Assembly: GCF_025698945.1 (NCBI RefSeq)
Contig: NZ_JAILWM010000003.1
Coordinates: forward strand, 124,001 to 188,000
DNA from: Nitrosopumilus sp.
Lineage (GTDB): Archaea > Thermoproteota > Nitrososphaeria > Nitrososphaerales > Nitrosopumilaceae
DNA: 64,000 bases
Direction: 5' to 3'
Made by a program: the position numbers and the translations under genes. Each line of letters begins with the position of its first letter. The first letter of the stretch is position 1. The notes beneath the pieces were generated by a model. The model saw nothing but the letters and a program-made list of their open reading frames with translations, made no database searches and was not told the DNA's origin. This document shows positions 1 to 64,000 of this stretch, piece after piece.

Positions 1-927
1 CAAACATATGATAGGGTTAATCAAAGTCCATTAGGAGCAGGACCTGTTGGTGGAACAAGTATTCCCATTAATCGAGATACAACTGCAAAACTTTTAGGCT
101 TTGATTCACTAGTTGAAAATTCAATTGATGCAACAAGTACACGTGATTTTGTAGCAGAATACGTATCTGTAATTGCGATTTTGATGACTAATCTAAGTAA
201 GATAGCAGAAGACTTTGTAATATGGTCTACTTCAGAATTTTCCTTTATTGAACTTGCAGATGAATTTACATCACCATCAAGTGTAATGCCACAAAAGAAA
301 AATCCAGACATTTTAGAATTAACTCGAGGAAAAACTGCTGAAATTATTGGAACACTTACTGCAATACTAACTACCATCAAAGGTTTAGCTTCAGGTTATG
401 GAAGAGATCTACAACAAATCAAATCTTCAATCTGGTCTACTTCAAAAACATCTATTAGTGCATTACTGATTTTAAAATCGCTTTTACTAACACTAAAAGT
501 AAATGAAAAGCAAATGAAAAAAGTTACAGAATCTAGTAATTTAATTGCACTAGACATTGCTGAAAAATTAGTTCAAGAAGGAATTCCATTTAGAGTGACT
601 CATAAAATTTCAGGAATTTTAGTTCAACTAGCACATCAATCAAAAAAACCGATCTCAAAACTAACATCTGTAGATATAAAAAAATCAGTAAGTGGCACAA
701 ATGTAGATCCTAAATTAGTCTCAAAAATTATCGGTACGACTACTGTGATATCTTCTCTAAAAGATAGAAATTCTCTTGGATCCTCAGGCTATGATGAGCA
801 AAAAAGAATGATTTCCGATAGAACCCAAATGATAAACAACTATAGAATCGATGTGTCTTCAAGAGAAAATAAAATTAATTCATCAATTGATGAAATGACA
901 AAACAAATTCAGAAGATCATAAAATAG
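1..927 (+). CDS. argH: Argininosuccinate lyase, 3' part
   Basis: Cleaves argininosuccinate to arginine and fumarate, the last step of arginine biosynthesis. Frame 1 is open from the first base, so the gene starts upstream of the window and the N-terminal part is missing. The fumarase/lyase superfamily signature SSVMPQKKNP, which carries the flexible catalytic-loop serines, is encoded at about 271-306. An upstream GPVGGTS segment at about 46-60 also fits the family. The C-terminal helical domain is complete and ends at TAG 925-927. A tRNA-Lys gene follows on the other strand. The family assignment is firm; only the true start is unknown. Confidence 0.95.
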   Translation, partial: QTYDRVNQSPLGAGPVGGTSIPINRDTTAKLLGFDSLVENSIDATSTRDFVAEYVSVIAILMTNLSKIAEDFVIWSTSEFSFIELADEFTSPSSVMPQKKNPDILELTRGKTAEIIGTLTAILTTIKGLASGYGRDLQQIKSSIWSTSKTSISALLILKSLLLTLKVNEKQMKKVTESSNLIALDIAEKLVQEGIPFRVTHKISGILVQLAHQSKKPISKLTSVDIKKSVSGTNVDPKLVSKIIGTTTVISSLKDRNSLGSSGYDEQKRMISDRTQMINNYRIDVSSRENKINSSIDEMTKQIQKIIK

Positions 928-943
928 TTAATAAAAAGAGCAG

Positions 944-1017
944 CGGGTCTAGTGGGATTCGGACCCACGACAACCGGATTAAAAGTCCGGTGCGCTACCT
1001 GGCTGCGCCATAGACCC
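944..1017 (-). tRNA. tRNA-Lys (UUU)
   Basis: On the minus strand a full cloverleaf can be folded. The acceptor GGGTCTA pairs with TAGACCC, the anticodon loop is CTTTTAA with anticodon TTT, and the T arm is GTGGG-TTCGAAT-CCCAC. The 3' CCA is not encoded. No intron is seen. It lies tail to tail with argH. Confidence 0.95.
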
Positions 1018-1114
1018 CTGATGAAAAATGCTTTTCGTGTATAATTTAGTCTTTTACAAAATTTTTTGTTGTGACAGAAACTTTTAATCTGGCAATTTGA
1101 TTCAAACAACTTGT

Positions 1115-1192
1115 GCCCTTGTAGTATAGCCCGGTCTAGAATTCGGCCCTGTCACGGCTGAGACGCGTGTTCAAATCCCGCCGAGGGCGCCA
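1115..1192 (+). tRNA. tRNA-Asp (GUC)
   Basis: Acceptor GCCCTTG pairs with CGAGGGC with one G-U. The anticodon loop is CTGTCAC, giving anticodon GTC, and the T loop is TTCAAAT. Unlike the neighbouring tRNA-Lys, the 3' CCA is encoded (1190-1192). It is divergent from tRNA-Lys with about 97 nt between them, presumably holding both promoters. Confidence 0.94.
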
Positions 1193-1326
1193 TTATTTCT
1201 TAATTATTTCATTGAAAATGATTTTTTAACCGATCATACATGATAGATTTCGTTGTTACTGAAATTGAAATTATGATATAATTTCTTACAAGAATATTAA
1301 AATTCAGGCAATTTTAGTAAAAATTG

Positions 1327-2148
1327 ATGTCTGAGGAGAAAAAAGAATCTGAAATTAAATCAGAAGACAAATCAGCATCAGAAAAAGTTACTGCACAAGA
1401 AAATGCAGACGTCAAAGTTAAAGCTGCAGAAGAAGCAAAGGCTGTTGTAGAAGAAAAAACAATAGAAACAACAGAAGCAGCTGAAGAAGCAGCAGAAAAA
1501 ACTAAAGCTGCTGAAAAGGCCGCAGAGTCTACCAAAGCTGCAGATGAAGCAAAAATTGCTGCTGAAGCTGCAGCCAAAGCAATGGCTGCAGCAAAGGCCG
1601 CTGAAGAAGCAGAAGCTGCCGCAAAAGAAGCAATTGCAAAGGCACAAGCAGCAAAGGAAGCCGCAGAGAAAGCAGCTGAAGAAGAATACAAGGCAATTAC
1701 CGCTGAGGTTAAGGCAGATACAGCAAAACCTGTTGAATATACGTTTAAGCGACAAGGCGAAGAGATCTTCCGTCGTGATATGGGTGAGCCAGAATTTTTC
1801 TTAGATAAAAAAGATAGATTTCCACGTCCCATACTATCACAAGAACAGCAAGAATCACTTACAAGAAAAGCAGAAATTCCACAGGATCAAACCCCAAAAT
1901 ATAATCCAGAACATGTTCTTAGTCCAGAATTTGGTGGTTTATCAAACTATGAACGTGGTGTTGATTCATTTTTAGCAGAAGCAAAAGCAACTCTTGCAAA
2001 ATTAAAATCTGATCCTGAATCATCACTCAAACAAATTAGAGATGCAGAAAACGATATTAAATATTTAGAATCTATTCACGAAAATTATTTTATTGGCATG
2101 AATGTATTTAGAACAGCAAAAGGCGGACGAAGTAAACTAAAGGCATAA
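1327..2148 (+). CDS. Ala/Glu/Lys-rich coiled-coil protein of unknown function
   Basis: I do not recognise a characterised family. From ATG 1327 (an in-frame TTG lies directly before it) the product has 273 residues. Residues ~1-135 are almost only Ala, Glu, Lys, Thr and Asp in heptad-like runs (AAEEAAEK, KAAEEAEAAAKEA), predicting a long, highly charged coiled coil. Residues ~140-273 are of ordinary composition and contain PEFFLDKKDRFPRP, a possible second helical pair and a basic tail ending GGRSKLKA. There is no signal peptide, so it is probably cytosolic. It ends at the base before the earliest possible start of the HemA-like gene, so the two are probably co-transcribed. An AT-rich stretch at about 1292-1303 could be its TATA element. 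Confidence 0.75.
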   Translation: MSEEKKESEIKSEDKSASEKVTAQENADVKVKAAEEAKAVVEEKTIETTEAAEEAAEKTKAAEKAAESTKAADEAKIAAEAAAKAMAAAKAAEEAEAAAKEAIAKAQAAKEAAEKAAEEEYKAITAEVKADTAKPVEYTFKRQGEEIFRRDMGEPEFFLDKKDRFPRPILSQEQQESLTRKAEIPQDQTPKYNPEHVLSPEFGGLSNYERGVDSFLAEAKATLAKLKSDPESSLKQIRDAENDIKYLESIHENYFIGMNVFRTAKGGRSKLKA

Positions 2149-2160
2149 TTGGTGATGATG

Positions 2161-3237
2161 ATGGGTAAAGTAAATTTTGATGTTATGAATACACGAGTCA
2201 CTTTCAAAAATATTCCACTTCATACATTATCAAAATTCACATTCAAAGATGTAACTGCTGCATGTCAAGAATTCAAAAAAATTCCAAATGTTGATGAATG
2301 CATAATTATTCAAACAGCAAGTAGAGTTGAAATCTTTACTGTTAGTAATGTGGAATCTGAAGATTCTCCAGATGCAAGACGTCCTGAAGGAAAAGGATTG
2401 GTGTTAAATCAAATTAAAGATACTTGGATTTCTTTGTCATCATTAGAACAAATAGACATTGATCATTTTGATCAAACATTAGAAGTTTACAAGGGTGATG
2501 ATGTTTACCGAAATCTATTACGATTAGCAGCAGGACTGGATTCAGTAGTTGTAGGAAAAAGAGAAATTTTAAATGAAGTTTCCCAATCATTGGCCACTGC
2601 AAAATCTGCAGGCACCTCTGGAGACATACTCCACAAATTATTTGATAGTGTGATTAGATTAGCCGAGAAAATGAGAACAAGCACTGGAATTGAAAATAAT
2701 GTGATCTCAATAGGTGATGTTGCTGTAAAACTAGTTGATGAGAAAGCAGGATTGGATGATAAAAAGAAAGTACTCTTAATTGGAACTGGTGAATCTGCCG
2801 CTCGAGTTGCTAAAACTTTGAACAAAAGAGGAATAAAATTTGATGTGACAAGTAGAACAGTTGATCGTGCTACAGGTTTTTCAGTAATCTTAGGTGGAAC
2901 ACCTGTCGATTTTAATGATGTGTTGGCTGGATTTGACAAGTATGATATTGTCTTTGTTGCAACAACAGCAGATTATTTCTTAATTACATTTGATCGAATT
3001 CATTTAGTAATGGAGGATAAGAAGAAAGGTACACTGATCATGGATTTGTCAGAACCAAGAGCCGTTGAAGAAGGAATAACTGCGTTACCTGGAATAAAAT
3101 TGCTCTTCAAAGATCAGATAGCAGAAATTTATGAGGAAAATGTTAGAGCAAGAGTAGGTATTGTACCTGCTGTTGAGAAAATTATTGAAAAAGAACTACC
3201 TGTTTTATCTGCTAGAATGACTATACTAGAAGCGTAG
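2161..3237 (+). CDS. Glutamyl-tRNA reductase-like protein lacking catalytic residues
   Basis: Clear homologue of glutamyl-tRNA reductase (HemA), which makes glutamate-1-semialdehyde for tetrapyrroles. Family landmarks are present: QTxxRVEIF (~residues 51-59), LLRLAAGLDSVVVGKREIL (~119-137), ISIGDVAVKLV, and a nucleotide-binding LLIGTGESAARVAK (~204-217). The catalytic motif TCNR, however, reads TASR (codons 2314-2325), so the nucleophilic Cys is Ala. The His usually before LFRxAxGL is Asn (codon 2512-2514). The protein is also short, 358 residues against about 400-420, and lacks most of the C-terminal dimerisation domain. Start choice: a run of TTG, GTG and three ATG codons spans 2149-2163; GGTGAT at 2151-2156 matches an archaeal Shine-Dalgarno and favours ATG 2161. 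Either a non-catalytic paralogue or a diverged enzyme. Confidence 0.85.
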   Translation: MGKVNFDVMNTRVTFKNIPLHTLSKFTFKDVTAACQEFKKIPNVDECIIIQTASRVEIFTVSNVESEDSPDARRPEGKGLVLNQIKDTWISLSSLEQIDIDHFDQTLEVYKGDDVYRNLLRLAAGLDSVVVGKREILNEVSQSLATAKSAGTSGDILHKLFDSVIRLAEKMRTSTGIENNVISIGDVAVKLVDEKAGLDDKKKVLLIGTGESAARVAKTLNKRGIKFDVTSRTVDRATGFSVILGGTPVDFNDVLAGFDKYDIVFVATTADYFLITFDRIHLVMEDKKKGTLIMDLSEPRAVEEGITALPGIKLLFKDQIAEIYEENVRARVGIVPAVEKIIEKELPVLSARMTILEA

Positions 3238-3243
3238 TTTTTC

Positions 3244-3411
3244 TTAAAGACCCTGTTTTCTTAATAGGAATTGCATAATGGCTTCTTTTGAATAATCGAT
3301 TCCGTGTTCTTCTTCTGTATGATTTCTAAAATTTTCAATTACTTCTTCCATCTCTCCTTCGGCAATAAAATCACATTCAAAACCGTAATCAATACACTTG
3401 AGATTTGCCAT
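3244..3411 (-). CDS. DUF1059 family small protein
   Basis: Product of 55 residues starting MANLKCIDYGFECDF, followed by an acidic helical segment and ending LLRKQGL. The first Cys-containing strand and the later HTEEEHG motif are typical of DUF1059 proteins, which are common in archaea and have no established function. The ATG at 3409-3411 is preferred over an upstream in-frame ATG because family members begin at this point. It is convergent with the HemA-like gene, only 6 nt apart. Confidence 0.75.
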   Translation of the reverse strand: MANLKCIDYGFECDFIAEGEMEEVIENFRNHTEEEHGIDYSKEAIMQFLLRKQGL

Positions 3412-3624
3412 AATTTGATGAAAAATACTCAATATAAAAATCCACAGGTAAACACCATAATAGAGACAATGATCTTATTCGTAAATCAAATTTTTCTAGT
3501 TGACAAATTTGTTCTTCATAAATTGGAAAACATCCTCAAAGCATCTTGTATTAAAACCATCAGAATGATTTAGTCTGATAATTTCTACGAATCCCTATTA
3601 AGCAATTTTTCATTTCTGAGTTTA

Positions 3625-4461
3625 ATGACTAGACTACTGTATGCATCAATCATTGCTTCAATAATTTTGATGTCTATTTTTAGTATCGATGCCTTCGCCC
3701 AGTCAAATTTTAAAAAAATTGAAGGTGACGAAATACAAAAAAATTCTGTTTCACAAGACATTCTTGCAAAAATAGAACTATCAAAAAAACAATTTCTAAA
3801 AGCAAAAGAGACTGAACAAAAGCGCAATGCCCAACAAAAATTCATTGAGGAACAACGAATTCTAGCACAAGAATCTCTAAAACAAGAGCTCCAAAGAATG
3901 GAAAAAACATACGAAGAATTTACTCCTAGAAATGCATTTGCAAAATATGTTTCAAATCTTAATGTGACAAATCATGGAATATTCTGGGATCAGTTTGATT
4001 ATCTTCAAACAAAAATTGTTCTAGCAAGAGATGCAAGAGATTCTGTTCTTAAACAGGGAGGAACATTTTCTGATGCCATGAAGCAATATGTTCAATTTGC
4101 CAAGATGTCAAAAATTGAAATGCAAAACATTGTGCGTGAACTTAACATAAAACACAATCTTGCACAAGAAGACATCCAGTCTAATTTTGACATTAATGGA
4201 AAATTGCCAAGATATGAAAATGATCTTGAAGCTCCATGTTATGGATGTACCGCAAAAATATCTAAGGTTCAAATTGACTCAAATCAATCAGTCCCAATAA
4301 CTAGGATTGTGTATGAGCCAAAACCTACACAAATTACTGAACTACAAGATTCTCTTTCAGATCTCCAAAAACAATTCCTAGAATCAAGAAACATTGTAGC
4401 TCAGAAAAAAATGGTATTTGAGATGAATGAAATCATAAAACAAATTCAAATTCTCAGATAA
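3625..4461 (+). CDS. Secreted coiled-coil protein of unknown function
   Basis: Residues 1-25 form a signal peptide: a basic start (MTR), a hydrophobic core and a DAFAQS cleavage region. The mature part is dominated by Gln/Lys/Glu-rich helices (~residues 40-105 and 225-278), suggesting two coiled-coil segments flanking a central region. That region contains one CYGC pair near residue 205 that could form a disulfide or bind a metal. No enzymatic motif is seen. It is probably exported and bound to the cell surface or other envelope proteins. It is followed by a T-rich stretch and then another exported protein. Confidence 0.7.
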   Translation: MTRLLYASIIASIILMSIFSIDAFAQSNFKKIEGDEIQKNSVSQDILAKIELSKKQFLKAKETEQKRNAQQKFIEEQRILAQESLKQELQRMEKTYEEFTPRNAFAKYVSNLNVTNHGIFWDQFDYLQTKIVLARDARDSVLKQGGTFSDAMKQYVQFAKMSKIEMQNIVRELNIKHNLAQEDIQSNFDINGKLPRYENDLEAPCYGCTAKISKVQIDSNQSVPITRIVYEPKPTQITELQDSLSDLQKQFLESRNIVAQKKMVFEMNEIIKQIQILR

Positions 4462-4464
4462 TCC

Positions 4465-4474
4465 TTTCTTTTTT
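4465..4474 (+). terminator. Oligo-T termination tract
   Basis: A T-rich run interrupted by one C begins four bases after the stop codon of the secreted coiled-coil gene, and further T runs follow at about 4501-4508. Archaeal terminators are often plain T tracts without a hairpin, so this is a reasonable terminator candidate. There is no experimental support. Confidence 0.4.
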
Positions 4475-4609
4475 ACTTAAAATTTTGATGTTGTTATCAT
4501 TTTTTTTACTACGATTTCTTTATCGGAAATTAACCTAAAAATTAATCACTAGTTAAACTCTAAGTTCAAATATGTCTTCATTTAATTGGGCTTACTCTAG
4601 TGTATTTCT

Positions 4610-6070
4610 ATGTTTGAAAAAAAATTCAAATTTTTACTTGGCATACTAGTCATATCAATTTCTATTTCTTTTCTAACTTGGGCTAATGTTATTTCTTTTG
4701 GAGATATGGATGATGATGGAATAATTGATTCAATTGATAATTGTCCAAGGAATTTTAATCAAGACCAAGAAGATTCTGATTTTGATAAAATAGGAAATTA
4801 TTGTGATTCAGATGATGACAATGACGGAATAGTTGATTTTCTTGATTCCTTTGATATTGAACCTCTAGATTGGGCTGATTTTGATTTTGATGGTATAGGA
4901 AATTCAAAAGATGAAGATGATGACAATGACGGAATATTAGATTCAGAAGATTCTGAACCAATATTGGCCTCAGAAATTCTTGCTACAAAATATCTTGATG
5001 ACATACAAGACTGTGCAAACATCAATGATGATACATCACGACATCTATGTTATACGGTATTTTTTGGTAAAATAACAAAGAATGAACAAAATAATTCTAA
5101 TGCTCTTGAACTATCTATAGCATTATCTAAGATTGGAGCTATTGATGATTGTCATTTTGTTTCTCATGAAATTGGCCACGTGGCTTTTGAGGAGAACCCC
5201 AATGTCATTTCAAATTTGATAGGAATGGATGGAACAATGTGTAGAGGTGGATATTTTCATGGAGTCTTGGCATCCTATTTCCATAGTATCAAAGAACACA
5301 ATGAATCATTTCCAAGTGATTACAATTTAGTTTGCAATGAATTAATTGGATCTTCAAATTACCAGGACTGTGTACATGGATTAGGACATGGTCTAGTTCA
5401 TTACTTTGGTAATGATCTGGATTCTTCTTTGGAGCTATGTCATGAAATGTCATTTTATCAAAATATCCTATGTGTAAAAGGTGTGATGATGCAATACACA
5501 GACAATACTATGACCCAAAAGGGAATTTCTCAAAATGTTGTCTCTGATCTTTGCGATGAATCACAACTAGAGAAACTTGATTTTATTGAATGCAGTATGT
5601 CTTTAGGTACCACTTTGTCCTTTTTTAACAACCATGATTATGATAAAAGTTCAAAATTTTGTGAATATGTTGAAAATGAAAAAGGACAGTCTTATTGTCT
5701 TGATGGTTTAAGGTTAGAAATTTCTGATTCTGAAAACTACAAAACCAAACCTCTAACTGAAGAGATTAGAGAAAAATTCCAACCCCAGTTTGAATCAGAT
5801 TATGTTATTGATATAAGAAGTCCCGCAATAGTTTCAAACTTTGATCATATTCAAGAGATTGACCTGATCACATTTTCTATAGACTCTCCACAATATGTCA
5901 TAATGTATGTCCCAAGTGAGTTTGTATCATCCGATTTATGGATAACAGTAAATGGTCAAATCCCAAACAACTTAGTTGTAAAAAATAATATCTTAGATGA
6001 AGAAATTACAATGTTTAGTTTTGTTCCCAAAACCAAAGGAATTGTAATGATTTCTCCTTTCTCTGACTAA
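4610..6070 (+). CDS. Membrane-anchored thrombospondin type 3 repeat protein with a Cys/His-rich domain
   Basis: Residues ~8-28 form an N-terminal hydrophobic anchor or uncleaved signal. Residues ~30-120 carry acidic calcium-binding repeats of thrombospondin type 3 style (DxDxDGIxDxxDNCP, DSDDDNDGIVD, DEDDDNDGILD). Residues ~130-375 form a separate domain with regularly spaced Cys and His motifs (CHFVSHEIGH, CRGGYFHG, CVHGLGHG, CHEM, CVKG), which looks like a metal or cofactor site. I cannot name the family. The last ~85 residues look like a beta-sandwich (FSIDSPQYVIMYVPSEF). Probably an extracellular, surface-tethered protein. The repeats and export signal are clear; the function is unknown. 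Confidence 0.75.
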   Translation: MFEKKFKFLLGILVISISISFLTWANVISFGDMDDDGIIDSIDNCPRNFNQDQEDSDFDKIGNYCDSDDDNDGIVDFLDSFDIEPLDWADFDFDGIGNSKDEDDDNDGILDSEDSEPILASEILATKYLDDIQDCANINDDTSRHLCYTVFFGKITKNEQNNSNALELSIALSKIGAIDDCHFVSHEIGHVAFEENPNVISNLIGMDGTMCRGGYFHGVLASYFHSIKEHNESFPSDYNLVCNELIGSSNYQDCVHGLGHGLVHYFGNDLDSSLELCHEMSFYQNILCVKGVMMQYTDNTMTQKGISQNVVSDLCDESQLEKLDFIECSMSLGTTLSFFNNHDYDKSSKFCEYVENEKGQSYCLDGLRLEISDSENYKTKPLTEEIREKFQPQFESDYVIDIRSPAIVSNFDHIQEIDLITFSIDSPQYVIMYVPSEFVSSDLWITVNGQIPNNLVVKNNILDEEITMFSFVPKTKGIVMISPFSD

Positions 6071-6098
6071 ATTATGCCTGGATTATCTTTAAAATATT

Positions 6099-6941
6099 CT
6101 ATCCGTAAGACTCAAACTTGATTGCAAAACTACCGTCAGGCTTTTTCTCATGTTCTGTTACAAAGCCTTTAGGCCCTAGGTACTCTATTACTCCATCAAT
6201 GGTTCCTTGGTAGCCACAAATGTAGATTATGGTATTATCGGGTGTGATCTCCTCTCCTACCATCTCCTCAACTGGTGACAGACCTGTTTTTTTATCGGGT
6301 TTAAAAAAAGATTCAACTCTACCTACGTGTCCATTCCATGATCTGTTAAAGAATTCTTTTGGTCTGCTTATTGCTGCTCTGTATCTAAAGTTCCACTGGT
6401 CTCTCCCTCTCTTCTTACTTTCATTTTCTAAATCAGTTAACAATCTCTTGTAGCTTAACTCGTCAACATAACTTGCACCATGTAAAACAATTATTTCTCG
6501 TTTATCATTAGTGTCATGGAAATGTTTTGCAAATGCAATAAATGGTGCAAGACCTGTGCCTCCACCTACACAAATTACTCTACGATTATCTTTTTTTCCA
6601 TTTGGTAATGTATCGCTAATTTGTAAAGCAGCGCCTGTTGGATCTCCAAGATAAACTTCATCGCCAACACTCGCATAAAACAATTCAGTAGTAACTCTTC
6701 CTGGAAGTGGTTTTCTTACCCATCTAATTACAAATTCATAATAATCTCTGTTTTCTGGATGTGATGCAATTGAATATGCTCTTCGTACAATTTTTTTTTC
6801 AGAAGGAATTGGCAAACCAATTGTTAGAAATTGACCAGTTTTGTACTGAGGCATTCCAGTATCTGGGACCAATCGTATGATTACAAGATCCTCTTTTAAT
6901 AATTCCATATAGGTTACTTTTGCCTTGGTCTCAGTTACCAT
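6099..6941 (-). CDS. Ferredoxin--NADP+ reductase-type flavoprotein
   Basis: FNR-fold oxidoreductase of 280 residues. The FAD domain comes first (GQFLTIGLP near 37-45, then RRAYSIAS, the FAD-binding RxYS motif). The NAD(P) domain has VGGGTGLAPF near residue 127 and ICGYQGTIDGV near the C terminus. It most likely moves electrons between ferredoxin and NADP+, which matters here because the nuo operon in this window has no NADH module. No extra iron-sulfur domain is visible, so the partner must be separate. An AT-rich TATA-like sequence about 25-35 nt upstream (6966-6976, minus strand) fits a leaderless transcript. Confidence 0.88.
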   Translation of the reverse strand: MVTETKAKVTYMELLKEDLVIIRLVPDTGMPQYKTGQFLTIGLPIPSEKKIVRRAYSIASHPENRDYYEFVIRWVRKPLPGRVTTELFYASVGDEVYLGDPTGAALQISDTLPNGKKDNRRVICVGGGTGLAPFIAFAKHFHDTNDKREIIVLHGASYVDELSYKRLLTDLENESKKRGRDQWNFRYRAAISRPKEFFNRSWNGHVGRVESFFKPDKKTGLSPVEEMVGEEITPDNTIIYICGYQGTIDGVIEYLGPKGFVTEHEKKPDGSFAIKFESYG

Positions 6942-6965
6942 ACAGAATCTTTTTTCGCTACTTTG

Positions 6966-6976
6966 GATAAATATAT
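6966..6976 (-). promoter_or_regulatory. Putative TATA box of the FNR-type gene
   Basis: The minus strand reads ATATATTTATC here, centred about 30 nt before the ATG at 6941. That spacing puts the transcription start at or a few bases before the start codon, the usual leaderless arrangement in this group. Confidence 0.4.
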
Positions 6977-7034
6977 TTCTCTTGAAAATTGATTAAAAAT
7001 TCAATTTCTATTCTAAAACATAAAAATTAGTTTG

Positions 7035-7057
7035 AAATCAATCAAAAAAATTGATTT
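7035..7057 (-). terminator. Hairpin downstream of FBPase/IMPase gene
   Basis: A perfect 8-bp inverted repeat, AAATCAAT / ATTGATTT, with a 7-nt loop lies 10 nt past the stop codon of the FBPase/IMPase gene. In the minus-strand transcript the loop is U-rich, and another U run follows about 8 nt after the stem. It may act as a terminator. In this AT-rich region chance cannot be excluded. Confidence 0.35.
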
Positions 7058-7066
7058 TCCATCTAA

Positions 7067-7873
7067 TCAACACTCATTGATATGTGACATTATTTCATTA
7101 AGAATTTCTTGATTTGAAGCTGCAATAAAAGAAACTCTTGTTTCATAACTCAGATCTGCATCAAGTGGTTTCAAGTTTGCATCAAGTAGTAATCCTCCAG
7201 CCTCTTTTACAATTAGATATCCTGCTGCGATATCTTGAATTCTAATCTTATCTCTTAAGTCAATAAAAATATCCATATATCCTCTGGCAAAAAATGCCAT
7301 CTCAAGTGCATTTGCACCAAAATGTCTGGTATGGTGATTATGATTCTCAAAAATTGCATCCATTCTCCTCATCAATTCCTTTGACGCACCTGATGTGTTA
7401 ATGCCAATTATTTTGTAAATTGGATCTTTATTGTGTACCTGAATTTTAACATCATTAAAAAATGAACCCTTGTTTTTTGATGCCCAATATGTATCCCCAT
7501 TATCTAGATTAGTAATGACCCCATCAGTAATTGAGCTAAGTTTATCTTCAGTTGCAAATGCTAACGAACTACAAAAAAATGGAACTCCTCTTACTGCATT
7601 TGCAGAACCATCAATTGCATCCATGATGACATATCCTTTTGGATTCTCAGATAGATCAACTCTTCCACATTCTTCTCCTAGAACAATACATTCAAAATTA
7701 ATTTCTTTAAGATAATCAAGTACTGTTTTCTCTGCAACAATATCGATATTTCTTGAAACATCTCCGCCTGCACCAATTCCAAAATCTCCTGCAGCATGAT
7801 CTGTTCCTGCAAGATGTTTTACATTTTCATAAATTCTATCTGATGCTTCTCGTAGGATTTCAATTATTTCCAT
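7067..7873 (-). CDS. Fructose-1,6-bisphosphatase / inositol monophosphatase family protein
   Basis: Mg2+-dependent sugar phosphatase of the archaeal FBPase/IMPase family, 268 residues. Metal-site motifs are in the usual order: GEECG (~residue 70), MDAIDGSANAVRG (the DPIDGT motif with Pro changed to Ala, ~90), and QDIAAGYLIVKEAGG near the C terminus, where the usual Trp-Asp is Gln-Asp. In an autotroph feeding carbon upward from acetyl-CoA it could serve gluconeogenesis (fructose bisphosphate to fructose 6-phosphate) or inositol phosphate hydrolysis. The ATG three codons inside the longest frame is chosen because family proteins begin near MEIIEILREA. It is divergent from the gene at 7957. Confidence 0.87.
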   Translation of the reverse strand: MEIIEILREASDRIYENVKHLAGTDHAAGDFGIGAGGDVSRNIDIVAEKTVLDYLKEINFECIVLGEECGRVDLSENPKGYVIMDAIDGSANAVRGVPFFCSSLAFATEDKLSSITDGVITNLDNGDTYWASKNKGSFFNDVKIQVHNKDPIYKIIGINTSGASKELMRRMDAIFENHNHHTRHFGANALEMAFFARGYMDIFIDLRDKIRIQDIAAGYLIVKEAGGLLLDANLKPLDADLSYETRVSFIAASNQEILNEIMSHINEC

Positions 7874-7956
7874 ATTGCACATTTTTTGCTTCGTAATTTA
7901 AGTGAAGAATAATATTTTATTTGAAAGCATAAATAACAATAAAGAAGCTTACGTTT

Positions 7957-9072
7957 GTGAGTGGTAAAGATCAGTCTGTTGTAAGTAAAGAAGCTCTGAT
8001 GAGCACAAAACCTGGAAAACAAATTATGAAACAGGGTTTATTCAAATCTAAAGGATATAAATTATTTAACAAATACAAAGAGGAAACTGAAAATGAATTT
8101 CCAAACTTTGCTCAAAGATTTGCTGAAGGATTATTGCATGAAATAAAATCTGATACAAATCCAAATGCAACTCAGCAAGCATTTGGTAATGAGGTAGGTT
8201 CTACTGAGATAATTCTTAATGCATCTGAAATTGAGCCTATTAAATCAAAATTAGAAAGTCCTGATGTTCTAAAAGATAGAGTATTGAGAATTTTAAATTC
8301 TAATTTCGTTAAAATGACTTTTCCTGTATTTAATGCACTATTTGACGGAGCAGCAGAGTATTCTGGAAAAAATGATCCTCATCTAAGACAAGATATGGTT
8401 GAAGGACACATCTTGGCAATTGATCTTAGCGAGCCAATGGATAGAATTGTAGATAAGGATGAAGACTTGGATTATTTGGATGATTACAAATTGATGAATC
8501 CTTACATTTTGAAATTAGCTAGAGATAAAATTGCAAAAGGAGGAGATCAGGTTCTAAAAGAATTTGAAGAGGGATTTAAAGATGCACGAGTTGGACAATA
8601 TCTTGATGAGAAATTAAAATCAAAACCAACAACCATTACTGAAGAAGAAATGACACTATCTTACAAAAAATATCGCGCAGTTATGGGAACTGCAGGAAGA
8701 AACATGGCTTTAGCTGAAAGACCACTTGGTGAGATTTTCTATTTGGGCATGGCAAGAGCTGCAGAAGGTGTAGGATGTGGAAATGAGATTGAAGATTCTA
8801 TTAAAAATGGATTTGTAAAGATTCCATCATGGCCTTTATACTACTCGCTATTGGCTAATGATGTCAAAAAAGGATTTGAACTAACACTTGAGAAAAGCAA
8901 TCTATATCTACAAGATGCAAGACTTGCACTAGAACTACTTCCAGAAGAATTCACTCACAAGGAGTTCTTAGAATTTTTGTTTTTGACAGTTGAACATTAT
9001 AATCAATATTGGTACAATCAATTACAGAAAGCCAATAAATGGTCAGAGTTTGAATCAAAACTTCCTAGGTGA
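7957..9072 (+). CDS. Conserved protein of unknown function upstream of rfcL
   Basis: Product of 371 residues from a GTG start. I do not recognise the family. The sequence is mostly helical and charged, with no signal peptide, no transmembrane segment and no Cys pairs. There is a conserved-looking block YRAVMGTAGRNMALAERPLGE at ~230-250 and an aromatic C-terminal stretch (VEHYNQYWYNQ). The stop codon overlaps the ribosome-binding region of rfcL, so the two genes are almost certainly co-transcribed. A link to clamp loading or DNA replication is a guess from position only. Confidence 0.7.
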   Translation: MSGKDQSVVSKEALMSTKPGKQIMKQGLFKSKGYKLFNKYKEETENEFPNFAQRFAEGLLHEIKSDTNPNATQQAFGNEVGSTEIILNASEIEPIKSKLESPDVLKDRVLRILNSNFVKMTFPVFNALFDGAAEYSGKNDPHLRQDMVEGHILAIDLSEPMDRIVDKDEDLDYLDDYKLMNPYILKLARDKIAKGGDQVLKEFEEGFKDARVGQYLDEKLKSKPTTITEEEMTLSYKKYRAVMGTAGRNMALAERPLGEIFYLGMARAAEGVGCGNEIEDSIKNGFVKIPSWPLYYSLLANDVKKGFELTLEKSNLYLQDARLALELLPEEFTHKEFLEFLFLTVEHYNQYWYNQLQKANKWSEFESKLPR

Positions 9073-9080
9073 TTAAATTG

Positions 9081-10235
9081 ATGTGGTCAGAAAAATACCG
9101 GCCTCAGATTATTTCTGACATGGTAGGAAATGAAGAATCTCGTGCAGCAATTATGGAATGGTTTGCCAAATGGAAGAAAGGAACAAAGCCTTTACTTATA
9201 GTTGGTCCACCTGGAATTGGAAAAACAACCATAGCATATCTTGTAGCTAAACAATTCAACTATGATATGATTGGCCTAAATGCAAGTGATGTTAGAAGTA
9301 AATCAAGAATTAATGAAATTCTCACGCCTGTATTGGCAAATGATACTGTTATTGGAACTCCAATGATATTTGTTGATGAAGTAGATGGTATTCATGGACG
9401 AGGAGATTATGGGGGAGCATCAGCCCTTATTGATATTCTAAAAGAGCCAACAGTTCCAATCATTCTTGCAGCAAACGATGACTCTTCAGATAAAATGAAG
9501 AGTATTAAAAAAGTTGTAAAAACAATTTCATTTAAAAAAATACCTCCACGATTATTGCGAATTTATCTAGAAAATATTTTGAATAAAGAAAGTGCAAAAC
9601 TTAGTCCCGGTTCACTTATCAAAGTAATTGACAAATCTCGTGGAGATATTCGCTCAATGATTAATTTAGCTCAGTCTCAAGTTACGGGGTTCAATCCACA
9701 AACAGAAACTACATTTGAGAATATCAATGTAGAAGATGGTGTTAATGCATTCTTTAAAGCAAATTCAATTGAAGAAGCTAGGATAATTTTATATTCAATG
9801 CAAATTGATCCTAGAGAAAAAATTAATGCATTTTATTCTAGCATTATTACAAGTAATCTTGATAATGAAACACTTGCAAAATGTTTAGAAATTATTTCAA
9901 ATGCAGATATGCTTTATGGTAAAATAATGAAACATCAAAACTGGCGTTTATTGCGTTATCTTAATGACATTTTGATAAATCTATACCAAAATGATGATCG
10001 AATTCGATATTCACAATACAATCTTTCATGGCCATTACTTAATAGAATTCGTTGGGATGGAGCAAAAATAAAATCATTATCTTCTGTCATGGCAAAAAAA
10101 TTACATCTGTCATCAAGTGCATTTGTTACTATTTGTCTTCCATTTGTTTTGTTTTGCATTAAAAATAACACATTGGTGTTAGATCTTCAGGAAACGTATG
10201 GCGATATTATTGAAAAGGAGATTGAACTAATATGA
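9081..10235 (+). CDS. rfcL: Replication factor C large subunit
   Basis: AAA+ ATPase of the clamp loader that opens the PCNA ring at primer-template junctions. From ATG 9081 the protein begins MWSEKYRPQ, the usual RFC N terminus. The Walker A motif is GPPGIGKTT (~residue 45), Walker B is FVDEVDG (~100), followed by sensor regions and the collar domain; 384 residues in all. Start choice: GTG 9069 and TTG 9078 are also in frame, but GGTGAT at 9069-9074 is an archaeal Shine-Dalgarno 6 nt before ATG 9081. The signal overlaps the previous gene's stop, and the next gene overlaps by 4 nt. Confidence 0.92.
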   Translation: MWSEKYRPQIISDMVGNEESRAAIMEWFAKWKKGTKPLLIVGPPGIGKTTIAYLVAKQFNYDMIGLNASDVRSKSRINEILTPVLANDTVIGTPMIFVDEVDGIHGRGDYGGASALIDILKEPTVPIILAANDDSSDKMKSIKKVVKTISFKKIPPRLLRIYLENILNKESAKLSPGSLIKVIDKSRGDIRSMINLAQSQVTGFNPQTETTFENINVEDGVNAFFKANSIEEARIILYSMQIDPREKINAFYSSIITSNLDNETLAKCLEIISNADMLYGKIMKHQNWRLLRYLNDILINLYQNDDRIRYSQYNLSWPLLNRIRWDGAKIKSLSSVMAKKLHLSSSAFVTICLPFVLFCIKNNTLVLDLQETYGDIIEKEIELI

Positions 10236-10543
10236 GCTGGAGGAAAATTCCGATGAAGTTTCCAGGAACATGTATTGTTTGTAATGAAAAAATTGAAATC
10301 AATGAAATTGGTTTGTGGGCAAAAGGAATTGGAGTAAAGCACGAAAAATGTGCTCAAATCAATGAATTGCAATGTGTAGTTTGTGGTGGCCCTGCAGGAT
10401 GTCAAAGTTGTGAGTTTCAAGAGATATGTAATATACAAAATGTCTCTCAATTATGCATATGCAAGAGTTGCAGTGAGAAAAAAGATGCTTATCTGACATA
10501 TGTAAAATCTGTAAAAAAGAAATTTACAATTCTTAACTCCTGA
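10232..10543 (+). CDS. Cys-rich metal-binding protein
   Basis: 103-residue protein overlapping rfcL by ATGA. It carries CIVC near residue 14, then CVVCGGPAGCQSC, EIC and CICKSC, enough cysteines for two or more zinc or iron-sulfur sites. A GLWAKGIGVKHEKC segment resembles small zinc-ribbon single-strand DNA or RNA-binding proteins. Translational coupling to rfcL suggests a role near replication or repair, but no family is recognised with confidence. Confidence 0.65.
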   Translation: MSWRKIPMKFPGTCIVCNEKIEINEIGLWAKGIGVKHEKCAQINELQCVVCGGPAGCQSCEFQEICNIQNVSQLCICKSCSEKKDAYLTYVKSVKKKFTILNS

Positions 10544-10648
10544 TTTTCTAAAATTATCAATGATCCATGATTTTTTATAAAATATTAGTCAAGTCATCAA
10601 TTTCAAACTAAATTAATATAGGAAACCATCTTGCTTTAGATCACTGTT

Positions 10649-12196
10649 ATGCATTCTGAAAAGATTGAAGGATATACTAAAAGAATTAACACAGCATTAC
10701 AGGGTGGCGGTCAAGATCGAATAAAGGCCCAACATGATAAGGGTAAATTAACTGCTAGAGAAAGAATCGATCTCTTACTAGATGAAGGAACTTTTACTGA
10801 AATTGACCCATTGACAACTCATCACTATCACGAATATGACATGCAGAAGAAAAAATTCTTTACAGATGGTGTAGTTGGTGGATATGGTAATGTAAACGGC
10901 AGACAAATCTTTGTCTTTGCTTATGATTTTACAGTTTTAGGTGGAACCCTAAGTCAAATGGGAGCCAAAAAAATTACAAAATTAATGGATCATGCAGTTA
11001 GAACAGGTTGTCCAATTATTGGTATAATGGATTCTGGCGGTGCTAGAATTCAAGAAGGAATCATGAGTCTTGATGGATTTGCAGATATATTTTATCATAA
11101 CCAATTAGCTTCTGGTGTAATTCCACAAATTACTGCAAGTATTGGACCATCAGCAGGTGGTTCTGTTTACTCACCAGCAATGACTGACTTTGTAATTATG
11201 GTAGAAAAAGTTGGAACAATGTTTGTTACAGGCCCAGATGTGGTCAAAACTGTTCTTGGTGAAGAAATTTCATTTGATGATCTTGGCGGTGCAATGACTC
11301 ATGGAACTAAAAGTGGTGTCGCACATTTTGTTGCACAAAATGAATACGAATGCATGGATTACATCAAAAAACTAATCTCTTATCTTCCACAAAACAATAC
11401 CGAATCTCCACCAAAAATCAAAACTGATGATGATCCAAACAGATTAGATCATAACTTGATCAACATTATTCCTGAAAATCCATTGCAACCATATGATATG
11501 AAAGAAATTATTAATTCGATTGTAGATAATCATGAATTCTTTGAAGTTCATGAACTCTTTGCTCCAAATGTTGTTGTAGGTTATGGTAGAATGGATGGCC
11601 AAGTTGTAGGAATTGTTGCAAACCAACCAATTCATCTTGCAGGTGCACTTGATATTGACTCTTCAAACAAAGCAGCAAGATTTATCAGATTTTGTGATGC
11701 ATTTAACATTCCAATTATTACGTTAGTTGATACACCAGGATACATGCCCGGTTCTAACCAAGAACATAATGGCATCATTAGACATGGTAGTAAACTACTT
11801 TATGCATATTGTGAGGCAACAGTTCCAAGAATTACTTTGGTAATTGGAAAAGCATATGGTGGTGCTTACATTGCAATGGGCAGTAAAAATCTTAGAACCG
11901 ACATTAATTATGCATGGCCAACTGCAAGATGTGCAGTTTTGGGAGGAGAGGCTGCAGTCAAAATCATGTATAGAAAAGAACTCGATGGTGCAGATGATGC
12001 TGAGGCACTAAAAAAACAATTAATTGATGAATTTGCAGAAAAATTTGAAAATCCATACGTTGCAGCATCTCATGGAACTGTGGATAATGTTATTGATCCA
12101 GCTGAAACACGACCTATGCTTATCAAAGCATTACAAATGCTTGCAAATAAACGTGAAAAACAACTTCCAAGAAAACACGGAAACATTAACCTGTGA
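10649..12196 (+). CDS. pccB: Acetyl-CoA/propionyl-CoA carboxylase, carboxyltransferase subunit
   Basis: Transfers the carboxyl group from carboxybiotin to acetyl-CoA or propionyl-CoA. In thaumarchaea this bifunctional enzyme performs both carboxylations of the 3-hydroxypropionate/4-hydroxybutyrate CO2-fixation cycle. The 515-residue length is normal for a full-length beta chain. The N-terminal crotonase-like half contains GGARIQEG (~residue 130) and GPSAGG, and the C-terminal half VDTPGYMPG and GKAYGGAYIAMGS. It is first of three genes, with gaps of 6 nt each to the biotin carboxylase and the carrier protein. An AT-rich element around 10608-10618 is the probable promoter. Decarboxylase alternatives are unlikely given this operon. 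Confidence 0.93.
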   Translation: MHSEKIEGYTKRINTALQGGGQDRIKAQHDKGKLTARERIDLLLDEGTFTEIDPLTTHHYHEYDMQKKKFFTDGVVGGYGNVNGRQIFVFAYDFTVLGGTLSQMGAKKITKLMDHAVRTGCPIIGIMDSGGARIQEGIMSLDGFADIFYHNQLASGVIPQITASIGPSAGGSVYSPAMTDFVIMVEKVGTMFVTGPDVVKTVLGEEISFDDLGGAMTHGTKSGVAHFVAQNEYECMDYIKKLISYLPQNNTESPPKIKTDDDPNRLDHNLINIIPENPLQPYDMKEIINSIVDNHEFFEVHELFAPNVVVGYGRMDGQVVGIVANQPIHLAGALDIDSSNKAARFIRFCDAFNIPIITLVDTPGYMPGSNQEHNGIIRHGSKLLYAYCEATVPRITLVIGKAYGGAYIAMGSKNLRTDINYAWPTARCAVLGGEAAVKIMYRKELDGADDAEALKKQLIDEFAEKFENPYVAASHGTVDNVIDPAETRPMLIKALQMLANKREKQLPRKHGNINL

Positions 12197-12202
12197 TTTG
12201 AT

Positions 12203-13690
12203 ATGATTGAAAAAGTACTGATTGCAAACAGAGGAGAGATTGCCTTGCGTGTCATTAGAACATGTAAGAGACTTGGAATTAAGACAGTTGCAGTTTATTC
12301 TGATGAAGATTATGATTCATTGCATGTTAAACAAGCAACAGAAGCATATCATATTGGAGAAGCAGCACCTGCAAAATCCTATCTTAATCAAGAAAAAATT
12401 CTTGAAGTTATTTTGTCATCAGGTGCAGATGCAGTTCATCCTGGTTATGGATTTCTTTCAGAAAATTCAGATTTTGCAAATACATGTGAAAAAAATAACA
12501 TAAACTTTATTGGACCATCAGCTAAATCCATGGATCTTTGTGGTGATAAAATGCAATGTAAAGCAGCAATGCTTAAAGCTAAAGTACCAACAGTTCCTGG
12601 AAGTCCGGGACTTGTAAAAGATGTTGAAGAGGCATTAAAAATTGCAAATGATATTGAATACCCTGTAATGTTAAAATCAGTTTATGGTGGAGGCGGTCGT
12701 GGAATTAGAATTGTTACTAATGATAAAGAATTGCGTGAAGGTTTTGAAACTGTAACTAGTGAATCTATATCTGCAGTTGGTAAATCTGCAATTATTGTAG
12801 AAAAATTTCTTGAAAAAACTCGACACATTGAATATCAAATGTGTAGGGATAAGCATGGTAATGCAGTTCACATTTTTGAAAGAGAATGCTCTATTCAGAG
12901 AAGAAATCAAAAACTTATTGAACAAACACCTTCTCCAGTAGTTGATCAAGAAACACGAGACAGAGTAGGCGAATTAGTTGTAAAAGCATCTGAAGCAGTA
13001 GATTACACTAACTTGGGAACTGCTGAATTTCTTAGAGCTGATAATGGTGAATTTTACTTTATTGAAATTAATGCTAGATTGCAAGTAGAACACCCAATCT
13101 CTGAAATGGTTTCTGGTTTGGACTTTGTTAAACTTCAAATAGATATTGCAAATGGTGAACCATTACCATTCAAGCAAAAAGATCTTAAAATGAAAGGTTA
13201 TGCAATTGAATGCAGAATTAATGCTGAAGATACTTTCTTAGATTTTGCACCTTCTACTGGACCAGTTCCAGACGTAACAATTCCATCTGGACCTAGTGTT
13301 AGATGTGATACTTACTTGTATCCTGGATGTACTGTTTCTCCATTTTATGACTCTTTAATGGCTAAATTGTGTACCTGGGGTCAAACATTTGAAGAATCTC
13401 GAACTCGTATGCTAACAGCACTAAATGATTTTTACATTCAAGGAGTTGAAACATCAATTCCATTATACAAAACAATTCTCAATTCAGAAGAATACAAAAG
13501 TGGTGATCTCTCTACTGATTTCTTAAAACGATATGAGATGATTGATAGATTAACTGAAGATCTAAAGAAAGAAAAAGTAGAAAAGAGTGAGGCTGCTATT
13601 GCTGCAGCAATAGTTCATTCTGAATACTTTAAGAGTCGTGTACAAAATGAAGCATCTGCAAGTTCTAATTGGAAATATAAATTGGATTGA
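12203..13690 (+). CDS. accC: Biotin carboxylase subunit of acyl-CoA carboxylase
   Basis: ATP-grasp enzyme that carboxylates biotin with bicarbonate and ATP. It starts IEKVLIANRGEIALRVIRTC, the standard biotin carboxylase N terminus. The glycine-rich ATP lid GGGGRGIR is at ~170, the active-site EINARLQVEHP at ~290, and the C-terminal domain ends near 450. The last ~40 residues are an Ala/Glu-rich extension (EKSEAAIAAAIV). At 495 residues it has no fused carrier domain; the biotin carrier is the next gene, 6 nt away. Confidence 0.95.
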   Translation: MIEKVLIANRGEIALRVIRTCKRLGIKTVAVYSDEDYDSLHVKQATEAYHIGEAAPAKSYLNQEKILEVILSSGADAVHPGYGFLSENSDFANTCEKNNINFIGPSAKSMDLCGDKMQCKAAMLKAKVPTVPGSPGLVKDVEEALKIANDIEYPVMLKSVYGGGGRGIRIVTNDKELREGFETVTSESISAVGKSAIIVEKFLEKTRHIEYQMCRDKHGNAVHIFERECSIQRRNQKLIEQTPSPVVDQETRDRVGELVVKASEAVDYTNLGTAEFLRADNGEFYFIEINARLQVEHPISEMVSGLDFVKLQIDIANGEPLPFKQKDLKMKGYAIECRINAEDTFLDFAPSTGPVPDVTIPSGPSVRCDTYLYPGCTVSPFYDSLMAKLCTWGQTFEESRTRMLTALNDFYIQGVETSIPLYKTILNSEEYKSGDLSTDFLKRYEMIDRLTEDLKKEKVEKSEAAIAAAIVHSEYFKSRVQNEASASSNWKYKLD

Positions 13691-13696
13691 TGATAA

Positions 13697-14209
13697 ATGG
13701 ATTACAAAATAGCTGATATTGAAAAGTCATTTGAAGGAAAAATTGTCCAAAACCTAGGAAACAATGATTATGTAATTAAAATAAATGATGATGAACATCA
13801 GCTAAAAATTATTAATATGAATTCTAACGGAATTGAATTTCTTTTAGATCAAAAATATCATAAAGCAAAATATCTTGAACAATCAACTAACGAAATGTAC
13901 ATAGTAATTGATAATGTTCCAATTAGTATCAATCGCCACACTCACTTTGATGAAGTTGTGTACAAGCACTCTGGAGGCGCTGGTGCCAGCAATGCACAAC
14001 TGTCATTGAAGAGCCAAATTCCTGGTAAGGTAGTTTCAATTGCAATAGCTGAAGGTGATACCGTAAAGAAGGGTGATGTTATTTGTACATTGGAATCTAT
14101 GAAGATGCAAGTATCCGTAAAGGCTCACAAAGATGGAGTTGTAACATCAATTAAAATTAAAGAAACAGCAACTGTTGCCAAAGGCGACGCAATTGCTGAT
14201 ATAGAATAA
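13697..14209 (+). CDS. Biotin carboxyl carrier protein
   Basis: Carrier subunit of the acyl-CoA carboxylase, 170 residues. The N-terminal ~90 residues form a linker/assembly domain, followed by a biotinyl domain with QIPGKVVSIAI and the biotinylation site ESMKMQ, the target Lys being about residue 136. The lipoyl-domain relative is ruled out by the MKM motif and the operon context. It is third and last in the carboxylase operon and converges with the peroxiredoxin gene only 4 nt away. Confidence 0.94.
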   Translation: MDYKIADIEKSFEGKIVQNLGNNDYVIKINDDEHQLKIINMNSNGIEFLLDQKYHKAKYLEQSTNEMYIVIDNVPISINRHTHFDEVVYKHSGGAGASNAQLSLKSQIPGKVVSIAIAEGDTVKKGDVICTLESMKMQVSVKAHKDGVVTSIKIKETATVAKGDAIADIE

Positions 14210-14213
14210 AAAA

Positions 14214-14687
14214 TTATTTTTCCGATTTCAGGAAATTTTTAATTTCTTCATAGTTTGGTTCCTTTAATGGATCTTCTGAAACCCATTTGTAACCAATTTT
14301 TCCATCTTCATTAATTACAAAGACAGAACGTTTTGCTGCATTGTAGCCTTTAATGTGCAGTAAGTCTGGCATTAGAATTCCGTAATCTCGAATTGTTTTA
14401 CTACTGTAATCCCCCAATAATGGAAAATTAAAGTGATTTTTTTCTGCAAATGCTTTGTTTGCAAATGGACCATCATTACTGATTGCTACTACTTTTGCAC
14501 CTAAATCTGAAATTTCTTTCCAAGAGTCTCTGAAATTGCACAGTTCAGTTTCACAAACTGGAGAGCTTGCAGCAACTATGAATGATAAAACGATTTTTCC
14601 GCCTTTAAAATCATCCAAAGTCCGCAATTTCAATTCTGTGTCTGGAAGCTCAAAGTTAGGAGCAATATCTCCGATATTCAATGACAT
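14214..14687 (-). CDS. Peroxiredoxin, Bcp/PrxQ type
   Basis: Thiol peroxidase of 157 residues that reduces hydrogen peroxide or organic peroxides. The thioredoxin fold starts with IGDIAPNFELPD. The active site is SPVCETELC: the peroxidatic Cys is followed five residues later by another Cys, the spacing of atypical 2-Cys Bcp/PrxQ enzymes, so resolution is probably within the subunit. The usual PxxxT/SxxC reads AASSPVC. It is divergently placed from nuoA, with about 113 nt for both promoters; protection of respiratory chemistry is a plausible role. Confidence 0.88.
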   Translation of the reverse strand: MSLNIGDIAPNFELPDTELKLRTLDDFKGGKIVLSFIVAASSPVCETELCNFRDSWKEISDLGAKVVAISNDGPFANKAFAEKNHFNFPLLGDYSSKTIRDYGILMPDLLHIKGYNAAKRSVFVINEDGKIGYKWVSEDPLKEPNYEEIKNFLKSEK

Positions 14688-14770
14688 GATCGCTATTTGA
14701 TAATGTCCTATAAAGTACTTTAGAAAAATTTCTTTTTGAAAAAATTGATCGAAAAAAGGAAGAATACCTT

Positions 14771-14778
14771 TTTATACA
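14771..14778 (+). promoter_or_regulatory. Putative TATA box of the nuo operon
   Basis: TTTATACA, centred about 27 nt before the TTG start of nuoA at 14801, gives a transcription start at or next to the start codon. This is the classic archaeal TATA spacing for a leaderless operon transcript. Confidence 0.6.
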
Positions 14779-14800
14779 AAAATCAGAGTCAGAAGATAAA

Positions 14801-15175
14801 TTGGTCGGGGAATTAGCGGGCAATTATAGTACCGTGGTGTTAATGTTTGGTTTTGCAGTAGTAGCAATGGCACCTGCGTTGATTATTTCACGAATGATCT
14901 CTCCTCGAAGAAAAAGTAATCCTGTCAAGTTCTTGCCAATGGAATGTGGTCAAGTTCCTACAGGTGAAGGAAGAACTCACTTTATGATGCAGTATTATCC
15001 GTATATTCTGATGTTTGTAATATTTGATGTAATGGCAATTTTCTTATATGCATGGGGAAGTTCATTATTAGAACTTCCAAAGAGTGCAACATTGCCTATG
15101 ATGGGATTTCTAGCAATAATGTTTGGTGCAATGGCCTTTGCATTATATCAATCAGGGAGACGTAACATATGGTAG
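14801..15175 (+). CDS. nuoA: NADH-quinone oxidoreductase-like complex, subunit A
   Basis: Membrane subunit of respiratory complex I, 124 residues, three hydrophobic segments. The loop FLPMECGQVPTGEGRTHF is the conserved quinone-site loop containing the Cys seen in NuoA/ND3. It uses a TTG start. First gene of an 11-gene operon in the order A-B-C-D-H-I-J-K-M-L-N. The operon lacks nuoE, F and G, so the complex has no NADH-oxidising module and probably takes electrons from reduced ferredoxin or another carrier. Confidence 0.93.
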   Translation: MVGELAGNYSTVVLMFGFAVVAMAPALIISRMISPRRKSNPVKFLPMECGQVPTGEGRTHFMMQYYPYILMFVIFDVMAIFLYAWGSSLLELPKSATLPMMGFLAIMFGAMAFALYQSGRRNIW

Positions 15176-15215
15176 TTATTTATACAAATTACATTTATGG
15201 GGATAGGGGATAAGA

Positions 15216-15740
15216 TTGCTCAAAGACTTAGTAACACCAGAAAATGCAAATGTCTTCATAGGTAAGTTAGGGGATATTTTAGAAAAAGCAATCGACAAAC
15301 CATTGGGCTATGCCATCAATTGGGGTAGAATTTGGTCACTCTGGCCTGTCCACATTGAAACAGCTTGTTGCAGTGTAGAATTTGGCGCAGCATCAAGTCC
15401 TAGATATGATGTTGAAAGATTTGGAATCATTGAAGCATTTGGATCACTACGACAATGTGATCTGATTGTAGTTCAAGGAACTATTACAAGAAAAATGGCG
15501 CCACGTCTCAGATTAGTTTATGATCAAATGCCAGAACCAAAGTATGTTATTGCTATGGGAGCTTGTGCTATTACTGGAGGATTGTATTTTGATTCATACA
15601 ATGTACTTCCAGGAATTGACGGAGTAATTCCAGTTGATGTCTATGTTCCAGGTTGCCCACCTAGACCTGAAACTCTCATACAAGGTTGTATGTTATTGCA
15701 AGAAAAAATCAAGAGAATGAAGGCTAGGAAGTTTGTATAA
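15216..15740 (+). CDS. nuoB: Complex I subunit B
   Basis: Holds the terminal iron-sulfur cluster N2 that passes electrons to quinone. All four ligands are present: the tandem Cys pair in ETACCSVEF (residues 51-52), one in GACAITGG and one in PGCPPRPE. The 174-residue length is normal. It starts with TTG after a 40-nt gap from nuoA. Its TAA shares one base with the ATG of nuoC. Confidence 0.95.
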   Translation: MLKDLVTPENANVFIGKLGDILEKAIDKPLGYAINWGRIWSLWPVHIETACCSVEFGAASSPRYDVERFGIIEAFGSLRQCDLIVVQGTITRKMAPRLRLVYDQMPEPKYVIAMGACAITGGLYFDSYNVLPGIDGVIPVDVYVPGCPPRPETLIQGCMLLQEKIKRMKARKFV

Positions 15741-16351
15741 TGAGTTCGGATTCTGAAAAACCTGTTGCAGAAGCAAAACCTGAAACTAAACCAACTTCGC
15801 CACCACCAGCTAAACCTGCACCAAAACCAGCAGCAAAAAAACAAGAAGAAAAACCAATTCCTGTATTTGAGAAAGGAATCTCTGAAAAAATAGTTGAAAA
15901 GTTTGGTGATAAAGTCAAAGTCACATTTGTTAAAGAAGATAGGGTTGGAATCAATGCCACTAAAGAGAGTGTTCATGAAGTCGCAGAATTTATTCGTGAT
16001 GCACTAAACTATGATCACGTAGAGTCTGTTTCAGGAGTAGACTATCCGGCAGATAACGAAATTGAGGTTGTTTATCATATTGGCTCTTATTCTGATAATA
16101 CTCTAGCAAGACAAGTTCTTGAATTAACAACTAGAGCACCTCGAGAATCAAATCCTATTCCTGGAAATGATGCAACCAAACTACCAAGTCTTAGAGATAT
16201 ATTTTACAGTGTAGAATTTCATGAAAGAGAGATTTTTGAAATGCTAGGAGTTTACTTTGAAGGACATCCTGATAATAGACGATTACTTTTACCAGAAGAC
16301 TGGGCAGATTTACCACCACTTCGAAAGGACTTTGCAATAAAGGGAAGATAG
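15740..16351 (+). CDS. nuoC: Complex I subunit C
   Basis: Hydrophilic connecting subunit of complex I (30-kDa family), 203 residues. The family core starts at about residue 50 and includes the signature EFHEREIFEMLGVYFEGHPDNRRLLLPEDW near the C terminus, seen here in several short blocks. The first ~45 residues are a low-complexity Pro/Ala/Lys/Glu tail absent from most NuoC proteins, probably disordered. It overlaps nuoB by one base and is followed 2 nt later by nuoD. Confidence 0.93.
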   Translation: MSSDSEKPVAEAKPETKPTSPPPAKPAPKPAAKKQEEKPIPVFEKGISEKIVEKFGDKVKVTFVKEDRVGINATKESVHEVAEFIRDALNYDHVESVSGVDYPADNEIEVVYHIGSYSDNTLARQVLELTTRAPRESNPIPGNDATKLPSLRDIFYSVEFHEREIFEMLGVYFEGHPDNRRLLLPEDWADLPPLRKDFAIKGR

Positions 16352-16353
16352 AG

Positions 16354-17487
16354 ATGACTGCAGAACTGCCACCAGGATTAGCACTCCAAAAAGTTGACGA
16401 GAGAATAATGACTCTCAATGTCGGACCACAACATCCAGGTTCTGGACATATGAGAATTATTGTTCAAATTGATGGTGATTATATTGTTGCATGTGATCCT
16501 GATCCAGGATATGTACATCGAGGAGAAGAAAAGATGGCAGAGTATAGAAATTACATTACAAATATTCCACACTTAGAAAGACCGGTAATTCATGATTCAT
16601 GTAATGTTTTGTATCCATATGTTTTGGGTGCAGAAGAACTGCTAGGAATTGAAGTTCCAGAACGAGCAAAATATGTCCGAGTTATTGCATCTGAACTAAA
16701 CCGTTGTATCTACACAATGTATTGGCTTGCCATTTATGGAATTTTCCTAGGACACTCTACAATGTTTATGTGGCCAGCAGGTGATCGTGAACTCTTAATT
16801 GATTTAATGGAGAAGATGACTGGCGCAAGAGTAACACATGCACATTTTGTTCCAGGTGGAGTTCGAAATGACTTACCACCAAACTTTGAAGATGTTTGTT
16901 TACGTCAGGTGAATTATTTTGAAAAGCGTATCAAAGAATATGCAGCAATTTTTTATGATAATCCAATTCTAATCTCAAGAACTAAAGATACTGGTGTGTT
17001 ATCACGCCAAGATGCAATTAGACTTGGAACAACTGGTTCTGTGCTTCGTGCTAGTGGTGTTGATTATGATCTTAGAAAGAAAGAACCCTATGATGTCTAT
17101 GATGAACTAGACTTCCAAACAAATGTCATGAAAGAAGGAGACTCTTATGCAAGATCCAGAGTTCCATGGCTTGACATGATGGAGAGTTGCAATATTATTC
17201 GTCAAGCGTTACAAAAGATGCCAAAATCTGGTTCTGTTAGAGTAAAACTAAAACCAAACCCAAAAGGAATTGTAGGTTCTGTATACAAACGTGTAGAGTC
17301 TGGACGAGGCTCACTTGGTTGTTATATTGTATCTGATGGAAAACCAGAGCCATACAGAGTAAAGATGAGTGTTGGTTCTTTTAGAAATCTAATTGCATTA
17401 CCCTATCTTCTAAAAGGAGAAAAACTTGGTAACATGCCCTCAGTTTATTGGAGTCTTAATTATTGGCCAGTGGAGGCAGACCGATAA
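16354..17487 (+). CDS. nuoD: Complex I subunit D
   Basis: 49-kDa-type subunit forming the quinone cavity with NuoB, 377 residues, as a separate protein from NuoC. Family blocks visible: NVGPQHPGSGHMR near residue 22, GYVHRGEEKMAEYR near 55, and the C-terminal VGSFRNL and SVYWSLNYWPVEADR. The HPxSGH motif carries the conserved quinone-site His. The hydrogenase-type Cys pairs are absent, as expected for complex I. Confidence 0.95.
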   Translation: MTAELPPGLALQKVDERIMTLNVGPQHPGSGHMRIIVQIDGDYIVACDPDPGYVHRGEEKMAEYRNYITNIPHLERPVIHDSCNVLYPYVLGAEELLGIEVPERAKYVRVIASELNRCIYTMYWLAIYGIFLGHSTMFMWPAGDRELLIDLMEKMTGARVTHAHFVPGGVRNDLPPNFEDVCLRQVNYFEKRIKEYAAIFYDNPILISRTKDTGVLSRQDAIRLGTTGSVLRASGVDYDLRKKEPYDVYDELDFQTNVMKEGDSYARSRVPWLDMMESCNIIRQALQKMPKSGSVRVKLKPNPKGIVGSVYKRVESGRGSLGCYIVSDGKPEPYRVKMSVGSFRNLIALPYLLKGEKLGNMPSVYWSLNYWPVEADR

Positions 17488-18786
17488 ATGTCAGTTATTG
17501 CACCAAATTTCAAGCTAAGTGAATTCATCAAATCCTTACTGGATAATGCATTCTGGGGATTGCTGCTGATGGTATTAATTGGCATCCCAGCAGTTATGAT
17601 GGTTCTCTTTGTAATTGAGATGCCAGTAATTGATGGTGAGTTACTAACACCATTTCTTGCATTTACTTGGATTGCAGATCCATCACGTATTCTTCCACTT
17701 GTTCATGCGTTTATGGCAACTGATATGTTCAGAGTCATGGCATTTCCAGGATTTGGTTTTGCCGCGTTGCTTGCTGCTGGAACAATTTTTGTTGAAAGAA
17801 AGATGCTTGCAAAATTACAATTAAGAGTTGGTCCATTTTACTGTGGAAAAATCGAAGGTATTTTACAATTAATGGGAGATGGTTTGAAATTAATCTCAAA
17901 AGAAATCATTATTCCTGCAAAGGCAGACAAACCAATTTTCTGGGCAGCACCTGTTTTGTTTGTTGGAGCAGCTGCTGCATTTGTTGCACTTATTCCTGTT
18001 GCACCGGGTTGGGTTGTAGCAGACGTTGATCTTGGATTAATTGGTGTATTTGCAGTAATTGGTTTCTTCCCAATCATTACAATTCTATCTGCATGGTCTG
18101 CAAACAGCAAGTTCCCATTCATTGGTGGTATTAGAGCACTATTCCAAATGGTATCATTTGAAATTCCATTAATCTTGTCATTACTTGGTGTTGTAATTCT
18201 AACTGGTACACTTAACCTATCTGAAATTGCAGCAAGTCAGTCAAGTTTCCCATGGATTGTCTTCTTACCTGTTGGCGCAATTGTATTCTTTATCACAATG
18301 TTAGCTGAATTAGAAAGAATTCCATTTGATCTTCCAGAAGCAGAATCTGAAATTGTTGCAGGCTGGTTAACAGAACTTTCTGGAATGATGTATGGTCTTG
18401 TTCAATTAGGAACATATCTGAAACTTTATGCATTTGCAGCTTTGTTTGTTGTACTATTTCTTGGCGGTTGGAATGGTCCAATGGTTGTTCCACCATTCCC
18501 AGCAGAAATTCTAACTGACGGAATTGTAATGGGCCCAATCACAGCAAAGATTCCAGGATTACCATTATTCACTCAAGATATGCTCAATGGAACATTATGG
18601 TTTGTTATCAAAACAGTTGGGGTGATCTTCTTTATACTATTACCAAGAGGTGTTTTTCCAAGAATCAGAATTGATATGTTGTTAAGTCTTGGATGGACTA
18701 AATTAATTGGTCTTGCATTTGTTAACATCTTTATTGCACTAGGCTTGCTTTACGCTGGCGTGTTGGGTCCAGGAGGCTTACAATAA
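17488..18786 (+). CDS. nuoH: Complex I subunit H
   Basis: Membrane subunit linking the quinone chamber to the antiporter arm, 432 residues with eight or more hydrophobic segments. Diagnostic segments are AERKMLAKLQLRVGP-like FVERKMLAKLQLRVGP (~95-110) and AELERIPFDLPEAESEIVAGW (~273-292), with the conserved acidic residues retained. It is longer than bacterial NuoH (about 325) owing to extra hydrophobic sequence at the N terminus and before the last helices. It starts directly after the nuoD stop and overlaps nuoI by one base. Confidence 0.94.
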   Translation: MSVIAPNFKLSEFIKSLLDNAFWGLLLMVLIGIPAVMMVLFVIEMPVIDGELLTPFLAFTWIADPSRILPLVHAFMATDMFRVMAFPGFGFAALLAAGTIFVERKMLAKLQLRVGPFYCGKIEGILQLMGDGLKLISKEIIIPAKADKPIFWAAPVLFVGAAAAFVALIPVAPGWVVADVDLGLIGVFAVIGFFPIITILSAWSANSKFPFIGGIRALFQMVSFEIPLILSLLGVVILTGTLNLSEIAASQSSFPWIVFLPVGAIVFFITMLAELERIPFDLPEAESEIVAGWLTELSGMMYGLVQLGTYLKLYAFAALFVVLFLGGWNGPMVVPPFPAEILTDGIVMGPITAKIPGLPLFTQDMLNGTLWFVIKTVGVIFFILLPRGVFPRIRIDMLLSLGWTKLIGLAFVNIFIALGLLYAGVLGPGGLQ

Positions 18787-19283
18787 TGGGAACTGCAACC
18801 GGAATTATCCGCGCATTAAACTCCGGAATTAAACACTTAGCAATTAAACGATTTACACTTCGTTATCCTGAAGAGAAACTAAAGTTTGTAGGAGACGGAT
18901 ACCAATTTGATCCATCAACAGGTGTTGGAATTGCAGGACTAAAGGGACGTCATATGTTGTTCCATGATCACTGCACAGGATGTCAATTATGTTCAATTGC
19001 ATGTGAAGGTGTTGCAGAAGCCATTGCAATGGTCAAGGTTCCAGAAGAACACAAACAAAACAAAAAAGCAATCATGCCACAAATTGATTATGGCAAATGT
19101 GTCTTTTGTGGTCTATGTGTTGATGCATGTCCATTTTATGCACTATACATGACAAATGATTATGAATTATCTTCATTTTCTAAAGAAGGATTAATCTATA
19201 CTCCTGCACAACTTGCTGTAAAGCCATACGTTACACAAGACAGTGAAATCCAAATTACTGACAGAGGTGCAACACATGGCTGA
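18786..19283 (+). CDS. nuoI: Complex I subunit I (2 x [4Fe-4S])
   Basis: Ferredoxin-like subunit of 165 residues with two complete cluster motifs, CTGCQLCSIAC (~60) and CVFCGLCVDACP (~102). It carries electrons toward NuoB. Because NuoEFG are missing, this is a likely entry point for electrons from a soluble donor. The last 8 nt overlap the start of nuoJ. Confidence 0.95.
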   Translation: MGTATGIIRALNSGIKHLAIKRFTLRYPEEKLKFVGDGYQFDPSTGVGIAGLKGRHMLFHDHCTGCQLCSIACEGVAEAIAMVKVPEEHKQNKKAIMPQIDYGKCVFCGLCVDACPFYALYMTNDYELSSFSKEGLIYTPAQLAVKPYVTQDSEIQITDRGATHG

Positions 19284-19788
19284 TGCTGTATTTCTTGCAT
19301 TATCTGTAATTACAATTGGTTCTGCAATTGCAGCACTAGAACTACGTTCATTAATTTATGGCTCTATTGCTTTAATGGGAACACTTGGTGGAATTGCAGG
19401 ATTCTTCTTCTTGTTAGATTCACCTTTTGTTGCATTATTCCAATTAGCAGTTTATGTTGGCTCTATTGCAGTACTGATTCTCTTTACTGTTATGCTAGTA
19501 AAGCGTGAATTAATTTTCAAAAATATTGAAGATAAAAGAAGAAAGTTTGCAGGGTTTGGATTGATGTTGGTTGTAATGGTAGCACTTGGTGCTGTCTTTT
19601 TGGATTCAGGAATTAAGAGTATGAATACAGATGAGCCTGCAGTTGACTTTAGGGATATTGGTACTGACTTTGTAACATACTATTGGCCAGCATTAATTTT
19701 GATGGCCTTAATTTTAGCAGGCTCTGTAACTGGAGCACTAGTTTTAGCCAAACGAGAGGATGTGGAGAATGACCAGCGAACTAATTGA
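19276..19788 (+). CDS. nuoJ: Complex I subunit J
   Basis: Membrane subunit with about five hydrophobic helices, 170 residues. The third helix region carries the family pattern FQLAVYVGSIAVLILFTVMLV, including the Tyr-Val-Gly-x-Ile/Ala block with its helix break. ATG 19276 is chosen rather than the earlier in-frame ATG at 19243, because the protein then begins MADAVFLALS and the overlap with nuoI is the usual short 8 nt. Confidence 0.92.
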   Translation: MADAVFLALSVITIGSAIAALELRSLIYGSIALMGTLGGIAGFFFLLDSPFVALFQLAVYVGSIAVLILFTVMLVKRELIFKNIEDKRRKFAGFGLMLVVMVALGAVFLDSGIKSMNTDEPAVDFRDIGTDFVTYYWPALILMALILAGSVTGALVLAKREDVENDQRTN

Positions 19789-20074
19789 CTTTACACTAGT
19801 TTCAGTAGCCCTATTGGGAATAGGAATTTACGGACTTGCCGTTAAACGAAATTTCATCCGTATGCTATTTGCAGTTGAAATAATCATCAACGCTGCAAAT
19901 CTAAATCTGGTTGCATTTGCTAGATTCCTACCAGACAGTGGTGGTCAATCATTAGCATTATTCTCAATTGCAATTGCAGCTGCAGAAGTTGGAGTTGGAT
20001 TATCTTTAATCATTGTAGCATACCGTATGTATCAGAATGTCGATATTGCAGACTTTAGGAGCTTGAAGGGTTAA
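19769..20074 (+). CDS. nuoK: Complex I subunit K
   Basis: Small membrane subunit (ND4L family), 101 residues, three helices. The conserved membrane glutamates appear in FAVEIIINAANLNLVAF (helix 2) and AAAEVGVGLSLIIVAY (helix 3), both implicated in proton transfer. ATG 19769 (MTSELIDFT) is favoured over ATG 19760 because a GGAG precedes it. It overlaps nuoJ by 20 nt and nuoM by one base. Confidence 0.92.
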   Translation: MTSELIDFTLVSVALLGIGIYGLAVKRNFIRMLFAVEIIINAANLNLVAFARFLPDSGGQSLALFSIAIAAAEVGVGLSLIIVAYRMYQNVDIADFRSLKG

Positions 20075-21627
20075 TGGAGTATGCATTATTACAGGCAGTT
20101 TTCTTGCCATTATTGTTATCGCCAGTAGCATACATTATCGGAAGAAAAGCTGGTCCAACTCCTGCAATGTGGTTTACATTTGCAATTCTATTATACACTA
20201 CAGTTCTAGTAATTACATCCGCACTTTCTGGAACTGTCGAAGAACATTATCCGTGGACTGATATGTTTGGTGAGTTTGGATTTGTCTTAGATGGATTAGC
20301 ATCACCATTTGCAATTATCATCTATGTATTATCTACCATTTTGGTTCTTTACTCCAAACCATACATGATTCACAAGTTCCATGAGCAGTTTGAAGAAGAA
20401 CAAAACATCAATCATTCTGGAAGTGGTCAGACTTCGGTTGTTGAATCATCCTCTCTTTCTAATTATGTCAATGCAAAGTCAGGACTTTACTTTGCACTAT
20501 ATCTTGTCTTTGCAATGGGAATGCTTGGAACTGTCCTTGCAACAAATCTGATTGAATTTTACATCTTCTTTGAGGTAATGCTAATTCCAGGTTTCTTCCT
20601 AGTTGCACTTTGGGGTGATGGTCCACGAAGAAAGATTGGTTTAATGTTCTTGTTTTGGACTCACGCAGGAGCAGTAGTCTTACTCTTAGGATTCTTAATG
20701 ATTGGCCTAACGATAGGCAGTTTTGACTTTGCAGACATTAACGAAGCAGAAATTCCAGCAGATATTGCGTTAATTTCTGCAGTAGCAATTGCTATTGGAC
20801 TTGGGGTAAAACTTGCAGTCTTTATGTTCCATGTATGGCTTCCTTATGTCCACGGTTCAGCACCTACTCCAATTAGTGCACTCTTATCCCCTGCAATGAT
20901 CGGAATTGGAGCTTATGGTATCTTTAGATTAATTGTTGAATTTTTGCCTTTAACATTTGCAGAACTTTCAATTTGGTTCCACATCTGGGGATTGGTTACA
21001 ATGATTTATGGTGGCGCAATGGCGTTAATGCAAGATGATCTAAAACGCCTACTTGCTTATTCTAGTATCAGTCAAATGGGATATCTCTTGTTTGGAATTG
21101 GATCATTTTCTGTTCTTGGATTATCAGGAGCTGAGATGATGTATGTTACTCACGGTATTGGTAAAGGTATTCTCTTCATGATGGCTGGAGTAATTATTGT
21201 TAAAGTTGGAACTCGAAGCATCTCTAAACTTGGAGGATTAGCTGGTAAGATGCCAATCACTGCAACATGTGCAGTTATTGGTGCACTAACAATTATGGGT
21301 GTTCCACCAACAAGTGGATTTATGGGAGAATGGATTCTATTTTACGGAGCATTAGAAACTGCTATTGAAGAAGGCTCAACAATTAGAGCAGTAACATTTG
21401 GTTTAGGTCTTGTTGCAACAGCACTAACAATGTCTTACATGTTATGGATGCTAAAGCGTGTATTCTTTGGAAAAACACCTGAACATCTTGAGAATGTAAA
21501 AGAAGGAAGTTGGTACATGACAGCACCAATGATGGTATTAGCAGGATTTACAATTGTAGTTGGAATTTATCCAGACATTTTCTTGAAGACAATTATTCCG
21601 TACATGAATGGAGTGTTGGGAGTTTAG
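20074..21627 (+). CDS. nuoM: Complex I antiporter-like subunit M
   Basis: Proton-pumping subunit of the Mrp/ND4 family, 517 residues, about 14 helices. The key charged residues of the first half-channel are kept: Glu in FYIFFEVMLIP (helix 5) and Lys in GLGVKLAVFMFHVWLPYVH (helix 7). At the helix-8 site, usually LLKxGxYG, the sequence is AMIGIGAYG, so the central Lys appears to be Gly (codon 20902-20904). A hydrophilic Ser/Asn/Glu-rich insertion at ~110-140 is also unusual. Gene order M before L is as in other thaumarchaea. Confidence 0.93.
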   Translation: MEYALLQAVFLPLLLSPVAYIIGRKAGPTPAMWFTFAILLYTTVLVITSALSGTVEEHYPWTDMFGEFGFVLDGLASPFAIIIYVLSTILVLYSKPYMIHKFHEQFEEEQNINHSGSGQTSVVESSSLSNYVNAKSGLYFALYLVFAMGMLGTVLATNLIEFYIFFEVMLIPGFFLVALWGDGPRRKIGLMFLFWTHAGAVVLLLGFLMIGLTIGSFDFADINEAEIPADIALISAVAIAIGLGVKLAVFMFHVWLPYVHGSAPTPISALLSPAMIGIGAYGIFRLIVEFLPLTFAELSIWFHIWGLVTMIYGGAMALMQDDLKRLLAYSSISQMGYLLFGIGSFSVLGLSGAEMMYVTHGIGKGILFMMAGVIIVKVGTRSISKLGGLAGKMPITATCAVIGALTIMGVPPTSGFMGEWILFYGALETAIEEGSTIRAVTFGLGLVATALTMSYMLWMLKRVFFGKTPEHLENVKEGSWYMTAPMMVLAGFTIVVGIYPDIFLKTIIPYMNGVLGV

Positions 21628-21630
21628 ATT

Positions 21631-23709
21631 ATGGCAACAGAATCTATTGGATTACCATTTGAAGTTGGGGCAGCAAGTGCTTGGTTAGTTTGGATTTTAC
21701 CATTTATTGCGGCTCTGATTATGCCTGGAATAGGAAAGGCATCAAAGAGAGCAACTGGGTATGTAGCAGTTGGATTTGCTTTGATGAGTGCATTATCAGC
21801 TGCATCAATGTTGCCACTTGCACTAGAAGCACATGAGATTCATGATCAAATCATGTGGATTGAAGCAATTGGATTAAAGGGAGGAGTATTAGCTGATCCT
21901 CTTTCAATAATTATGGCAAATGTTGTAGGTTGGATTTCATTTCTCATTATGATTTACAGTACTGGATACATGAAAGGCGATAAAGACATTACACGATTCT
22001 GGTTTTGGATGATGTTCTTTATTGGTTCAATGCAATTAATTGTTTTATCTGATAACTTACTCCAAGTCTTCTTTGGATGGGAAGGAGTAGGACTTGCATC
22101 ATATGCATTGATCAGCTTTTGGTATCGTGATAAAAAGAAAGATCATGTTGGTACAGAAGGAAGAACAGTTCTTGGAATGCTAGATTACTATGCACCAACA
22201 CATGCCGGCATGAAGGCTTTCATCATGACCAAAGTCGGTGATGTGATGATGATAGCGGGAATGCTGTTGATATTTTTGTTTGCAGGAACATTTGGATTTA
22301 AAGAATTGATGGGTGATACAGAGTGGGCAACCACAATGGCTGCACAAGGATTGCTGGTTCCTGCATTTGTTTTACTATTTGGTGGAGCTGTAGGAAAATC
22401 AGCACAATTCCCACTAAACGAATGGCTCTTAGAGGCAATGACTGGTCCAACTGCAGTTTCTGCATTGATTCATGCTGCAACAATGGTAAAGGCAGGTGTC
22501 TTCTTGGTTGCAAGAATCGGCCCTCTTGTATTTGCATTAGGTGCAGCAGGAATTCTAGCTGATCAGTTCTTTGAGATTGTTGCATGGGTTGGAGCAATTA
22601 CTGCATTACTTCTTGCAACACAAGGTATGGTTAATCCAGAAATTAAGAAAGTACTTGCATATTCTACAGGTTCACAAATTGGCTATATGATGATGGCATT
22701 AGGTGTAGCAGGACTATCTCATCAATATGTCGATGGATATACTGCAGGATTCTTCCATTTGATTTCTCATGCAATGTTTAAGGCTTCTCTATTCATGGCA
22801 GCAGGATCTCTGTTGCATATTGTTGGTTCTAGATTTATGACAGATATGGGTGGTCTGCGAAAACAGATGAAAAAAACGTATGCCTTCATGTGGGCAGCAG
22901 GTCTTGGATTAATGGGTGCACCATTTATCACAACAGGTTTCTGGAGTAAAGATGCAATCTTTGCAGCAGTCTATGAATCAGGAAATGAATGGGCATTGCC
23001 ATTGTATGCTATTGCAGTAATAACTGCAGTAATTACAGCATTTTATACAACAAGAATGATTGGAATGGTTTTCTTTGGGAAGAAGAGCAAACACATCGAG
23101 AAGATGGAAGAAGAAGGTCATCATATTCATGAAGCATCACTATCAATGTGGGTACCTTATGGAATTTTAGCTGTACTAACTATTGGAATTGGATTAATTG
23201 GATTATCAACAGAAGAAGGACTACACCACTTGTTTACTGAATATCTAGAACACTCATTTGGCATTCACACTGAACATATTGCAGCTGAATCTTCAATACT
23301 CCCAGAATTCTTACAAGGACTTAACCCCGTTGCACTAGGATCATCACTTGCAGCATTTGCAATAGGAATTGGACTGGGATACATATTCTATATTGGCAGA
23401 TGGGTGGATCCTGTCAAATTTGTAAATTCAAATCTATTCTTTTATGGAATTCACAAACTTATCTTAAACAGATGGTATCTTAATGCAATAATTTACTGGT
23501 GCTTTGTTGTAGCACCACTATGGTTAGCAAGAGGTGTATACAGATACTTTGAAAAGACCGCTATCGATTATGGTATGAATGATGGAGTCCAGAAAGCAGT
23601 TGGATGGAGCGCTAGAGTCGTCCAAGGCACTCAAACTGGTGTATCTCAGTCATATCTATTCGTATTTGGAGCAGGACTGCTATTCGTAGTTCTGATATTG
23701 TTGATTTAG
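21631..23709 (+). CDS. nuoL: Complex I antiporter-like subunit L
   Basis: Largest membrane subunit, 692 residues, with the ND5-type C-terminal extension that carries the long lateral helix. Core motifs are kept: FFGWEGVGLASYALISFWY (~150-168, Glu of helix 5), GAVGKSAQFPLNEWLLEAMTGPTAVSALIHAATMVKAG (~250-290, both lysines) and STGSQIGYM. It starts 3 nt after the nuoM stop and is followed by nuoN after 12 nt. Confidence 0.95.
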   Translation: MATESIGLPFEVGAASAWLVWILPFIAALIMPGIGKASKRATGYVAVGFALMSALSAASMLPLALEAHEIHDQIMWIEAIGLKGGVLADPLSIIMANVVGWISFLIMIYSTGYMKGDKDITRFWFWMMFFIGSMQLIVLSDNLLQVFFGWEGVGLASYALISFWYRDKKKDHVGTEGRTVLGMLDYYAPTHAGMKAFIMTKVGDVMMIAGMLLIFLFAGTFGFKELMGDTEWATTMAAQGLLVPAFVLLFGGAVGKSAQFPLNEWLLEAMTGPTAVSALIHAATMVKAGVFLVARIGPLVFALGAAGILADQFFEIVAWVGAITALLLATQGMVNPEIKKVLAYSTGSQIGYMMMALGVAGLSHQYVDGYTAGFFHLISHAMFKASLFMAAGSLLHIVGSRFMTDMGGLRKQMKKTYAFMWAAGLGLMGAPFITTGFWSKDAIFAAVYESGNEWALPLYAIAVITAVITAFYTTRMIGMVFFGKKSKHIEKMEEEGHHIHEASLSMWVPYGILAVLTIGIGLIGLSTEEGLHHLFTEYLEHSFGIHTEHIAAESSILPEFLQGLNPVALGSSLAAFAIGIGLGYIFYIGRWVDPVKFVNSNLFFYGIHKLILNRWYLNAIIYWCFVVAPLWLARGVYRYFEKTAIDYGMNDGVQKAVGWSARVVQGTQTGVSQSYLFVFGAGLLFVVLILLI

Positions 23710-23721
23710 GAGATTGATGAA

Positions 23722-25206
23722 ATGTTAGAGATTACTTCCACACCATTGGTACTAATTGCAATACTAGGTACAGTTGGAGTAGTATTACCAATAATTAGCA
23801 TTGCCAGAAAAGAGAGAGGTTCTAATTCATTTTATGCAGTAATTGCATTTGCTGCATTACTCGTATCCATGGGATATGTTGGATATCAATTCCTATCTGA
23901 TAATGTATCGCCATCTGCACTATTTTCTGAAGATGTAATTGTAGATGATGCATTTGGTGGATTCTTTGCAATTGCAATGCTAATTGTTGCTCTGTTCACT
24001 ACTGTTGGCTCTTTTAATTATATGAGAAAGCATAATGCTCCAGCAGTTTACTATTCTCTTATTTTACTTGCAACAATTGGTATGGTTCTTGTTGCATATT
24101 CGACTGACTTGGTAATGTTATTTGTTGCATGGGAGCTAATGAGTATTCCAACATATGTCTTGGTTGGATTTATGAAAAAGAATCCAAGCTCTAATGAGGC
24201 AGCATTAAAGTACTTCTTGTTTGGTGCACTCTCATCAGCCATCATTGTCTACGGAATTTCAATCTCATATGGGTTAACAGGTTCTACTAACATTGGCGAA
24301 GTGATTCAAGGATATTCAACACTTGATCCTTCATTACTTCCACTTGCATTACTTTCAGTTGGAATGTTTATTGCAGGATTTGGATTTAAGATGGGACTTG
24401 TGCCATTCCATCAATGGTTGCCTGATACATACGAGGGAGCTCCACCAACAATCACTGCATTACTAGCAGCTGCAACAAAGAAAGCTGGATTTGCAGCAAC
24501 AATTAGAATTGTTATTTTGGGAATGGTTGTCCTTAATCTTGATTGGACACTTGCATTAGGAATTTTAGCAATAATGACTATGACTATTGGTAACGTTGCA
24601 GCAATTATGCAAAAGAATCTCTCAAGAATGCTTGCATACTCTAGTATTGCACACGCAGGATACATACTGATTGGTTTGGCAGTTGCACCTCACACCTCAC
24701 TAGGTTTGCAAGGATCTCTTTACCAGATAATGAATCACGCCGTAATGAAAGGAGCAGCATTCATTGCAGTTGCAGGAATTATAACAACTTTGGCAGTTAC
24801 TCATATTGATAAACTAAAGGGACTAGGACGTAGAATGCCAATAACTGCTTTAGGATTGGTAATTTCATTATTTGCATTAGCTGGAGTTCCACCACTTTCG
24901 GGATTCTGGAGTAAACTAATGTTGTTTGGAAGTGCACTTGATGCAAGCTCTGCATTATGGTGGGCACCATGGCTTGCAATTGCAGGAGTTCTAAATAGTG
25001 CATTATCACTTGCTTACTATGGTTGGATTACACGAAAGATGTACTTTGAAGGAGAAACAGAGAAGAGAGTTTCAGAACCAAAATCAGTTATTGGTGTTGT
25101 AATATTTTCAATTATATTCCTAGTTGGATTTGGTGTTTATCCAGATCCACTAATCAAGTTTGTAGAACTAGCATCCCCAGTAATTAGTTTAGGTATTATG
25201 CCTTAA
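23722..25206 (+). CDS. nuoN: Complex I antiporter-like subunit N
   Basis: Third antiporter-like subunit, 494 residues, about 14 helices. Seen are FVAWELMSIPTYVLVGF (helix 5 Glu), GLVPFHQWLPDTYEGAPPTITALLAAATKKAGF (helices 7-8, with the Lys pair) and AYSSIAHAGYILIG. GGAGAT lies a few bases upstream of ATG 23722. The last gene of the operon; its 3' end overlaps the convergent prenyl synthase by 11 nt. Confidence 0.95.
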   Translation: MLEITSTPLVLIAILGTVGVVLPIISIARKERGSNSFYAVIAFAALLVSMGYVGYQFLSDNVSPSALFSEDVIVDDAFGGFFAIAMLIVALFTTVGSFNYMRKHNAPAVYYSLILLATIGMVLVAYSTDLVMLFVAWELMSIPTYVLVGFMKKNPSSNEAALKYFLFGALSSAIIVYGISISYGLTGSTNIGEVIQGYSTLDPSLLPLALLSVGMFIAGFGFKMGLVPFHQWLPDTYEGAPPTITALLAAATKKAGFAATIRIVILGMVVLNLDWTLALGILAIMTMTIGNVAAIMQKNLSRMLAYSSIAHAGYILIGLAVAPHTSLGLQGSLYQIMNHAVMKGAAFIAVAGIITTLAVTHIDKLKGLGRRMPITALGLVISLFALAGVPPLSGFWSKLMLFGSALDASSALWWAPWLAIAGVLNSALSLAYYGWITRKMYFEGETEKRVSEPKSVIGVVIFSIIFLVGFGVYPDPLIKFVELASPVISLGIMP

Positions 25207-26047
25207 ACGAAGTAAATTTAATTAAATTCTCTAAATTATTTTTAGCATCATTTTCTGGAATCTTTCTTAATCCAACTCTTGCTTTTTCTGAATACTCTTT
25301 TAGTAACTCTTCCATTTTGTTAAAGACGTCTCTTGGATCAGAACTTTTCTTAATTAGTAAATTGAAAAGCTTGTCTTCGTTTTTCCAATCAAGTAAGTCA
25401 TCTCTAATTTGATATGCAATTCCGATATTTTTTCCATATTCAGTTAATGCCTCTATTTGCTCTTCAGTTCCATTTGCAATAATTGCTCCTGTTCTAGCTG
25501 CTACTTCAAATGCTGTTGCAGTTTTGTATTCTATTACTTTTAGATAATCATCAAATGTAACATCTTCACTTGTCTCTAACCTGCTTTCAATCATCTCGCC
25601 TTCACTCATCAACATTGCAGTTGTTGCCAAATCTTTTGTAATTCTTGGATTATTAAGTCTTGAACAAATTGCAAGAATTAATCCTAAAACAAAATCCCCC
25701 GTAAGTACGCTAGTATTGTATCCATATTTGATATGAAAAGGATCCTTTTGCCTTCTCATTGTTTCATTATCTATGATGTCATCATGGATTATTGATTCCA
25801 TGTGAAGAAACTCAACAGCACAAGATGCTGATAGAGTATTATCATCTATTTTACCTACACTTTCAGCAGATAGGGTCAAAATAATAGGCCTAATTCGTTT
25901 TCCGCCATCTAGAGAATATTTCAACGGTTCGATGAATTCTGATTCAGAATAAAGATCAAGTTCCTTCTCTAAAGCATGGTCTATTTTTTCAATATACTTG
26001 CCATAGGTTTCAAGTAAAGGATTAATCTCGATGTTTTTCCTGTCCAA
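25196..26047 (-). CDS. Polyprenyl diphosphate synthase (short chain)
   Basis: Trans-prenyltransferase of 283 residues that condenses isopentenyl diphosphate with allylic diphosphates. The first Asp-rich motif is HDDIIDNETMRR (~95) and the second is QIRDDLLDW (~213), both complete. GGKRIRP (~50) is the usual IPP-binding segment. It is the first of two prenyl synthases in the window; the other is at 53593. Chain length cannot be told with certainty, but residues before the first motif (CAVEFLHMESIIH) suggest a geranylgeranyl-type product for archaeal lipids. Confidence 0.9.
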   Translation of the reverse strand: MDRKNIEINPLLETYGKYIEKIDHALEKELDLYSESEFIEPLKYSLDGGKRIRPIILTLSAESVGKIDDNTLSASCAVEFLHMESIIHDDIIDNETMRRQKDPFHIKYGYNTSVLTGDFVLGLILAICSRLNNPRITKDLATTAMLMSEGEMIESRLETSEDVTFDDYLKVIEYKTATAFEVAARTGAIIANGTEEQIEALTEYGKNIGIAYQIRDDLLDWKNEDKLFNLLIKKSSDPRDVFNKMEELLKEYSEKARVGLRKIPENDAKNNLENLIKFTSFKA

Positions 26048-26087
26048 GATGCCTGATCAAAAAATTTTCTCATTAGTAATTAAATCT

Positions 26088-26181
26088 TGGTGCTCCAGCC
26101 GGGATTTTCATCGATTGATTTTGAACCCGGGATCACTGCCTTGAAAGGGCAGTATGCTTGACCGGTCTACACCACTGGAAC
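26088..26181 (-). tRNA. tRNA-Glu (UUC) with a T-loop intron
   Basis: Minus-strand acceptor GTTCCAG pairs with CTGGAGC, then discriminator A and an encoded CCA (26090-26088). The anticodon loop CTTTCAA gives TTC. Between the T-stem halves CCGGG and CCCGG lie 22 nt instead of 7, so a 15-nt insertion, about 26106-26120, sits in the T loop; removing it restores TTCAAAT. Non-canonical T-arm introns are known in archaeal tRNAs. Without splicing the T loop could not form. Confidence 0.88.
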
Positions 26182-26261
26182 CCAAGAAAATTCAGTATTT
26201 TGACCATAAAATCTTTTGTAAACCACAAAGATTTTTTTATTGGCATCTTTGGAGATGAATT

Positions 26262-26894
26262 ATGAATATAATAAAACAAATTGATCAAATGATTGAAGAG
26301 AGAAGTTTACTAAAACATCCATTTTACCAAATGTGGTCTGATGGAAAATTAACAAAGGAATCTTTAGCAGGTTATTCAAAAGAATATTTCCAACTTGTAA
26401 AAGCAGTTCCATCATTTATGACTTCCATCATAGAAAAAGCATCAGATAATCACGTAGAGGAATTAATTGAAAATCAAAAAGAGGAATCTGATCATATCAA
26501 ACCATGGATTTCATTTGCTGGAGAGTTAGGTATTTCTGAAGAAGAACTTCTCCAATACACTGGATTGCCAAAAACCCAAAAAGCAGTATCTGATTTGAAT
26601 GAATTAATGACTAGCTTTGAAGGCGGTGCATGTGCAATGTATGCATTTGAAAAAGAAATCCCAAAAATTAGTCAAACAAAACTTGATGGATTAGCACAAT
26701 TCTATGGAATGTCAAATGATGAAGCAACTCAATACTTTAAGCTCCACACTGAAGCAGACATTAGACATGCTGCCTCTTGGCAAAATATTCTAGAAAAGTC
26801 ATCAACTGATCCAGCAAAATTAATTGAAATTGCTGAGAAATCTATCACTGCACAAAACTTGTTGCTTGATAGTTGTTATGAAGCATATTGTTAA
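26262..26894 (+). CDS. TenA/PqqC/CADD-like heme-oxygenase-fold protein
   Basis: All-helical protein of 210 residues in the TenA/PqqC superfamily. It resembles the CADD-like branch that builds a di-iron centre: Glu/His in NQKEESDHIKPW (~68-80), FEGGACAMYAFEKEIP (~115-130) and HTEADIRHAASW (~163-174), giving six plausible Glu/His/Asp ligands. Members in Chlamydia and Nitrosomonas make p-aminobenzoate without the usual PabABC genes. That role is plausible here but unproven; a thiaminase (TenA) role is less likely because the TenA active-site Cys region is not evident. Confidence 0.75.
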   Translation: MNIIKQIDQMIEERSLLKHPFYQMWSDGKLTKESLAGYSKEYFQLVKAVPSFMTSIIEKASDNHVEELIENQKEESDHIKPWISFAGELGISEEELLQYTGLPKTQKAVSDLNELMTSFEGGACAMYAFEKEIPKISQTKLDGLAQFYGMSNDEATQYFKLHTEADIRHAASWQNILEKSSTDPAKLIEIAEKSITAQNLLLDSCYEAYC

Positions 26895-26935
26895 TCTAAT
26901 AACATTTTTTAGCCCAGGAAAAATTCATCTGCTTA

Positions 26936-27009
26936 GGGCCCGTAACTCAGCTTGGTAGAGTAACCGGCTCATAACCGGTGAGCCAAGGGATCGAAGCCCT
27001 TCGGGCCCA
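26936..27009 (+). tRNA. tRNA with CAU anticodon (elongator Met or Ile2)
   Basis: Acceptor GGGCCCG pairs with CGGGCCC, followed by A. The anticodon stem ACCGG/CCGGT encloses loop CTCATAA, anticodon CAT. The three consecutive G-C pairs of an initiator anticodon stem are absent, so it is not the initiator. The GGGCCC acceptor is common in archaeal tRNA-Ile2, whose C34 becomes agmatidine, so Met versus Ile cannot be settled from the sequence alone. CCA is not encoded. Confidence 0.9.
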
Positions 27010-27052
27010 TATATTTTCCATTAGTTTTAAAATGAGCAACTTCAAATTTTAC

Positions 27053-27117
27053 TGGCTGCAATGAAGAATCAGAGTTATATCTGACTGATGATTGGAAGGC
27101 ATTTGACTGAGCTGCCA
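27053..27117 (+). ncRNA. C/D box small guide RNA (candidate)
   Basis: The layout of an archaeal 2'-O-methylation guide is present: C box ATGAAGA (27061-27067, one change from RTGATGA), 13-nt guide, D' box CTGA (27081-27084), C' box TGATGA (27086-27091), 15-nt guide, D box CTGA (27107-27110). The ends pair: TGGCTGC (27053-27059) with GCTGCCA (27111-27117), six pairs plus a U-U mismatch. TTTTAAAA at about 27025-27032 is a TATA candidate at the right distance. It would assemble with L7Ae, Nop5 and fibrillarin. Targets are not identified. Confidence 0.7.
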
Positions 27118-27121
27118 ATAC

Positions 27122-27727
27122 TTATTTTCCTAATTGATTTTTCACTTTATCTAAAATGCTCTGATCCACAAGATTTTGCTCATGTAATGCTTCTGTAATT
27201 TGTAATATGTTCAACATTGAATGCATCTTTACTCCCAGTTCAGATAAAGCCTCATCTGCTCCTTCCATTCTATTTACAATTACATATGCATCTGAAATTG
27301 AAATGTTAACTTCTTTTAGAGATTTTATTGCATTAACTACTGAACCGCCAGTAGTTGCAACATCATCAATCATTACCACTTTCATTCCGTCATGGATTAG
27401 ACCTTCAACTGATTTTGAAGTGCCATAGTCTTTTGGCTTGTTTCTAACATAGATTAGCGGTTTGACTGTCTCAATTGCAAGAGCTGATGCAATCACTAAT
27501 CCTCCTGTTGGAACAGATACAATAGAATCAAATTCATCTAATCCTATTTCTTGTGCAATTTGATTTTCAAGATATTTCACCATTTTTCTGAATTCATGTG
27601 GATAGCTAGGAACTAATCTCAAATCTACATAGTAGGAACTCTTTTTTCCGCTTGCAAGCGTAAAATCTCCAAATTTTATTATGCCTTTTTTGTGCAAAAA
27701 TGTTGCAAACTCTTTCACAAACTCCAT
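27122..27727 (-). CDS. pyrE: Orotate phosphoribosyltransferase
   Basis: Converts orotate and PRPP to orotidine 5'-phosphate in pyrimidine synthesis; 201 residues, normal length. It begins EFVKEFATFLHKKGIIKFGDF, then LASGKKSSYYVDLR (the orotate loop) and the PRPP-binding motif VVMIDDVATTGGSV (~117-130). No UMP decarboxylase domain is fused. Its 3' end faces the candidate C/D box RNA, 5 nt away. It is divergent from the LarA-like gene. Confidence 0.93.
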   Translation of the reverse strand: MEFVKEFATFLHKKGIIKFGDFTLASGKKSSYYVDLRLVPSYPHEFRKMVKYLENQIAQEIGLDEFDSIVSVPTGGLVIASALAIETVKPLIYVRNKPKDYGTSKSVEGLIHDGMKVVMIDDVATTGGSVVNAIKSLKEVNISISDAYVIVNRMEGADEALSELGVKMHSMLNILQITEALHEQNLVDQSILDKVKNQLGK

Positions 27728-27777
27728 ACCAAAATTAACTACACTGGATTTATTTTGGTTTGTATTGTGTATTTATT

Positions 27778-28860
27778 ATGCCTGAAATCTGGTTAAATTA
27801 TGGTATTACAGACGTAGTTTTGGATATTAGGGCTGAGAATTTAGAGCAAAAAATTGATTCTGATGGCAAAATTTTAGACGATTCTGTAATTAATGAAAAA
27901 CTTGGAACCTTAGATTTATCAAAACCAATGGAATTAGTTGTATTACATAATTCAAAATCAATTCAGAAAATCATCTCAATGTTATTTAGTTTATGTGAAC
28001 AAAAATCAAAACCATTTCCAAAAATTTTAACTGATAAACGAATACTAAATCAGGTCAAAGCAGGCTTGCCTGAAGGAACCTCGATTAACGAATTTGATGA
28101 TGTAGAAATTTCAAACTCAAATCTTGTTTTTATGAGTGAAATGGAATTTGATGGATTATTTGGCTATGAAACAATCTCTACTAGACTAATCAAAAAGTTT
28201 GGGCAAGATTCTATGTTATCTGCATATGCCAAAAGACAGGGAAATCTCCCAACTCCTGGTCAATATCCTGAAAGTTTAGGTGAGGCAAAAAAATTCTCAG
28301 ATAATTTTGAAATTCAAGGAATAGAGATTATTGCAAACTCTCAGGGAATTGTAGATTTCTCAATTGGGCATCCCTCTCAAACAATGTCATCTACTAAAAT
28401 TTTAGAATCACAATCAATCAAAGATGTTGGTCAACATAAGACCATGATAATTAGTTCTGGAAAAGATTCAAGTAATGATAATTTAGGAAAATCCCTTTCA
28501 TCTTTATGGAATTGTGCAAATGCAATCAAAAAGGATGGATTAGCAATTTTAGTTGCAGAATGCAAAGGGGGTCTTGGTTCTGATGCATTGCAGCAATACA
28601 TTGAAGACAGATTAACATTAGACCAATTAAAAAATCCCACAAAATACATTACTGGAATGGAGGATTTACTGTTTCTGTCAGAAATCCAAAAGAATTTCCA
28701 AATAGGCTTGGTATCTATTCTTCCAGAGTTTTATGCAAAGAAACTAAACATGCTATCAATGCAGGGGATAAAATATTCAATGGATTATATTCTAAAGACA
28801 CAAGGTGCACGACAAAAAGTTGCAGTTGTTACTGATGGTGCTAGATTACTCCTAAGGTAA
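27778..28860 (+). CDS. LarA-like (DUF2088-type) protein of unknown role
   Basis: 360-residue protein. The N-terminal strand pattern (IWLNYGITDVVLDI) and especially the C-terminal half (LAILVAECKGGLGSDALQQYI and VAVVTDGARLLLR at the end) resemble the nickel-pincer lactate racemase LarA. The cofactor-binding histidines and Lys of true LarA are not recognisable in the middle, so racemase activity is doubtful. ATG 27778 (MPEIW) is preferred to an ATG six codons upstream. It is convergent with the M50 protease, overlapping by 9 nt. The remote homology is from memory of the family and should be treated as tentative. Confidence 0.5.
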   Translation: MPEIWLNYGITDVVLDIRAENLEQKIDSDGKILDDSVINEKLGTLDLSKPMELVVLHNSKSIQKIISMLFSLCEQKSKPFPKILTDKRILNQVKAGLPEGTSINEFDDVEISNSNLVFMSEMEFDGLFGYETISTRLIKKFGQDSMLSAYAKRQGNLPTPGQYPESLGEAKKFSDNFEIQGIEIIANSQGIVDFSIGHPSQTMSSTKILESQSIKDVGQHKTMIISSGKDSSNDNLGKSLSSLWNCANAIKKDGLAILVAECKGGLGSDALQQYIEDRLTLDQLKNPTKYITGMEDLLFLSEIQKNFQIGLVSILPEFYAKKLNMLSMQGIKYSMDYILKTQGARQKVAVVTDGARLLLR

Positions 28861-29958
28861 AAAGAAAGGCATAAAATCTGATGGTAGTGGTGCACACAAA
28901 ATTGCTAGTCCAATAATTCCAATATATGCAAGTTTTCTATTTCTTGAAAGTGGAGAAATATCATCAAGTGGAGTTGCACCAGAATTTCGAGAACTCATTA
29001 TTAGGATTAGCATTGCCATTAGCCAATAATTAAGCAAAACAAGAATTGCCATACTGCCATATGTTGCATATCTGTGAAGTTTTGGACCAAGTAGTGTTCT
29101 TGCCATATGTCCACCGTCTAGCTGCCATGCAGGTAGTAAATTCAAAAACGTTATCAAAAATCCAATCCATGCAGCAAACATTACTGGAGTCATAATCACT
29201 TCATGTCCATCTCCCCCTTTCCCAAACAAAGCTAGACTTGCAGTCATTAGTAATGGCTCACCTTGATTCCACTCAATCAATCTTGATTCGGCAAACAGTC
29301 CTGCAGCTACGTCTTGATCTAAAATTGGAGCAGTATATGCAGCAAAAATTGAAACAATTATTGCAATAACTAATCCGGCAATTGGACCTGCAATGGCCAC
29401 ATCAAATAAAATTTCTCTGTTAATTGTGAGCCCCTTTGATTGGATAAAAGCACCAAATGTGGGAATTCCTACTACAGGCAATCCTGGAATAAAGTATGGC
29501 CACGTTGTTTTTAGCCTATGAAGTTTTGCCGCAACAATATGTCCTAGCTCATGAATCCCTAGTATCCCAAGCAATGATAATGTATAGACTGCTGCCATCT
29601 CAAGAGGATCACCTATTTCAATTATAGAATTAGTTCCAGAGGTTCTATAGTATCCATCAATCATTACAAATGCAACTACAATTGCAAACAAAATTCTTGG
29701 AGTCCATGATATGTTTAACCATTTTCGTTGTTTCTTTGGAGCAAATTTCTGAATTATGATATATTTTCCATCATCCATCTGTTCTAACTTACATACATAA
29801 TTCATATTTTCTAATTTTCTTGCCAACTGTTCAAATTTTTCCTTAAATTCTAAATCATTAATTTTAAATTCTAAAGAAAATTCCGCCTTTGTAAAATCAC
29901 TTACCGTAAATATTGAATTGACTATGTCAATGATTTCTTCTTTAGAAGGATCTTCCAT
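28852..29958 (-). CDS. Site-2-type membrane metalloprotease (M50)
   Basis: Intramembrane zinc protease of 368 residues. The cytosolic N-terminal ~80 residues are charged, followed by six or more hydrophobic segments. The zinc motif HELGH is at 136-140 inside a helix, and the second motif LLPAWQLDGGH (~275) supplies the third ligand Asp. Such enzymes cleave transmembrane regulators or signal remnants. No PDZ domain is present. The substrate is unknown. It is divergent from the acetyltransferase at 30031. Confidence 0.9.
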   Translation of the reverse strand: MEDPSKEEIIDIVNSIFTVSDFTKAEFSLEFKINDLEFKEKFEQLARKLENMNYVCKLEQMDDGKYIIIQKFAPKKQRKWLNISWTPRILFAIVVAFVMIDGYYRTSGTNSIIEIGDPLEMAAVYTLSLLGILGIHELGHIVAAKLHRLKTTWPYFIPGLPVVGIPTFGAFIQSKGLTINREILFDVAIAGPIAGLVIAIIVSIFAAYTAPILDQDVAAGLFAESRLIEWNQGEPLLMTASLALFGKGGDGHEVIMTPVMFAAWIGFLITFLNLLPAWQLDGGHMARTLLGPKLHRYATYGSMAILVLLNYWLMAMLILIMSSRNSGATPLDDISPLSRNRKLAYIGIIGLAILCAPLPSDFMPFFLP

Positions 29959-30030
29959 ATCTAGGGCTATTTTATTTCCATTAATGGTCTTTTGGTTTAA
30001 AATTAAATATTGATACTTTTATCATATAGC

Positions 30031-30528
30031 ATGCAGGTAATTCTAAGACAATTAGGAGATTGTAATATTCGAAGGGCAGAGCCAAGCGATCTTATACCTG
30101 TAATGGAGATTAATCTCAAAACACTGCCAGAACACTATTCAGATTATTTCTATGAAAGCCTACTTGCAGAACTTCCTGAGGCATTTATTGTAGCAGAAAT
30201 TGGTGGAAAACATGTTGGCTATATCATGTGTAAAACAGAATATGGATTCTCAAACTTTAAGAAATTAGGATTTGTCAAAAAAGGACATGTTGTCTCTATT
30301 GCAGTTCTAGAAGAATATCGAAGACGTGGAATTGGAAATGCTCTAGTTGAAGAATCTGTCAAAGGTGTAAAATCACGAAAATGTGATGAATTCTACTTGG
30401 AAGTTAGATGCAGCAATAACGAGGCCGTTAGATTGTACGAAAAGCTTGGATTTGTAATAAGACAGCAACTTAATGCCTATTATCGTGATGGTGAAGATGC
30501 ATATCTTATGGCAATTGAGTTAGATTAG
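30031..30528 (+). CDS. N-alpha-acetyltransferase, Ard1/RimI type
   Basis: GNAT-fold acetyltransferase of 165 residues, the archaeal protein N-terminal acetylating enzyme. The acetyl-CoA loop is EEYRRRGIGNALVEESV (~90-106), preceded by VSIAVLEEYR, and the C terminus contains SNNEAVRLYEKLGFV, typical of RimI/Ard1. ATG 30031 is selected: an AT-rich box about 25 nt upstream fits a leaderless start, and the longer frame upstream would cover the promoter. Ribosome-associated modification of nascent proteins is the expected role. Confidence 0.88.
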   Translation: MQVILRQLGDCNIRRAEPSDLIPVMEINLKTLPEHYSDYFYESLLAELPEAFIVAEIGGKHVGYIMCKTEYGFSNFKKLGFVKKGHVVSIAVLEEYRRRGIGNALVEESVKGVKSRKCDEFYLEVRCSNNEAVRLYEKLGFVIRQQLNAYYRDGEDAYLMAIELD

Positions 30529-30565
30529 ATAAAAACAATAAATAACTCACAAAAAATTCTTGGCC

Positions 30566-30784
30566 ATGGATAAACGCAAAGGCATGGGGGTAACAATTTT
30601 TATTCTCTGCATTGGTGGATTTTTCCTTTATGCATATCTATTGATGTTATCTGAATGGAGTCCTATTGTCTTGCAATTATCTGTATTGATGATTGCAGGT
30701 GGGATTCTTGGTGTAATTGCATGGATTGGTTATGTGATGGCAACAACAAAACCCACAACAGCATCAATTACATCTGATGATTAG
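30566..30784 (+). CDS. Small two-helix membrane protein
   Basis: 72-residue protein, MDKRKGMG at the start, with hydrophobic segments at about 9-30 and 36-60 separated by a short loop (SEWSPIV), and a Thr-rich tail. No conserved catalytic motif and no recognised family. ATG 30566 is preferred to an upstream TTG. It is convergent with the Trm5-like gene, one base apart. The orientation with the basic N terminus inside would leave the short loop outside. Confidence 0.65.
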   Translation: MDKRKGMGVTIFILCIGGFFLYAYLLMLSEWSPIVLQLSVLMIAGGILGVIAWIGYVMATTKPTTASITSDD

Positions 30785-30785
30785 T

Positions 30786-31622
30786 TTACTTTGAAATTCT
30801 TACATCGACTACTGTTTGATAATATCTAGGTCCAACAGGTCTGACTATTTTTGATCCTAGTATTTCTGATTTAACAGGAGTTACTTGAAGATAATGTTCT
30901 TCAGATAGTTTTCCTGCCTCTGATTTTTTATCCGCATGAATATGACAATAGTAATGAATTATCCCTCCGCTTTTTGTTGCATCAATTGCAGATTGTAAAA
31001 ATTCGTCCGATCTCTCAGGTAGTAACATTAGTGTTCTATCTGATTTATCAATTAATTTCTCTGATACAATCTTTGATGCATCTCCGTTGATAGAAATTAC
31101 CTTTCCGACTAATTTGTTTAATTCAATATTTTTCTCACATAGTTGTGATGCAACTGGGTTGATATCGATACTATAAACAGTACAGTTTTTCTTTTTTGCA
31201 GCCATTATCGAGAACATCCCAACTCCTGCAAACATGTTGGTTACTACCTCCCCGTCTTGAACTAAATTTGCAATTCTTTCCCTCTCCGTAGACAGTCTAG
31301 GTGAGAAAAATGCATTCTCTACATCTACTACAAATCTACAGCCAAATTCCTTGTATTCTGTCTCAGTTTTATCATCTCCAGCTAATATCTCCAAGTTTCT
31401 TGTTCGAAAATCCCCCTCTACTGCTGATGACTGATAAAATACACTTTTTGCAATCTTTACTTCTTTTAACAATGTTTCTCCAATGATCTTTTTCTTTGAT
31501 AATAATGAATCAGGAATTCTTACAATTATAATGTCTCCAATTTGATCAAAGGCAGAGATTAATTCTGCGCTTTCTTTTTCAGAAATTACACTCTCCAGTG
31601 CTTTTTTTAACATTCGAGTCAA
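30786..31622 (-). CDS. Trm5/Taw2-like tRNA methyl/aminocarboxypropyl transferase
   Basis: SAM-dependent RNA-modifying enzyme of 278 residues. The Trm5-family block FFSPRLSTERERIANLV is at ~105, followed by motif I NMFAGVGMFSIMAAKK, SIDINPVASQLCEKNI and GGIIHYYCHIHA. These enzymes act at G37 of tRNA: Trm5 makes m1G37 and Taw2 extends wyosine. The Trm5 catalytic NLP motif reads LLP here, and the N-terminal D1 domain is short, so the exact reaction is open. The start overlaps the RLI stop by 4 nt, so the two are translationally coupled. Confidence 0.8.
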   Translation of the reverse strand: MTRMLKKALESVISEKESAELISAFDQIGDIIIVRIPDSLLSKKKIIGETLLKEVKIAKSVFYQSSAVEGDFRTRNLEILAGDDKTETEYKEFGCRFVVDVENAFFSPRLSTERERIANLVQDGEVVTNMFAGVGMFSIMAAKKKNCTVYSIDINPVASQLCEKNIELNKLVGKVISINGDASKIVSEKLIDKSDRTLMLLPERSDEFLQSAIDATKSGGIIHYYCHIHADKKSEAGKLSEEHYLQVTPVKSEILGSKIVRPVGPRYYQTVVDVRISK

Positions 31623-33406
31623 TGCTTGTAATAGAAATTTCCAGATGCTTTTTGATCTTTATCCAGTCTACTTTCAATCTTGTTAACTCTTGGTCTGAGG
31701 CTTTTTTCATCTCTTCTAAATGACATATCTAATGATCTGAGAAATCTGTTCATTGCCTCGGGCTTTGGCATTGGAGATGTTGCCTTTCCTGCCATACCCG
31801 ATTCACCTTCAAATATTATTATTGAATCTGAGATTAAATCCATTAACTGCAAGTCATGATCAATTACAATTGCTGATTTTCCAAAGGAGCGGACAAATTT
31901 CTGCAAAAACTTTGCAACTGCAATTCTATCTTCTACATCTAAAAATGCAGATGGCTCATCTAATGCATACACGTCAACTTTTTGTAAAAGGCATGATGCA
32001 ACTGCAACTTTTTGCAATTCTCCTCCTGATAGGTTCTTTGCAGATTTGTTGTATAGTTTTTTAATTTTTAGTGGTTCGAGAATTTGTTCTTCTTCCATAC
32101 TTCCTTCAACTAGATTTCCGTTTGCTTTGTTTAGCAAAGAGATTACTTCCTCATCAATATCATTTTGAAGATATTGTGGTTTGTATGCAATCTTTACTTT
32201 TTTATCAATAGAGCCAATATCGGGTTTCTCAACTCCTGCAATCATCTTCATCATGGTAGTCTTTCCAAGTGCATTGGCACCCATTATTCCCAAGACTTCA
32301 CCTTTTCTGACTCTTCCAGGCTCAATTGTTACTGAGAATTTAGCGTATTTCTTTTCTAGTTTTGGATAAACGATAATATCGCTTCCCTCTTGGAAAGTAT
32401 CAGTAGATGATGATGATACATCAAAAGAGAATTTTTTGTCTCTAAATCTCACGTTTTCAGTTGGTAAATAACCGTCAAGAAAGACATTGATTCCCACTTT
32501 GGTAGACAGAACACTTGAAACAATTCCGTAAGCTGTTGGCTCACCATATAATACTTCAATAAAATCACTAAGAAAGTCAAGTAGTGTCAAGTCATGTTCT
32601 ACTACCATCACACTTTTTCCAAGTGTAGCCAAACTTTGAATCACACGTGCAACTCCTGTTCTTTGAAATACGTCGTTGTATGATGATGGCTCATCAAAAA
32701 AGTAAAATTCTGCATCCTTTGATGCAGCAGCAGCTACTGCCAATCTTTGAAGTTCTCCTCCACTTAATTCCTTTAAATTCTGCTCCATAGAATTTTGTAA
32801 TCCTAGTTCTTTGATTAGATCACGTGTCACTCCTCTCTCATCATATTTGTCTAATAGTTCTTTTCCAGTTCCATCAAATGCCTGTGCAATGTGATGAACT
32901 TGTTGAGGTTTTATTGATGCTCTAATCTCTTTGTTTTGTATTTTTGCAAAGTGCTGTTTTAGTTCTGTTCCACTATAATATTTTAAAATCTCATCCCATT
33001 CAGGTGGATTATCATATCTTCCAAGATTTGGTTTTAGATTTCCTGAAAGTATGTTGACAACTGTACTTTTCCCCATTCCATTTCTTCCAAGTAGTCCAAC
33101 AACTTCTCCTTTCTTTGGAGTTGGTAATTTGTAAATTCTAAATGAGTTTGGTCCATATTGATGAATTTTATCTGATGCTAACTCACTAGCTAAATTAACA
33201 ATCGTAATAGCATCAAAGGGGCATACTTTGACACAGATTCCACATCCATTGCAGATATCCTCATCTATCTGGGCTTTCTTTGTCTCCTCATTGAGAACGA
33301 TACATTCTGCACCCGATTTGTTTACTGGGCAGTACTTTATGCACTCCAAACCGCATTTTTTTGGCTGGCACAAATCCTGATCTAGAACTGCTACACGATG
33401 TGTCAT
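31619..33406 (-). CDS. Ribosome-recycling ATPase ABCE1/RLI
   Basis: Splits ribosomes into subunits after termination; 595 residues. The N-terminal iron-sulfur domain has eight cysteines in two sets (CQPKKCGLECIKYC and CNGCGICVKVC, ~13-60). Then come two ABC ATPase domains: Walker A GLLGRNGMGKST (~108) with signature LSGGELQRLA, and GIMGANALGKTT (~365) with LSGGELQKVA. A hinge region lies at the C terminus. Highly conserved in all archaea. A TATA-like box lies about 28 nt upstream, implying a leaderless mRNA. Confidence 0.97.
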   Translation of the reverse strand: MTHRVAVLDQDLCQPKKCGLECIKYCPVNKSGAECIVLNEETKKAQIDEDICNGCGICVKVCPFDAITIVNLASELASDKIHQYGPNSFRIYKLPTPKKGEVVGLLGRNGMGKSTVVNILSGNLKPNLGRYDNPPEWDEILKYYSGTELKQHFAKIQNKEIRASIKPQQVHHIAQAFDGTGKELLDKYDERGVTRDLIKELGLQNSMEQNLKELSGGELQRLAVAAAASKDAEFYFFDEPSSYNDVFQRTGVARVIQSLATLGKSVMVVEHDLTLLDFLSDFIEVLYGEPTAYGIVSSVLSTKVGINVFLDGYLPTENVRFRDKKFSFDVSSSSTDTFQEGSDIIVYPKLEKKYAKFSVTIEPGRVRKGEVLGIMGANALGKTTMMKMIAGVEKPDIGSIDKKVKIAYKPQYLQNDIDEEVISLLNKANGNLVEGSMEEEQILEPLKIKKLYNKSAKNLSGGELQKVAVASCLLQKVDVYALDEPSAFLDVEDRIAVAKFLQKFVRSFGKSAIVIDHDLQLMDLISDSIIIFEGESGMAGKATSPMPKPEAMNRFLRSLDMSFRRDEKSLRPRVNKIESRLDKDQKASGNFYYKH

Positions 33407-33430
33407 GTCGTAATCGAGTATTTTCTTTGC

Positions 33431-33438
33431 TTTATACC
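33431..33438 (-). promoter_or_regulatory. Putative TATA box of the RLI gene
   Basis: The minus strand reads GGTATAAA centred about 28 nt before the RLI start codon, matching archaeal TATA spacing for a leaderless transcript. The same 94-nt gap must also contain the promoter of the 5S rRNA gene on the plus strand. Confidence 0.5.
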
Positions 33439-33500
33439 TATTTTGAGACCTTTTTTATTGCCGTTACGTTAATAGATGAGAATTTGACATTGATTTTCAA

Positions 33501-33614
33501 GCCGGCCATAGCGTTAGGGTGCGACCCAATCCCTTTCCGAACTTGGAAGTCAAACCTATCGTCGCTGTTGTGCTACTAAGATGCGAGAGCCCTTGGGAAG
33601 CAACAGTGCTGGCA
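33501..33614 (+). rRNA. rrf: 5S ribosomal RNA
   Basis: About 114 nt. Ends pair as GCCGGC with GCTGGC. The internal conserved segments are present: CGACCCAATCCC, then CCGAACTTGGAAGT, followed by the loop E and helix IV region with GCGAGAGCCC. No 16S or 23S gene is nearby, so this 5S gene is unlinked, as is usual in this group. The ends are placed to within a few bases. Confidence 0.93.
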
Positions 33615-33658
33615 TTCTAATCTTTTAATATCGAGTTCTTTGAGCTTATGTGATTTCA

Positions 33659-33787
33659 ATGCCAAACTGTTCAGTATGTGGAGAATCATTCTCTGATGAT
33701 ATCAGATTTCTGAATCATATGATGGAAAAACATGGGTTTAGAAATCCAAATGTTGGAACCCCTGATAGAAACAGCAGAGGATATTGA
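33659..33787 (+). CDS. Tiny C2H2 zinc finger protein
   Basis: 42-residue protein starting MPNCSVCGESF. It has one classical zinc finger: Cys4, Cys7, then His20 and His25 (C-x2-C-x12-H-x4-H), with hydrophobic residues at the expected finger positions, and a basic/Asn-rich tail. It lies between 5S rRNA and the aminopeptidase gene, whose stop codon is 1 nt past its own on the other strand. Archaea encode many such single-finger proteins, presumed to bind nucleic acid or partner proteins. Target unknown. Confidence 0.72.
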   Translation: MPNCSVCGESFSDDIRFLNHMMEKHGFRNPNVGTPDRNSRGY

Positions 33788-33788
33788 T

Positions 33789-35249
33789 TTACAAATTTTG
33801 TAAATAATCTAAAATTAATCTAACCCCAAATCCAGTTGCTCCTTTAGGATTATATGGTTTTTCTTTAGTTGCAGTCTGTGTCCATGCAACTCCCGCAATA
33901 TCAACATGTGCCCATGGTGTCTTCTCTACAGCATTTTTCAAAAATGCTGCAGCTGTAATTGTTCCAGCTGCTCTTCCTATTCCAACATTTTTCATATCTG
34001 CAACATCTGATTTTATCATATCCATATAGTCTTGATTTAATGGCAACTCCCAAACTTCTTCTGTTGTTCTCTTTGAAGAGTTTGTAATTTTCTTTGTCAA
34101 GTTTTCATTGTTTGAAATTATGGCAGCCACATTAGTTCCTAATGCAACAATGCATGCACCAGTTAGTGTTGCAAAATCAATAATTGCTTTAGGTGAATAA
34201 TGTTTTTCACCATATGCTAACGCATCAGCTAAAATCAGTCTTCCTTCAGCATCCGTATTTAAAATCTCAACTGTCTTTCCATTGTATAGTTTTATGATGT
34301 CCCCTGGTCTGTAAGATTCACCACCTGGCATGTTTTCTACTGATGGAATAATTCCAACTAAATTAATTGGCAATTTTAATTCCGAAATTGCTTTCATAAT
34401 ACCTAAAACCGTACATCCACCACACTTGTCAAATTTCATTTCATCCATTTTGTCTCCTGGCTTTAGTGAAATTCCACCGGTATCAAATGTGACAGCTTTT
34501 CCAACTAGAACTATTGGTTTTTCATTTCTTGCATTTTTATAATCAAGAACAATTAGTTTCGGTTCGTTTTTACTTCCTTGTCCTACTGCAGAAATGCCAC
34601 CAAAACCTCTCTTTTTTAATTCTGACTTTGAGAAAATTGTACATTTCATCTTGCTATTTGATATTGTTTTAGCAAAATTTGCTAGAGTACTTGGAGTGCA
34701 CTCATTTGGAGGCAAATTTGCAATGCTTTTTGTAAATATTGTGCCATCTGCAGTGATTTCTGCATTTTTAATTGCAGACAGAATTTTCTTTGATTTTGAA
34801 ATTACGATGGTTAAATCAGGAGAATCTTGATCTTTTTCAGACTTGAATTTATCAAATTTGTACAGTGACATCTTACAACCTTCAACTATTTGAGTTACAG
34901 ATGAAACTGGATCTGATACAAAATTTGGTGGAGATATTATGGTGAATTCTTTTAATTTTAGTTCCTTTGCCTTTTGTGCAATTTTTCCTGAAACAAATCT
35001 TATTGTATCATTCGTTATACTCTCTTTGCTTCCTAATCCTGCTAGTAAAATTCTTTGAGTAGATTTGGAAGGTGTTGGGATTACGTTAATTCTTCCTAAT
35101 TTCCCTTCATTATCCTTAATTGCTTGTGATATCACTAGGTCTGTTTTTGAATCTATTTTTCCAATTCCTAATATTTTGTCATATTTTTCAACAATAAATC
35201 CACACAATAACTGGGTTTTTCTTGCGGAACTCTCAGTCTTTATCTTCAT
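33789..35249 (-). CDS. pepA: Leucyl aminopeptidase (M17)
   Basis: Two-metal aminopeptidase of 486 residues that removes N-terminal residues in peptide turnover. The N-terminal regulatory/macro-like domain covers ~1-160. The catalytic domain contains VLVGKAVTFDTGGISLKPG, the metal motif NTDAEGRL (~330) and GRAAGTITAAAFL. All expected metal-binding Asp/Glu/Lys residues are in these blocks. Length and architecture are normal. Probably cytosolic. Confidence 0.94.
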   Translation of the reverse strand: MKIKTESSARKTQLLCGFIVEKYDKILGIGKIDSKTDLVISQAIKDNEGKLGRINVIPTPSKSTQRILLAGLGSKESITNDTIRFVSGKIAQKAKELKLKEFTIISPPNFVSDPVSSVTQIVEGCKMSLYKFDKFKSEKDQDSPDLTIVISKSKKILSAIKNAEITADGTIFTKSIANLPPNECTPSTLANFAKTISNSKMKCTIFSKSELKKRGFGGISAVGQGSKNEPKLIVLDYKNARNEKPIVLVGKAVTFDTGGISLKPGDKMDEMKFDKCGGCTVLGIMKAISELKLPINLVGIIPSVENMPGGESYRPGDIIKLYNGKTVEILNTDAEGRLILADALAYGEKHYSPKAIIDFATLTGACIVALGTNVAAIISNNENLTKKITNSSKRTTEEVWELPLNQDYMDMIKSDVADMKNVGIGRAAGTITAAAFLKNAVEKTPWAHVDIAGVAWTQTATKEKPYNPKGATGFGVRLILDYLQNL

Positions 35250-35286
35250 AAAAATGTCTAATTTGATGTGTTATTTAGATTTATGA

Positions 35287-35430
35287 CTATTTTACACACT
35301 CTTTAAGAGAGTCGTTAATTATTGCTGAAAAACTAATTGCATTTGCAGTTTCTTTAATTTTTTTTGCTTGTTTAGAACGTAATTTCTTTACGACTTCATC
35401 ATCAAGCATTACTGTTATTCTTTGAGCCAC
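35287..35430 (-). CDS. Ribbon-helix-helix (CopG-like) DNA-binding protein
   Basis: 47-residue protein from a GTG start: an N-terminal beta strand AQRITVMLDDEVVKKLR followed by two helices ending SAIINDSLKECVK. This is the CopG/Arc pattern, in which paired strands from a dimer enter the major groove. No toxin partner is next to it, so it is more likely a stand-alone regulator than an antitoxin. It lies between the aminopeptidase and the DCC-family gene, all on the minus strand. Confidence 0.72.
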   Translation of the reverse strand: MAQRITVMLDDEVVKKLRSKQAKKIKETANAISFSAIINDSLKECVK

Positions 35431-35473
35431 GTTCCTGAACGATTCTTCAGATTAAAATACCTATTCTTGTTAT

Positions 35474-35866
35474 TCAAATAATACTTTCATCATAATCTAT
35501 GACTCTGCTATTTCTTAAAAGACTAGACGAACGTACAAACACTGCTTTGACTGTTTTACAATCTTGCTGACAAACTTCCTCCAACGAGATACTAGGATAT
35601 TTTTTTTCATTTTTTGAAAAAATAATTTTAATCAATGGTAATAATGCTGCTCTTCCTCCATAAGCTGTTTTTTTATTAATGAACCAAAACATTTCCAAAG
35701 CAGTCTCATCTAAGATCTCTTCTCTGATCTTTTCTCCAAACTCTGAATGATGACCTATCATTGTAATTTTACCTCTAGAAAAATAATTTACAATTTTTGC
35801 AAATTTTACACATAGGTAGCATTGATTATCAAAAAGAACAATTGGAACACTTTGTCTTATTTCCAT
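35474..35866 (-). CDS. DCC-family (DUF393) thiol-disulfide protein
   Basis: 130-residue protein of the DUF393 family. The hallmark near the N terminus is VLFDNQCYLCVKFAKIV, an acidic residue followed by a CxxC pair in a thioredoxin-like context. FWFINKKTAYGGRAALLPL in the middle is also typical. Predicted to do redox or metal chemistry; partners are unknown. The expected C-terminal region is somewhat shortened. Neighbours do not clarify the role. Confidence 0.75.
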   Translation of the reverse strand: MEIRQSVPIVLFDNQCYLCVKFAKIVNYFSRGKITMIGHHSEFGEKIREEILDETALEMFWFINKKTAYGGRAALLPLIKIIFSKNEKKYPSISLEEVCQQDCKTVKAVFVRSSSLLRNSRVIDYDESII

Positions 35867-35939
35867 AATATGATCAATCTCAGATCACCTTAATATTTTC
35901 AAGTAGATTTTTATTCAATTTACCAAGATAACGAACGAG

Positions 35940-37607
35940 ATGCGGCTTAATTACTATGATATCAAAAAGCATGTGCTTAGAGCCAGAAAATTAGTAATAA
36001 AGGGCACAAATACTGCAGGATCTGGACATCCTGGTGGATCTTTTTCAATGGCTGAAATCTTGGGATGCCTATTTGTAAAGTATCTCAAATTTGATCCTAA
36101 AAATCCACAATGGGAAGATCGAGACCGATTGGTGTTGTCAAAAGGCCATGCAGCACCTGGACTATTCTCAAACATGGCAGTTGCAGGATATTTTCCTGAA
36201 TCCGAAATAGAAACATTGAGAAAGTTTGGCAGTAAATTGCAAGGTCATCCTGATTTGAAATGTCCTGGCGTAGAATTTTGTGGGGGCTCACTAGGCACTG
36301 GATTGTCCTATTCTATTGGAATTGCACTTGCTGGAAAGATTGACTCAAAAAATTATCATGTTTACACAATAATTGGAGATGGTGAATCTGATGAAGGACA
36401 AATTTGGGAAGCTGCAATGACTGCTGCAAAATACAAAGTGGATAACCTAACCGTTTTTCTTGACAGAAATTTTATCCAGCAGGATTCTTACACTGAAAAA
36501 ATTATGCCACTTGATGAAAGATTGGAAGGCGATGATCTCTCTGAAATGTGGAAAGATGCCTCCAGATGGAAGACTGGTGATAAGTGGAGATCATTTGGAT
36601 GGAATGTAATTGAAATTGATGGACATAGAATAGAACAAATTGATGCAGCAATTGCAAAAGCAAATGCAACTAAAGGAGTTCCAACTATGATCATTTCTAG
36701 AACAATCAAAGGAAAAGCAGTAGAACACATGGAGGATAATCCTCAATGGCATGGAAAAGCACCTGATTCCGATGTTGTTCCGATAATTAATCTTGAATTG
36801 GATTCTCAATTTATGATTGCCCCATCAATTATTGCTGGAGATATGACCAATCTTGAAAACGAGATCAAGAGATGTGTTTCAGGCAGAGCTGATTACATTC
36901 ATCTTGATGTTATGGATGGCCAATTTGTTCCAAACAAAACATTTGATCATAATAAAATTAAAGAATTAAGACCATTAACCGTAATTCCTTTTGATTCACA
37001 TCTAATGATTAACGAACCAGTAAAACATGTTAAAGATTACATTGATGCTGGAAGTGATATTATTACTGTTCATGCTGAAGTAACTGATGAATCTAGTTTT
37101 GGAGAAATTTCTGATTTACTAAAACAAAATGGCGTTGGTGTTGGATTTGCAATAAATCCTGAAACTGAATTGCCAGAGTGGTTCTACAAATTTATTCCAT
37201 ATTTAGATCAACTGATTGTAATGTCAGTAGTTCCTGGCAAATCTGGTCAGAAATACATTGAGGAAACTCATACAAAGATGGCTAGACTAAATTCAATTCT
37301 CAAAGAGAATAATTTTTCAGGTTATATCGAGGCTGATGGTGGCGTGAATCTTGAAAATATAGGCTCAATTTTTGCTGATGGTGCAAGAGCTTTTGTTGGT
37401 GGGGGCGCAATTGTTGGCCAATCTGATGTCAGAGCTGCAATTAGGGACTTTAGATCTGAAGTTCTAAAATCAAGAAGAAGAATCCTGCTTGATAAAGCAA
37501 ATGAGTTAGGTGGAGAAGAATTGGTAAACAAATGGATTGAATTGCATGTTGTTGGTGAAAAGAAAGATCAAATTAGAAAAATTGCAGAGGAGGCCAAATA
37601 CATTTGA
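35940..37607 (+). CDS. Transketolase N-half fused to ribulose-phosphate 3-epimerase
   Basis: A 555-residue two-enzyme fusion. Residues ~1-285 are the thiamine diphosphate-binding half of transketolase: SGHPGGSFSMAEIL (~26), LVLSKGHAAPGL, and the TPP motif from GDGESDEG (~146). Residues ~292-515 are a full ribulose-5-phosphate 3-epimerase: MIAPSIIAGD, HLDVMDG (His321, Asp323), DSHLMI (His354) and EADGGV (Asp466). The last ~40 residues are an unassigned charged tail. There is no frameshift. The partner transketolase half overlaps by 4 nt, and transaldolase follows. All are enzymes of the non-oxidative pentose phosphate pathway. Confidence 0.93.
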   Translation: MRLNYYDIKKHVLRARKLVIKGTNTAGSGHPGGSFSMAEILGCLFVKYLKFDPKNPQWEDRDRLVLSKGHAAPGLFSNMAVAGYFPESEIETLRKFGSKLQGHPDLKCPGVEFCGGSLGTGLSYSIGIALAGKIDSKNYHVYTIIGDGESDEGQIWEAAMTAAKYKVDNLTVFLDRNFIQQDSYTEKIMPLDERLEGDDLSEMWKDASRWKTGDKWRSFGWNVIEIDGHRIEQIDAAIAKANATKGVPTMIISRTIKGKAVEHMEDNPQWHGKAPDSDVVPIINLELDSQFMIAPSIIAGDMTNLENEIKRCVSGRADYIHLDVMDGQFVPNKTFDHNKIKELRPLTVIPFDSHLMINEPVKHVKDYIDAGSDIITVHAEVTDESSFGEISDLLKQNGVGVGFAINPETELPEWFYKFIPYLDQLIVMSVVPGKSGQKYIEETHTKMARLNSILKENNFSGYIEADGGVNLENIGSIFADGARAFVGGGAIVGQSDVRAAIRDFRSEVLKSRRRILLDKANELGGEELVNKWIELHVVGEKKDQIRKIAEEAKYI

Positions 37608-38578
37608 ATGAACCAATACTGACTGATATGCGTTCAGAGTATTCCAAATCTCTGATTCAAGCTGGAAAAGATAACCCTAATGTCGTAGTTTTGGGTGCTG
37701 ATACTACTGATTCACTAAAGACATCCAGTTTTGAAAAAGAATTTCCAAATAGATTCTTTAATGTTGGAATTGCAGAAGCAAACCTTGTTACTACTTCAGC
37801 TGGATTAGCAGCATCAGGAAAAATTTCATTTGCCAGTACTTATGCTATATTCTTACCTGGAAGAGCAGTTGATCAGATAAGAAATAACATTGCATATCCT
37901 TCACCACCTGGAAAAAAAGGTCTTAATGTAAAATTAGTAGTATCTCATGGAGGATTATCAGTAGGACCTGATGGCGGCTCACACCAACAAATTGAAGATA
38001 TTGCTATTATGAGGGTAATTCCTAATTTTAGAGTCTTTATTCCAGCTGATACTGTTGCAGTTTCTAAATTAACTCAATTAATGGCAAGAGAGTATGGTCC
38101 ATTTTACATGAGAATGGCAAGATCAAAAACTCCACTAGTTCATTCAGAAAATCAAGAATTTCAGACAGGTAAAGCAATTACACTAAGGGATGGCTCGGAT
38201 TGTACAATTGCGGCATGTGGAATTACTGTAAGGATGGCATTAGAGGCAGCTGAGACATTACAAAAAGAAGGAATTTCTTGTAGGGTGTTGGATATGTTTT
38301 CAATAAAACCAATTGATAATCAACTACTAGAAAAGGCTGCAAGAGAAACAGGCTCTATAGTTACCACTGAAGAGCATAATATTTTTGGTGGAATGGGCTC
38401 AGCGGTAGCAGAATCTGTTTCTGAATCTTATCCAGTCCCAATCAAAAGAATTGGCGCACAAGATATGTTTGGAGAATCAGCACGAGATGATGAAATTCCA
38501 CTACTCTTAGAAAAACACGGAATAACATCTTTTAATATAGCAAAACAAGTCAAAGAAATTAGGAGCAAAAAGTTATGA
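37604..38578 (+). CDS. Transketolase C-terminal subunit
   Basis: Pyrimidine-binding and C-terminal domains of split transketolase, 324 residues. VGIAEANLVTTSAGLAASGK (~52-72) contains the conserved Glu that activates thiamine; then VVSHGGLSVGPDGGSHQ and the C-terminal TTEEHNIFGGMGSAVAE. It must pair with the fusion protein encoded just upstream (ATGA overlap) to form active transketolase. It overlaps transaldolase by 4 nt, so the operon is translationally coupled throughout. Confidence 0.94.
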   Translation: MNEPILTDMRSEYSKSLIQAGKDNPNVVVLGADTTDSLKTSSFEKEFPNRFFNVGIAEANLVTTSAGLAASGKISFASTYAIFLPGRAVDQIRNNIAYPSPPGKKGLNVKLVVSHGGLSVGPDGGSHQQIEDIAIMRVIPNFRVFIPADTVAVSKLTQLMAREYGPFYMRMARSKTPLVHSENQEFQTGKAITLRDGSDCTIAACGITVRMALEAAETLQKEGISCRVLDMFSIKPIDNQLLEKAARETGSIVTTEEHNIFGGMGSAVAESVSESYPVPIKRIGAQDMFGESARDDEIPLLLEKHGITSFNIAKQVKEIRSKKL

Positions 38579-39240
38579 AGATATTTCTTGATACTGCTAA
38601 TCTTGAATCTATAAAAAAATTCAATGACATGGGTTTGCTTGATGGCATTACTACAAACCCCTCATTAATGTCAAAAGAAGGCGGTAATCCTAAAGATGCT
38701 ATGGAAGAGATTACAAAAATTATCAAAGGAGATGTAAGCTTAGAAGTTGTAAGCACTGAATATTCTGGAATGATGGAAGAAGGAAAACGATTACGTGAGT
38801 ATGGTGATAATGTTGTAGTTAAAGTTCCAATGACTCCTGATGGCCTAAAAGCTTGTAAATCATTATCATCTGAAGGAATTCCTGTAAATGTTACTTTGAT
38901 TTTTTCTCCCAACCAAGCTTTACTTGCTGCAAAATCTGGCGCAAAATATGTTAGTCCATTTATTGGAAGGCTAGATGATGTAGGACAAGATGGAATGAAT
39001 CTAATAAAAGAGATTAAAGAAATTTTCTCCAATTATGATTTTAAAACACAAATTCTTGTTGCAAGTGTTCGTCATCCAATTCATGTAGTTGATGCAGCTA
39101 AAATTGGTGCAGATGTAGTGACACTACCTCCTGCTGTACTAGACAAAATGCTTCAGCACCCATTAACTAAAATTGGATTGGATAATTTCCTAGCAGACTG
39201 GGAAAAACTCAAAGCTGGAAATCCAGATGTCAAAATCTAA
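38575..39240 (+). CDS. Transaldolase (TalC/FsaA type)
   Basis: 221-residue TIM-barrel aldolase starting MKIFLDTANLESIKKF. Schiff-base region VVVKVPMTPDGLKACKSL carries the Lys (~residue 84), and SPFIGRLDDVGQDG and VASVRHPIHV are typical of the small transaldolase / fructose-6-phosphate aldolase subfamily. In this operon it should interconvert sedoheptulose 7-phosphate plus glyceraldehyde 3-phosphate with erythrose 4-phosphate plus fructose 6-phosphate. Last gene of the pentose phosphate operon. Confidence 0.92.
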   Translation: MKIFLDTANLESIKKFNDMGLLDGITTNPSLMSKEGGNPKDAMEEITKIIKGDVSLEVVSTEYSGMMEEGKRLREYGDNVVVKVPMTPDGLKACKSLSSEGIPVNVTLIFSPNQALLAAKSGAKYVSPFIGRLDDVGQDGMNLIKEIKEIFSNYDFKTQILVASVRHPIHVVDAAKIGADVVTLPPAVLDKMLQHPLTKIGLDNFLADWEKLKAGNPDVKI

Positions 39241-39290
39241 AAGCGCACTATGCACTAGAAGAAAAATCTAAAAATGAAAATTATAGGTTT

Positions 39291-39563
39291 TTAATCTGAA
39301 CCTTTGTTCTTGCTTTTTCTTGAACCGGTTCCTCTACCTGTTATTCTGGTCATTCCTTCTGTAGAAGGTCTTGGTTTTGGATCAGGTTCATCTCCTAGTC
39401 TTCTTGAACCAGTACCCCTACCTGTGTGAACCATTCTATTTGAGGCAGCTTTTTTCCTTGCTTCTTGAATTTTTCTAAATTCGTCACCAGACCATTTTGT
39501 TGGATCATCATCAACTTCAATAGTTCCAGTGCCTCTTCCGGTTCGAATTCTAATTTTACCCAT
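39291..39563 (-). CDS. TGRGTG-repeat basic protein of unknown function
   Basis: 90-residue Arg/Lys/Gly-rich protein with three copies of a TGRGTG motif: RTGRGTGTIEVDDDP near residue 8, HTGRGTGSRRLGDEPDP near 47 and ITGRGTGSRKSK near 75. The repeats are separated by short acidic or helical stretches (SGDEFRKIQEARKKAA). It is presumably disordered, with glycine/arginine motifs able to bind RNA or DNA. I know no family for it. It is convergent with the transaldolase gene, 50 nt away. Confidence 0.7.
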   Translation of the reverse strand: MGKIRIRTGRGTGTIEVDDDPTKWSGDEFRKIQEARKKAASNRMVHTGRGTGSRRLGDEPDPKPRPSTEGMTRITGRGTGSRKSKNKGSD

Positions 39564-39652
39564 AATTTAGGTTAAATTATCTCGTATTTAATTAAGCTCA
39601 TTTAATTTATCAAATGTGGATCTAACCCGATAATAATTTTGAAAAATAATTT

Positions 39653-40678
39653 TTAATTATTAATCCATCCCAATTTTTTAAAATATGCAAACATCAGGAT
39701 AGCTGGAATAGCTGATGCTAAAATTATTATGATTAGCGTTGTATATGGACCCAAAAACACTGGGCTTTCACTTGTGATCCCCCCAGGTAGATGAATGTTC
39801 ATTCCATAAAATGTTCCTATAACCGTTGATGGAATTGCTAATGTAAAGATAATTGTTAATACTGCAAGAACTTTGTTTGTTTTTTCAGTACTTAACACAA
39901 AATCAGTATCTTTGTAAATTTCCATAGTTTCCCTTGATTCTTCTAATGTTTCAATGACTTTGTCTATGTGGTCAATTACATCATCATAAAACAATGTGAG
40001 TTCATCATCTTCGGTATCAGAAAATCCTTTGATATTTTTTGCAATCTCCAATACAAATTTCTTTAATGGATTAGCTATTCTTCTTAATCTATTGATTTCT
40101 CTTCTTTGTAATGCAATACTTCTAGCAACCGGTTTTGTTTCATCAAATACTCTGTCTTCTAGTTCATCTAAATTAGCAATTATTTTTCTGGATGTGTGTA
40201 AAAGATCATCTACTAGCACGTCTATGATTTCATGAAGTAGTAGTCCTGATGATTTTTCCAATAGTTTTTCTTTTCTTTGTTGATCTGAGTCAGATTTACA
40301 AACATTTACCAAATCCACTAATGGTTTTAGATCTCCTTGGTGAACTGTAACTAGAAAACCTTTTCCTACAAAAAGGGATAATTGGCTATTTTTGGACTCT
40401 CCCACTTTTCCAGATAGTGGTGGGAAATGTAAAATTACAAAGAAATGATTATCATATCTATCCAATTTTGGTAATTCAAATTTAGTCATACAGTCTTCAA
40501 TGTTTAATGAATTGAAATTATATTTTTCAGCTAATTTTTCGACTTCCTCTCTGTCAGGATTCTGCAAATCTATCCAAACAAATTCTTTACCTTGAATGGT
40601 CTCCATTTTACTCTCAACAATTATTTCAGATGGTTTCCTACTGGAACGTAATCTGTTTGTGATGAATCCTTTTCTCAA
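39653..40678 (-). CDS. CorA-like divalent metal transporter
   Basis: CorA family Mg2+/Co2+ channel, 341 residues. A long cytosolic N-terminal domain with helices ends in two membrane helices at about 275-297 and 310-332. The selectivity motif YGMN follows the first membrane helix (FYGMNIHLPGG, ~297), as in all CorA channels. The C terminus is short and basic (KKLGWINN). Homopentamer expected. A TTTAAA element about 25-30 nt upstream of the start on the minus strand is a plausible TATA box. Confidence 0.92.
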   Translation of the reverse strand: MRKGFITNRLRSSRKPSEIIVESKMETIQGKEFVWIDLQNPDREEVEKLAEKYNFNSLNIEDCMTKFELPKLDRYDNHFFVILHFPPLSGKVGESKNSQLSLFVGKGFLVTVHQGDLKPLVDLVNVCKSDSDQQRKEKLLEKSSGLLLHEIIDVLVDDLLHTSRKIIANLDELEDRVFDETKPVARSIALQRREINRLRRIANPLKKFVLEIAKNIKGFSDTEDDELTLFYDDVIDHIDKVIETLEESRETMEIYKDTDFVLSTEKTNKVLAVLTIIFTLAIPSTVIGTFYGMNIHLPGGITSESPVFLGPYTTLIIIILASAIPAILMFAYFKKLGWINN

Positions 40679-40775
40679 GTTGAAAAATACCCTAATTTAA
40701 CAAATTTAAAGCGATCGATAATTTTTGAATTGAAATTATATTTACATTTAATCTAAAATATGAAATATCTTGAGG

Positions 40776-40856
40776 CTAATGCCAAGGAAGTAAATAATTC
40801 ATACCAACCCATGTGAGTCCAATTGCTATTGCCATGGCAACCCACCATAATCGCAT
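40776..40856 (-). CDS. Possible 26-residue single-helix membrane protein
   Basis: Short frame ATG to TAG: basic start MRLWW, a hydrophobic helix with GLTWVGMN in it, and a short LLPWH tail. The Trp-rich ends look like a membrane interface. It lies in the gap between corA and tRNA-His. Its composition is unlike random AT-rich translation, but at this length coding cannot be shown from one sequence. Confidence 0.4.
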   Translation of the reverse strand: MRLWWVAMAIAIGLTWVGMNYLLPWH

Positions 40857-40949
40857 AATATTATTTCCAACTAGTCAATAATAAATCTACAGTATAATTC
40901 TCAGCAGAACTCAAAGATTATTACAGGATTAATTAGTTATCTTTCTCGT

Positions 40950-41022
40950 GGCCCTTGTAGTATAGTGGTTAGTATAGAGGATTGTGGATCCTCGGACAGG
41001 AGTTCGATTCCCCTCAGGGGCC
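40950..41022 (+). tRNA. tRNA-His (GUG)
   Basis: Acceptor GCCCTTG pairs with CAGGGGC. The extra G at -1 (40950) opposite C73 (41022) is the tRNA-His identity element and is encoded here. The anticodon loop TTGTGGA gives GTG. The T loop is TTCGATT. The 3' CCA is not encoded, and no intron is seen. Confidence 0.94.
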
Positions 41023-41101
41023 CTCTTTCATTTAAACTCTTTACATTAATTAAAGCAGGATCTTTAATAGTCTAGAAACAAAGTTACTTTAGGTTTCTTA
41101 T

Positions 41102-43267
41102 TTGAAAGTAGCTCTAATCTACAATGAAACACAAATTGATCCAAATGATGTAATCAATGTCTTTGGAATGACTACCAAAGAACATTATAGCTCAAAAGCA
41201 GTTGAAAGAGTTGCAAGAGCTTTAGAAAAAGGAGGTCACACTGTAAAAGTTATTGAAGGAGACATCCATCTTGCTGATGAATTAAAAGAATTCATGCCAA
41301 AAGTAGTTGCAGGTGAAACACCTGGAATGGTTTTCAATATGGCGTATGGTATTCAGGGACAAAATAGGTACACACATGTACCTGCAATGATGGAGATGCT
41401 TGGAATTCCATACATAGGTTCTGGACCAGCTGGTCACGCAATTGTTCAAGATAAAGTAATGACAAAAATAATTTTACAGAAAAATAATATTCCAACTCCT
41501 GGCTTTTGGGTATTTCGAACACCTGAAGACATTCATGATGATTTAGTTTTTCCTGTGATTGTAAAACCAAAACTGGAATCTACTTCTATGGGGATGGAAG
41601 TTGTAGATAATTGGGATGATCTTAGGAAAGCAGTTAAAGTCCAGATTGAAAAATTCCAACAAGATATACTTGTAGAACAGTTCATTTCAGGAAGGGAATT
41701 TGCAGTAGGAGTATTAGGTAATAATCCTAACATAGACATTCTTCCAATTGTTGAAATTAATCTTGATACTCCAGATCAAATTCAAACGATTTCGGATAAA
41801 AAGAAAGCGGGCGGTGTTGACAAAACATGTCCTGCTAAATTATCTAAAGAAAAAACTGAGGAGATGAGACAAATGTGTATAAAGGCATTTGCGTCTTTGG
41901 GGCTAAATGATTACAGTAGAGTGGATTTTAGAATGGATAAAGATGAAAATCTCTACATTCTTGAATTGAACTCTATGGCAAGTTTAGGTAAAGGCGGTTC
42001 ATTATTTTATGCTGCTAAAACTGCTGGTTATACCTATGAATCACTTATCAATAAAATATTAGACATTGCAGTGATTAGATACTTTGGAACTTCTATTCAT
42101 CATCATGAAAATGAAGTTGATCTCACCCAACCATTACGCGTAGTAGCTAGAACATATCTGCGTGGACATCTACATACTCTAAAAGAAACATTAAGAGATT
42201 TTGTAAATCTCAACACACATGTATACAATTTAGAAAATGTAAATCAATTAGGAGCAATTATTTCTAAGAGATTAAAACATCTTGGATTCACTGAGCATAT
42301 TCATCGACAGCCAGATGTAGGAAATTTCCATTATTTTAAAAATCATCCAGAATCAGAAAATGACATTTTGATTGTCTCTCATCTTGATACACATTATGGT
42401 CCCGATGATTTAGTCAGTTATTATGAAGATGATGATAGAATTGTTGGTTCAGGTATAGCTGAAAGTAAAGGTGGACTTGCTGTAATGTTGGGTGCACTTC
42501 ACGCCTTACGCTATGCAAAAAAACTCAAAAAAGTCAGATGTGCAATATTGCTTACCACTGATGATAGTTTAGGGGGAAGATACAGTAAGAGATTTGTTAA
42601 AGAATACTCTAAAAAATCACATTACATAGTAGGATTAAAATCTGCTAGTATTGATGGTGGAATAATTACAACTTGTTATGGTAGAAGTGATTACAACATT
42701 AGATTCACCACAGCTTCTGAACAATTAACTTCAGATATTCATGGAATTATACCAGTTCTAGCAAAAAAATTATCTGTAATTGAAAAACTTTCTAAGGATG
42801 AAAAAGATTATCGATTAAGAACTACCTCTGTTGTTGCTCAAGGATCTCATGGTCAAACACCCAACTATGCATCACTATCATTAACTTGTAGTTACAAAAC
42901 TGAAAAATTGGGTACATTACTTGATACTAAAATTAACACTATTATGAAAAAAAAAGAAACTGGTATCAAACTAGACGTATCAATCAATAAGATACAAACA
43001 AGACCCCCAGTAATAGAAGAAGAATCTGATACGAAATTCTATGAATTAGTTGAGGATCTTGCTAAAAAACATGAAATAAAAATCAAAAAACACTCTCAAA
43101 TAATATCATCTGATATCAGTAATGTTCCATCGAAACTTCCAGCTCTTGATGGGTTTGGACCAATTGGCCACAAATATCGTTCCCCTAAAGAATACATTGT
43201 TCATGATAGTGTGGTAGAAAGATCAGCATTACTAGCCTCTGTAATTTACAAATGTGCTGAAAAATAA
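41102..43267 (+). CDS. Ddl-like ATP-grasp ligase fused to a degenerate M20 peptidase domain
   Basis: 721-residue fusion from a TTG start. Residues ~1-325 match D-Ala-D-Ala ligase: PYIGSGPAGHAIVQDKVMTK, VIVKPKLESTSMGMEV, VEQFISGREFAVGVLG, GGVDKTCPAKL and the metal/ATP site RVDFRMD...ELNSMASL. Residues ~350-721 follow the M20 peptidase layout (SHLDTHYGP, GSGIAESKGG, TTDDSLGG, DGFGPIGHKYRSPKEY). There the bridging Asp is Glu454, the Glu-Glu pair is Asp488-Ser489 and the C-terminal metal His is Arg693. The ligase half therefore looks functional and the peptidase half does not. Archaea of this type lack peptidoglycan, so the substrate is another amino acid or peptide. Confidence 0.88.
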   Translation: MKVALIYNETQIDPNDVINVFGMTTKEHYSSKAVERVARALEKGGHTVKVIEGDIHLADELKEFMPKVVAGETPGMVFNMAYGIQGQNRYTHVPAMMEMLGIPYIGSGPAGHAIVQDKVMTKIILQKNNIPTPGFWVFRTPEDIHDDLVFPVIVKPKLESTSMGMEVVDNWDDLRKAVKVQIEKFQQDILVEQFISGREFAVGVLGNNPNIDILPIVEINLDTPDQIQTISDKKKAGGVDKTCPAKLSKEKTEEMRQMCIKAFASLGLNDYSRVDFRMDKDENLYILELNSMASLGKGGSLFYAAKTAGYTYESLINKILDIAVIRYFGTSIHHHENEVDLTQPLRVVARTYLRGHLHTLKETLRDFVNLNTHVYNLENVNQLGAIISKRLKHLGFTEHIHRQPDVGNFHYFKNHPESENDILIVSHLDTHYGPDDLVSYYEDDDRIVGSGIAESKGGLAVMLGALHALRYAKKLKKVRCAILLTTDDSLGGRYSKRFVKEYSKKSHYIVGLKSASIDGGIITTCYGRSDYNIRFTTASEQLTSDIHGIIPVLAKKLSVIEKLSKDEKDYRLRTTSVVAQGSHGQTPNYASLSLTCSYKTEKLGTLLDTKINTIMKKKETGIKLDVSINKIQTRPPVIEEESDTKFYELVEDLAKKHEIKIKKHSQIISSDISNVPSKLPALDGFGPIGHKYRSPKEYIVHDSVVERSALLASVIYKCAEK

Positions 43268-43284
43268 TTTCTGTTCTCTAATTC

Positions 43285-43941
43285 TTATTCAAAATGTCTA
43301 GAAAATAATGCTTTAGCAGTAGTTGCTGCTCTGGAAAATCTATTTTCAACCTCTTCCCAATTTACTACATTCCACCACGCAGAAATGTAATCTGGTCTTT
43401 TATTTTCATATTTTAGATAGTATGCATGCTCCCATACATCTAATCCTAACAGTGGTACTACACCGTCCACAATTGGACTATCTTGATTTGCAGTTGTCCT
43501 GAATTGAATTTTTTTAGATTTTGGTTCGTAGACAAGCCATCCCCAACCACTTCCTTGAATTACTGCAGTATCTGCTGAGAACTTTTTCTTGAAATCATCA
43601 AAACTCCCAAAAACTTTGTTAATCTCATCTTTTAGGACCCCCACTGGTTCTCCACCCCCATTTGGTTTCATACTTGACCAAAATAATTCATGATTGTTAT
43701 AACCTCCTCCATGAAAATTAAAACGATCTCTGATTTCAGGTTTTATTTGATCAAGATCTGATAATAAAATTAGCAATCCTTTATTTTGATTATCTTCTGA
43801 CATTTCATCCCATACATCATTTAACCCATTTGTATAAGCTTGGTGATGTTTTGAATGATGAATCTCCATTGTCTGTGCATCAATATGTGGTTCTAATGCA
43901 TCATATTCATAAGATAATTCGGGTAATTGAAATTCTGACAT
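43285..43941 (-). CDS. sodA: Superoxide dismutase (Fe/Mn)
   Basis: 218-residue Fe/Mn-type SOD. Metal ligands are in the usual places: the first His of MEIHHSKHHQAY (His28), the His of GGGYNNHELFW, and Asp and His of GLDVWEHAYYLKY. GSGWGWLVY is also characteristic. Dismutates superoxide formed by aerobic respiration. Whether Fe or Mn is used cannot be told. It is convergent with the Ddl fusion gene and divergent from the FMN-binding protein gene. Confidence 0.95.
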   Translation of the reverse strand: MSEFQLPELSYEYDALEPHIDAQTMEIHHSKHHQAYTNGLNDVWDEMSEDNQNKGLLILLSDLDQIKPEIRDRFNFHGGGYNNHELFWSSMKPNGGGEPVGVLKDEINKVFGSFDDFKKKFSADTAVIQGSGWGWLVYEPKSKKIQFRTTANQDSPIVDGVVPLLGLDVWEHAYYLKYENKRPDYISAWWNVVNWEEVENRFSRAATTAKALFSRHFE

Positions 43942-44054
43942 GCTACTAATTAGGATTCTATACTATTAAACAATTATTCTAGTATTCAAAAATCTAAATA
44001 TCATTTTTGAAATTCAAATTATCTCTTTAATAGAAATTATCTCAATTCAGAGGT

Positions 44055-44522
44055 ATGGTAAAAATTCCAGATAGCATTAAAAAATTTATTGATGAACAAG
44101 GAATTTTTGTTGTAGGGACAGTTGGTGGGACCAAATTTCCAAATGTCTCACCTAGGATATTCTTCAGAGTTGATGAGGATGCAATTTATTGGATTGATTT
44201 TTTCAAGCATAAATCCTACAAGAATATTCAGGTAAATCCTTGGATTACAGTTTCAGTTTTTAATAAGGATAATTTAGAGGGATATCAGTTTAGAGGAGTT
44301 GTAAGTTATATTACTGATGAGCCTACAAAATCTGAAATTAAAGAGTCTATCTTAAAAGAAATATTGGCAAAAAATTCGTCTCCTAAAGTAAAATCTCTAT
44401 CTGAAAAAGAATATCAATTAGTGCAATTTGAGCCCAAAGTATGTTATTCTTTAAATCCCGAAAAATATTCTGATATGTCTATTGGCTCAGACATTGATGC
44501 TAAATATCTGTTTAAAAATTGA
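44055..44522 (+). CDS. Pyridoxamine 5'-phosphate oxidase-like flavin-binding protein
   Basis: 155-residue split beta-barrel protein. FVVGTVGGTKFPNVSPRIFFRV (~19-40) and the following WIDFFKHKSYKNIQVNPWITVSVFN form the characteristic first strands and the K-S-Y-KN-I contact to FMN or F420 phosphate. The C-terminal VQFEPKVCYSLNP fits the family. Many archaeal members use F420. The substrate is unknown. Likely first of a group of small co-oriented genes. Confidence 0.78.
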   Translation: MVKIPDSIKKFIDEQGIFVVGTVGGTKFPNVSPRIFFRVDEDAIYWIDFFKHKSYKNIQVNPWITVSVFNKDNLEGYQFRGVVSYITDEPTKSEIKESILKEILAKNSSPKVKSLSEKEYQLVQFEPKVCYSLNPEKYSDMSIGSDIDAKYLFKN

Positions 44523-44628
44523 TAACTCTAAATTTTCAGTTAAAATCTACTCAGAAAATATTATTCCAACAGATTCAGAATGTAAAATTAACCACTCACT
44601 TTATTTAAAACAAATTATTAATTTGTTT

Positions 44629-44775
44629 ATGACTACATTAAGTGAATTACGTGCTTGTAAATCATGCGGAAATGTTTTTACGAAAAGAGCTGGTGTCACA
44701 ATAATTACTAGCTGCCCTAATTGTGATGGTATAAACTTTGATACAATAGATTTGGATGAAGAATTAATGATCTGA
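44629..44775 (+). CDS. Small zinc-ribbon protein
   Basis: 48 residues from ATG 44629: MTTLSELRACKSCGN, then CPNCDG in the middle and an acidic C terminus (DTIDLDEELM). Two CxxC knuckles 21 residues apart make one zinc ribbon. The longer in-frame extension upstream overlaps the previous gene and lacks good composition, so the internal ATG is used. It resembles archaeal Spt4/ribosome-associated zinc ribbons only in general layout. Confidence 0.68.
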   Translation: MTTLSELRACKSCGNVFTKRAGVTIITSCPNCDGINFDTIDLDEELMI

Positions 44776-44817
44776 TTAGATGTGTCTATTTTAATAAAAT
44801 AATATTTTGTTTGGAAT

Positions 44818-45198
44818 ATGACTTTTCAATTTTCTGCTAGTGATAAGGAATGGCACCAAACCTTGCTTAATGCATTTGAAAATATTTTAAAAATGAAAAT
44901 CAAGCCTGTATTAGTTTATGATCGTAAACATTTTTCAAATTATGTCTACAAAAATAATGTTAAACCTGGTGAAGTTTGGGCAGAATGCATTAAGGAATGT
45001 GGTACTATATGGTTAAATCCACATTTGTCATCAGAACCAAAAGTTGAGACTGTAAATACTATTTACCATGAATGTTTACACATCAAATATCCGAAAAAAA
45101 CTGAGCGTGAAATAACTAGATTAGCTAATAAAATGATACCTGTTACAAAATCTCTCACATCACGGAAAAAGAAATTTGATATTATACATTTACATTAG
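44818..45198 (+). CDS. Possible small zincin-type metalloprotein
   Basis: 126-residue protein with YHECLHIKYP near residue 82, an HExxH zinc motif followed by ITRLANKM. An upstream GTIWLNPHLSSEPKVETVNTI is a typical strand-helix lead-in to such a motif (as in SprT/WLM-like minimal proteases). The C terminus is basic. Small size argues against a full protease. No signal peptide. Confidence 0.55.
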   Translation: MTFQFSASDKEWHQTLLNAFENILKMKIKPVLVYDRKHFSNYVYKNNVKPGEVWAECIKECGTIWLNPHLSSEPKVETVNTIYHECLHIKYPKKTEREITRLANKMIPVTKSLTSRKKKFDIIHLH

Positions 45199-45231
45199 GA
45201 ATACATTCATTATTTCTTTTTATTGAAAAAT

Positions 45232-45669
45232 TTAATTCAAAATTAAAACTGCACCGTGGAAATTTTTAACAATATCTTCGATCGTACTAGGAAAATGAAT
45301 TTTTTCAAATTTAGTAAGCTTTCTTTTCCCTAAAATGATAATATCAACATTATGTTTGTCTGCATATTCAAGAATTGTTAATGCTGGTCTGTCACTAATT
45401 ATAATTTCAGAATTTACTGATACATCTGATTTCTTTGCATACTCTTGTAATTTATCGTGTTCTGATTTTATTTGACTTTTTTCTTTTTCAAACTCTTGTT
45501 TGTTGGTTTTAGTTTTGAATAACCCAAATGTTGCTCTTTCTTCAATACATGTTAAAATTGTGATCTTAGATTTTTCTAATCCAGCTATTGCAACTGCTTT
45601 CTTGAATGCCTTTTGACTACCATCAGTTCCATTAAATGGAACCAAAATTTCCTCAAAATTTTTACTCAT
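45232..45669 (-). CDS. Universal stress protein
   Basis: UspA-fold protein of 145 residues: ILVPFNGTDGSQKAFKKAVAIA at the N terminus and the C-terminal IILGKRKLTKFEKIHFPSTIEDIV. The ATP-loop glycines of the form GxxG...GS/T are only partly kept (the second Gly is Leu/Thr region), so nucleotide binding is uncertain. It overlaps the upstream Usp gene by 4 nt; the two form an operon and may form a heterodimer. Confidence 0.88.
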   Translation of the reverse strand: MSKNFEEILVPFNGTDGSQKAFKKAVAIAGLEKSKITILTCIEERATFGLFKTKTNKQEFEKEKSQIKSEHDKLQEYAKKSDVSVNSEIIISDRPALTILEYADKHNVDIIILGKRKLTKFEKIHFPSTIEDIVKNFHGAVLILN

Positions 45670-46136
45670 TTCTTTTCAATATCAATCATTAAAATTGGAC
45701 ATGTTGTATTCTCCACGACTTTTCTTGATACACTACCAAGACTAAGCAGACCTTTGATTCCTTTGAGTTTTCTACGTTTTGCCATTACTACTAAATCTAC
45801 CTTGTACTTTTTTATCGCTTTGAGAATTTCGTCATAAGCAGATCCAGTTACTACATGAGAGACTGACTCGATATTATTTTTTTGACATATCTTCTCTCTT
45901 TTTTCAAATTCAGGAATCATTCCTTTTCTAATATCTTCATTTGCATCTTTGATGTTTTTCAATAGTTTTTCACGTTCAGATGATGATAATGCGAAAGTTG
46001 GTGGATGCTGCATTTCTTCTACTACATGAAGTAAAATGATTTTGGCTTTGGTGCCTTTTGCTGCATGAACTGCATGTTTTAACGCTTGATCTCCAGCAGG
46101 TGTTCCTGCATGAGGTACTAAAATATTATTATACAT
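45666..46136 (-). CDS. Universal stress protein
   Basis: 156-residue UspA-family protein. N terminus ILVPHAGTPAGDQALKHAV and the C-terminal loop VVMAKRRKLKGIKGLLSLGSVSRKVVENTTCPILMI, which keeps the G-S phosphate-binding residues. ATG at 46136 (MYNNILVPH) is preferred over one six codons upstream because family proteins start just before the first strand. First gene of a two-gene Usp operon. Confidence 0.9.
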   Translation of the reverse strand: MYNNILVPHAGTPAGDQALKHAVHAAKGTKAKIILLHVVEEMQHPPTFALSSSEREKLLKNIKDANEDIRKGMIPEFEKREKICQKNNIESVSHVVTGSAYDEILKAIKKYKVDLVVMAKRRKLKGIKGLLSLGSVSRKVVENTTCPILMIDIEKK

Positions 46137-46245
46137 AATTTCTTGAATGATCATTACATAATTAAATCATCCATTGTTTCTCACTTGCATTTTGAGCAAT
46201 ATATCTTCAAATCATTTTTAATAATCATGAAATTTATCCAAAAAT

Positions 46246-47217
46246 ATGAATAAATTTTCAAAGATAGAGCCATCATATTTTTCAAAAGATGGCTGTAGGC
46301 TGGTCTGGATAGGTATTGATGAAGATGATACAGATACGGTTATCTTAAACAAAGAAGAGTTAGAACGATTAGTAGAGATCCTAAAAAATAATCATGTTGG
46401 AAATGTGGAGCTTGAAGATAATGTTAGTGAAATATTGATAAATTCAGATGTTGTGCAGTTTAGATTAAAAGACAGAGATCAACTTGAAGCACCATCTAAT
46501 GATTTTAGAGATAAGGTTTTAGAGTATGCAAAAATTCCTCATGATACATTATCGGTTCAAACTTCCTCAAAAGAATTCTATGCATCGGGATGGTCAACCG
46601 ATCAAACTAGTAAATCTCCAGAAAAATCAAATAAACCCAAGATGAGTCTTTTACAAGCTATTCTTTCAGGAAATCCAAAAAAAATTGATCATGAAATTTC
46701 ACCTTCTGATTTATTTCGAATTTTTGCAACAAGACGTTCAACAAGAAAATTTGCTAAAACTAAAGTTGAAGATTGGAAGATTGAAAAGATCCTAGCAGCA
46801 GCAGACACTGCTCCTACTGCAGGAAATTTTCAGGGATTGGAAGTGTTTTATGTTAAAAGCAAAAAAGCCAAAGAAGCGCTAGTTGAAGCTGCAAATAGAC
46901 AACCATTTGTTAATGCTCCTCTAGTACTTGTGTTTTGTATGAATCCAAGTAGAGTAAAAATGAATTTTCCATCTGAAATGCTAGCAAAATTTTCGTTACA
47001 GGATGCTACAGTAGCGGCAACTTATTCTCAATTGGCAGCTCATGCTTTAGAGTTAAGCTCAATTTGGATTGGAATGATTGATGAGAAAAAAGTTCAAGCA
47101 ATTCTTGGAACTGAATTAAGACCATCTTCGATTCTCTGTATTGGATATCCAGATATGCGAAAGCCACCAAAGTCTAGGCGTAAGTTAAAAGATCTTATTC
47201 ATGTGCTTGAGGATTGA
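46246..47217 (+). CDS. Nitroreductase-family flavoprotein with N-terminal extension
   Basis: 323 residues. The last ~185 form a nitroreductase domain: FATRRSTRKFAKTKVE (FMN-phosphate site), AADTAPTAGNFQGLEV, and ATVAATYSQLAAHALELSSIWIGM, ending in CIGYPDMRKPPKSRRKL. The first ~135 residues are a separate acidic domain (WIGIDEDDTDTVILN, NVELEDNVSEILIN) that I do not recognise and that is not usual in this family. Substrate unknown; NAD(P)H-dependent reduction of a quinone-like or nitro compound is the family norm. Confidence 0.85.
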   Translation: MNKFSKIEPSYFSKDGCRLVWIGIDEDDTDTVILNKEELERLVEILKNNHVGNVELEDNVSEILINSDVVQFRLKDRDQLEAPSNDFRDKVLEYAKIPHDTLSVQTSSKEFYASGWSTDQTSKSPEKSNKPKMSLLQAILSGNPKKIDHEISPSDLFRIFATRRSTRKFAKTKVEDWKIEKILAAADTAPTAGNFQGLEVFYVKSKKAKEALVEAANRQPFVNAPLVLVFCMNPSRVKMNFPSEMLAKFSLQDATVAATYSQLAAHALELSSIWIGMIDEKKVQAILGTELRPSSILCIGYPDMRKPPKSRRKLKDLIHVLED

Positions 47218-47229
47218 TTTTTTATAAAA

Positions 47230-47267
47230 AGAGATTTGATGTTATCTAGAATCTATCAAATTTCTCT
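47230..47267 (+). repeat. Imperfect inverted repeat after the nitroreductase gene
   Basis: AGAGATTTGAT (47230-47240) pairs with ATCAAATTTCTCT (47255-47267) across 14 nt, apart from a 2-nt bulge. The position, 13 nt after the stop codon, suggests a transcript-end hairpin. Confidence 0.4.
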
Positions 47268-47392
47268 GGACTAGAAATTGGTTGCAATATATGCAAACTG
47301 AATGGTCATTAAATCAACTTCAAGCCAGAGTTTTAGTATAATTTGTAGTTTACAAAATAAATCTTTTAGATACTGTCAATAGTTAGTGGTAT

Positions 47393-47638
47393 ATGCCTCA
47401 CGAAGATTTTTTTGAAGCAACCCTGATTGAGTTTACCTATTGGGAAAATAATATCGAAAAAATTTTATTAAAATTTGACAGTTTTGATGATTTGCCAAAA
47501 TATCTTATGCATAAATTAGATGAAAAATCGCCAATTTTTACTATACGTGCTAAGAAATGGAGAATTCTAGATATTGATAAAAACATTCGTGCTCATGGTA
47601 AAGGAATTCACATTAGAATTAGATTAGAATCTATATGA
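47393..47638 (+). CDS. Conserved-looking 81-residue protein of unknown function
   Basis: Starts MPHEDFFEATLIEFTYWENN, alternates beta-like and helical stretches and ends in a basic strand (HIRIRLESI). No membrane segment, signal peptide or Cys. I recognise no family. It stands alone with about 175 nt on each side. Coding is supported by normal composition with no stop in 81 codons and an isolated position. Confidence 0.5.
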   Translation: MPHEDFFEATLIEFTYWENNIEKILLKFDSFDDLPKYLMHKLDEKSPIFTIRAKKWRILDIDKNIRAHGKGIHIRIRLESI

Positions 47639-47725
47639 ATCTAAAAATTTTCTTTATTCTAATTTAGCATACCACAACCAGTTCATTATCCACAAATACA
47701 TTTTGAACTTTACCTTATTGAGGAA

Positions 47726-47791
47726 AACGTATCTGAGACACAACATATCTGTTGGATGCCTTCGAATCCTGATAGTAGTCTCAAATACGTT
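47726..47791 (+). other. Long self-complementary element (possible structured RNA)
   Basis: AACGTATCTGAGAC (47726-47739) and GTCTCAAATACGTT (47778-47791) pair at 13 of 14 positions. Within the 38-nt loop TATC pairs with GATA and GGAT with ATCC, making a nested stem. It ends 18 nt before the ATG of the secreted-protein gene at 47810. It may be an independent RNA, a 5' leader structure or a cruciform site. Confidence 0.5.
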
Positions 47792-47809
47792 CTATCCTGA
47801 TGTGAAAAA

Positions 47810-48172
47810 ATGATTGAAACTAAATTTACAAACAAAACAACTGCACTATCGCTAATTGTACTTTTGAGTGTATCATTATTTTCCGGTGTTGCTTTTGCAG
47901 AGGAAAAAAAGAAATCAAATGTTAATTTAATCAAAATACAATATTTGGCAAAAATATCTGCCAATTCTTATTATATTCAATTTAAAACATGTCTTGGAAA
48001 TAATTCTGTAAATAATCCCTCATTTTCTATTAATTCTGATACTGATTCAAAATTTGTAACGTATCAAAAAGTGCATTTAGCAAACACTTGTAAGAACTAT
48101 GAAACAAATATTGAGGCAAAAAATTCTAACAGTATTTCAATATTAATGACAAATGGAATGGTGAAAAAATGA
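47810..48172 (+). CDS. Small secreted protein of unknown function
   Basis: 120 residues with a clear signal peptide: KFTNKTTALSLIVLLSVSLF followed by GVAFAEE, cleavage after Ala about residue 30. The mature part is Asn/Ser-rich and beta-like, with two Cys residues (KTCLGNN and ANTCKNY) that could form one disulfide. No family recognised. It overlaps the next gene by ATGA and lies directly behind the large inverted repeat at 47726-47791. Confidence 0.65.
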   Translation: MIETKFTNKTTALSLIVLLSVSLFSGVAFAEEKKKSNVNLIKIQYLAKISANSYYIQFKTCLGNNSVNNPSFSINSDTDSKFVTYQKVHLANTCKNYETNIEAKNSNSISILMTNGMVKK

Positions 48173-48360
48173 ATATCTATGATACAAAATCTATACTTTG
48201 CTCAAGATGTAATATTTCAATTGAGGAAATAGATTATGATGCTGAGGTTATTAGGCCACTTTGTGGTAAATGTGCAAATCCATTACCTGAAGGTGACAAA
48301 ATAATCTATACTATGAGTCATTTCCAGAATAATTCTATAAAAAAATCAATTCTTGCATAA
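48169..48360 (+). CDS. Small zinc-ribbon-like protein
   Basis: 63 residues, MNIYDTKSILCSRCNISIEE then RPLCGKCANPLPEGDK. Two CxxC pairs 19 residues apart give one four-Cys metal site. No signal peptide. It is translationally coupled (ATGA) to the secreted protein gene, an unusual pairing of an exported and a cytosolic protein. Confidence 0.62.
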   Translation: MNIYDTKSILCSRCNISIEEIDYDAEVIRPLCGKCANPLPEGDKIIYTMSHFQNNSIKKSILA

Positions 48361-48376
48361 AACTAATTTAAAAATT

Positions 48377-48724
48377 TTAAAAAATACCATATTTGCTAGA
48401 TTCCATTTCTTCTTTTATTGCAAGTTTGAATCTAGGAGACTTTCCCTCGATATTTTTTGTAAGCCATGAGAGAAATTTTTTCTCAATTCCTTTTCCTTTT
48501 AATTTCTCAAAATCATTGCCCATCAAATCTACCAATTTCTGAACAAGATCTTTGTTAACGCTTACAACAAAAAAATGCCATCCAAAGGCAAATTCAGAAT
48601 CTGTCATCACAAAATCCTCCTGACCATGAACCATTTCTTCTAAAAGAGTGAGTTGATGTGTTAATGCTTTACTGGTTTTATCATAATCAACTGCTGATAC
48701 ATTGATGTTTATTCGTCCGTCCAT
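48377..48724 (-). CDS. Conserved hypothetical protein, 115 residues
   Basis: Begins MDGRININVSAVDYDKTSKAL and is mixed alpha/beta, with FGWHFFVVSVNKDLVQKLVDLMG in the middle and a charged C-terminal helix. No catalytic motif, Cys pair or membrane segment. ATG at 48724 is preferred over one five codons upstream because the strand starting there is the first structured element. It lies 40 nt downstream of the methyltransferase-like gene on the same strand, so the two may be one transcript. Function unknown. Confidence 0.6.
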   Translation of the reverse strand: MDGRININVSAVDYDKTSKALTHQLTLLEEMVHGQEDFVMTDSEFAFGWHFFVVSVNKDLVQKLVDLMGNDFEKLKGKGIEKKFLSWLTKNIEGKSPRFKLAIKEEMESSKYGIF

Positions 48725-48764
48725 GTTCTGATTGTGCAATTACAAAATAAAAGGATTACAGAAA

Positions 48765-49526
48765 TTACTCCTTAAGCAAATATTCAAAATCAATATCAAA
48801 ATGCATTTTCATTATGTTGATATAAGTTTGAATGGATTCAGGAATTTCATCAGTACATGATACTCCTAATTTTTTTGCATTAATCCAAATAATTAGTGTT
48901 TGAATTATTGTCAAAAATCGATCATTTTTGATTTCTGAGGAACCAATTGATTTTGTATATCTTTCCGCAAATTCCCATGCTGTAACAAAATCTACACATT
49001 TGACACCAAATACTGCAAGTAATTGTTCTTGCATACTTTGAGCTTTTTTTAATGGTATTTTATTAATAATGTAAGGAAAATTTACTTTTTCTGGAAGACA
49101 ACCTGGTAATGGTCCCCAAATAGTAATAATTTTAGTCCCTGGTTTTAATTTTTCAAATTTCTTCATCATTTGATTGATGATATTTTCATCTGTAAACCAA
49201 AACAAAATTACTGTTGCATCTGAAAATTTACAATCTTCGATATTTTTGCATTCCAGCTGACCTTTTGAGTTTTTTTGCATCAAAATTTCATTTGCCTGTT
49301 TTATTTTTTCAAGATTATTGTCAATTCCAACTGCTTTTTTTACATTAAATTCATTTATTGCAATTTCTATTCCTTTACCATCTCCACATCCTAGATGATA
49401 AAAAACATCATTTTTTCCTAATTCTACAAATTTGAAAATCTCTCTAAATGCTTTTTCTGGAAGCTGTACGTCTTCACCACTCAATAAATTTTCAGGAAGT
49501 GTTTCTAAATATTCTTCAATTTTCAA
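48765..49526 (-). CDS. Class I SAM-dependent methyltransferase-like protein
   Basis: 253 residues. The SAM-binding motif is FYHLGCGDGKGIEIAI (~41-56), followed by the acidic second motif AVGIDNNLEKI, motif ATVILFWFTD (~105-114) and a post-motif strand TKIITIWGPLPG. The usual Asp after the second strand is kept. The C-terminal ~80 residues are a helical addition, perhaps substrate-binding. The layout resembles Dot1/PrmA-like small-molecule or protein methyltransferases; substrate unknown. Confidence 0.8.
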   Translation of the reverse strand: MKIEEYLETLPENLLSGEDVQLPEKAFREIFKFVELGKNDVFYHLGCGDGKGIEIAINEFNVKKAVGIDNNLEKIKQANEILMQKNSKGQLECKNIEDCKFSDATVILFWFTDENIINQMMKKFEKLKPGTKIITIWGPLPGCLPEKVNFPYIINKIPLKKAQSMQEQLLAVFGVKCVDFVTAWEFAERYTKSIGSSEIKNDRFLTIIQTLIIWINAKKLGVSCTDEIPESIQTYINIMKMHFDIDFEYLLKE

Positions 49527-49551
49527 TAATGATTGTTAGGTGTCGGAGAAT

Positions 49552-49821
49552 TTATTCTCTTATGCTTTCTAGTTTTGAAACTGCTTGCCATAGTTGTGTT
49601 CTAACATATGATGGCATGTTTGGGTCTTGTGTAACATCATCTAATAGGCTAATTGTGTTTGCTGCTCTGACTGATAAAGAATACTCTTCATTGTTCAAAT
49701 CTGCAATTAAATCTGTAATTGATTTTTTTATTGTTTTTGGGGTAGAATTACTAGATACAATTTGATTTAATGTCTCTATTGCTTCCTTCATTGATTCTTT
49801 ATTTTGATTTTTGTCTGCCAT
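49552..49821 (-). CDS. UPF0147 family protein
   Basis: 89-residue all-helical protein of the archaeal UPF0147 family, with the recognisable block ISLLDDVTQDPNMPSYVRTQLWQAVSKLE. Often encoded near information-processing genes; no function established. It is on the same strand as the methyltransferase-like gene, 25 nt away. Confidence 0.85.
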   Translation of the reverse strand: MADKNQNKESMKEAIETLNQIVSSNSTPKTIKKSITDLIADLNNEEYSLSVRAANTISLLDDVTQDPNMPSYVRTQLWQAVSKLESIRE

Positions 49822-49857
49822 ATTCTACACCTATTATTAAAAATTAGAGGTATATAG

Positions 49858-50166
49858 TTACACCTCTACAAAAACACTATCTGATTCAATTGTTACGTTG
49901 TATGACGTTAAATCTCTAATTTTTGCTGGAAATTTTACTAAATTACCTTTCTTACAATCAAATTGAGCTCCATGCCAACCACACGTAACCGTATTTCCTT
50001 CTAATTTTCCTTCAGATAAACTAGCACCTGCATGAGTACAAGTATCATCAGTTGCATAATATTCACCATCAATGTTAGCTACAAGGATATCTCTTCCATC
50101 AATTGACACTTTGATCATACTTCCTGGTAGAATGTCAGATGTTTTTCCAGCGATAATTTTTCCCAT
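49858..50166 (-). CDS. Rieske-type [2Fe-2S] protein
   Basis: 102-residue soluble Rieske ferredoxin. Cluster motifs are CTHAGA (Cys-x-His) at ~42 and CGWHGAQFD (Cys-x2-His) at ~62, with 17 residues between them. There is no membrane anchor, so it is a soluble electron carrier of the oxygenase or nitrite-reductase-like group rather than a bc1 subunit. It is divergent from the GNAT gene, with 39 nt between. Confidence 0.92.
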   Translation of the reverse strand: MGKIIAGKTSDILPGSMIKVSIDGRDILVANIDGEYYATDDTCTHAGASLSEGKLEGNTVTCGWHGAQFDCKKGNLVKFPAKIRDLTSYNVTIESDSVFVEV

Positions 50167-50205
50167 TGCAGTTTTTATCTGACCAGACTTAATATTTTTT
50201 CGGAT

Positions 50206-50991
50206 ATGTCTGAAAAAATAATTCGTAAAGGAACTATTTCAGATAAAAATTCTGTTTTGGAGTTTTGTAAAAACACTTTTTCATGGGGTGACTATATAGA
50301 TCAAGTCTGGAATTATTGGTTAAAAGAAGGTAATCTGTTCATATTTGAGAAAAAGAGTATATCTGGCATTTGTCATGCATTTTATTCAGATACTCAAGTT
50401 TGGATTGAGGGCATTAGAGTAGAACCTAATTCTCGTAGACAAAAAATTGCATCACAATTAGTTCAGCATGTAGAACGTATTGGAAAACAAAAAAATATTT
50501 TATTCTCATACATGTTAATTGAAACTAAAAATAACCCCTCCTTGCTTATGGCAAAATCATTGAGTTACAAAATTTTTGAATGCTGGAATTTTTACACTTT
50601 GATGCCTAAAAAAAATATGTCTGATAAAATTCAATTTGCAAAAAACCTCTCATTGAATTTTTCACATTATGTAAAATCATGGAGATGGTTTCCAATGAAT
50701 GATTCATTATTGCATTCTTTTCTAAAACAAAATAAAATTATCAAATCTGATGAGCCTGAAAATTTTTCTTTTGCTATTTTATCTGAATCTGAACATTTTA
50801 CTAAAACATTGATTATCACCTTGTTTTCAAATTCTCAAAAATCTACTATTGAAATTTTCAAATTTTTACAAAATTATGCTATTGAGAATGACTATCAAAG
50901 AATTCAAATTTTATCTAAAGAAGATTTACCTGTTTTTGACAAATTAGAAAAGAAAATTTCATTTTATTTAATGAAGAAAACTCTTCTTTAA
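50206..50991 (+). CDS. GNAT-family acetyltransferase
   Basis: 261 residues. An N-terminal GNAT domain, with the acetyl-CoA loop VEPNSRRQKIASQLVQHVERIG (~80-101), is followed by LLMAKSLSYKIFECWNFY. A second domain of ~120 residues (KSWRWFPMNDSLLHSFL, then FSFAILSESEHF) is unassigned and may be a divergent second GNAT fold, as in two-domain acetyltransferases. Substrate unknown. The 3' end overlaps the convergent FAH-family gene by 4 nt. Confidence 0.8.
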   Translation: MSEKIIRKGTISDKNSVLEFCKNTFSWGDYIDQVWNYWLKEGNLFIFEKKSISGICHAFYSDTQVWIEGIRVEPNSRRQKIASQLVQHVERIGKQKNILFSYMLIETKNNPSLLMAKSLSYKIFECWNFYTLMPKKNMSDKIQFAKNLSLNFSHYVKSWRWFPMNDSLLHSFLKQNKIIKSDEPENFSFAILSESEHFTKTLIITLFSNSQKSTIEIFKFLQNYAIENDYQRIQILSKEDLPVFDKLEKKISFYLMKKTLL

Positions 50992-51857
50992 TCTACATTT
51001 ACAAATTTGATTGTATTTTTTAAAATCCCTAATCCTTCTATCTCCATTTCAATTTTGTCTCCATCTTTTAAAAAGACTGCATCTGGTTTGTTTAACATGA
51101 CACCCGCAGGTGTTCCTGTAGATATTATGTCTCCTTTTTCTAATGTCATAACTTTAGAAATTTTTGAAATGATTTCAGGAATTTTTATAAACATATTTCT
51201 TGTTGTTGAATTCTGTCGTAACACTCCATTCACTTTAGTTGTTAGCTTTAGATCCTGGGCATTCTTAATTTCATCTACAGTAGTTATCCAAGGTCCACAT
51301 GGTGCAAATGTATCAAAGCTCTTGCCTCTGGTAAATTGTTTGTCTTTCATCTGAATATCTCTGGCTGAAACATCATTGAAGACCATATATCCAAAAATTG
51401 CATCTGTTGCTTCTTTCTCGCTAATATTTTTACAATTTTTACCAATTATCATTGCAAGTTCTACTTCATAATCTAGTTGAGTGACAAAATTTGGGCATAT
51501 TATCTCTGATTCAGTACTGTTTAATGCAGTTCTTGGTTTGATTACTAGAGCAGGATCCTCAGGTGCCTTTAATCCCTGTTCTTCGGCGTGGTCTATGTAA
51601 TTAAATGCCAAACAAATTATTTTATTTGGATTTGGAATAGGAGATAGTAATTTAAAATCTGACAAATTTGATTCATACGGTAAATCCATAATTTTATTTT
51701 TAATCTCATCAAACCAGCCATCAAATAGAAAATCCTTTAGATTTTGAGGAATTGGAACTCCTGTAAGATAAGTAATTTCATCTTTAGTTGCAACCCTATC
51801 TCCTTTGATAAAACCATAGGTTTCATTATTTCCATTTGCTAACCGTGCTATCTTCAT
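50988..51857 (-). CDS. Fumarylacetoacetate hydrolase family protein
   Basis: 289 residues of the FAH superfamily. The catalytic fold region contains PNKIICLAFNYIDHAEEQG, the metal-ligand stretch QLDYEVELAMIIGK (Glu/Glu/Asp site) and the C-terminal LEKGDIISTGTPAGV. The N-terminal ~60 residues form the small beta domain seen in 2-hydroxyhepta-2,4-diene-1,7-dioate isomerase and acylpyruvase types. Cleaves or decarboxylates an acylpyruvate-like compound; natural substrate unknown. It follows gltX by 6 nt, suggesting read-through from that operon. Confidence 0.88.
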   Translation of the reverse strand: MKIARLANGNNETYGFIKGDRVATKDEITYLTGVPIPQNLKDFLFDGWFDEIKNKIMDLPYESNLSDFKLLSPIPNPNKIICLAFNYIDHAEEQGLKAPEDPALVIKPRTALNSTESEIICPNFVTQLDYEVELAMIIGKNCKNISEKEATDAIFGYMVFNDVSARDIQMKDKQFTRGKSFDTFAPCGPWITTVDEIKNAQDLKLTTKVNGVLRQNSTTRNMFIKIPEIISKISKVMTLEKGDIISTGTPAGVMLNKPDAVFLKDGDKIEMEIEGLGILKNTIKFVNVD

Positions 51858-51863
51858 TGTAAA

Positions 51864-53573
51864 TCACTTGTGAGTAAAAATTGCTTGATTTTGGGAATCT
51901 TTTCTACAATATCCATATCTAACAAATTGTATTTCTTCTCCTTCCTTTAATTGAAGATAATGTGGTTCTGTATAAACGTCTAATTCCTCTAAACTATCTT
52001 CATTAAAGTCATCTCCAATGAATAATACCTTTGGAATAATCATTTTAATTTCATGAGCTGTTTTTTGCGGAACCCACTGAATCTTTGGTATATTTGTAAT
52101 GTCTCCATCCGATACAAATTCTCCTTCTAATTCTGAACCTATTTTTTTAATTAGAACATTTCCTAATCCTAAAAGCCTAACTTGCATTCCTTCCTTGAGT
52201 GTTTGTGCATCATCTCCTGAAATTAAAAAATTTTCATCAACATCTATTTTTCTTTTTCCCATATCCTTTATTGGATGATTTGGAATTTCAACAAATGTTA
52301 AAGTTAAATTTTTTACAAATAATTTTTTTGCATTTTTAACCATAAATAATCTGATACTTGATGTATCAACATATTTTCTGTTAAATGATTCTAGTGCATC
52401 AAATGGTGCTAGTGTGTTTGCTTTTGTTAATCCTAATGACATAATAAATTTTCTAATTGCTTCAGGTTTAATTCCCCTTCTTCTAAGTGCCTCAAGGGTT
52501 GGAAGACGAGGATCATCGTACCATGAAACTTTTCCTTCTTCAATTAATGGTTTTATAATTCGCTTTGAAATTGGCATTCCTTTGAATTCTAGTCTTGAGA
52601 AAAATCCTTGTTGGGGCTTTCTCATTTTTAGAGCATCTAAAATTGCATCAATCAATTCTTTTCTTAATTCAAATTCTTTAGAGCGAAAAGCATGAGTAAC
52701 TCCATCAATGCTGTCTTCTATTGCAACAGCCATGTCATAGCTTGGCCAGATTCTATATTTCTCTCCTAACGTGTAGTGTTTTTCCTCTATAATCCTAAAC
52801 AATACTGGGTCTCGCATTACGGCATTGTCTGCTTTCATATCTCCCCGAAATCTCACAATTGCCTCTCCTGGCTTGAATTTAGTATTCATTTTTTCCCAAT
52901 TTTTGTTGTTTTTATCGATACCATCCATACTACATTTGCATGCTTTTCTTTCTCTTCTATTCTTGCTAATCTCATCTCGTTTACAAGTACAAATGTAAGC
53001 TTTTCCAGAATTAATTAACTCCATTCCTTTTTCATAAAAAATTTCCATATCATCTGATGTGTTTTTTACAATATCGAATTTAATTCCCAACCACTCTAAC
53101 CCTACTTTAATTGCTGCATGATATTCCATTCTTTCCGCTTCTGGATTAGTATCATCCATTCTTAGAATAAATTTTCCACCATACATTCTTGCATATTCTG
53201 AATTAATTATTGCAGCTTTTGCATGACCTATATGTGGATAACCATTTGGTTCTGGAGGAAATCTTGTAATGACTTTCCCATGTTCTGCATTATCTAATTC
53301 AGGAAGTCCCTCTCTTTCCTCAATTTTTTCTTTAGGAATTAATATTTCTGGAAAATTTTCCTCAATCTCTTTTTTTTGTTCTTCCAAAGTTAAACTATTT
53401 ACATATGAAACTATTTCAGAAATCTCTCCAGATATTTCTTTTACTTTAGTTCTTAATTCTGCTTTTACTCCAAGAATTTTTCCTAAAATTATTTTTGCAT
53501 TAGTTTGACCATCATGTTCAAATGCATTTTGAAGAGACATTTTTTTTATCTCGTTCTTTAATTCTTCATCCAT
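51864..53573 (-). CDS. gltX: Glutamyl-tRNA synthetase (archaeal GluRS/GlnRS type)
   Basis: 569-residue class I synthetase. The ATP site is FPPEPNGYPHIGHAKAA (HIGH motif, ~105-121) and the KMSKS counterpart is MPISKRIIKP (~330). The anticodon-binding part is the two-barrel beta type found in archaeal GluRS and GlnRS. A possible zinc knuckle, CTCKRDEI with CKCSMDG, lies near residues 195-215. It probably charges both tRNA-Glu and tRNA-Gln (non-discriminating), with an amidotransferase correcting the latter. The N-terminal ~95 residues are the usual archaeal helical extension. Confidence 0.94.
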   Translation of the reverse strand: MDEELKNEIKKMSLQNAFEHDGQTNAKIILGKILGVKAELRTKVKEISGEISEIVSYVNSLTLEEQKKEIEENFPEILIPKEKIEEREGLPELDNAEHGKVITRFPPEPNGYPHIGHAKAAIINSEYARMYGGKFILRMDDTNPEAERMEYHAAIKVGLEWLGIKFDIVKNTSDDMEIFYEKGMELINSGKAYICTCKRDEISKNRRERKACKCSMDGIDKNNKNWEKMNTKFKPGEAIVRFRGDMKADNAVMRDPVLFRIIEEKHYTLGEKYRIWPSYDMAVAIEDSIDGVTHAFRSKEFELRKELIDAILDALKMRKPQQGFFSRLEFKGMPISKRIIKPLIEEGKVSWYDDPRLPTLEALRRRGIKPEAIRKFIMSLGLTKANTLAPFDALESFNRKYVDTSSIRLFMVKNAKKLFVKNLTLTFVEIPNHPIKDMGKRKIDVDENFLISGDDAQTLKEGMQVRLLGLGNVLIKKIGSELEGEFVSDGDITNIPKIQWVPQKTAHEIKMIIPKVLFIGDDFNEDSLEELDVYTEPHYLQLKEGEEIQFVRYGYCRKDSQNQAIFTHK

Positions 53574-53592
53574 CTAAAATCTTCCTTTGAAC

Positions 53593-54573
53593 TTATACGC
53601 TTCTCTTAACTACAAAATCTAATAGTGTGACTAATTCTTTTTTTTGAGTACCAGAATATTTTGATAGGGATTTTTCAGCTTTTTCAGCATATTTTAGTGC
53701 CTGCTTTCTAACATTTTCTTCAATTCCTAGAGATCGGATCACATTTACAGCTTTATTTAGATCATTTCTTGAGATTTTAGAATTACCAAATGCCTTTAGA
53801 ATTATTTTTTTATCTCCTCCTTTTGCCAATTTTATTGCCATCAATATTGGCAATGATTTTTTTCCTTCTCTAAGATCATTTCCAACTGGTTTTTTTGTAA
53901 TCTTTGAATCACCCATTACACCAATTAGATCATCTGTAATCTGAAATGCAATTCCTAGATTTCTTCCAAATGATGAAAGATTAGAAATATCTTGTGCCTT
54001 ACTTGTTGCACAAATTGCACCCATTGCACATGATACATCAAATAATGCTGCTGTTTTTTTACAAATCATTGTGGTATATTCTGCTTCACTTGGAATTTTC
54101 TTTTCTTCTGCCATTTTGATATCTAATAACTGCCCCTCACAAACATCAACACAAGCTTTAGCCAATCTTGAAATTAACTGTGTAGTTGCATTTGCAGATA
54201 ATTTTGATTCCGTTATCACTTGATATGCTTTAGAAAATAACACATCCCCTGCAAGAATTGCTATTGGCATTCCAAATTTTTTATGTACTGTTGGAACTCC
54301 ATGTCGCATTTCATCATTATCCATAATGTCGTCATGAACTAGAGTAAAATTATGTATCATTTCTACTGCACTTGCAGCAGGCATTGCATTGGAAACTTTT
54401 CCACCTAAAATTTGGCAGCTTTTGATAACCATGTATGGTCTTAGTCTCTTTCCTCCATTAATTATCAAATGTCCAGCTGCTTCATAGAGTTTTTTTGGAT
54501 TTCCCTTAAGTTTTGATTTTAGATGTCTGTTTACAATTTTTGCATTATTTTCAATAGGTCTAGTTTTTTTCAT
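53593..54573 (-). CDS. Polyprenyl diphosphate synthase, probably geranylgeranyl
   Basis: 326 residues. The first Asp-rich motif is VHDDIMDNDEMRHG (~79), and the second is QITDDLIGVMGD (~223), where the third Asp of DDxxD is Gly, with Asp four residues on. GGKRLRPYMVIKS (~40) is the IPP site. It ends a run of isoprenoid genes (MVK, IPK, IDI-like, this gene), so it should elongate their product to the C20 chain for archaeal ether lipids. Its start overlaps the IDI-like gene by 14 nt. Confidence 0.9.
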   Translation of the reverse strand: MKKTRPIENNAKIVNRHLKSKLKGNPKKLYEAAGHLIINGGKRLRPYMVIKSCQILGGKVSNAMPAASAVEMIHNFTLVHDDIMDNDEMRHGVPTVHKKFGMPIAILAGDVLFSKAYQVITESKLSANATTQLISRLAKACVDVCEGQLLDIKMAEEKKIPSEAEYTTMICKKTAALFDVSCAMGAICATSKAQDISNLSSFGRNLGIAFQITDDLIGVMGDSKITKKPVGNDLREGKKSLPILMAIKLAKGGDKKIILKAFGNSKISRNDLNKAVNVIRSLGIEENVRKQALKYAEKAEKSLSKYSGTQKKELVTLLDFVVKRSV

Positions 54574-55210
54574 TTACTAACCTCCACTTTTCTATTGGTA
54601 GATGCGTTTTGATTGCCTTATCCAACCTATCATGAATTTCACTATTCATCCATGTAGATAAGATATTTGCATGCTTTTCCAGCATTTTTTTATCTGATTT
54701 ATCTAATAATTCTAAAGCTATGAGCATCCATGGACAATACAATTTGGGGTTTTTTTCAAGTTCGGACATTAACTCATTTGCTGATATCCATTTGATTTCA
54801 TCAATCTCACCAGGAATTTTTTTTAATTCTGTTGATTTATCAATTACTCCAATTAGAGTACCACAAATCTCATTTTCTGAACCTATGTCTTTGTAGGGTA
54901 CATGATATTCAAATTTGTGTAAATAGTCTAATTTTCCTTCAATACCTAATTCTTCGGGCATTCTTCTCTCTCCTGAAGAAACATACGTTTCAGATTCTCT
55001 TGGATGACTAGCAAATGTACCATCCCAGTCATTTGGCCATAACATTTTCTCTTTTGCTCTTCTAGTGAGTACTAGTCTTCCTTCATTATCAAACAACAAT
55101 GCTGTAAAAGCTCTATGTAATTTTCCATTTGGTAAATGACACTTTACTTTTTCTTCAGTCCCAATAGGATTGTCATTCTCATCAACTAAAATTACAAATT
55201 CTTCAGGCAT
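54560..55210 (-). CDS. idi: Type 1 isopentenyl-diphosphate isomerase-like protein without the catalytic Cys
   Basis: 216-residue Nudix-fold protein aligned with type 1 IDI, which interconverts IPP and DMAPP. Shared blocks are EEFVILVDENDNPIG, LLFDNEGRLVLTRRAK, WPNDWDGTFASHPRESE and ENEICGTL, which keeps the catalytic Glu pair. The residue equal to the essential Cys67 of E. coli IDI is Ala (codon 55010-55012, in TFASHP). Position in the isoprenoid operon strongly supports the pathway. ATG at 55210 overlaps the IPK gene by 8 nt; longer frames upstream run deep into IPK and are less likely. Confidence 0.85.
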   Translation of the reverse strand: MPEEFVILVDENDNPIGTEEKVKCHLPNGKLHRAFTALLFDNEGRLVLTRRAKEKMLWPNDWDGTFASHPRESETYVSSGERRMPEELGIEGKLDYLHKFEYHVPYKDIGSENEICGTLIGVIDKSTELKKIPGEIDEIKWISANELMSELEKNPKLYCPWMLIALELLDKSDKKMLEKHANILSTWMNSEIHDRLDKAIKTHLPIEKWRLVNEKN

Positions 55211-55952
55211 TTTTTCCTCTAAACATAGTTCCTTCATATTTCCTATTTTTAATAGCTTGTACAATTCTTTCTGGATAATTTCCATTTACAAAAAATACAT
55301 TCATTCCCATCTTAGCAATTTTTGTAGCTTCTTCAACCTTTCTTGACATTCCACCTGTAACATCCATCTTGTTTTCAGAAATTAACGGGTTTTGATCCTT
55401 TAGCTCATAGATCAATTTTTTTGATTTAAAATCAGAGTATAACCCATTCTCATTTAGAGCAAAAATTGTTAATTTTGGTTTTAGAATTTTTGCAAGATGA
55501 GTCATTATTTTATCTCCTGATAAAATGTAAGTTTTTTTCTGACCATACCATAATGCATCCCCAAATGTGACTGGTATTAATCCGGATTTTGCTATTTCTT
55601 GAATCTCTTTAATTTTTTTAACTATTGGTCTGTTTCCTGACATAAAATCTGTTGGAGGTAAACAATATGGATTTAGTTTATTTTTTAATAATGAATCTAA
55701 AATTATCTTGTTAAGATCTATCATTGAATTCTTTACAATTGAAACTCCTCTTATGTCATATTTTCTTTCTTTCGTATGCATATCATATTTTACAGACCAA
55801 TAATGGCCATATGATCCTCCTCCATGAACAATCACTATTGGTTCTTTGATCTTTTTTAAGCTCTTAGCAATGCTGTCTATGGTTTTTCTTCTTGGAGATA
55901 ATGGTTTTTCTTTATTTGTAATAATTGATCCGCCTAATTTTATTAGAATCAT
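55203..55952 (-). CDS. Isopentenyl phosphate kinase
   Basis: Makes IPP from isopentenyl phosphate, the final step of the alternative archaeal mevalonate route. 249 residues of the amino-acid kinase fold: MILIKLGGSIITNKEKP, the glycine-rich HGGGSYGHYWS with the IPK-specific substrate His (~60), FGDALWY, and KMDVTGGMSRKVEEATKIA. Encoded between mevalonate kinase and the IDI-like protein, exactly where this pathway needs it. Confidence 0.93.
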   Translation of the reverse strand: MILIKLGGSIITNKEKPLSPRRKTIDSIAKSLKKIKEPIVIVHGGGSYGHYWSVKYDMHTKERKYDIRGVSIVKNSMIDLNKIILDSLLKNKLNPYCLPPTDFMSGNRPIVKKIKEIQEIAKSGLIPVTFGDALWYGQKKTYILSGDKIMTHLAKILKPKLTIFALNENGLYSDFKSKKLIYELKDQNPLISENKMDVTGGMSRKVEEATKIAKMGMNVFFVNGNYPERIVQAIKNRKYEGTMFRGKNA

Positions 55953-55975
55953 GTAGTTCCAAATTATCTTGTCAA

Positions 55976-56923
55976 TTAAAAAGTATCCAGTCCTCTAAAA
56001 TCAATTTTTACGGAAAAACATTCGTAATTTTTATTTCTAAATTCATTAATTATGTTATTCAAGTTTGATTCCTCTGTTAAAGAAAATATGCATCCCCCAC
56101 CTCCAGCACCTGTAATTTTAGCACCAAGAGTAAATTTTTGACTTGTTCTAATCATATCTCTTAACTTCTCATTAGACACGCCAATTGTTTCTAAATATTC
56201 TTGATTTTGAATAATTTTCTTTCCTAATTTATCGATGTTATTTTCTTTAAGAATTTTTAAAACCTCTTCAATTAGTTTTGATTCTTTTTCACATAAGTTG
56301 GAAAATTCTTCTTGGTTTTCTTCTTTGAATTGATTTACTTTATTTACTATTGATTCTGTAGAATGCTCTATGTTTGAATTAGCAATTACTAGATGAAAAT
56401 TAGGCTCATATTCTAGTTTTTCGAATCCATTTTTTTTATCATATTTCATAATTCCGCCATATGTGCAAACTGTACAGTCAGCTCCTGAAGTATTTTGAAA
56501 AATAGTTCTCTCAGCTTCAATTGCAAGTTCTAGCACTTGTTCTTTTGATTTTTCGCCAAATAACTTTGAAATTGCTCCAGCACCTGCTACACAACATGCT
56601 GATGATGAACCTAGACCTACACCCAATGGAATTTCTGAATCCACTATAATTTCAACACCTTTGATTTTGTTTTGAGATTGCAGCATTTTGTTGGCTAAAT
56701 AATAAAATGGTTTTAATGGTGACTTTATTTCAGAAATTAATTTACATGGTTTTTCTGAAAGACTTCCAATATTTGATTCAATAATTATTTTATTTTCTTC
56801 TATATCCTTTGCAGTAACTGTGATTCTTTTATTTATTGCACATAGAATTGCTTTTACTCCATAAACTACAAAATGTTCTCCAAAAAGAATTACTTTACCA
56901 GGTGCTGATGCTTTAGATTTCAA
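55976..56923 (-). CDS. mvk: Mevalonate kinase
   Basis: GHMP kinase of 315 residues phosphorylating mevalonate. N-terminal APGKVILFGEHFVVYG (~7-22), ATP loop PLGVGLGSSSACCVAGAG (~99-116), and the C-terminal GAKITGAGGGGCIF. Motif order and length fit mevalonate kinase rather than phosphomevalonate kinase or homoserine kinase. The next gene downstream is IPK. Confidence 0.93.
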   Translation of the reverse strand: MKSKASAPGKVILFGEHFVVYGVKAILCAINKRITVTAKDIEENKIIIESNIGSLSEKPCKLISEIKSPLKPFYYLANKMLQSQNKIKGVEIIVDSEIPLGVGLGSSSACCVAGAGAISKLFGEKSKEQVLELAIEAERTIFQNTSGADCTVCTYGGIMKYDKKNGFEKLEYEPNFHLVIANSNIEHSTESIVNKVNQFKEENQEEFSNLCEKESKLIEEVLKILKENNIDKLGKKIIQNQEYLETIGVSNEKLRDMIRTSQKFTLGAKITGAGGGGCIFSLTEESNLNNIINEFRNKNYECFSVKIDFRGLDTF

Positions 56924-56941
56924 GTGAACACTTGGATTGAT

Positions 56942-57565
56942 TTATTCGATTTCCTCTTCGGTGATCTTTGTTTCGAAATCATCAATTTCATATTTCATTG
57001 ATTCGCCTTCTTTTAGTTCTCCTCTTTCGATTAAAACTTGACGAACTAATAACCAGTAAACTGTTGCCAATGCTTTTCTTCCTCTATTGTTTGCTGGAAT
57101 AATTACATCGATATTTGATGTAATGTTATCTGTATTTGCAATTCCGATGACTGGAATTCCTGCATTTGTTGCTTCGATAATTGCTTGTTCATCCACTTGT
57201 GGGTCTGAGATTAAGACTATTTTTGGTTCAATGTAATATGGCAAAGAAGGATTTGTTAATGTACCTGGCATGAATCTGCCTAAAAGTTTCTTTGAGCCTA
57301 AAATTTCACAAAATTTCTCAATCGGAGTCTCTGCATATTGTCTTCCAGAGCATACTATGAGATTCTCAGCACCTAATCTGTTGATGAATTTGGCTGCAGT
57401 TTGAATTTTTTCTAATGTGATATCCAAATCAAGCATGTAAAGCCCTTCTGGACTAGCTTTTGTAATAAAAGATTTCATGAATTTGGTTTTAACTTGAGTA
57501 CCAACTCTGATACCTGTAGTTAGGATCTTCTTTTTGATGTCAGATGTTTCTGCTTGTTGGCTCAT
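56942..57565 (-). CDS. rpsB: 30S ribosomal protein uS2
   Basis: 207 residues, archaeal/eukaryotic S2 type: GTQVKTKFMKSFI at the start, LDLDITLEKIQTAAKFI, then NPSLPYYIEPKIVLISDPQVDEQAI and IPVIGIANTDNITSNIDVIIPANNRGRKAL in short blocks. An acidic C-terminal tail (KITEEEIE). Lies between enolase and mevalonate kinase, the arrangement common in archaea. Confidence 0.96.
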   Translation of the reverse strand: MSQQAETSDIKKKILTTGIRVGTQVKTKFMKSFITKASPEGLYMLDLDITLEKIQTAAKFINRLGAENLIVCSGRQYAETPIEKFCEILGSKKLLGRFMPGTLTNPSLPYYIEPKIVLISDPQVDEQAIIEATNAGIPVIGIANTDNITSNIDVIIPANNRGRKALATVYWLLVRQVLIERGELKEGESMKYEIDDFETKITEEEIE

Positions 57566-57572
57566 GACGATT

Positions 57573-58811
57573 TTAAATCTCTGCCATACCGCATATTAAA
57601 TCATGCTCTGATAGGCGTAAAAGTTCATTGAGTTTTGCCACTCTTTCTCCTCCAACTACCCCTACTTTGAGCATTTTTGACTTTGTTGCTATTCCTATGT
57701 GTGATATTTGTGAATCAGTGGATTCTCCTGATCTGTGTGATGTGATTAATTTTATATTATTTTGAGTTGCTAAATTGGCAAATTCAAATGCATCAAAAAG
57801 ACTACCTGCTTGATTTACTTTGAGAATTGCTGCATTACATGATTTTTTATCAATTGCTTTTTGTAAGATATCCTTGTTTGTAACAGTAAGATCGTCCCCT
57901 GTTACTAAGGTTTTTGGAAATTTGGCAGTCAATTCTGACATGTCTTCAAATGCTTCTTCGTGAACTGCATCTTCTGCATAAATTAATTTGTATTTTTCAA
58001 TAATGTCTGCAGCAAAATCAATTTGTTCACCAGTAGAATTTTCAAATCCAGCTCTATTGTATACATATTTTTCTTTTTGCTCATTCCATTGCGTAGATGA
58101 TGCAAAGTCAACTCCGAGAGATACTTCTTTTCCTAAGGTAAATCCTAAATTCTCAATTGCTTTTACAGAAACTTCCAATGCTTTGTGATTCTCTAATTTT
58201 GGTGCCCATCCGCCCTCATCTCCTCTTCCATTAGTAAAACCTGGATCTTCTTTTTCTAAAACACTTCTAAGCTCCCTGTGCACTGCCAAATTTGTCTCAA
58301 TGGCACTTTCAATTGTTTTTGAGCCTGTTGAACAAACTAGTATCTCTTGAATGTCTGGTGTTCCAGGACCTGCATGTGCTCCTCCTCCTAGAATGTTTCC
58401 TAGTGGAAATGGAAACTTGTATGATGATTGTGGTGAGAGTATCTTGAATAATGGCTCTTCTGCTGCTTTAGCAGCTGATTCCATAGCTGCAATAGTTACT
58501 GCAAAAGCAAGTGCTCCTCCAACTTCTGAATAATTATTTGTTTTATCCAAACTTCTCACTGTATCATGAATAACTTTGAGATCCGAGGAGTCTAATCCAA
58601 TAAATTTCTGAGCATTTTCTGATAAAACCCTTAGGCTCTCTTCTGGTTTTCCATTTGGGAAACTGACTGCCTCATATTTTCCTACACTAGCTCCTGATGG
58701 TGCACAAACTCTTCCTAGAAATTTTCCATCTGATTTCACATCAACCTCAATTGTCTTGCTTCCTCTACTGTTGTATAGAATACGTCCTTCAATTGAGGAT
58801 ATTTTGGCCAA
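57573..58811 (-). CDS. eno: Enolase
   Basis: 412-residue enolase converting 2-phosphoglycerate and phosphoenolpyruvate, here mostly for gluconeogenesis. The substrate loop is NSRGSKTIEVDV and CAPSGASVGKYEAV. Metal ligands come from DFASS, YAEDAVHEE and TGDDLTVTN, and the catalytic region from LKVNQAGS and SHRSGESTD. Length is slightly below the bacterial norm (about 430). The start is one base after the stop codon of rpoN. Confidence 0.96.
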   Translation of the reverse strand: MAKISSIEGRILYNSRGSKTIEVDVKSDGKFLGRVCAPSGASVGKYEAVSFPNGKPEESLRVLSENAQKFIGLDSSDLKVIHDTVRSLDKTNNYSEVGGALAFAVTIAAMESAAKAAEEPLFKILSPQSSYKFPFPLGNILGGGAHAGPGTPDIQEILVCSTGSKTIESAIETNLAVHRELRSVLEKEDPGFTNGRGDEGGWAPKLENHKALEVSVKAIENLGFTLGKEVSLGVDFASSTQWNEQKEKYVYNRAGFENSTGEQIDFAADIIEKYKLIYAEDAVHEEAFEDMSELTAKFPKTLVTGDDLTVTNKDILQKAIDKKSCNAAILKVNQAGSLFDAFEFANLATQNNIKLITSHRSGESTDSQISHIGIATKSKMLKVGVVGGERVAKLNELLRLSEHDLICGMAEI

Positions 58812-58812
58812 G

Positions 58813-59049
58813 TTACTCTAACTCAGATTGAACTTCTTGTTTTCTTCTCTGAATTGCTTCATAAAATGGAATTACTTGCTGAATTGTTTCAACAGTAGTC
58901 AATAACATTCGTCTACAACAATATCTTTCAATTCCTAAAGAATCTAAAACTTTGACTGGATCTTCTCCAGCTTTTACTTTATTTTCATAATCTTCAAATT
59001 TATCGGCAACTAAATTACCACATGTAAAACATCTTACTGGAATTAACAT
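58813..59049 (-). CDS. rpoN: RNA polymerase subunit N
   Basis: Small zinc subunit (Rpb10 family) of archaeal RNA polymerase, 78 residues: MLIPVRCFTCGNLVADK and the signature ERYCCRRMLL. Four cysteines (two CxxC and CC) bind zinc. The ATG 12 codons into the longest frame is the family start. It leads the rpoN-eno-rpsB block, which continues into isoprenoid genes. An AT-rich box at about 59074 separates it from tRNA-Leu. Confidence 0.96.
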   Translation of the reverse strand: MLIPVRCFTCGNLVADKFEDYENKVKAGEDPVKVLDSLGIERYCCRRMLLTTVETIQQVIPFYEAIQRRKQEVQSELE

Positions 59050-59101
59050 ACGAACAAAAAAGTAATCAAGGATTATAAAAACCATGCAAGGTCATTTTGT
59101 T

Positions 59102-59186
59102 GCGGGCGTCGCCCAGCCTGGCCAAAGGCGCTAGCTTGAGGGGCTAGTCTCTTAGGAGTTCGTGGGTTCAAATCCCATCGCCCGCA
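59102..59186 (+). tRNA. tRNA-Leu (GAG)
   Basis: Class II tRNA with a long variable arm (TCTCTTAGGAGTTC). Acceptor GCGGGCG pairs with CGCCCGC, then A. Anticodon stem CTAGC/GCTAG with loop TTGAGGG gives GAG, reading CUU/CUC. The T loop is TTCAAAT. CCA is not encoded and no intron is seen. Confidence 0.93.
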
Positions 59187-59199
59187 TTATATGTAAAAA

Positions 59200-59814
59200 T
59201 TATTTTTCTATATTTTGTAAAGTCTTGATTAATTCTGAACGTCTTTTTTCTTCAGTTATTGCAGATCTAACATCATCGACAAGTATTCTATTAACATCTA
59301 TTTTTCTTCTAGCTTCTTTTACAACTTTGTCATATAATGAAAAAGTGTAAAGATTAAGATACAAATTCTCCATTACATCAAAAATTCTTGTAGCCTCTTC
59401 GATGTTACCTGTTCGAATTTTATCAAATACCATTCTTTTTAATTCTCCAACACAATCAAGTAAACCTAGAACATAAGATTCTGGAGATACTGATAATTTT
59501 TTATCAGACGGAATTACTTTTTTCTCAACTATTGCAATAAGACACACTGCTTCAACATATTCTTGTTCAGGAGTTATTAGATATCTTTTAAGATCGCCCA
59601 ATGCTTTTTTCTTATATTTTTTCAATAATGTTTCTGCTTGTCTCAAATGTTTTTTGCCTGTTTGTAAATCTCCTTTGTGAACTGCAATAATTGATCTACT
59701 ACAAAGAATAATCACTTCTCTGGTATTTTTTAAAAGAAATTCTCTTGAATCTTGAACTGTTCCTAATGATTTTGCAATTTTATCTAATGAAGTTTTAACA
59801 TTTCCTAATGACAT
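59200..59814 (-). CDS. Archaeal translin-family protein
   Basis: 204-residue helical protein of the translin/TRAX family, which bind single-stranded nucleic acid as octamers. The C-terminal signature LYTFSLYDKVVKEARRKIDVNRILVDDVRSAI, seen in blocks, matches archaeal translins. The earlier region contains GDLQTGKKHLRQAETLLKK and EYVEAVCLIAIVEKK. Possible RNA-binding or nuclease role. A perfect palindrome lies just before the start codon. Confidence 0.83.
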   Translation of the reverse strand: MSLGNVKTSLDKIAKSLGTVQDSREFLLKNTREVIILCSRSIIAVHKGDLQTGKKHLRQAETLLKKYKKKALGDLKRYLITPEQEYVEAVCLIAIVEKKVIPSDKKLSVSPESYVLGLLDCVGELKRMVFDKIRTGNIEEATRIFDVMENLYLNLYTFSLYDKVVKEARRKIDVNRILVDDVRSAITEEKRRSELIKTLQNIEK

Positions 59815-59820
59815 TACTAA

Positions 59821-59841
59821 TTATCCTAAATCCTAGGATAA
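59821..59841. promoter_or_regulatory. Palindromic operator candidate upstream of translin gene
   Basis: TTATCCTA and TAGGATAA form a perfect 8-bp inverted repeat around AATCC, and include the 10-bp palindrome ATCCTAGGAT (59830-59839). It is only 7 nt before the translin start and between the probable TATA element (near 59842) and the start, a usual place for repressor binding. Confidence 0.4.
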
Positions 59842-59903
59842 AGCCGTTTGCCAAACTCTTAGGAAGTTCTCAACATCCATTTCCTAAATCAAATTTTTGA
59901 AGA

Positions 59904-61109
59904 CTATGATTTGAATGCATTTCTCAATAAAATTGGCGCAATGAATATTGTTGCTAAAATCACAAATACAAGTGTAGAGTAAATCTCATCTGAAAGTATC
60001 TCAAAAGCTAATCCTATTCCTGCAACAATAAATGCTACTTCTCCTCTTGCAATCATTCCATATCCAATTAAAAAACCTCTTTTCTTGTTTTTTAACAAAA
60101 TGGATGCAGGAATTCCACATCCAAGAACTTTAGAAAATACTGCAACTATCAAAATTACTGTAAACAAAACCCAGTTGATTGAAGAAATTTGTGTAATGTC
60201 TACATATGTTCCAATTACTGCAAAAAACAATGGAGCGACAATAACCTTTAACCTTCCAACAAACTCGTGCACCTGAACTGCTAATTTAGAACCTGCTAAT
60301 CCCATTCCAGCCGCAAATGCTCCTACAATGGGATTTAATCCAATACTAGATGCAATTGCAGCTAAACCAAACGCTGAACCGAGTGCAACACCTTCTCTTG
60401 TACCTCTTGCATCTAATGTTGACGGATGTGTTTTTGAAACTATGTGAACTATCTTAGGCAACAAATACACTGCTCCTAATAAAATTAAAATCCAAAATAC
60501 TATATCTGTAATTGTAGTTATTGCAACTGATTCTATTGTTGGAATTGTTTCCAAAGTAACAATCGAAATTACTGCTGAAAGAATTGCAAGACCTAATACA
60601 TCATCCAATACAGCGGCATTTACCAGAATATTTCCTTCTTTTGATCTCTCTTTTCCTAGTTCTTCTAAAATTACGACAGATACAGCAATACTTGTTGCGC
60701 TAAGGGTTGCACCAATTAATACTGCAACTGTCCAATTAAATCCCATAAGAAATACAATAAAGTACCCTGTGGCAAGAGGAACGATTACTCCACACACTCC
60801 AATAATTGCAGACTTTGGACCTGCTTTGATTAGATCATGAAATGTAAAATGTAGTCCTGCAGAAAACAAGATTATGATTCCAGAAATTTGCCATAAACCC
60901 AACATTACCTCATTCAGTTCAACAATTGGTCTCTCAAAAATTGGGATTACACCACCTAATGCCGTAGGTCCTAGGATAATCCCTGCAAACACAAATCCAA
61001 CTACCTCTGAGATTTTGAAATGAGAACATAATCTTCCCAAAAGTAATGCGGGTAAGACTAAAAATAAAATCCCGATAATTGTTGGAACTACATCAAACTC
61101 TGAGACCAT
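59904..61109 (-). CDS. Monovalent cation:proton antiporter (CPA2 family)
   Basis: 401 residues with about 12 membrane helices. Features of CPA2/KefB-type exchangers: FVFAGIILGPTALGG (helix 2), LVNAAVLDDVLGLAILS with the conserved Asp pair near residue 168, and GYGMIARGEVAFIVAG (~355). The C-terminal RCK nucleotide-binding domain of KefB is absent, so it is likely a simple Na+/H+ or K+/H+ exchanger. Ion specificity is not certain. Confidence 0.9.
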   Translation of the reverse strand: MVSEFDVVPTIIGILFLVLPALLLGRLCSHFKISEVVGFVFAGIILGPTALGGVIPIFERPIVELNEVMLGLWQISGIIILFSAGLHFTFHDLIKAGPKSAIIGVCGVIVPLATGYFIVFLMGFNWTVAVLIGATLSATSIAVSVVILEELGKERSKEGNILVNAAVLDDVLGLAILSAVISIVTLETIPTIESVAITTITDIVFWILILLGAVYLLPKIVHIVSKTHPSTLDARGTREGVALGSAFGLAAIASSIGLNPIVGAFAAGMGLAGSKLAVQVHEFVGRLKVIVAPLFFAVIGTYVDITQISSINWVLFTVILIVAVFSKVLGCGIPASILLKNKKRGFLIGYGMIARGEVAFIVAGIGLAFEILSDEIYSTLVFVILATIFIAPILLRNAFKS

Positions 61110-61233
61110 TTGTGCCTAATTTTGATTTATTGCCTTAAAACTCTAGTCTCTTATTTGCAAAACTGAAATCTATGATTAGGCCCTATTTTGTACTTCCAAA
61201 GCTCTTATTTTGGTAATTATTTTCTTGAACAAT

Positions 61234-61881
61234 ATGGAAATTACCGTAGATCAAATGTACAAAATTGAAAACAAAGGTCATGATATGGGCTTTTTAAAAA
61301 AATTCATGATGGAAAATGCTGGAGCCGTATCTGTTAGAAGATTAGTAGAAAAACTCGTAAATTTAGATTCAAAAAAAGTGCTAATTTTTGTTGGTTTGGG
61401 AAATAATGGTGGTGATGGATTAGTAATGGCAAGACATTTGGCAGGTTATGGTGCCGATGTAACAGTAATTTTACTTGGAAAACCAGAGAAAATTAAAACT
61501 GAAGAAAGTAATTGGAATTGGTCAATCTTAAAAAAAATGCCATCAGTGAAATTAGTCTCAGGTGATTCATTTGATGTAAGTTTTAAACCAGATGTAATTG
61601 TGGATGCCATACTTGGCACTGGAATTTCAGGAGAAATTCGAGAACCATACGCATCAGCAATAAATTACATTAATCAAACAGATTGCTACAAATTTGCAGT
61701 TGATGTTCCTTCTGGACTAGATCCGCAAACGGGAGAGACAGCAAATATTTACACAAAATGTAACATGACTGTAACATTTCATAAGATGAAACAAGGTATT
61801 CCAAAAAGAAAGGATCTTACTGGAGAACTACATGCCGAAAAAATTGGAATTCCACCAGAAGCTGAGGAGGGAATACTTTGA
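61234..61881 (+). CDS. nnrE: NAD(P)H-hydrate epimerase
   Basis: Repairs damaged NAD(P)HX by epimerising it; 215 residues. The YjeF_N fold shows VGLGNNGGDGLVMARHLAGYGADV (~47-70), DAILGTGISGEIREPY (the catalytic Asp region, ~127-142) and FAVDVPSGLDPQTGE. The dehydratase domain that is often fused is missing here and must be encoded elsewhere. ATG 61234 is preferred over a TTG 24 nt upstream. It ends inside the start of the MBL-fold gene (overlap 4 nt). Confidence 0.92.
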   Translation: MEITVDQMYKIENKGHDMGFLKKFMMENAGAVSVRRLVEKLVNLDSKKVLIFVGLGNNGGDGLVMARHLAGYGADVTVILLGKPEKIKTEESNWNWSILKKMPSVKLVSGDSFDVSFKPDVIVDAILGTGISGEIREPYASAINYINQTDCYKFAVDVPSGLDPQTGETANIYTKCNMTVTFHKMKQGIPKRKDLTGELHAEKIGIPPEAEEGIL

Positions 61882-62489
61882 TAGTTCATCAAATCCAAGT
61901 TGGAAATATGCAGAATTTTACATATATTGTTGAAGATGAAGAAACCAATGAAGCAATAATTATTGATCCTTCATGGGATTTAATGGAATTGGAATTGGTA
62001 ATTAAAAAAAATGATCTTAAAATTAAATATATTGTAAATACACATCACCATTTTGATCATACTATTGGTAATGAAGCAATGCATGATTCCACAAAGGCTC
62101 CAATTATCCAACATGAGTTTTCAGAATTAAAACACGACATTTCTGTAAAAGATGGTGATTTTATTGAGTTTGGAAATTCAAAACTCAAAGTACTGCATAC
62201 GCCTGGGCATTCAAAGGATAGTATCTGCTTGATAGGTGATGGAAAAATTTTCTCAGGTGATACATTGTTTGTTGGAAATTGCGGTAGAATTGATCTTCCT
62301 GGAGGAAGTGCAAAAGAACTGTATCATAGCCTCTTTGACATTCTATATTCTTTAGACGATAATCTGGTCCTTTATTCAGGTCATAATTATGGGCATTCAG
62401 AGACATCTGCACTTGGACAAGAAAAGATTACTAATCTTGTATTGCAGAAAAGAACCGAACAACAATTTCTTGAAATGATGGGTCAGTGA
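61878..62489 (+). CDS. Metallo-beta-lactamase-fold hydrolase (glyoxalase II-like)
   Basis: 203 residues. Zinc motifs HHHFDHT (~57), HTPGHSKDS (~112), SGDTLFVGNCGRIDL and SGHNYGH (~170) are all in place for the two-metal site. Closest in layout to glyoxalase II and persulfide dioxygenase-like enzymes; the thioester substrate is unknown. TTG start overlapping the nnrE stop, so the two are translationally coupled. Confidence 0.88.
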   Translation: MIVHQIQVGNMQNFTYIVEDEETNEAIIIDPSWDLMELELVIKKNDLKIKYIVNTHHHFDHTIGNEAMHDSTKAPIIQHEFSELKHDISVKDGDFIEFGNSKLKVLHTPGHSKDSICLIGDGKIFSGDTLFVGNCGRIDLPGGSAKELYHSLFDILYSLDDNLVLYSGHNYGHSETSALGQEKITNLVLQKRTEQQFLEMMGQ

Positions 62490-62493
62490 TTTT

Positions 62494-63558
62494 TTGGAAA
62501 ATTTTGAATTATTTGGAAATACTGAAAATGCTCAAAAATTTCTTAATTGTATAAAACCCGGAAAGTTTCTATTCTCTCTTGTACTGTCATATACTGAAAC
62601 TTGTGAAATTCCAGGAATTTCTTTTGCAGGTGCAGACAAGGACTCGATAAAATTTACTCCTCCTGCTGATGCAGAATATCTTCATTATGGATATTGTAAA
62701 ACAATTGAAAAAATCCCAATGACTCCTGATGGAAAACCAACTCCTGGATTACTCACTAAAACTGCTTTAGAATCTGCTAGCATTCCTCATATTACAATTA
62801 ATGCTGGAAGTAAAATTTCTCCACAACTACCATTCATTAATACTGGAATGTCTTTTGGAAAGAATATTTCAATTCAAGATGCAATGACTGATTCTGAAGT
62901 ATCTCATGCCGTAGATTATGGGCGAATAGTTGGAAGAACTTTAGCTTCTCTAACTGATTGTCTAATAATTGGTGAAAGTATTCCTGGAGGCACTACTACA
63001 TCATTAGCAGTGCTACGTGCATTGGGTTTTGATGCAAAAGTTAGTTCAAGTATTCCAAACAATCCTGTAGAACTAAAAAATCAAATTGTAACTTCAGCAT
63101 TAGAACGAATTGATTCAGATCATCCTTATAGAATTATTTCTAAAGTTGGAGATCCTATGATTCCTTTTGTAGCAGGAATGCTAAGTTCTGCCTCTGAGGT
63201 ATCTAAGGTAATGCTTGCTGGTGGGACTCAAATGACTGCTGTGCTTGCCTTTGCATCAAAAATTGGATTTAATGATGAAAATGCGGCCATTGGAACAACT
63301 TCATACATTACTAATGATCAAAGTGCAAATTTTCAAACTTTAGTTTCAAAAATTGCAGATGTTCCAGCATTTTCTGTAGATCCAGGATTGAGCAATTCTA
63401 AATTTCCAGGATTAAAGGCATTCTCAGAAGGTTTTGCAAAAGAGGGAGTTGGTGCAGGAGGCAGTATTATTTCATCTATGATCAAAACAGGAAATTCTTC
63501 ACAAAAGTTTCTGGAATTAGCAGAAAAAGAATATCATAGATTGTTTACTTCACAGTAA
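62494..63558 (+). CDS. CobT-like nicotinate-nucleotide phosphoribosyltransferase (UPF0284)
   Basis: 354 residues of the archaeal CobT-like family, thought to activate the lower base of cobamides from a nicotinate nucleotide. Blocks include NAGSKISPQLPFINTG, DCLIIGESIPGGTTTSLAVLRALGF, DPMIPFVAGML and MLAGGTQMTAVLAF. The catalytic Glu near the end is represented by KEGVGAGGS. Thaumarchaea make B12, so this is a sensible member of that pathway, but no other cob gene is adjacent. It uses a TTG start 4 nt after the MBL gene stop. The 3' end overlaps glmS by 14 nt. Confidence 0.8.
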   Translation: MENFELFGNTENAQKFLNCIKPGKFLFSLVLSYTETCEIPGISFAGADKDSIKFTPPADAEYLHYGYCKTIEKIPMTPDGKPTPGLLTKTALESASIPHITINAGSKISPQLPFINTGMSFGKNISIQDAMTDSEVSHAVDYGRIVGRTLASLTDCLIIGESIPGGTTTSLAVLRALGFDAKVSSSIPNNPVELKNQIVTSALERIDSDHPYRIISKVGDPMIPFVAGMLSSASEVSKVMLAGGTQMTAVLAFASKIGFNDENAAIGTTSYITNDQSANFQTLVSKIADVPAFSVDPGLSNSKFPGLKAFSEGFAKEGVGAGGSIISSMIKTGNSSQKFLELAEKEYHRLFTSQ

Positions 63559-64000
63559 CTGATTTTGCAAGATTTCTTGGATAATCTGGATCTGTATCTT
63601 TCTCTAATGCAGCATAATACGATAATAACTGAATAGGAATTATCTCTGAAATTGGATATGTCAGCTCATCTGTTTTTGGAATTTCTATCCAATAATCATA
63701 CACATCACTTTCAATGTCTGAAATTCCAATAATTTTTGCATTACGTGCTTTAATTTCTCTTGCACTAGTTAGGGTATCTGCATAAGTCGAATCATTTGGA
63801 TTGATAATCACTACAAACACATTTGAGTCCATTAATGCCAGTGGACCGTGTTTTAATTCCCCCCCTGCAATTCCTTCAGCATGAATGTATGTTAATTCTT
63901 TTAATTTCAAAGCTGCCTCAATAGCAATTGGATAGTGCATCCCTCTGCCCAGAATATAAATATCTGAAATGTCTTTGAGCTCCTTTGCAATTTGCTGAAT
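63545..64000 (-). CDS. glmS: Glutamine--fructose-6-phosphate aminotransferase, C-terminal part
   Basis: Frame remains open to the window edge, so the N-terminal glutaminase and first SIS domain lie outside. What is seen is the second SIS (isomerase) domain: ILGRGMHYPIAIEAALKLKELTYIHAEGIAGGELKHGPLALM and the closing DYPRNLAKSVTVK, seen in blocks. The ELKHGP motif and the final K-SVTV sequence are diagnostic for GlmS. Makes glucosamine 6-phosphate for glycan synthesis, e.g. surface-layer glycosylation. Confidence 0.94.
   Translation of the reverse strand: MQQIAKELKDISDIYILGRGMHYPIAIEAALKLKELTYIHAEGIAGGELKHGPLALMDSNVFVVIINPNDSTYADTLTSAREIKARNAKIIGISDIESDVYDYWIEIPKTDELTYPISEIIPIQLLSYYAALEKDTDPDYPRNLAKSVTVK

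Follow-up and report, generated by a model that had tools for sequence, protein, structure and literature searches.

Why does an archaeon without peptidoglycan carry a gene that joins a relative of D-Ala-D-Ala ligase (Ddl) to an M20 peptidase domain, and what might the resulting protein make? We addressed this question for an open reading frame at positions 41102-43267 (+ strand) of a 64,000-nucleotide stretch of a Nitrosopumilus sp. genome, hereafter the window. The frame was confirmed to be open, starts with TTG and encodes 721 amino acids; a tRNA-His gene lies upstream, with 78 bases between the two. Pfam and alignment placed a Ddl-like ATP-grasp ligase domain at residues 1-337 (41102-42112, +), with Dala_Dala_lig_C (PF07478) matching residues 141-320 (E = 5.7e-35). 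Residues 343-721 (42128-43264, +) were assigned to an M20 domain similar to carboxypeptidase G2 (CPG2) by PDB match, predicted fold and alignment, and Peptidase_M20 matched residues 424-716 (E = 4e-12). In a PDB sequence search, Ddl chains covered residues 69-328 and CPG2 covered the second half. The AlphaFold2 model of residues 343-721, whose blocks mostly had pLDDT values of 70-90, matched CPG2 (1cg2) with a Z-score of 38.1 over 375 residues at 20% identity, and comprised both the catalytic and the lid domain of the M20 fold. The ligase half was modelled poorly in two predictions (pLDDT 36 in one) with shallow alignments, so that its family assignment rests on sequence. The presence of both domains in one reading frame, first proposed in a sequence-only reading of the window, was borne out by Pfam, the PDB search and the fold match.

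The ligase half could be placed in the Ddl superfamily of ATP-grasp carboxylate-amine ligases based on the PF07478 match and on the Mg/ATP-site residues R273, D275, E288 and N290, which were invariant in the homolog alignment, as were K155 and E192. The nucleotide-site blocks that had been noted from the sequence are therefore intact, and carboxylate-amine ligase chemistry would be expected, as in Ddl and VanA (PF07478, TIGR01205), with which the fusion shares the ATP-grasp fold. However, the term Ddl does not hold in its strict sense. Alignment to Ddls encoded on plasmids, including one from a mur/fts cluster, showed that the D-Ala-site motifs GGxSxExxVS (N-terminal), HGxxGEDGxxQ and PGMTxxS were absent and family-specific ones stood in their place, including a non-canonical loop, N290-S-M-A-S-L-G296, where Ddl has PGMTxxS. 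All curated NCBIfam cut-offs for Ddl were also missed (NF002378, 171.7 versus 243 bits; TIGR01205, 157.5 versus 245.65). Given the absent motifs and the missed cut-offs, we conclude that the fusion is not a D-Ala-D-Ala ligase. That it is nevertheless a true Ddl, or a remnant of peptidoglycan synthesis, would agree with Ddl models being its best family models, but this is highly improbable and already contradicted by the scores and motifs above and by a search of the window's genome, in which no N-terminal domain of a Mur ligase was found. The latter result led us to reject a peptidoglycan role, and supports the initial description of the host as an archaeon without peptidoglycan.

The M20 half has the whole fold of CPG2, an M20A glutamate carboxypeptidase, but its metal ligands and catalytic Glu are replaced. 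Site columns were taken from an alignment with CPG2 and two plasmid-encoded M20 enzymes, and the CPG2 numbers given here are those that we take to correspond; the row of a CPG2 homolog (L124), translated out of frame, was disregarded. The HxD motif keeps its first metal His and its Asp (H427-L-D429; 42380-42388, +). E454-S455 (42461-42466, +; ADDKGG to AESKGG) replaces the metal-bridging Asp, presumably Asp141; D488-S489 (42563-42568, +) replaces the catalytic Glu and a metal-ligand Glu, presumably Glu175-Glu176; K513 (42638-42640, +) replaces the third acidic metal ligand, presumably Glu200; and R693 (43178-43180, +) replaces the last metal-ligand His, presumably His385, an equivalence drawn from sequence alignment within a good fold match rather than from inspection of coordinates. 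Four of the five metal ligands are thus changed (D to E454, E to S489, E to K513, H to R693) and Asp488 stands in for the catalytic Glu, so that the set of an active M20 metallopeptidase (His, Asp, Glu, Glu/Asp and His as ligands, plus the catalytic Glu) is not present. Glu454 alone could still bind metal, and it is S489, K513 and R693 that mark the decisive losses. Three of these sites had been recognized from the sequence (Asp to Glu454, Glu-Glu to Asp-Ser and His to Arg693) and all three were recovered in the CPG2 alignment, while the fourth, K513 for Glu200, had been missed. The SHAG His and GN Asn motifs of CPG2 were not found in the M20 alignment of the fusion. R634 (43001-43003, +), in contrast to the metal ligands, is retained and invariant; it aligns with CPG2 Arg324, which we take to anchor the substrate carboxylate, and such an Arg is what an M20 substrate-binding module would be expected to keep.

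The M20 substitutions, together with H427, D429 and R634, showed no change in an alignment of 15 homologs reaching down to 55% identity overall and 44% in the M20 domain. The sole variation seen was a Lys at position 693 in one further relative (G261, locus L076). Near pairs gave dN/dS values of ∼0.1 (M20 half) and 0.05 (ligase half), which are rough given that synonymous sites were almost saturated, and purifying selection acts on both halves. Given the fixed substitutions and this selection, we interpret the M20 half as a maintained, non-hydrolytic pseudoenzyme and not as a decaying domain, and its conserved pocket suggests a putative ligand-binding role, in line with the proposal in the sequence-only reading of a former peptidase turned binding module. 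An alternative is that the M20 half serves only structurally, as a dimerization scaffold that stems from a bifunctional ancestor able both to make and to cleave, binds no ligand and leaves all of the work to the ligase. The loss of metal ligands, the lid/dimer domain of the M20 fold and the approximately twofold faster evolution of this half (44–49% identity to distant members, versus 67–69% for the ligase half) are compatible with such a scaffold. However, the former active-site positions (E454-S-K-G-G, D487-D-S-L-G-G, K513, R634 and R693) belong to the best-conserved part of the domain, which is not expected of a pure scaffold, and we consider this alternative unlikely. In one genome (G172; L074:4405-7188), the fusion is a 927-aa reading frame with low-complexity insertions rich in His, Gly, Ala and Thr between and inside the domains.

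The fusion, full or partial, was detected in 52 of 250 Nitrosopumilaceae genomes from five genera, which excludes that it occurs only in the genome of the window. Three further Nitrosopumilaceae genomes matched through Ddl-only genes of another branch. Among 400 genomes of the class, none outside Nitrosopumilaceae had the fusion, and across 300 genomes of the phylum the M20 half was present only as part of the fusion, two weak matches excepted. We found no description of the fusion, or of the three-gene set described below, in the literature that we searched. In other Thermoproteota, separate Ddl-like genes adjoin KamA and GNAT genes. A beta-lysine route of this kind was rejected for Nitrosopumilus, which has just a radical-SAM relative at 26% identity, present with and without the fusion. 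The KamA - Ddl-like - GNAT cluster is conserved in other Thermoproteota (L083, L089 and L090) and includes a second, divergent Ddl-like gene; at L083, a gene read by eye as a trehalose-synthase-like glycosyltransferase adjoins it. A second Ddl-like fusion, of ∼655 aa, also occurs in other Thermoproteota (L016:385-2349, +; L091:7022-9010, -) and joins a class I methyltransferase, a part read by eye, to a Ddl-like ATP-grasp domain.

Two partner genes, which had escaped the sequence-only reading, give the strongest indication of a pathway. Neighborhood clustering showed that a gene similar to gamma-glutamyltransferase (GGT) and one similar to N-formylglutamate amidohydrolase (FGase) adjoin the fusion at many loci, and whole-genome searches detected them in 51 and 48 of the 250 Nitrosopumilaceae genomes, respectively. 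Among the 52 genomes with the fusion, 50 had the GGT (Fisher p = 5e-49) and 47 had the FGase (p = 6e-44), both tests covering the 250 genomes and ignoring kinship; several exceptions were fragmented or incomplete assemblies. GGT and fusion were on one contig in 44 of 51 genomes, 19 of them directly adjacent, 40 within 8 kb and all 44 within 20 kb, and in single-contig genomes the distance was at most 13 kb in 10 of 10 examined. The window's genome has its GGT-FGase pair on a different contig (L109, G000:C1:751217-753606), so that the link there is one of co-inheritance and not of adjacency. Simple linkage as the cause of the co-occurrence is argued against by the many rearranged arrangements and by the rhizobial pair described below. 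The GGT partner passes TIGR00066 (381.7 versus 357.85 bits) and has the catalytic Thr and a TTH motif, but the counterparts of E. coli GGT R114, N411, Q430 and D433, the canonical residues that we take to bind the gamma-glutamyl group, are shifted or replaced. The FGase partner belongs to Pfam FGase PF05013 (E = 7.6e-46 for the relative from G007) and falls short of TIGR02017, the model for the N-formylglutamate deformylase HutG (95.6 versus a cut-off of 278.75). A defence system was rejected, as PADLOC returned no match for the fusion, GGT-like or FGase-like proteins, and so was viral cargo, as a search of viral contigs with two patterns confirmed no relative. At one locus (G085, L115), three GGT copies surround the fusion gene.

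Other genes recurring at these loci encode CorA, CNNM/CorC, ion channels, KefB-type antiporters and, at some, Na+/dicarboxylate symporters (antiporters and symporter read by eye). They would fit a narrower form of the pathway explanation, in which the trio makes a peptide-type compatible solute in salt-exposed lineages. Consistent with such an osmolyte, the trio was found in 11 of 15 genomes with a strong ectoine-synthase match (p = 9e-6), and genes for EctB and ectoine synthase are found close to rhizobial relatives. However, the neighbors may represent genomic stress clusters and not pathway members, phylogeny confounds the ectoine enrichment, which could reflect shared ancestry, and many relatives within Nitrosopumilaceae do without the trio. 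A stress or osmotic role is only suggested, and we regard the osmolyte version as rather improbable.

On plasmids, both the ligase and the GGT have their closest counterparts in rhizobia. Among plasmid records, the ligase half was best matched by Bradyrhizobium barranii WP_011090946.1 (44% identity over the ligase part), and among 281 GGT-bearing plasmid records the best matches of the archaeal GGT were GGTs of the same B. barranii operon (37.9%, 301 bits), versus 249 bits for the highest-scoring other organism among the matches listed. This operon has the order KamA-GGT-7TM-ligase (L142:7674-12439), where 7TM is a 7TM_transglut protein and the ligase an ATP-grasp enzyme. The rhizobial ATP-grasp protein is the closest bacterial relative found and shares with the fusion the NSMA(S/A)LG loop and a related GGT as genomic partner, but it lacks the M20 domain and is encoded with KamA and the 7TM protein, and no FGase was seen. 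The archaeal and Bradyrhizobium GGTs both keep the catalytic Thr, have donor-site replacements in common and do not begin with an obvious signal peptide; these features point to a common, non-standard substrate inside the cell. Further rhizobial copies lie near PanD, KamA, EctB, ectoine synthase, a second ATP-grasp enzyme or MFS exporters. Given that the closest bacterial ligases are found near such genes and near an NRPS/PKS gene, the archaeal trio may, in another narrower form of the pathway explanation, make a peptide natural product or signal and not a solute, as in the related clusters on rhizobial symbiotic plasmids. This seems on balance rather improbable, since neither KamA proper nor a dedicated exporter was found with the archaeal trio. 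A Thioflavicoccus plasmid cluster (L108:4464-9945) has a diaminobutyrate transaminase, SbnA/SbnB-like 2,3-diaminopropionate genes, a Ddl-like ligase and KamA.

The explanation that we prefer, to which we give about an even chance, is that the fusion is an ATP-grasp ligase for amino acids whose metal-free M20 half acts as a binding domain, and that it works in a pathway of three genes that yields a small peptide or conjugate. Which genes and domains make up the system was directly observed, and reaction, substrates and product are put forward as follows. The ligase would activate the carboxylate of one amino acid as an acyl phosphate and couple it to the amine of a second one. The M20 fold, with the cations Lys513 and Arg693 in place of metal ligands, would bind the carboxylate end of the substrate or product and hold it for the ligase. 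A cytosolic GGT-like Ntn-hydrolase and an FGase-like zinc amidase may then trim, transfer or recycle the amide, and the pathway probably ends in a small peptide or a conjugate of an amino acid. On the other hand, a relaxed M20 pocket could bind a non-substrate or be just a dimer scaffold, and the window's copy stands apart from its partner genes. More tentatively, a small-peptide pathway could be partly common to marine ammonia-oxidizing archaea and legume symbionts, with the metal-less M20 domain as the substrate or product holder of a peptide ligase and with an obligate GGT-like partner enzyme whose specificity is new.

Pairs of ATP-grasp ligases and peptidase-family proteins occur in other systems. 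In the LysW amino-group-carrier pathway for lysine and arginine, the ATP-grasp ligase LysX/ArgX is paired with the M20 enzyme LysK; unlike the M20 half of the fusion, LysK is an active metalloenzyme encoded by a separate gene. RimK-type (LysX/ArgX-like) genes of ∼297 aa are separate in the same genomes and have weak similarity (∼20–25 bits). The NAGGN osmolyte operon (ngg/asnO with an M42 peptidase) combines an ATP-grasp dipeptide ligase with a metallopeptidase-family partner, but the ATP-grasp and peptidase families differ, the genes are unfused and the peptidase is not reported to be inactive.

Ammonia-oxidizing archaea count among Earth's most abundant cells, and a large part of their metabolism is still unassigned. 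The trio is a defined three-gene unit that single-contig genomes contain and close relatives lack, which allows its product to be sought by metabolome comparison. The M20 half represents a conserved conversion of a peptidase into a putative binding domain, with cations swapped for metal, and the candidate archaeal pathway is tied to uncharacterized operons on rhizobial symbiotic plasmids. Elsewhere in the window, positions 35940-39240 (+) contain, as read by eye, transketolase-like halves followed by a transaldolase-like gene, an apparent pentose-phosphate cluster whose first reading frame runs on into ribulose-phosphate 3-epimerase-like sequence and thus appears to be a fused gene. A possible basic protein of 90 aa, in which TGRGTG motifs recur, is encoded at 39291-39563 (-).
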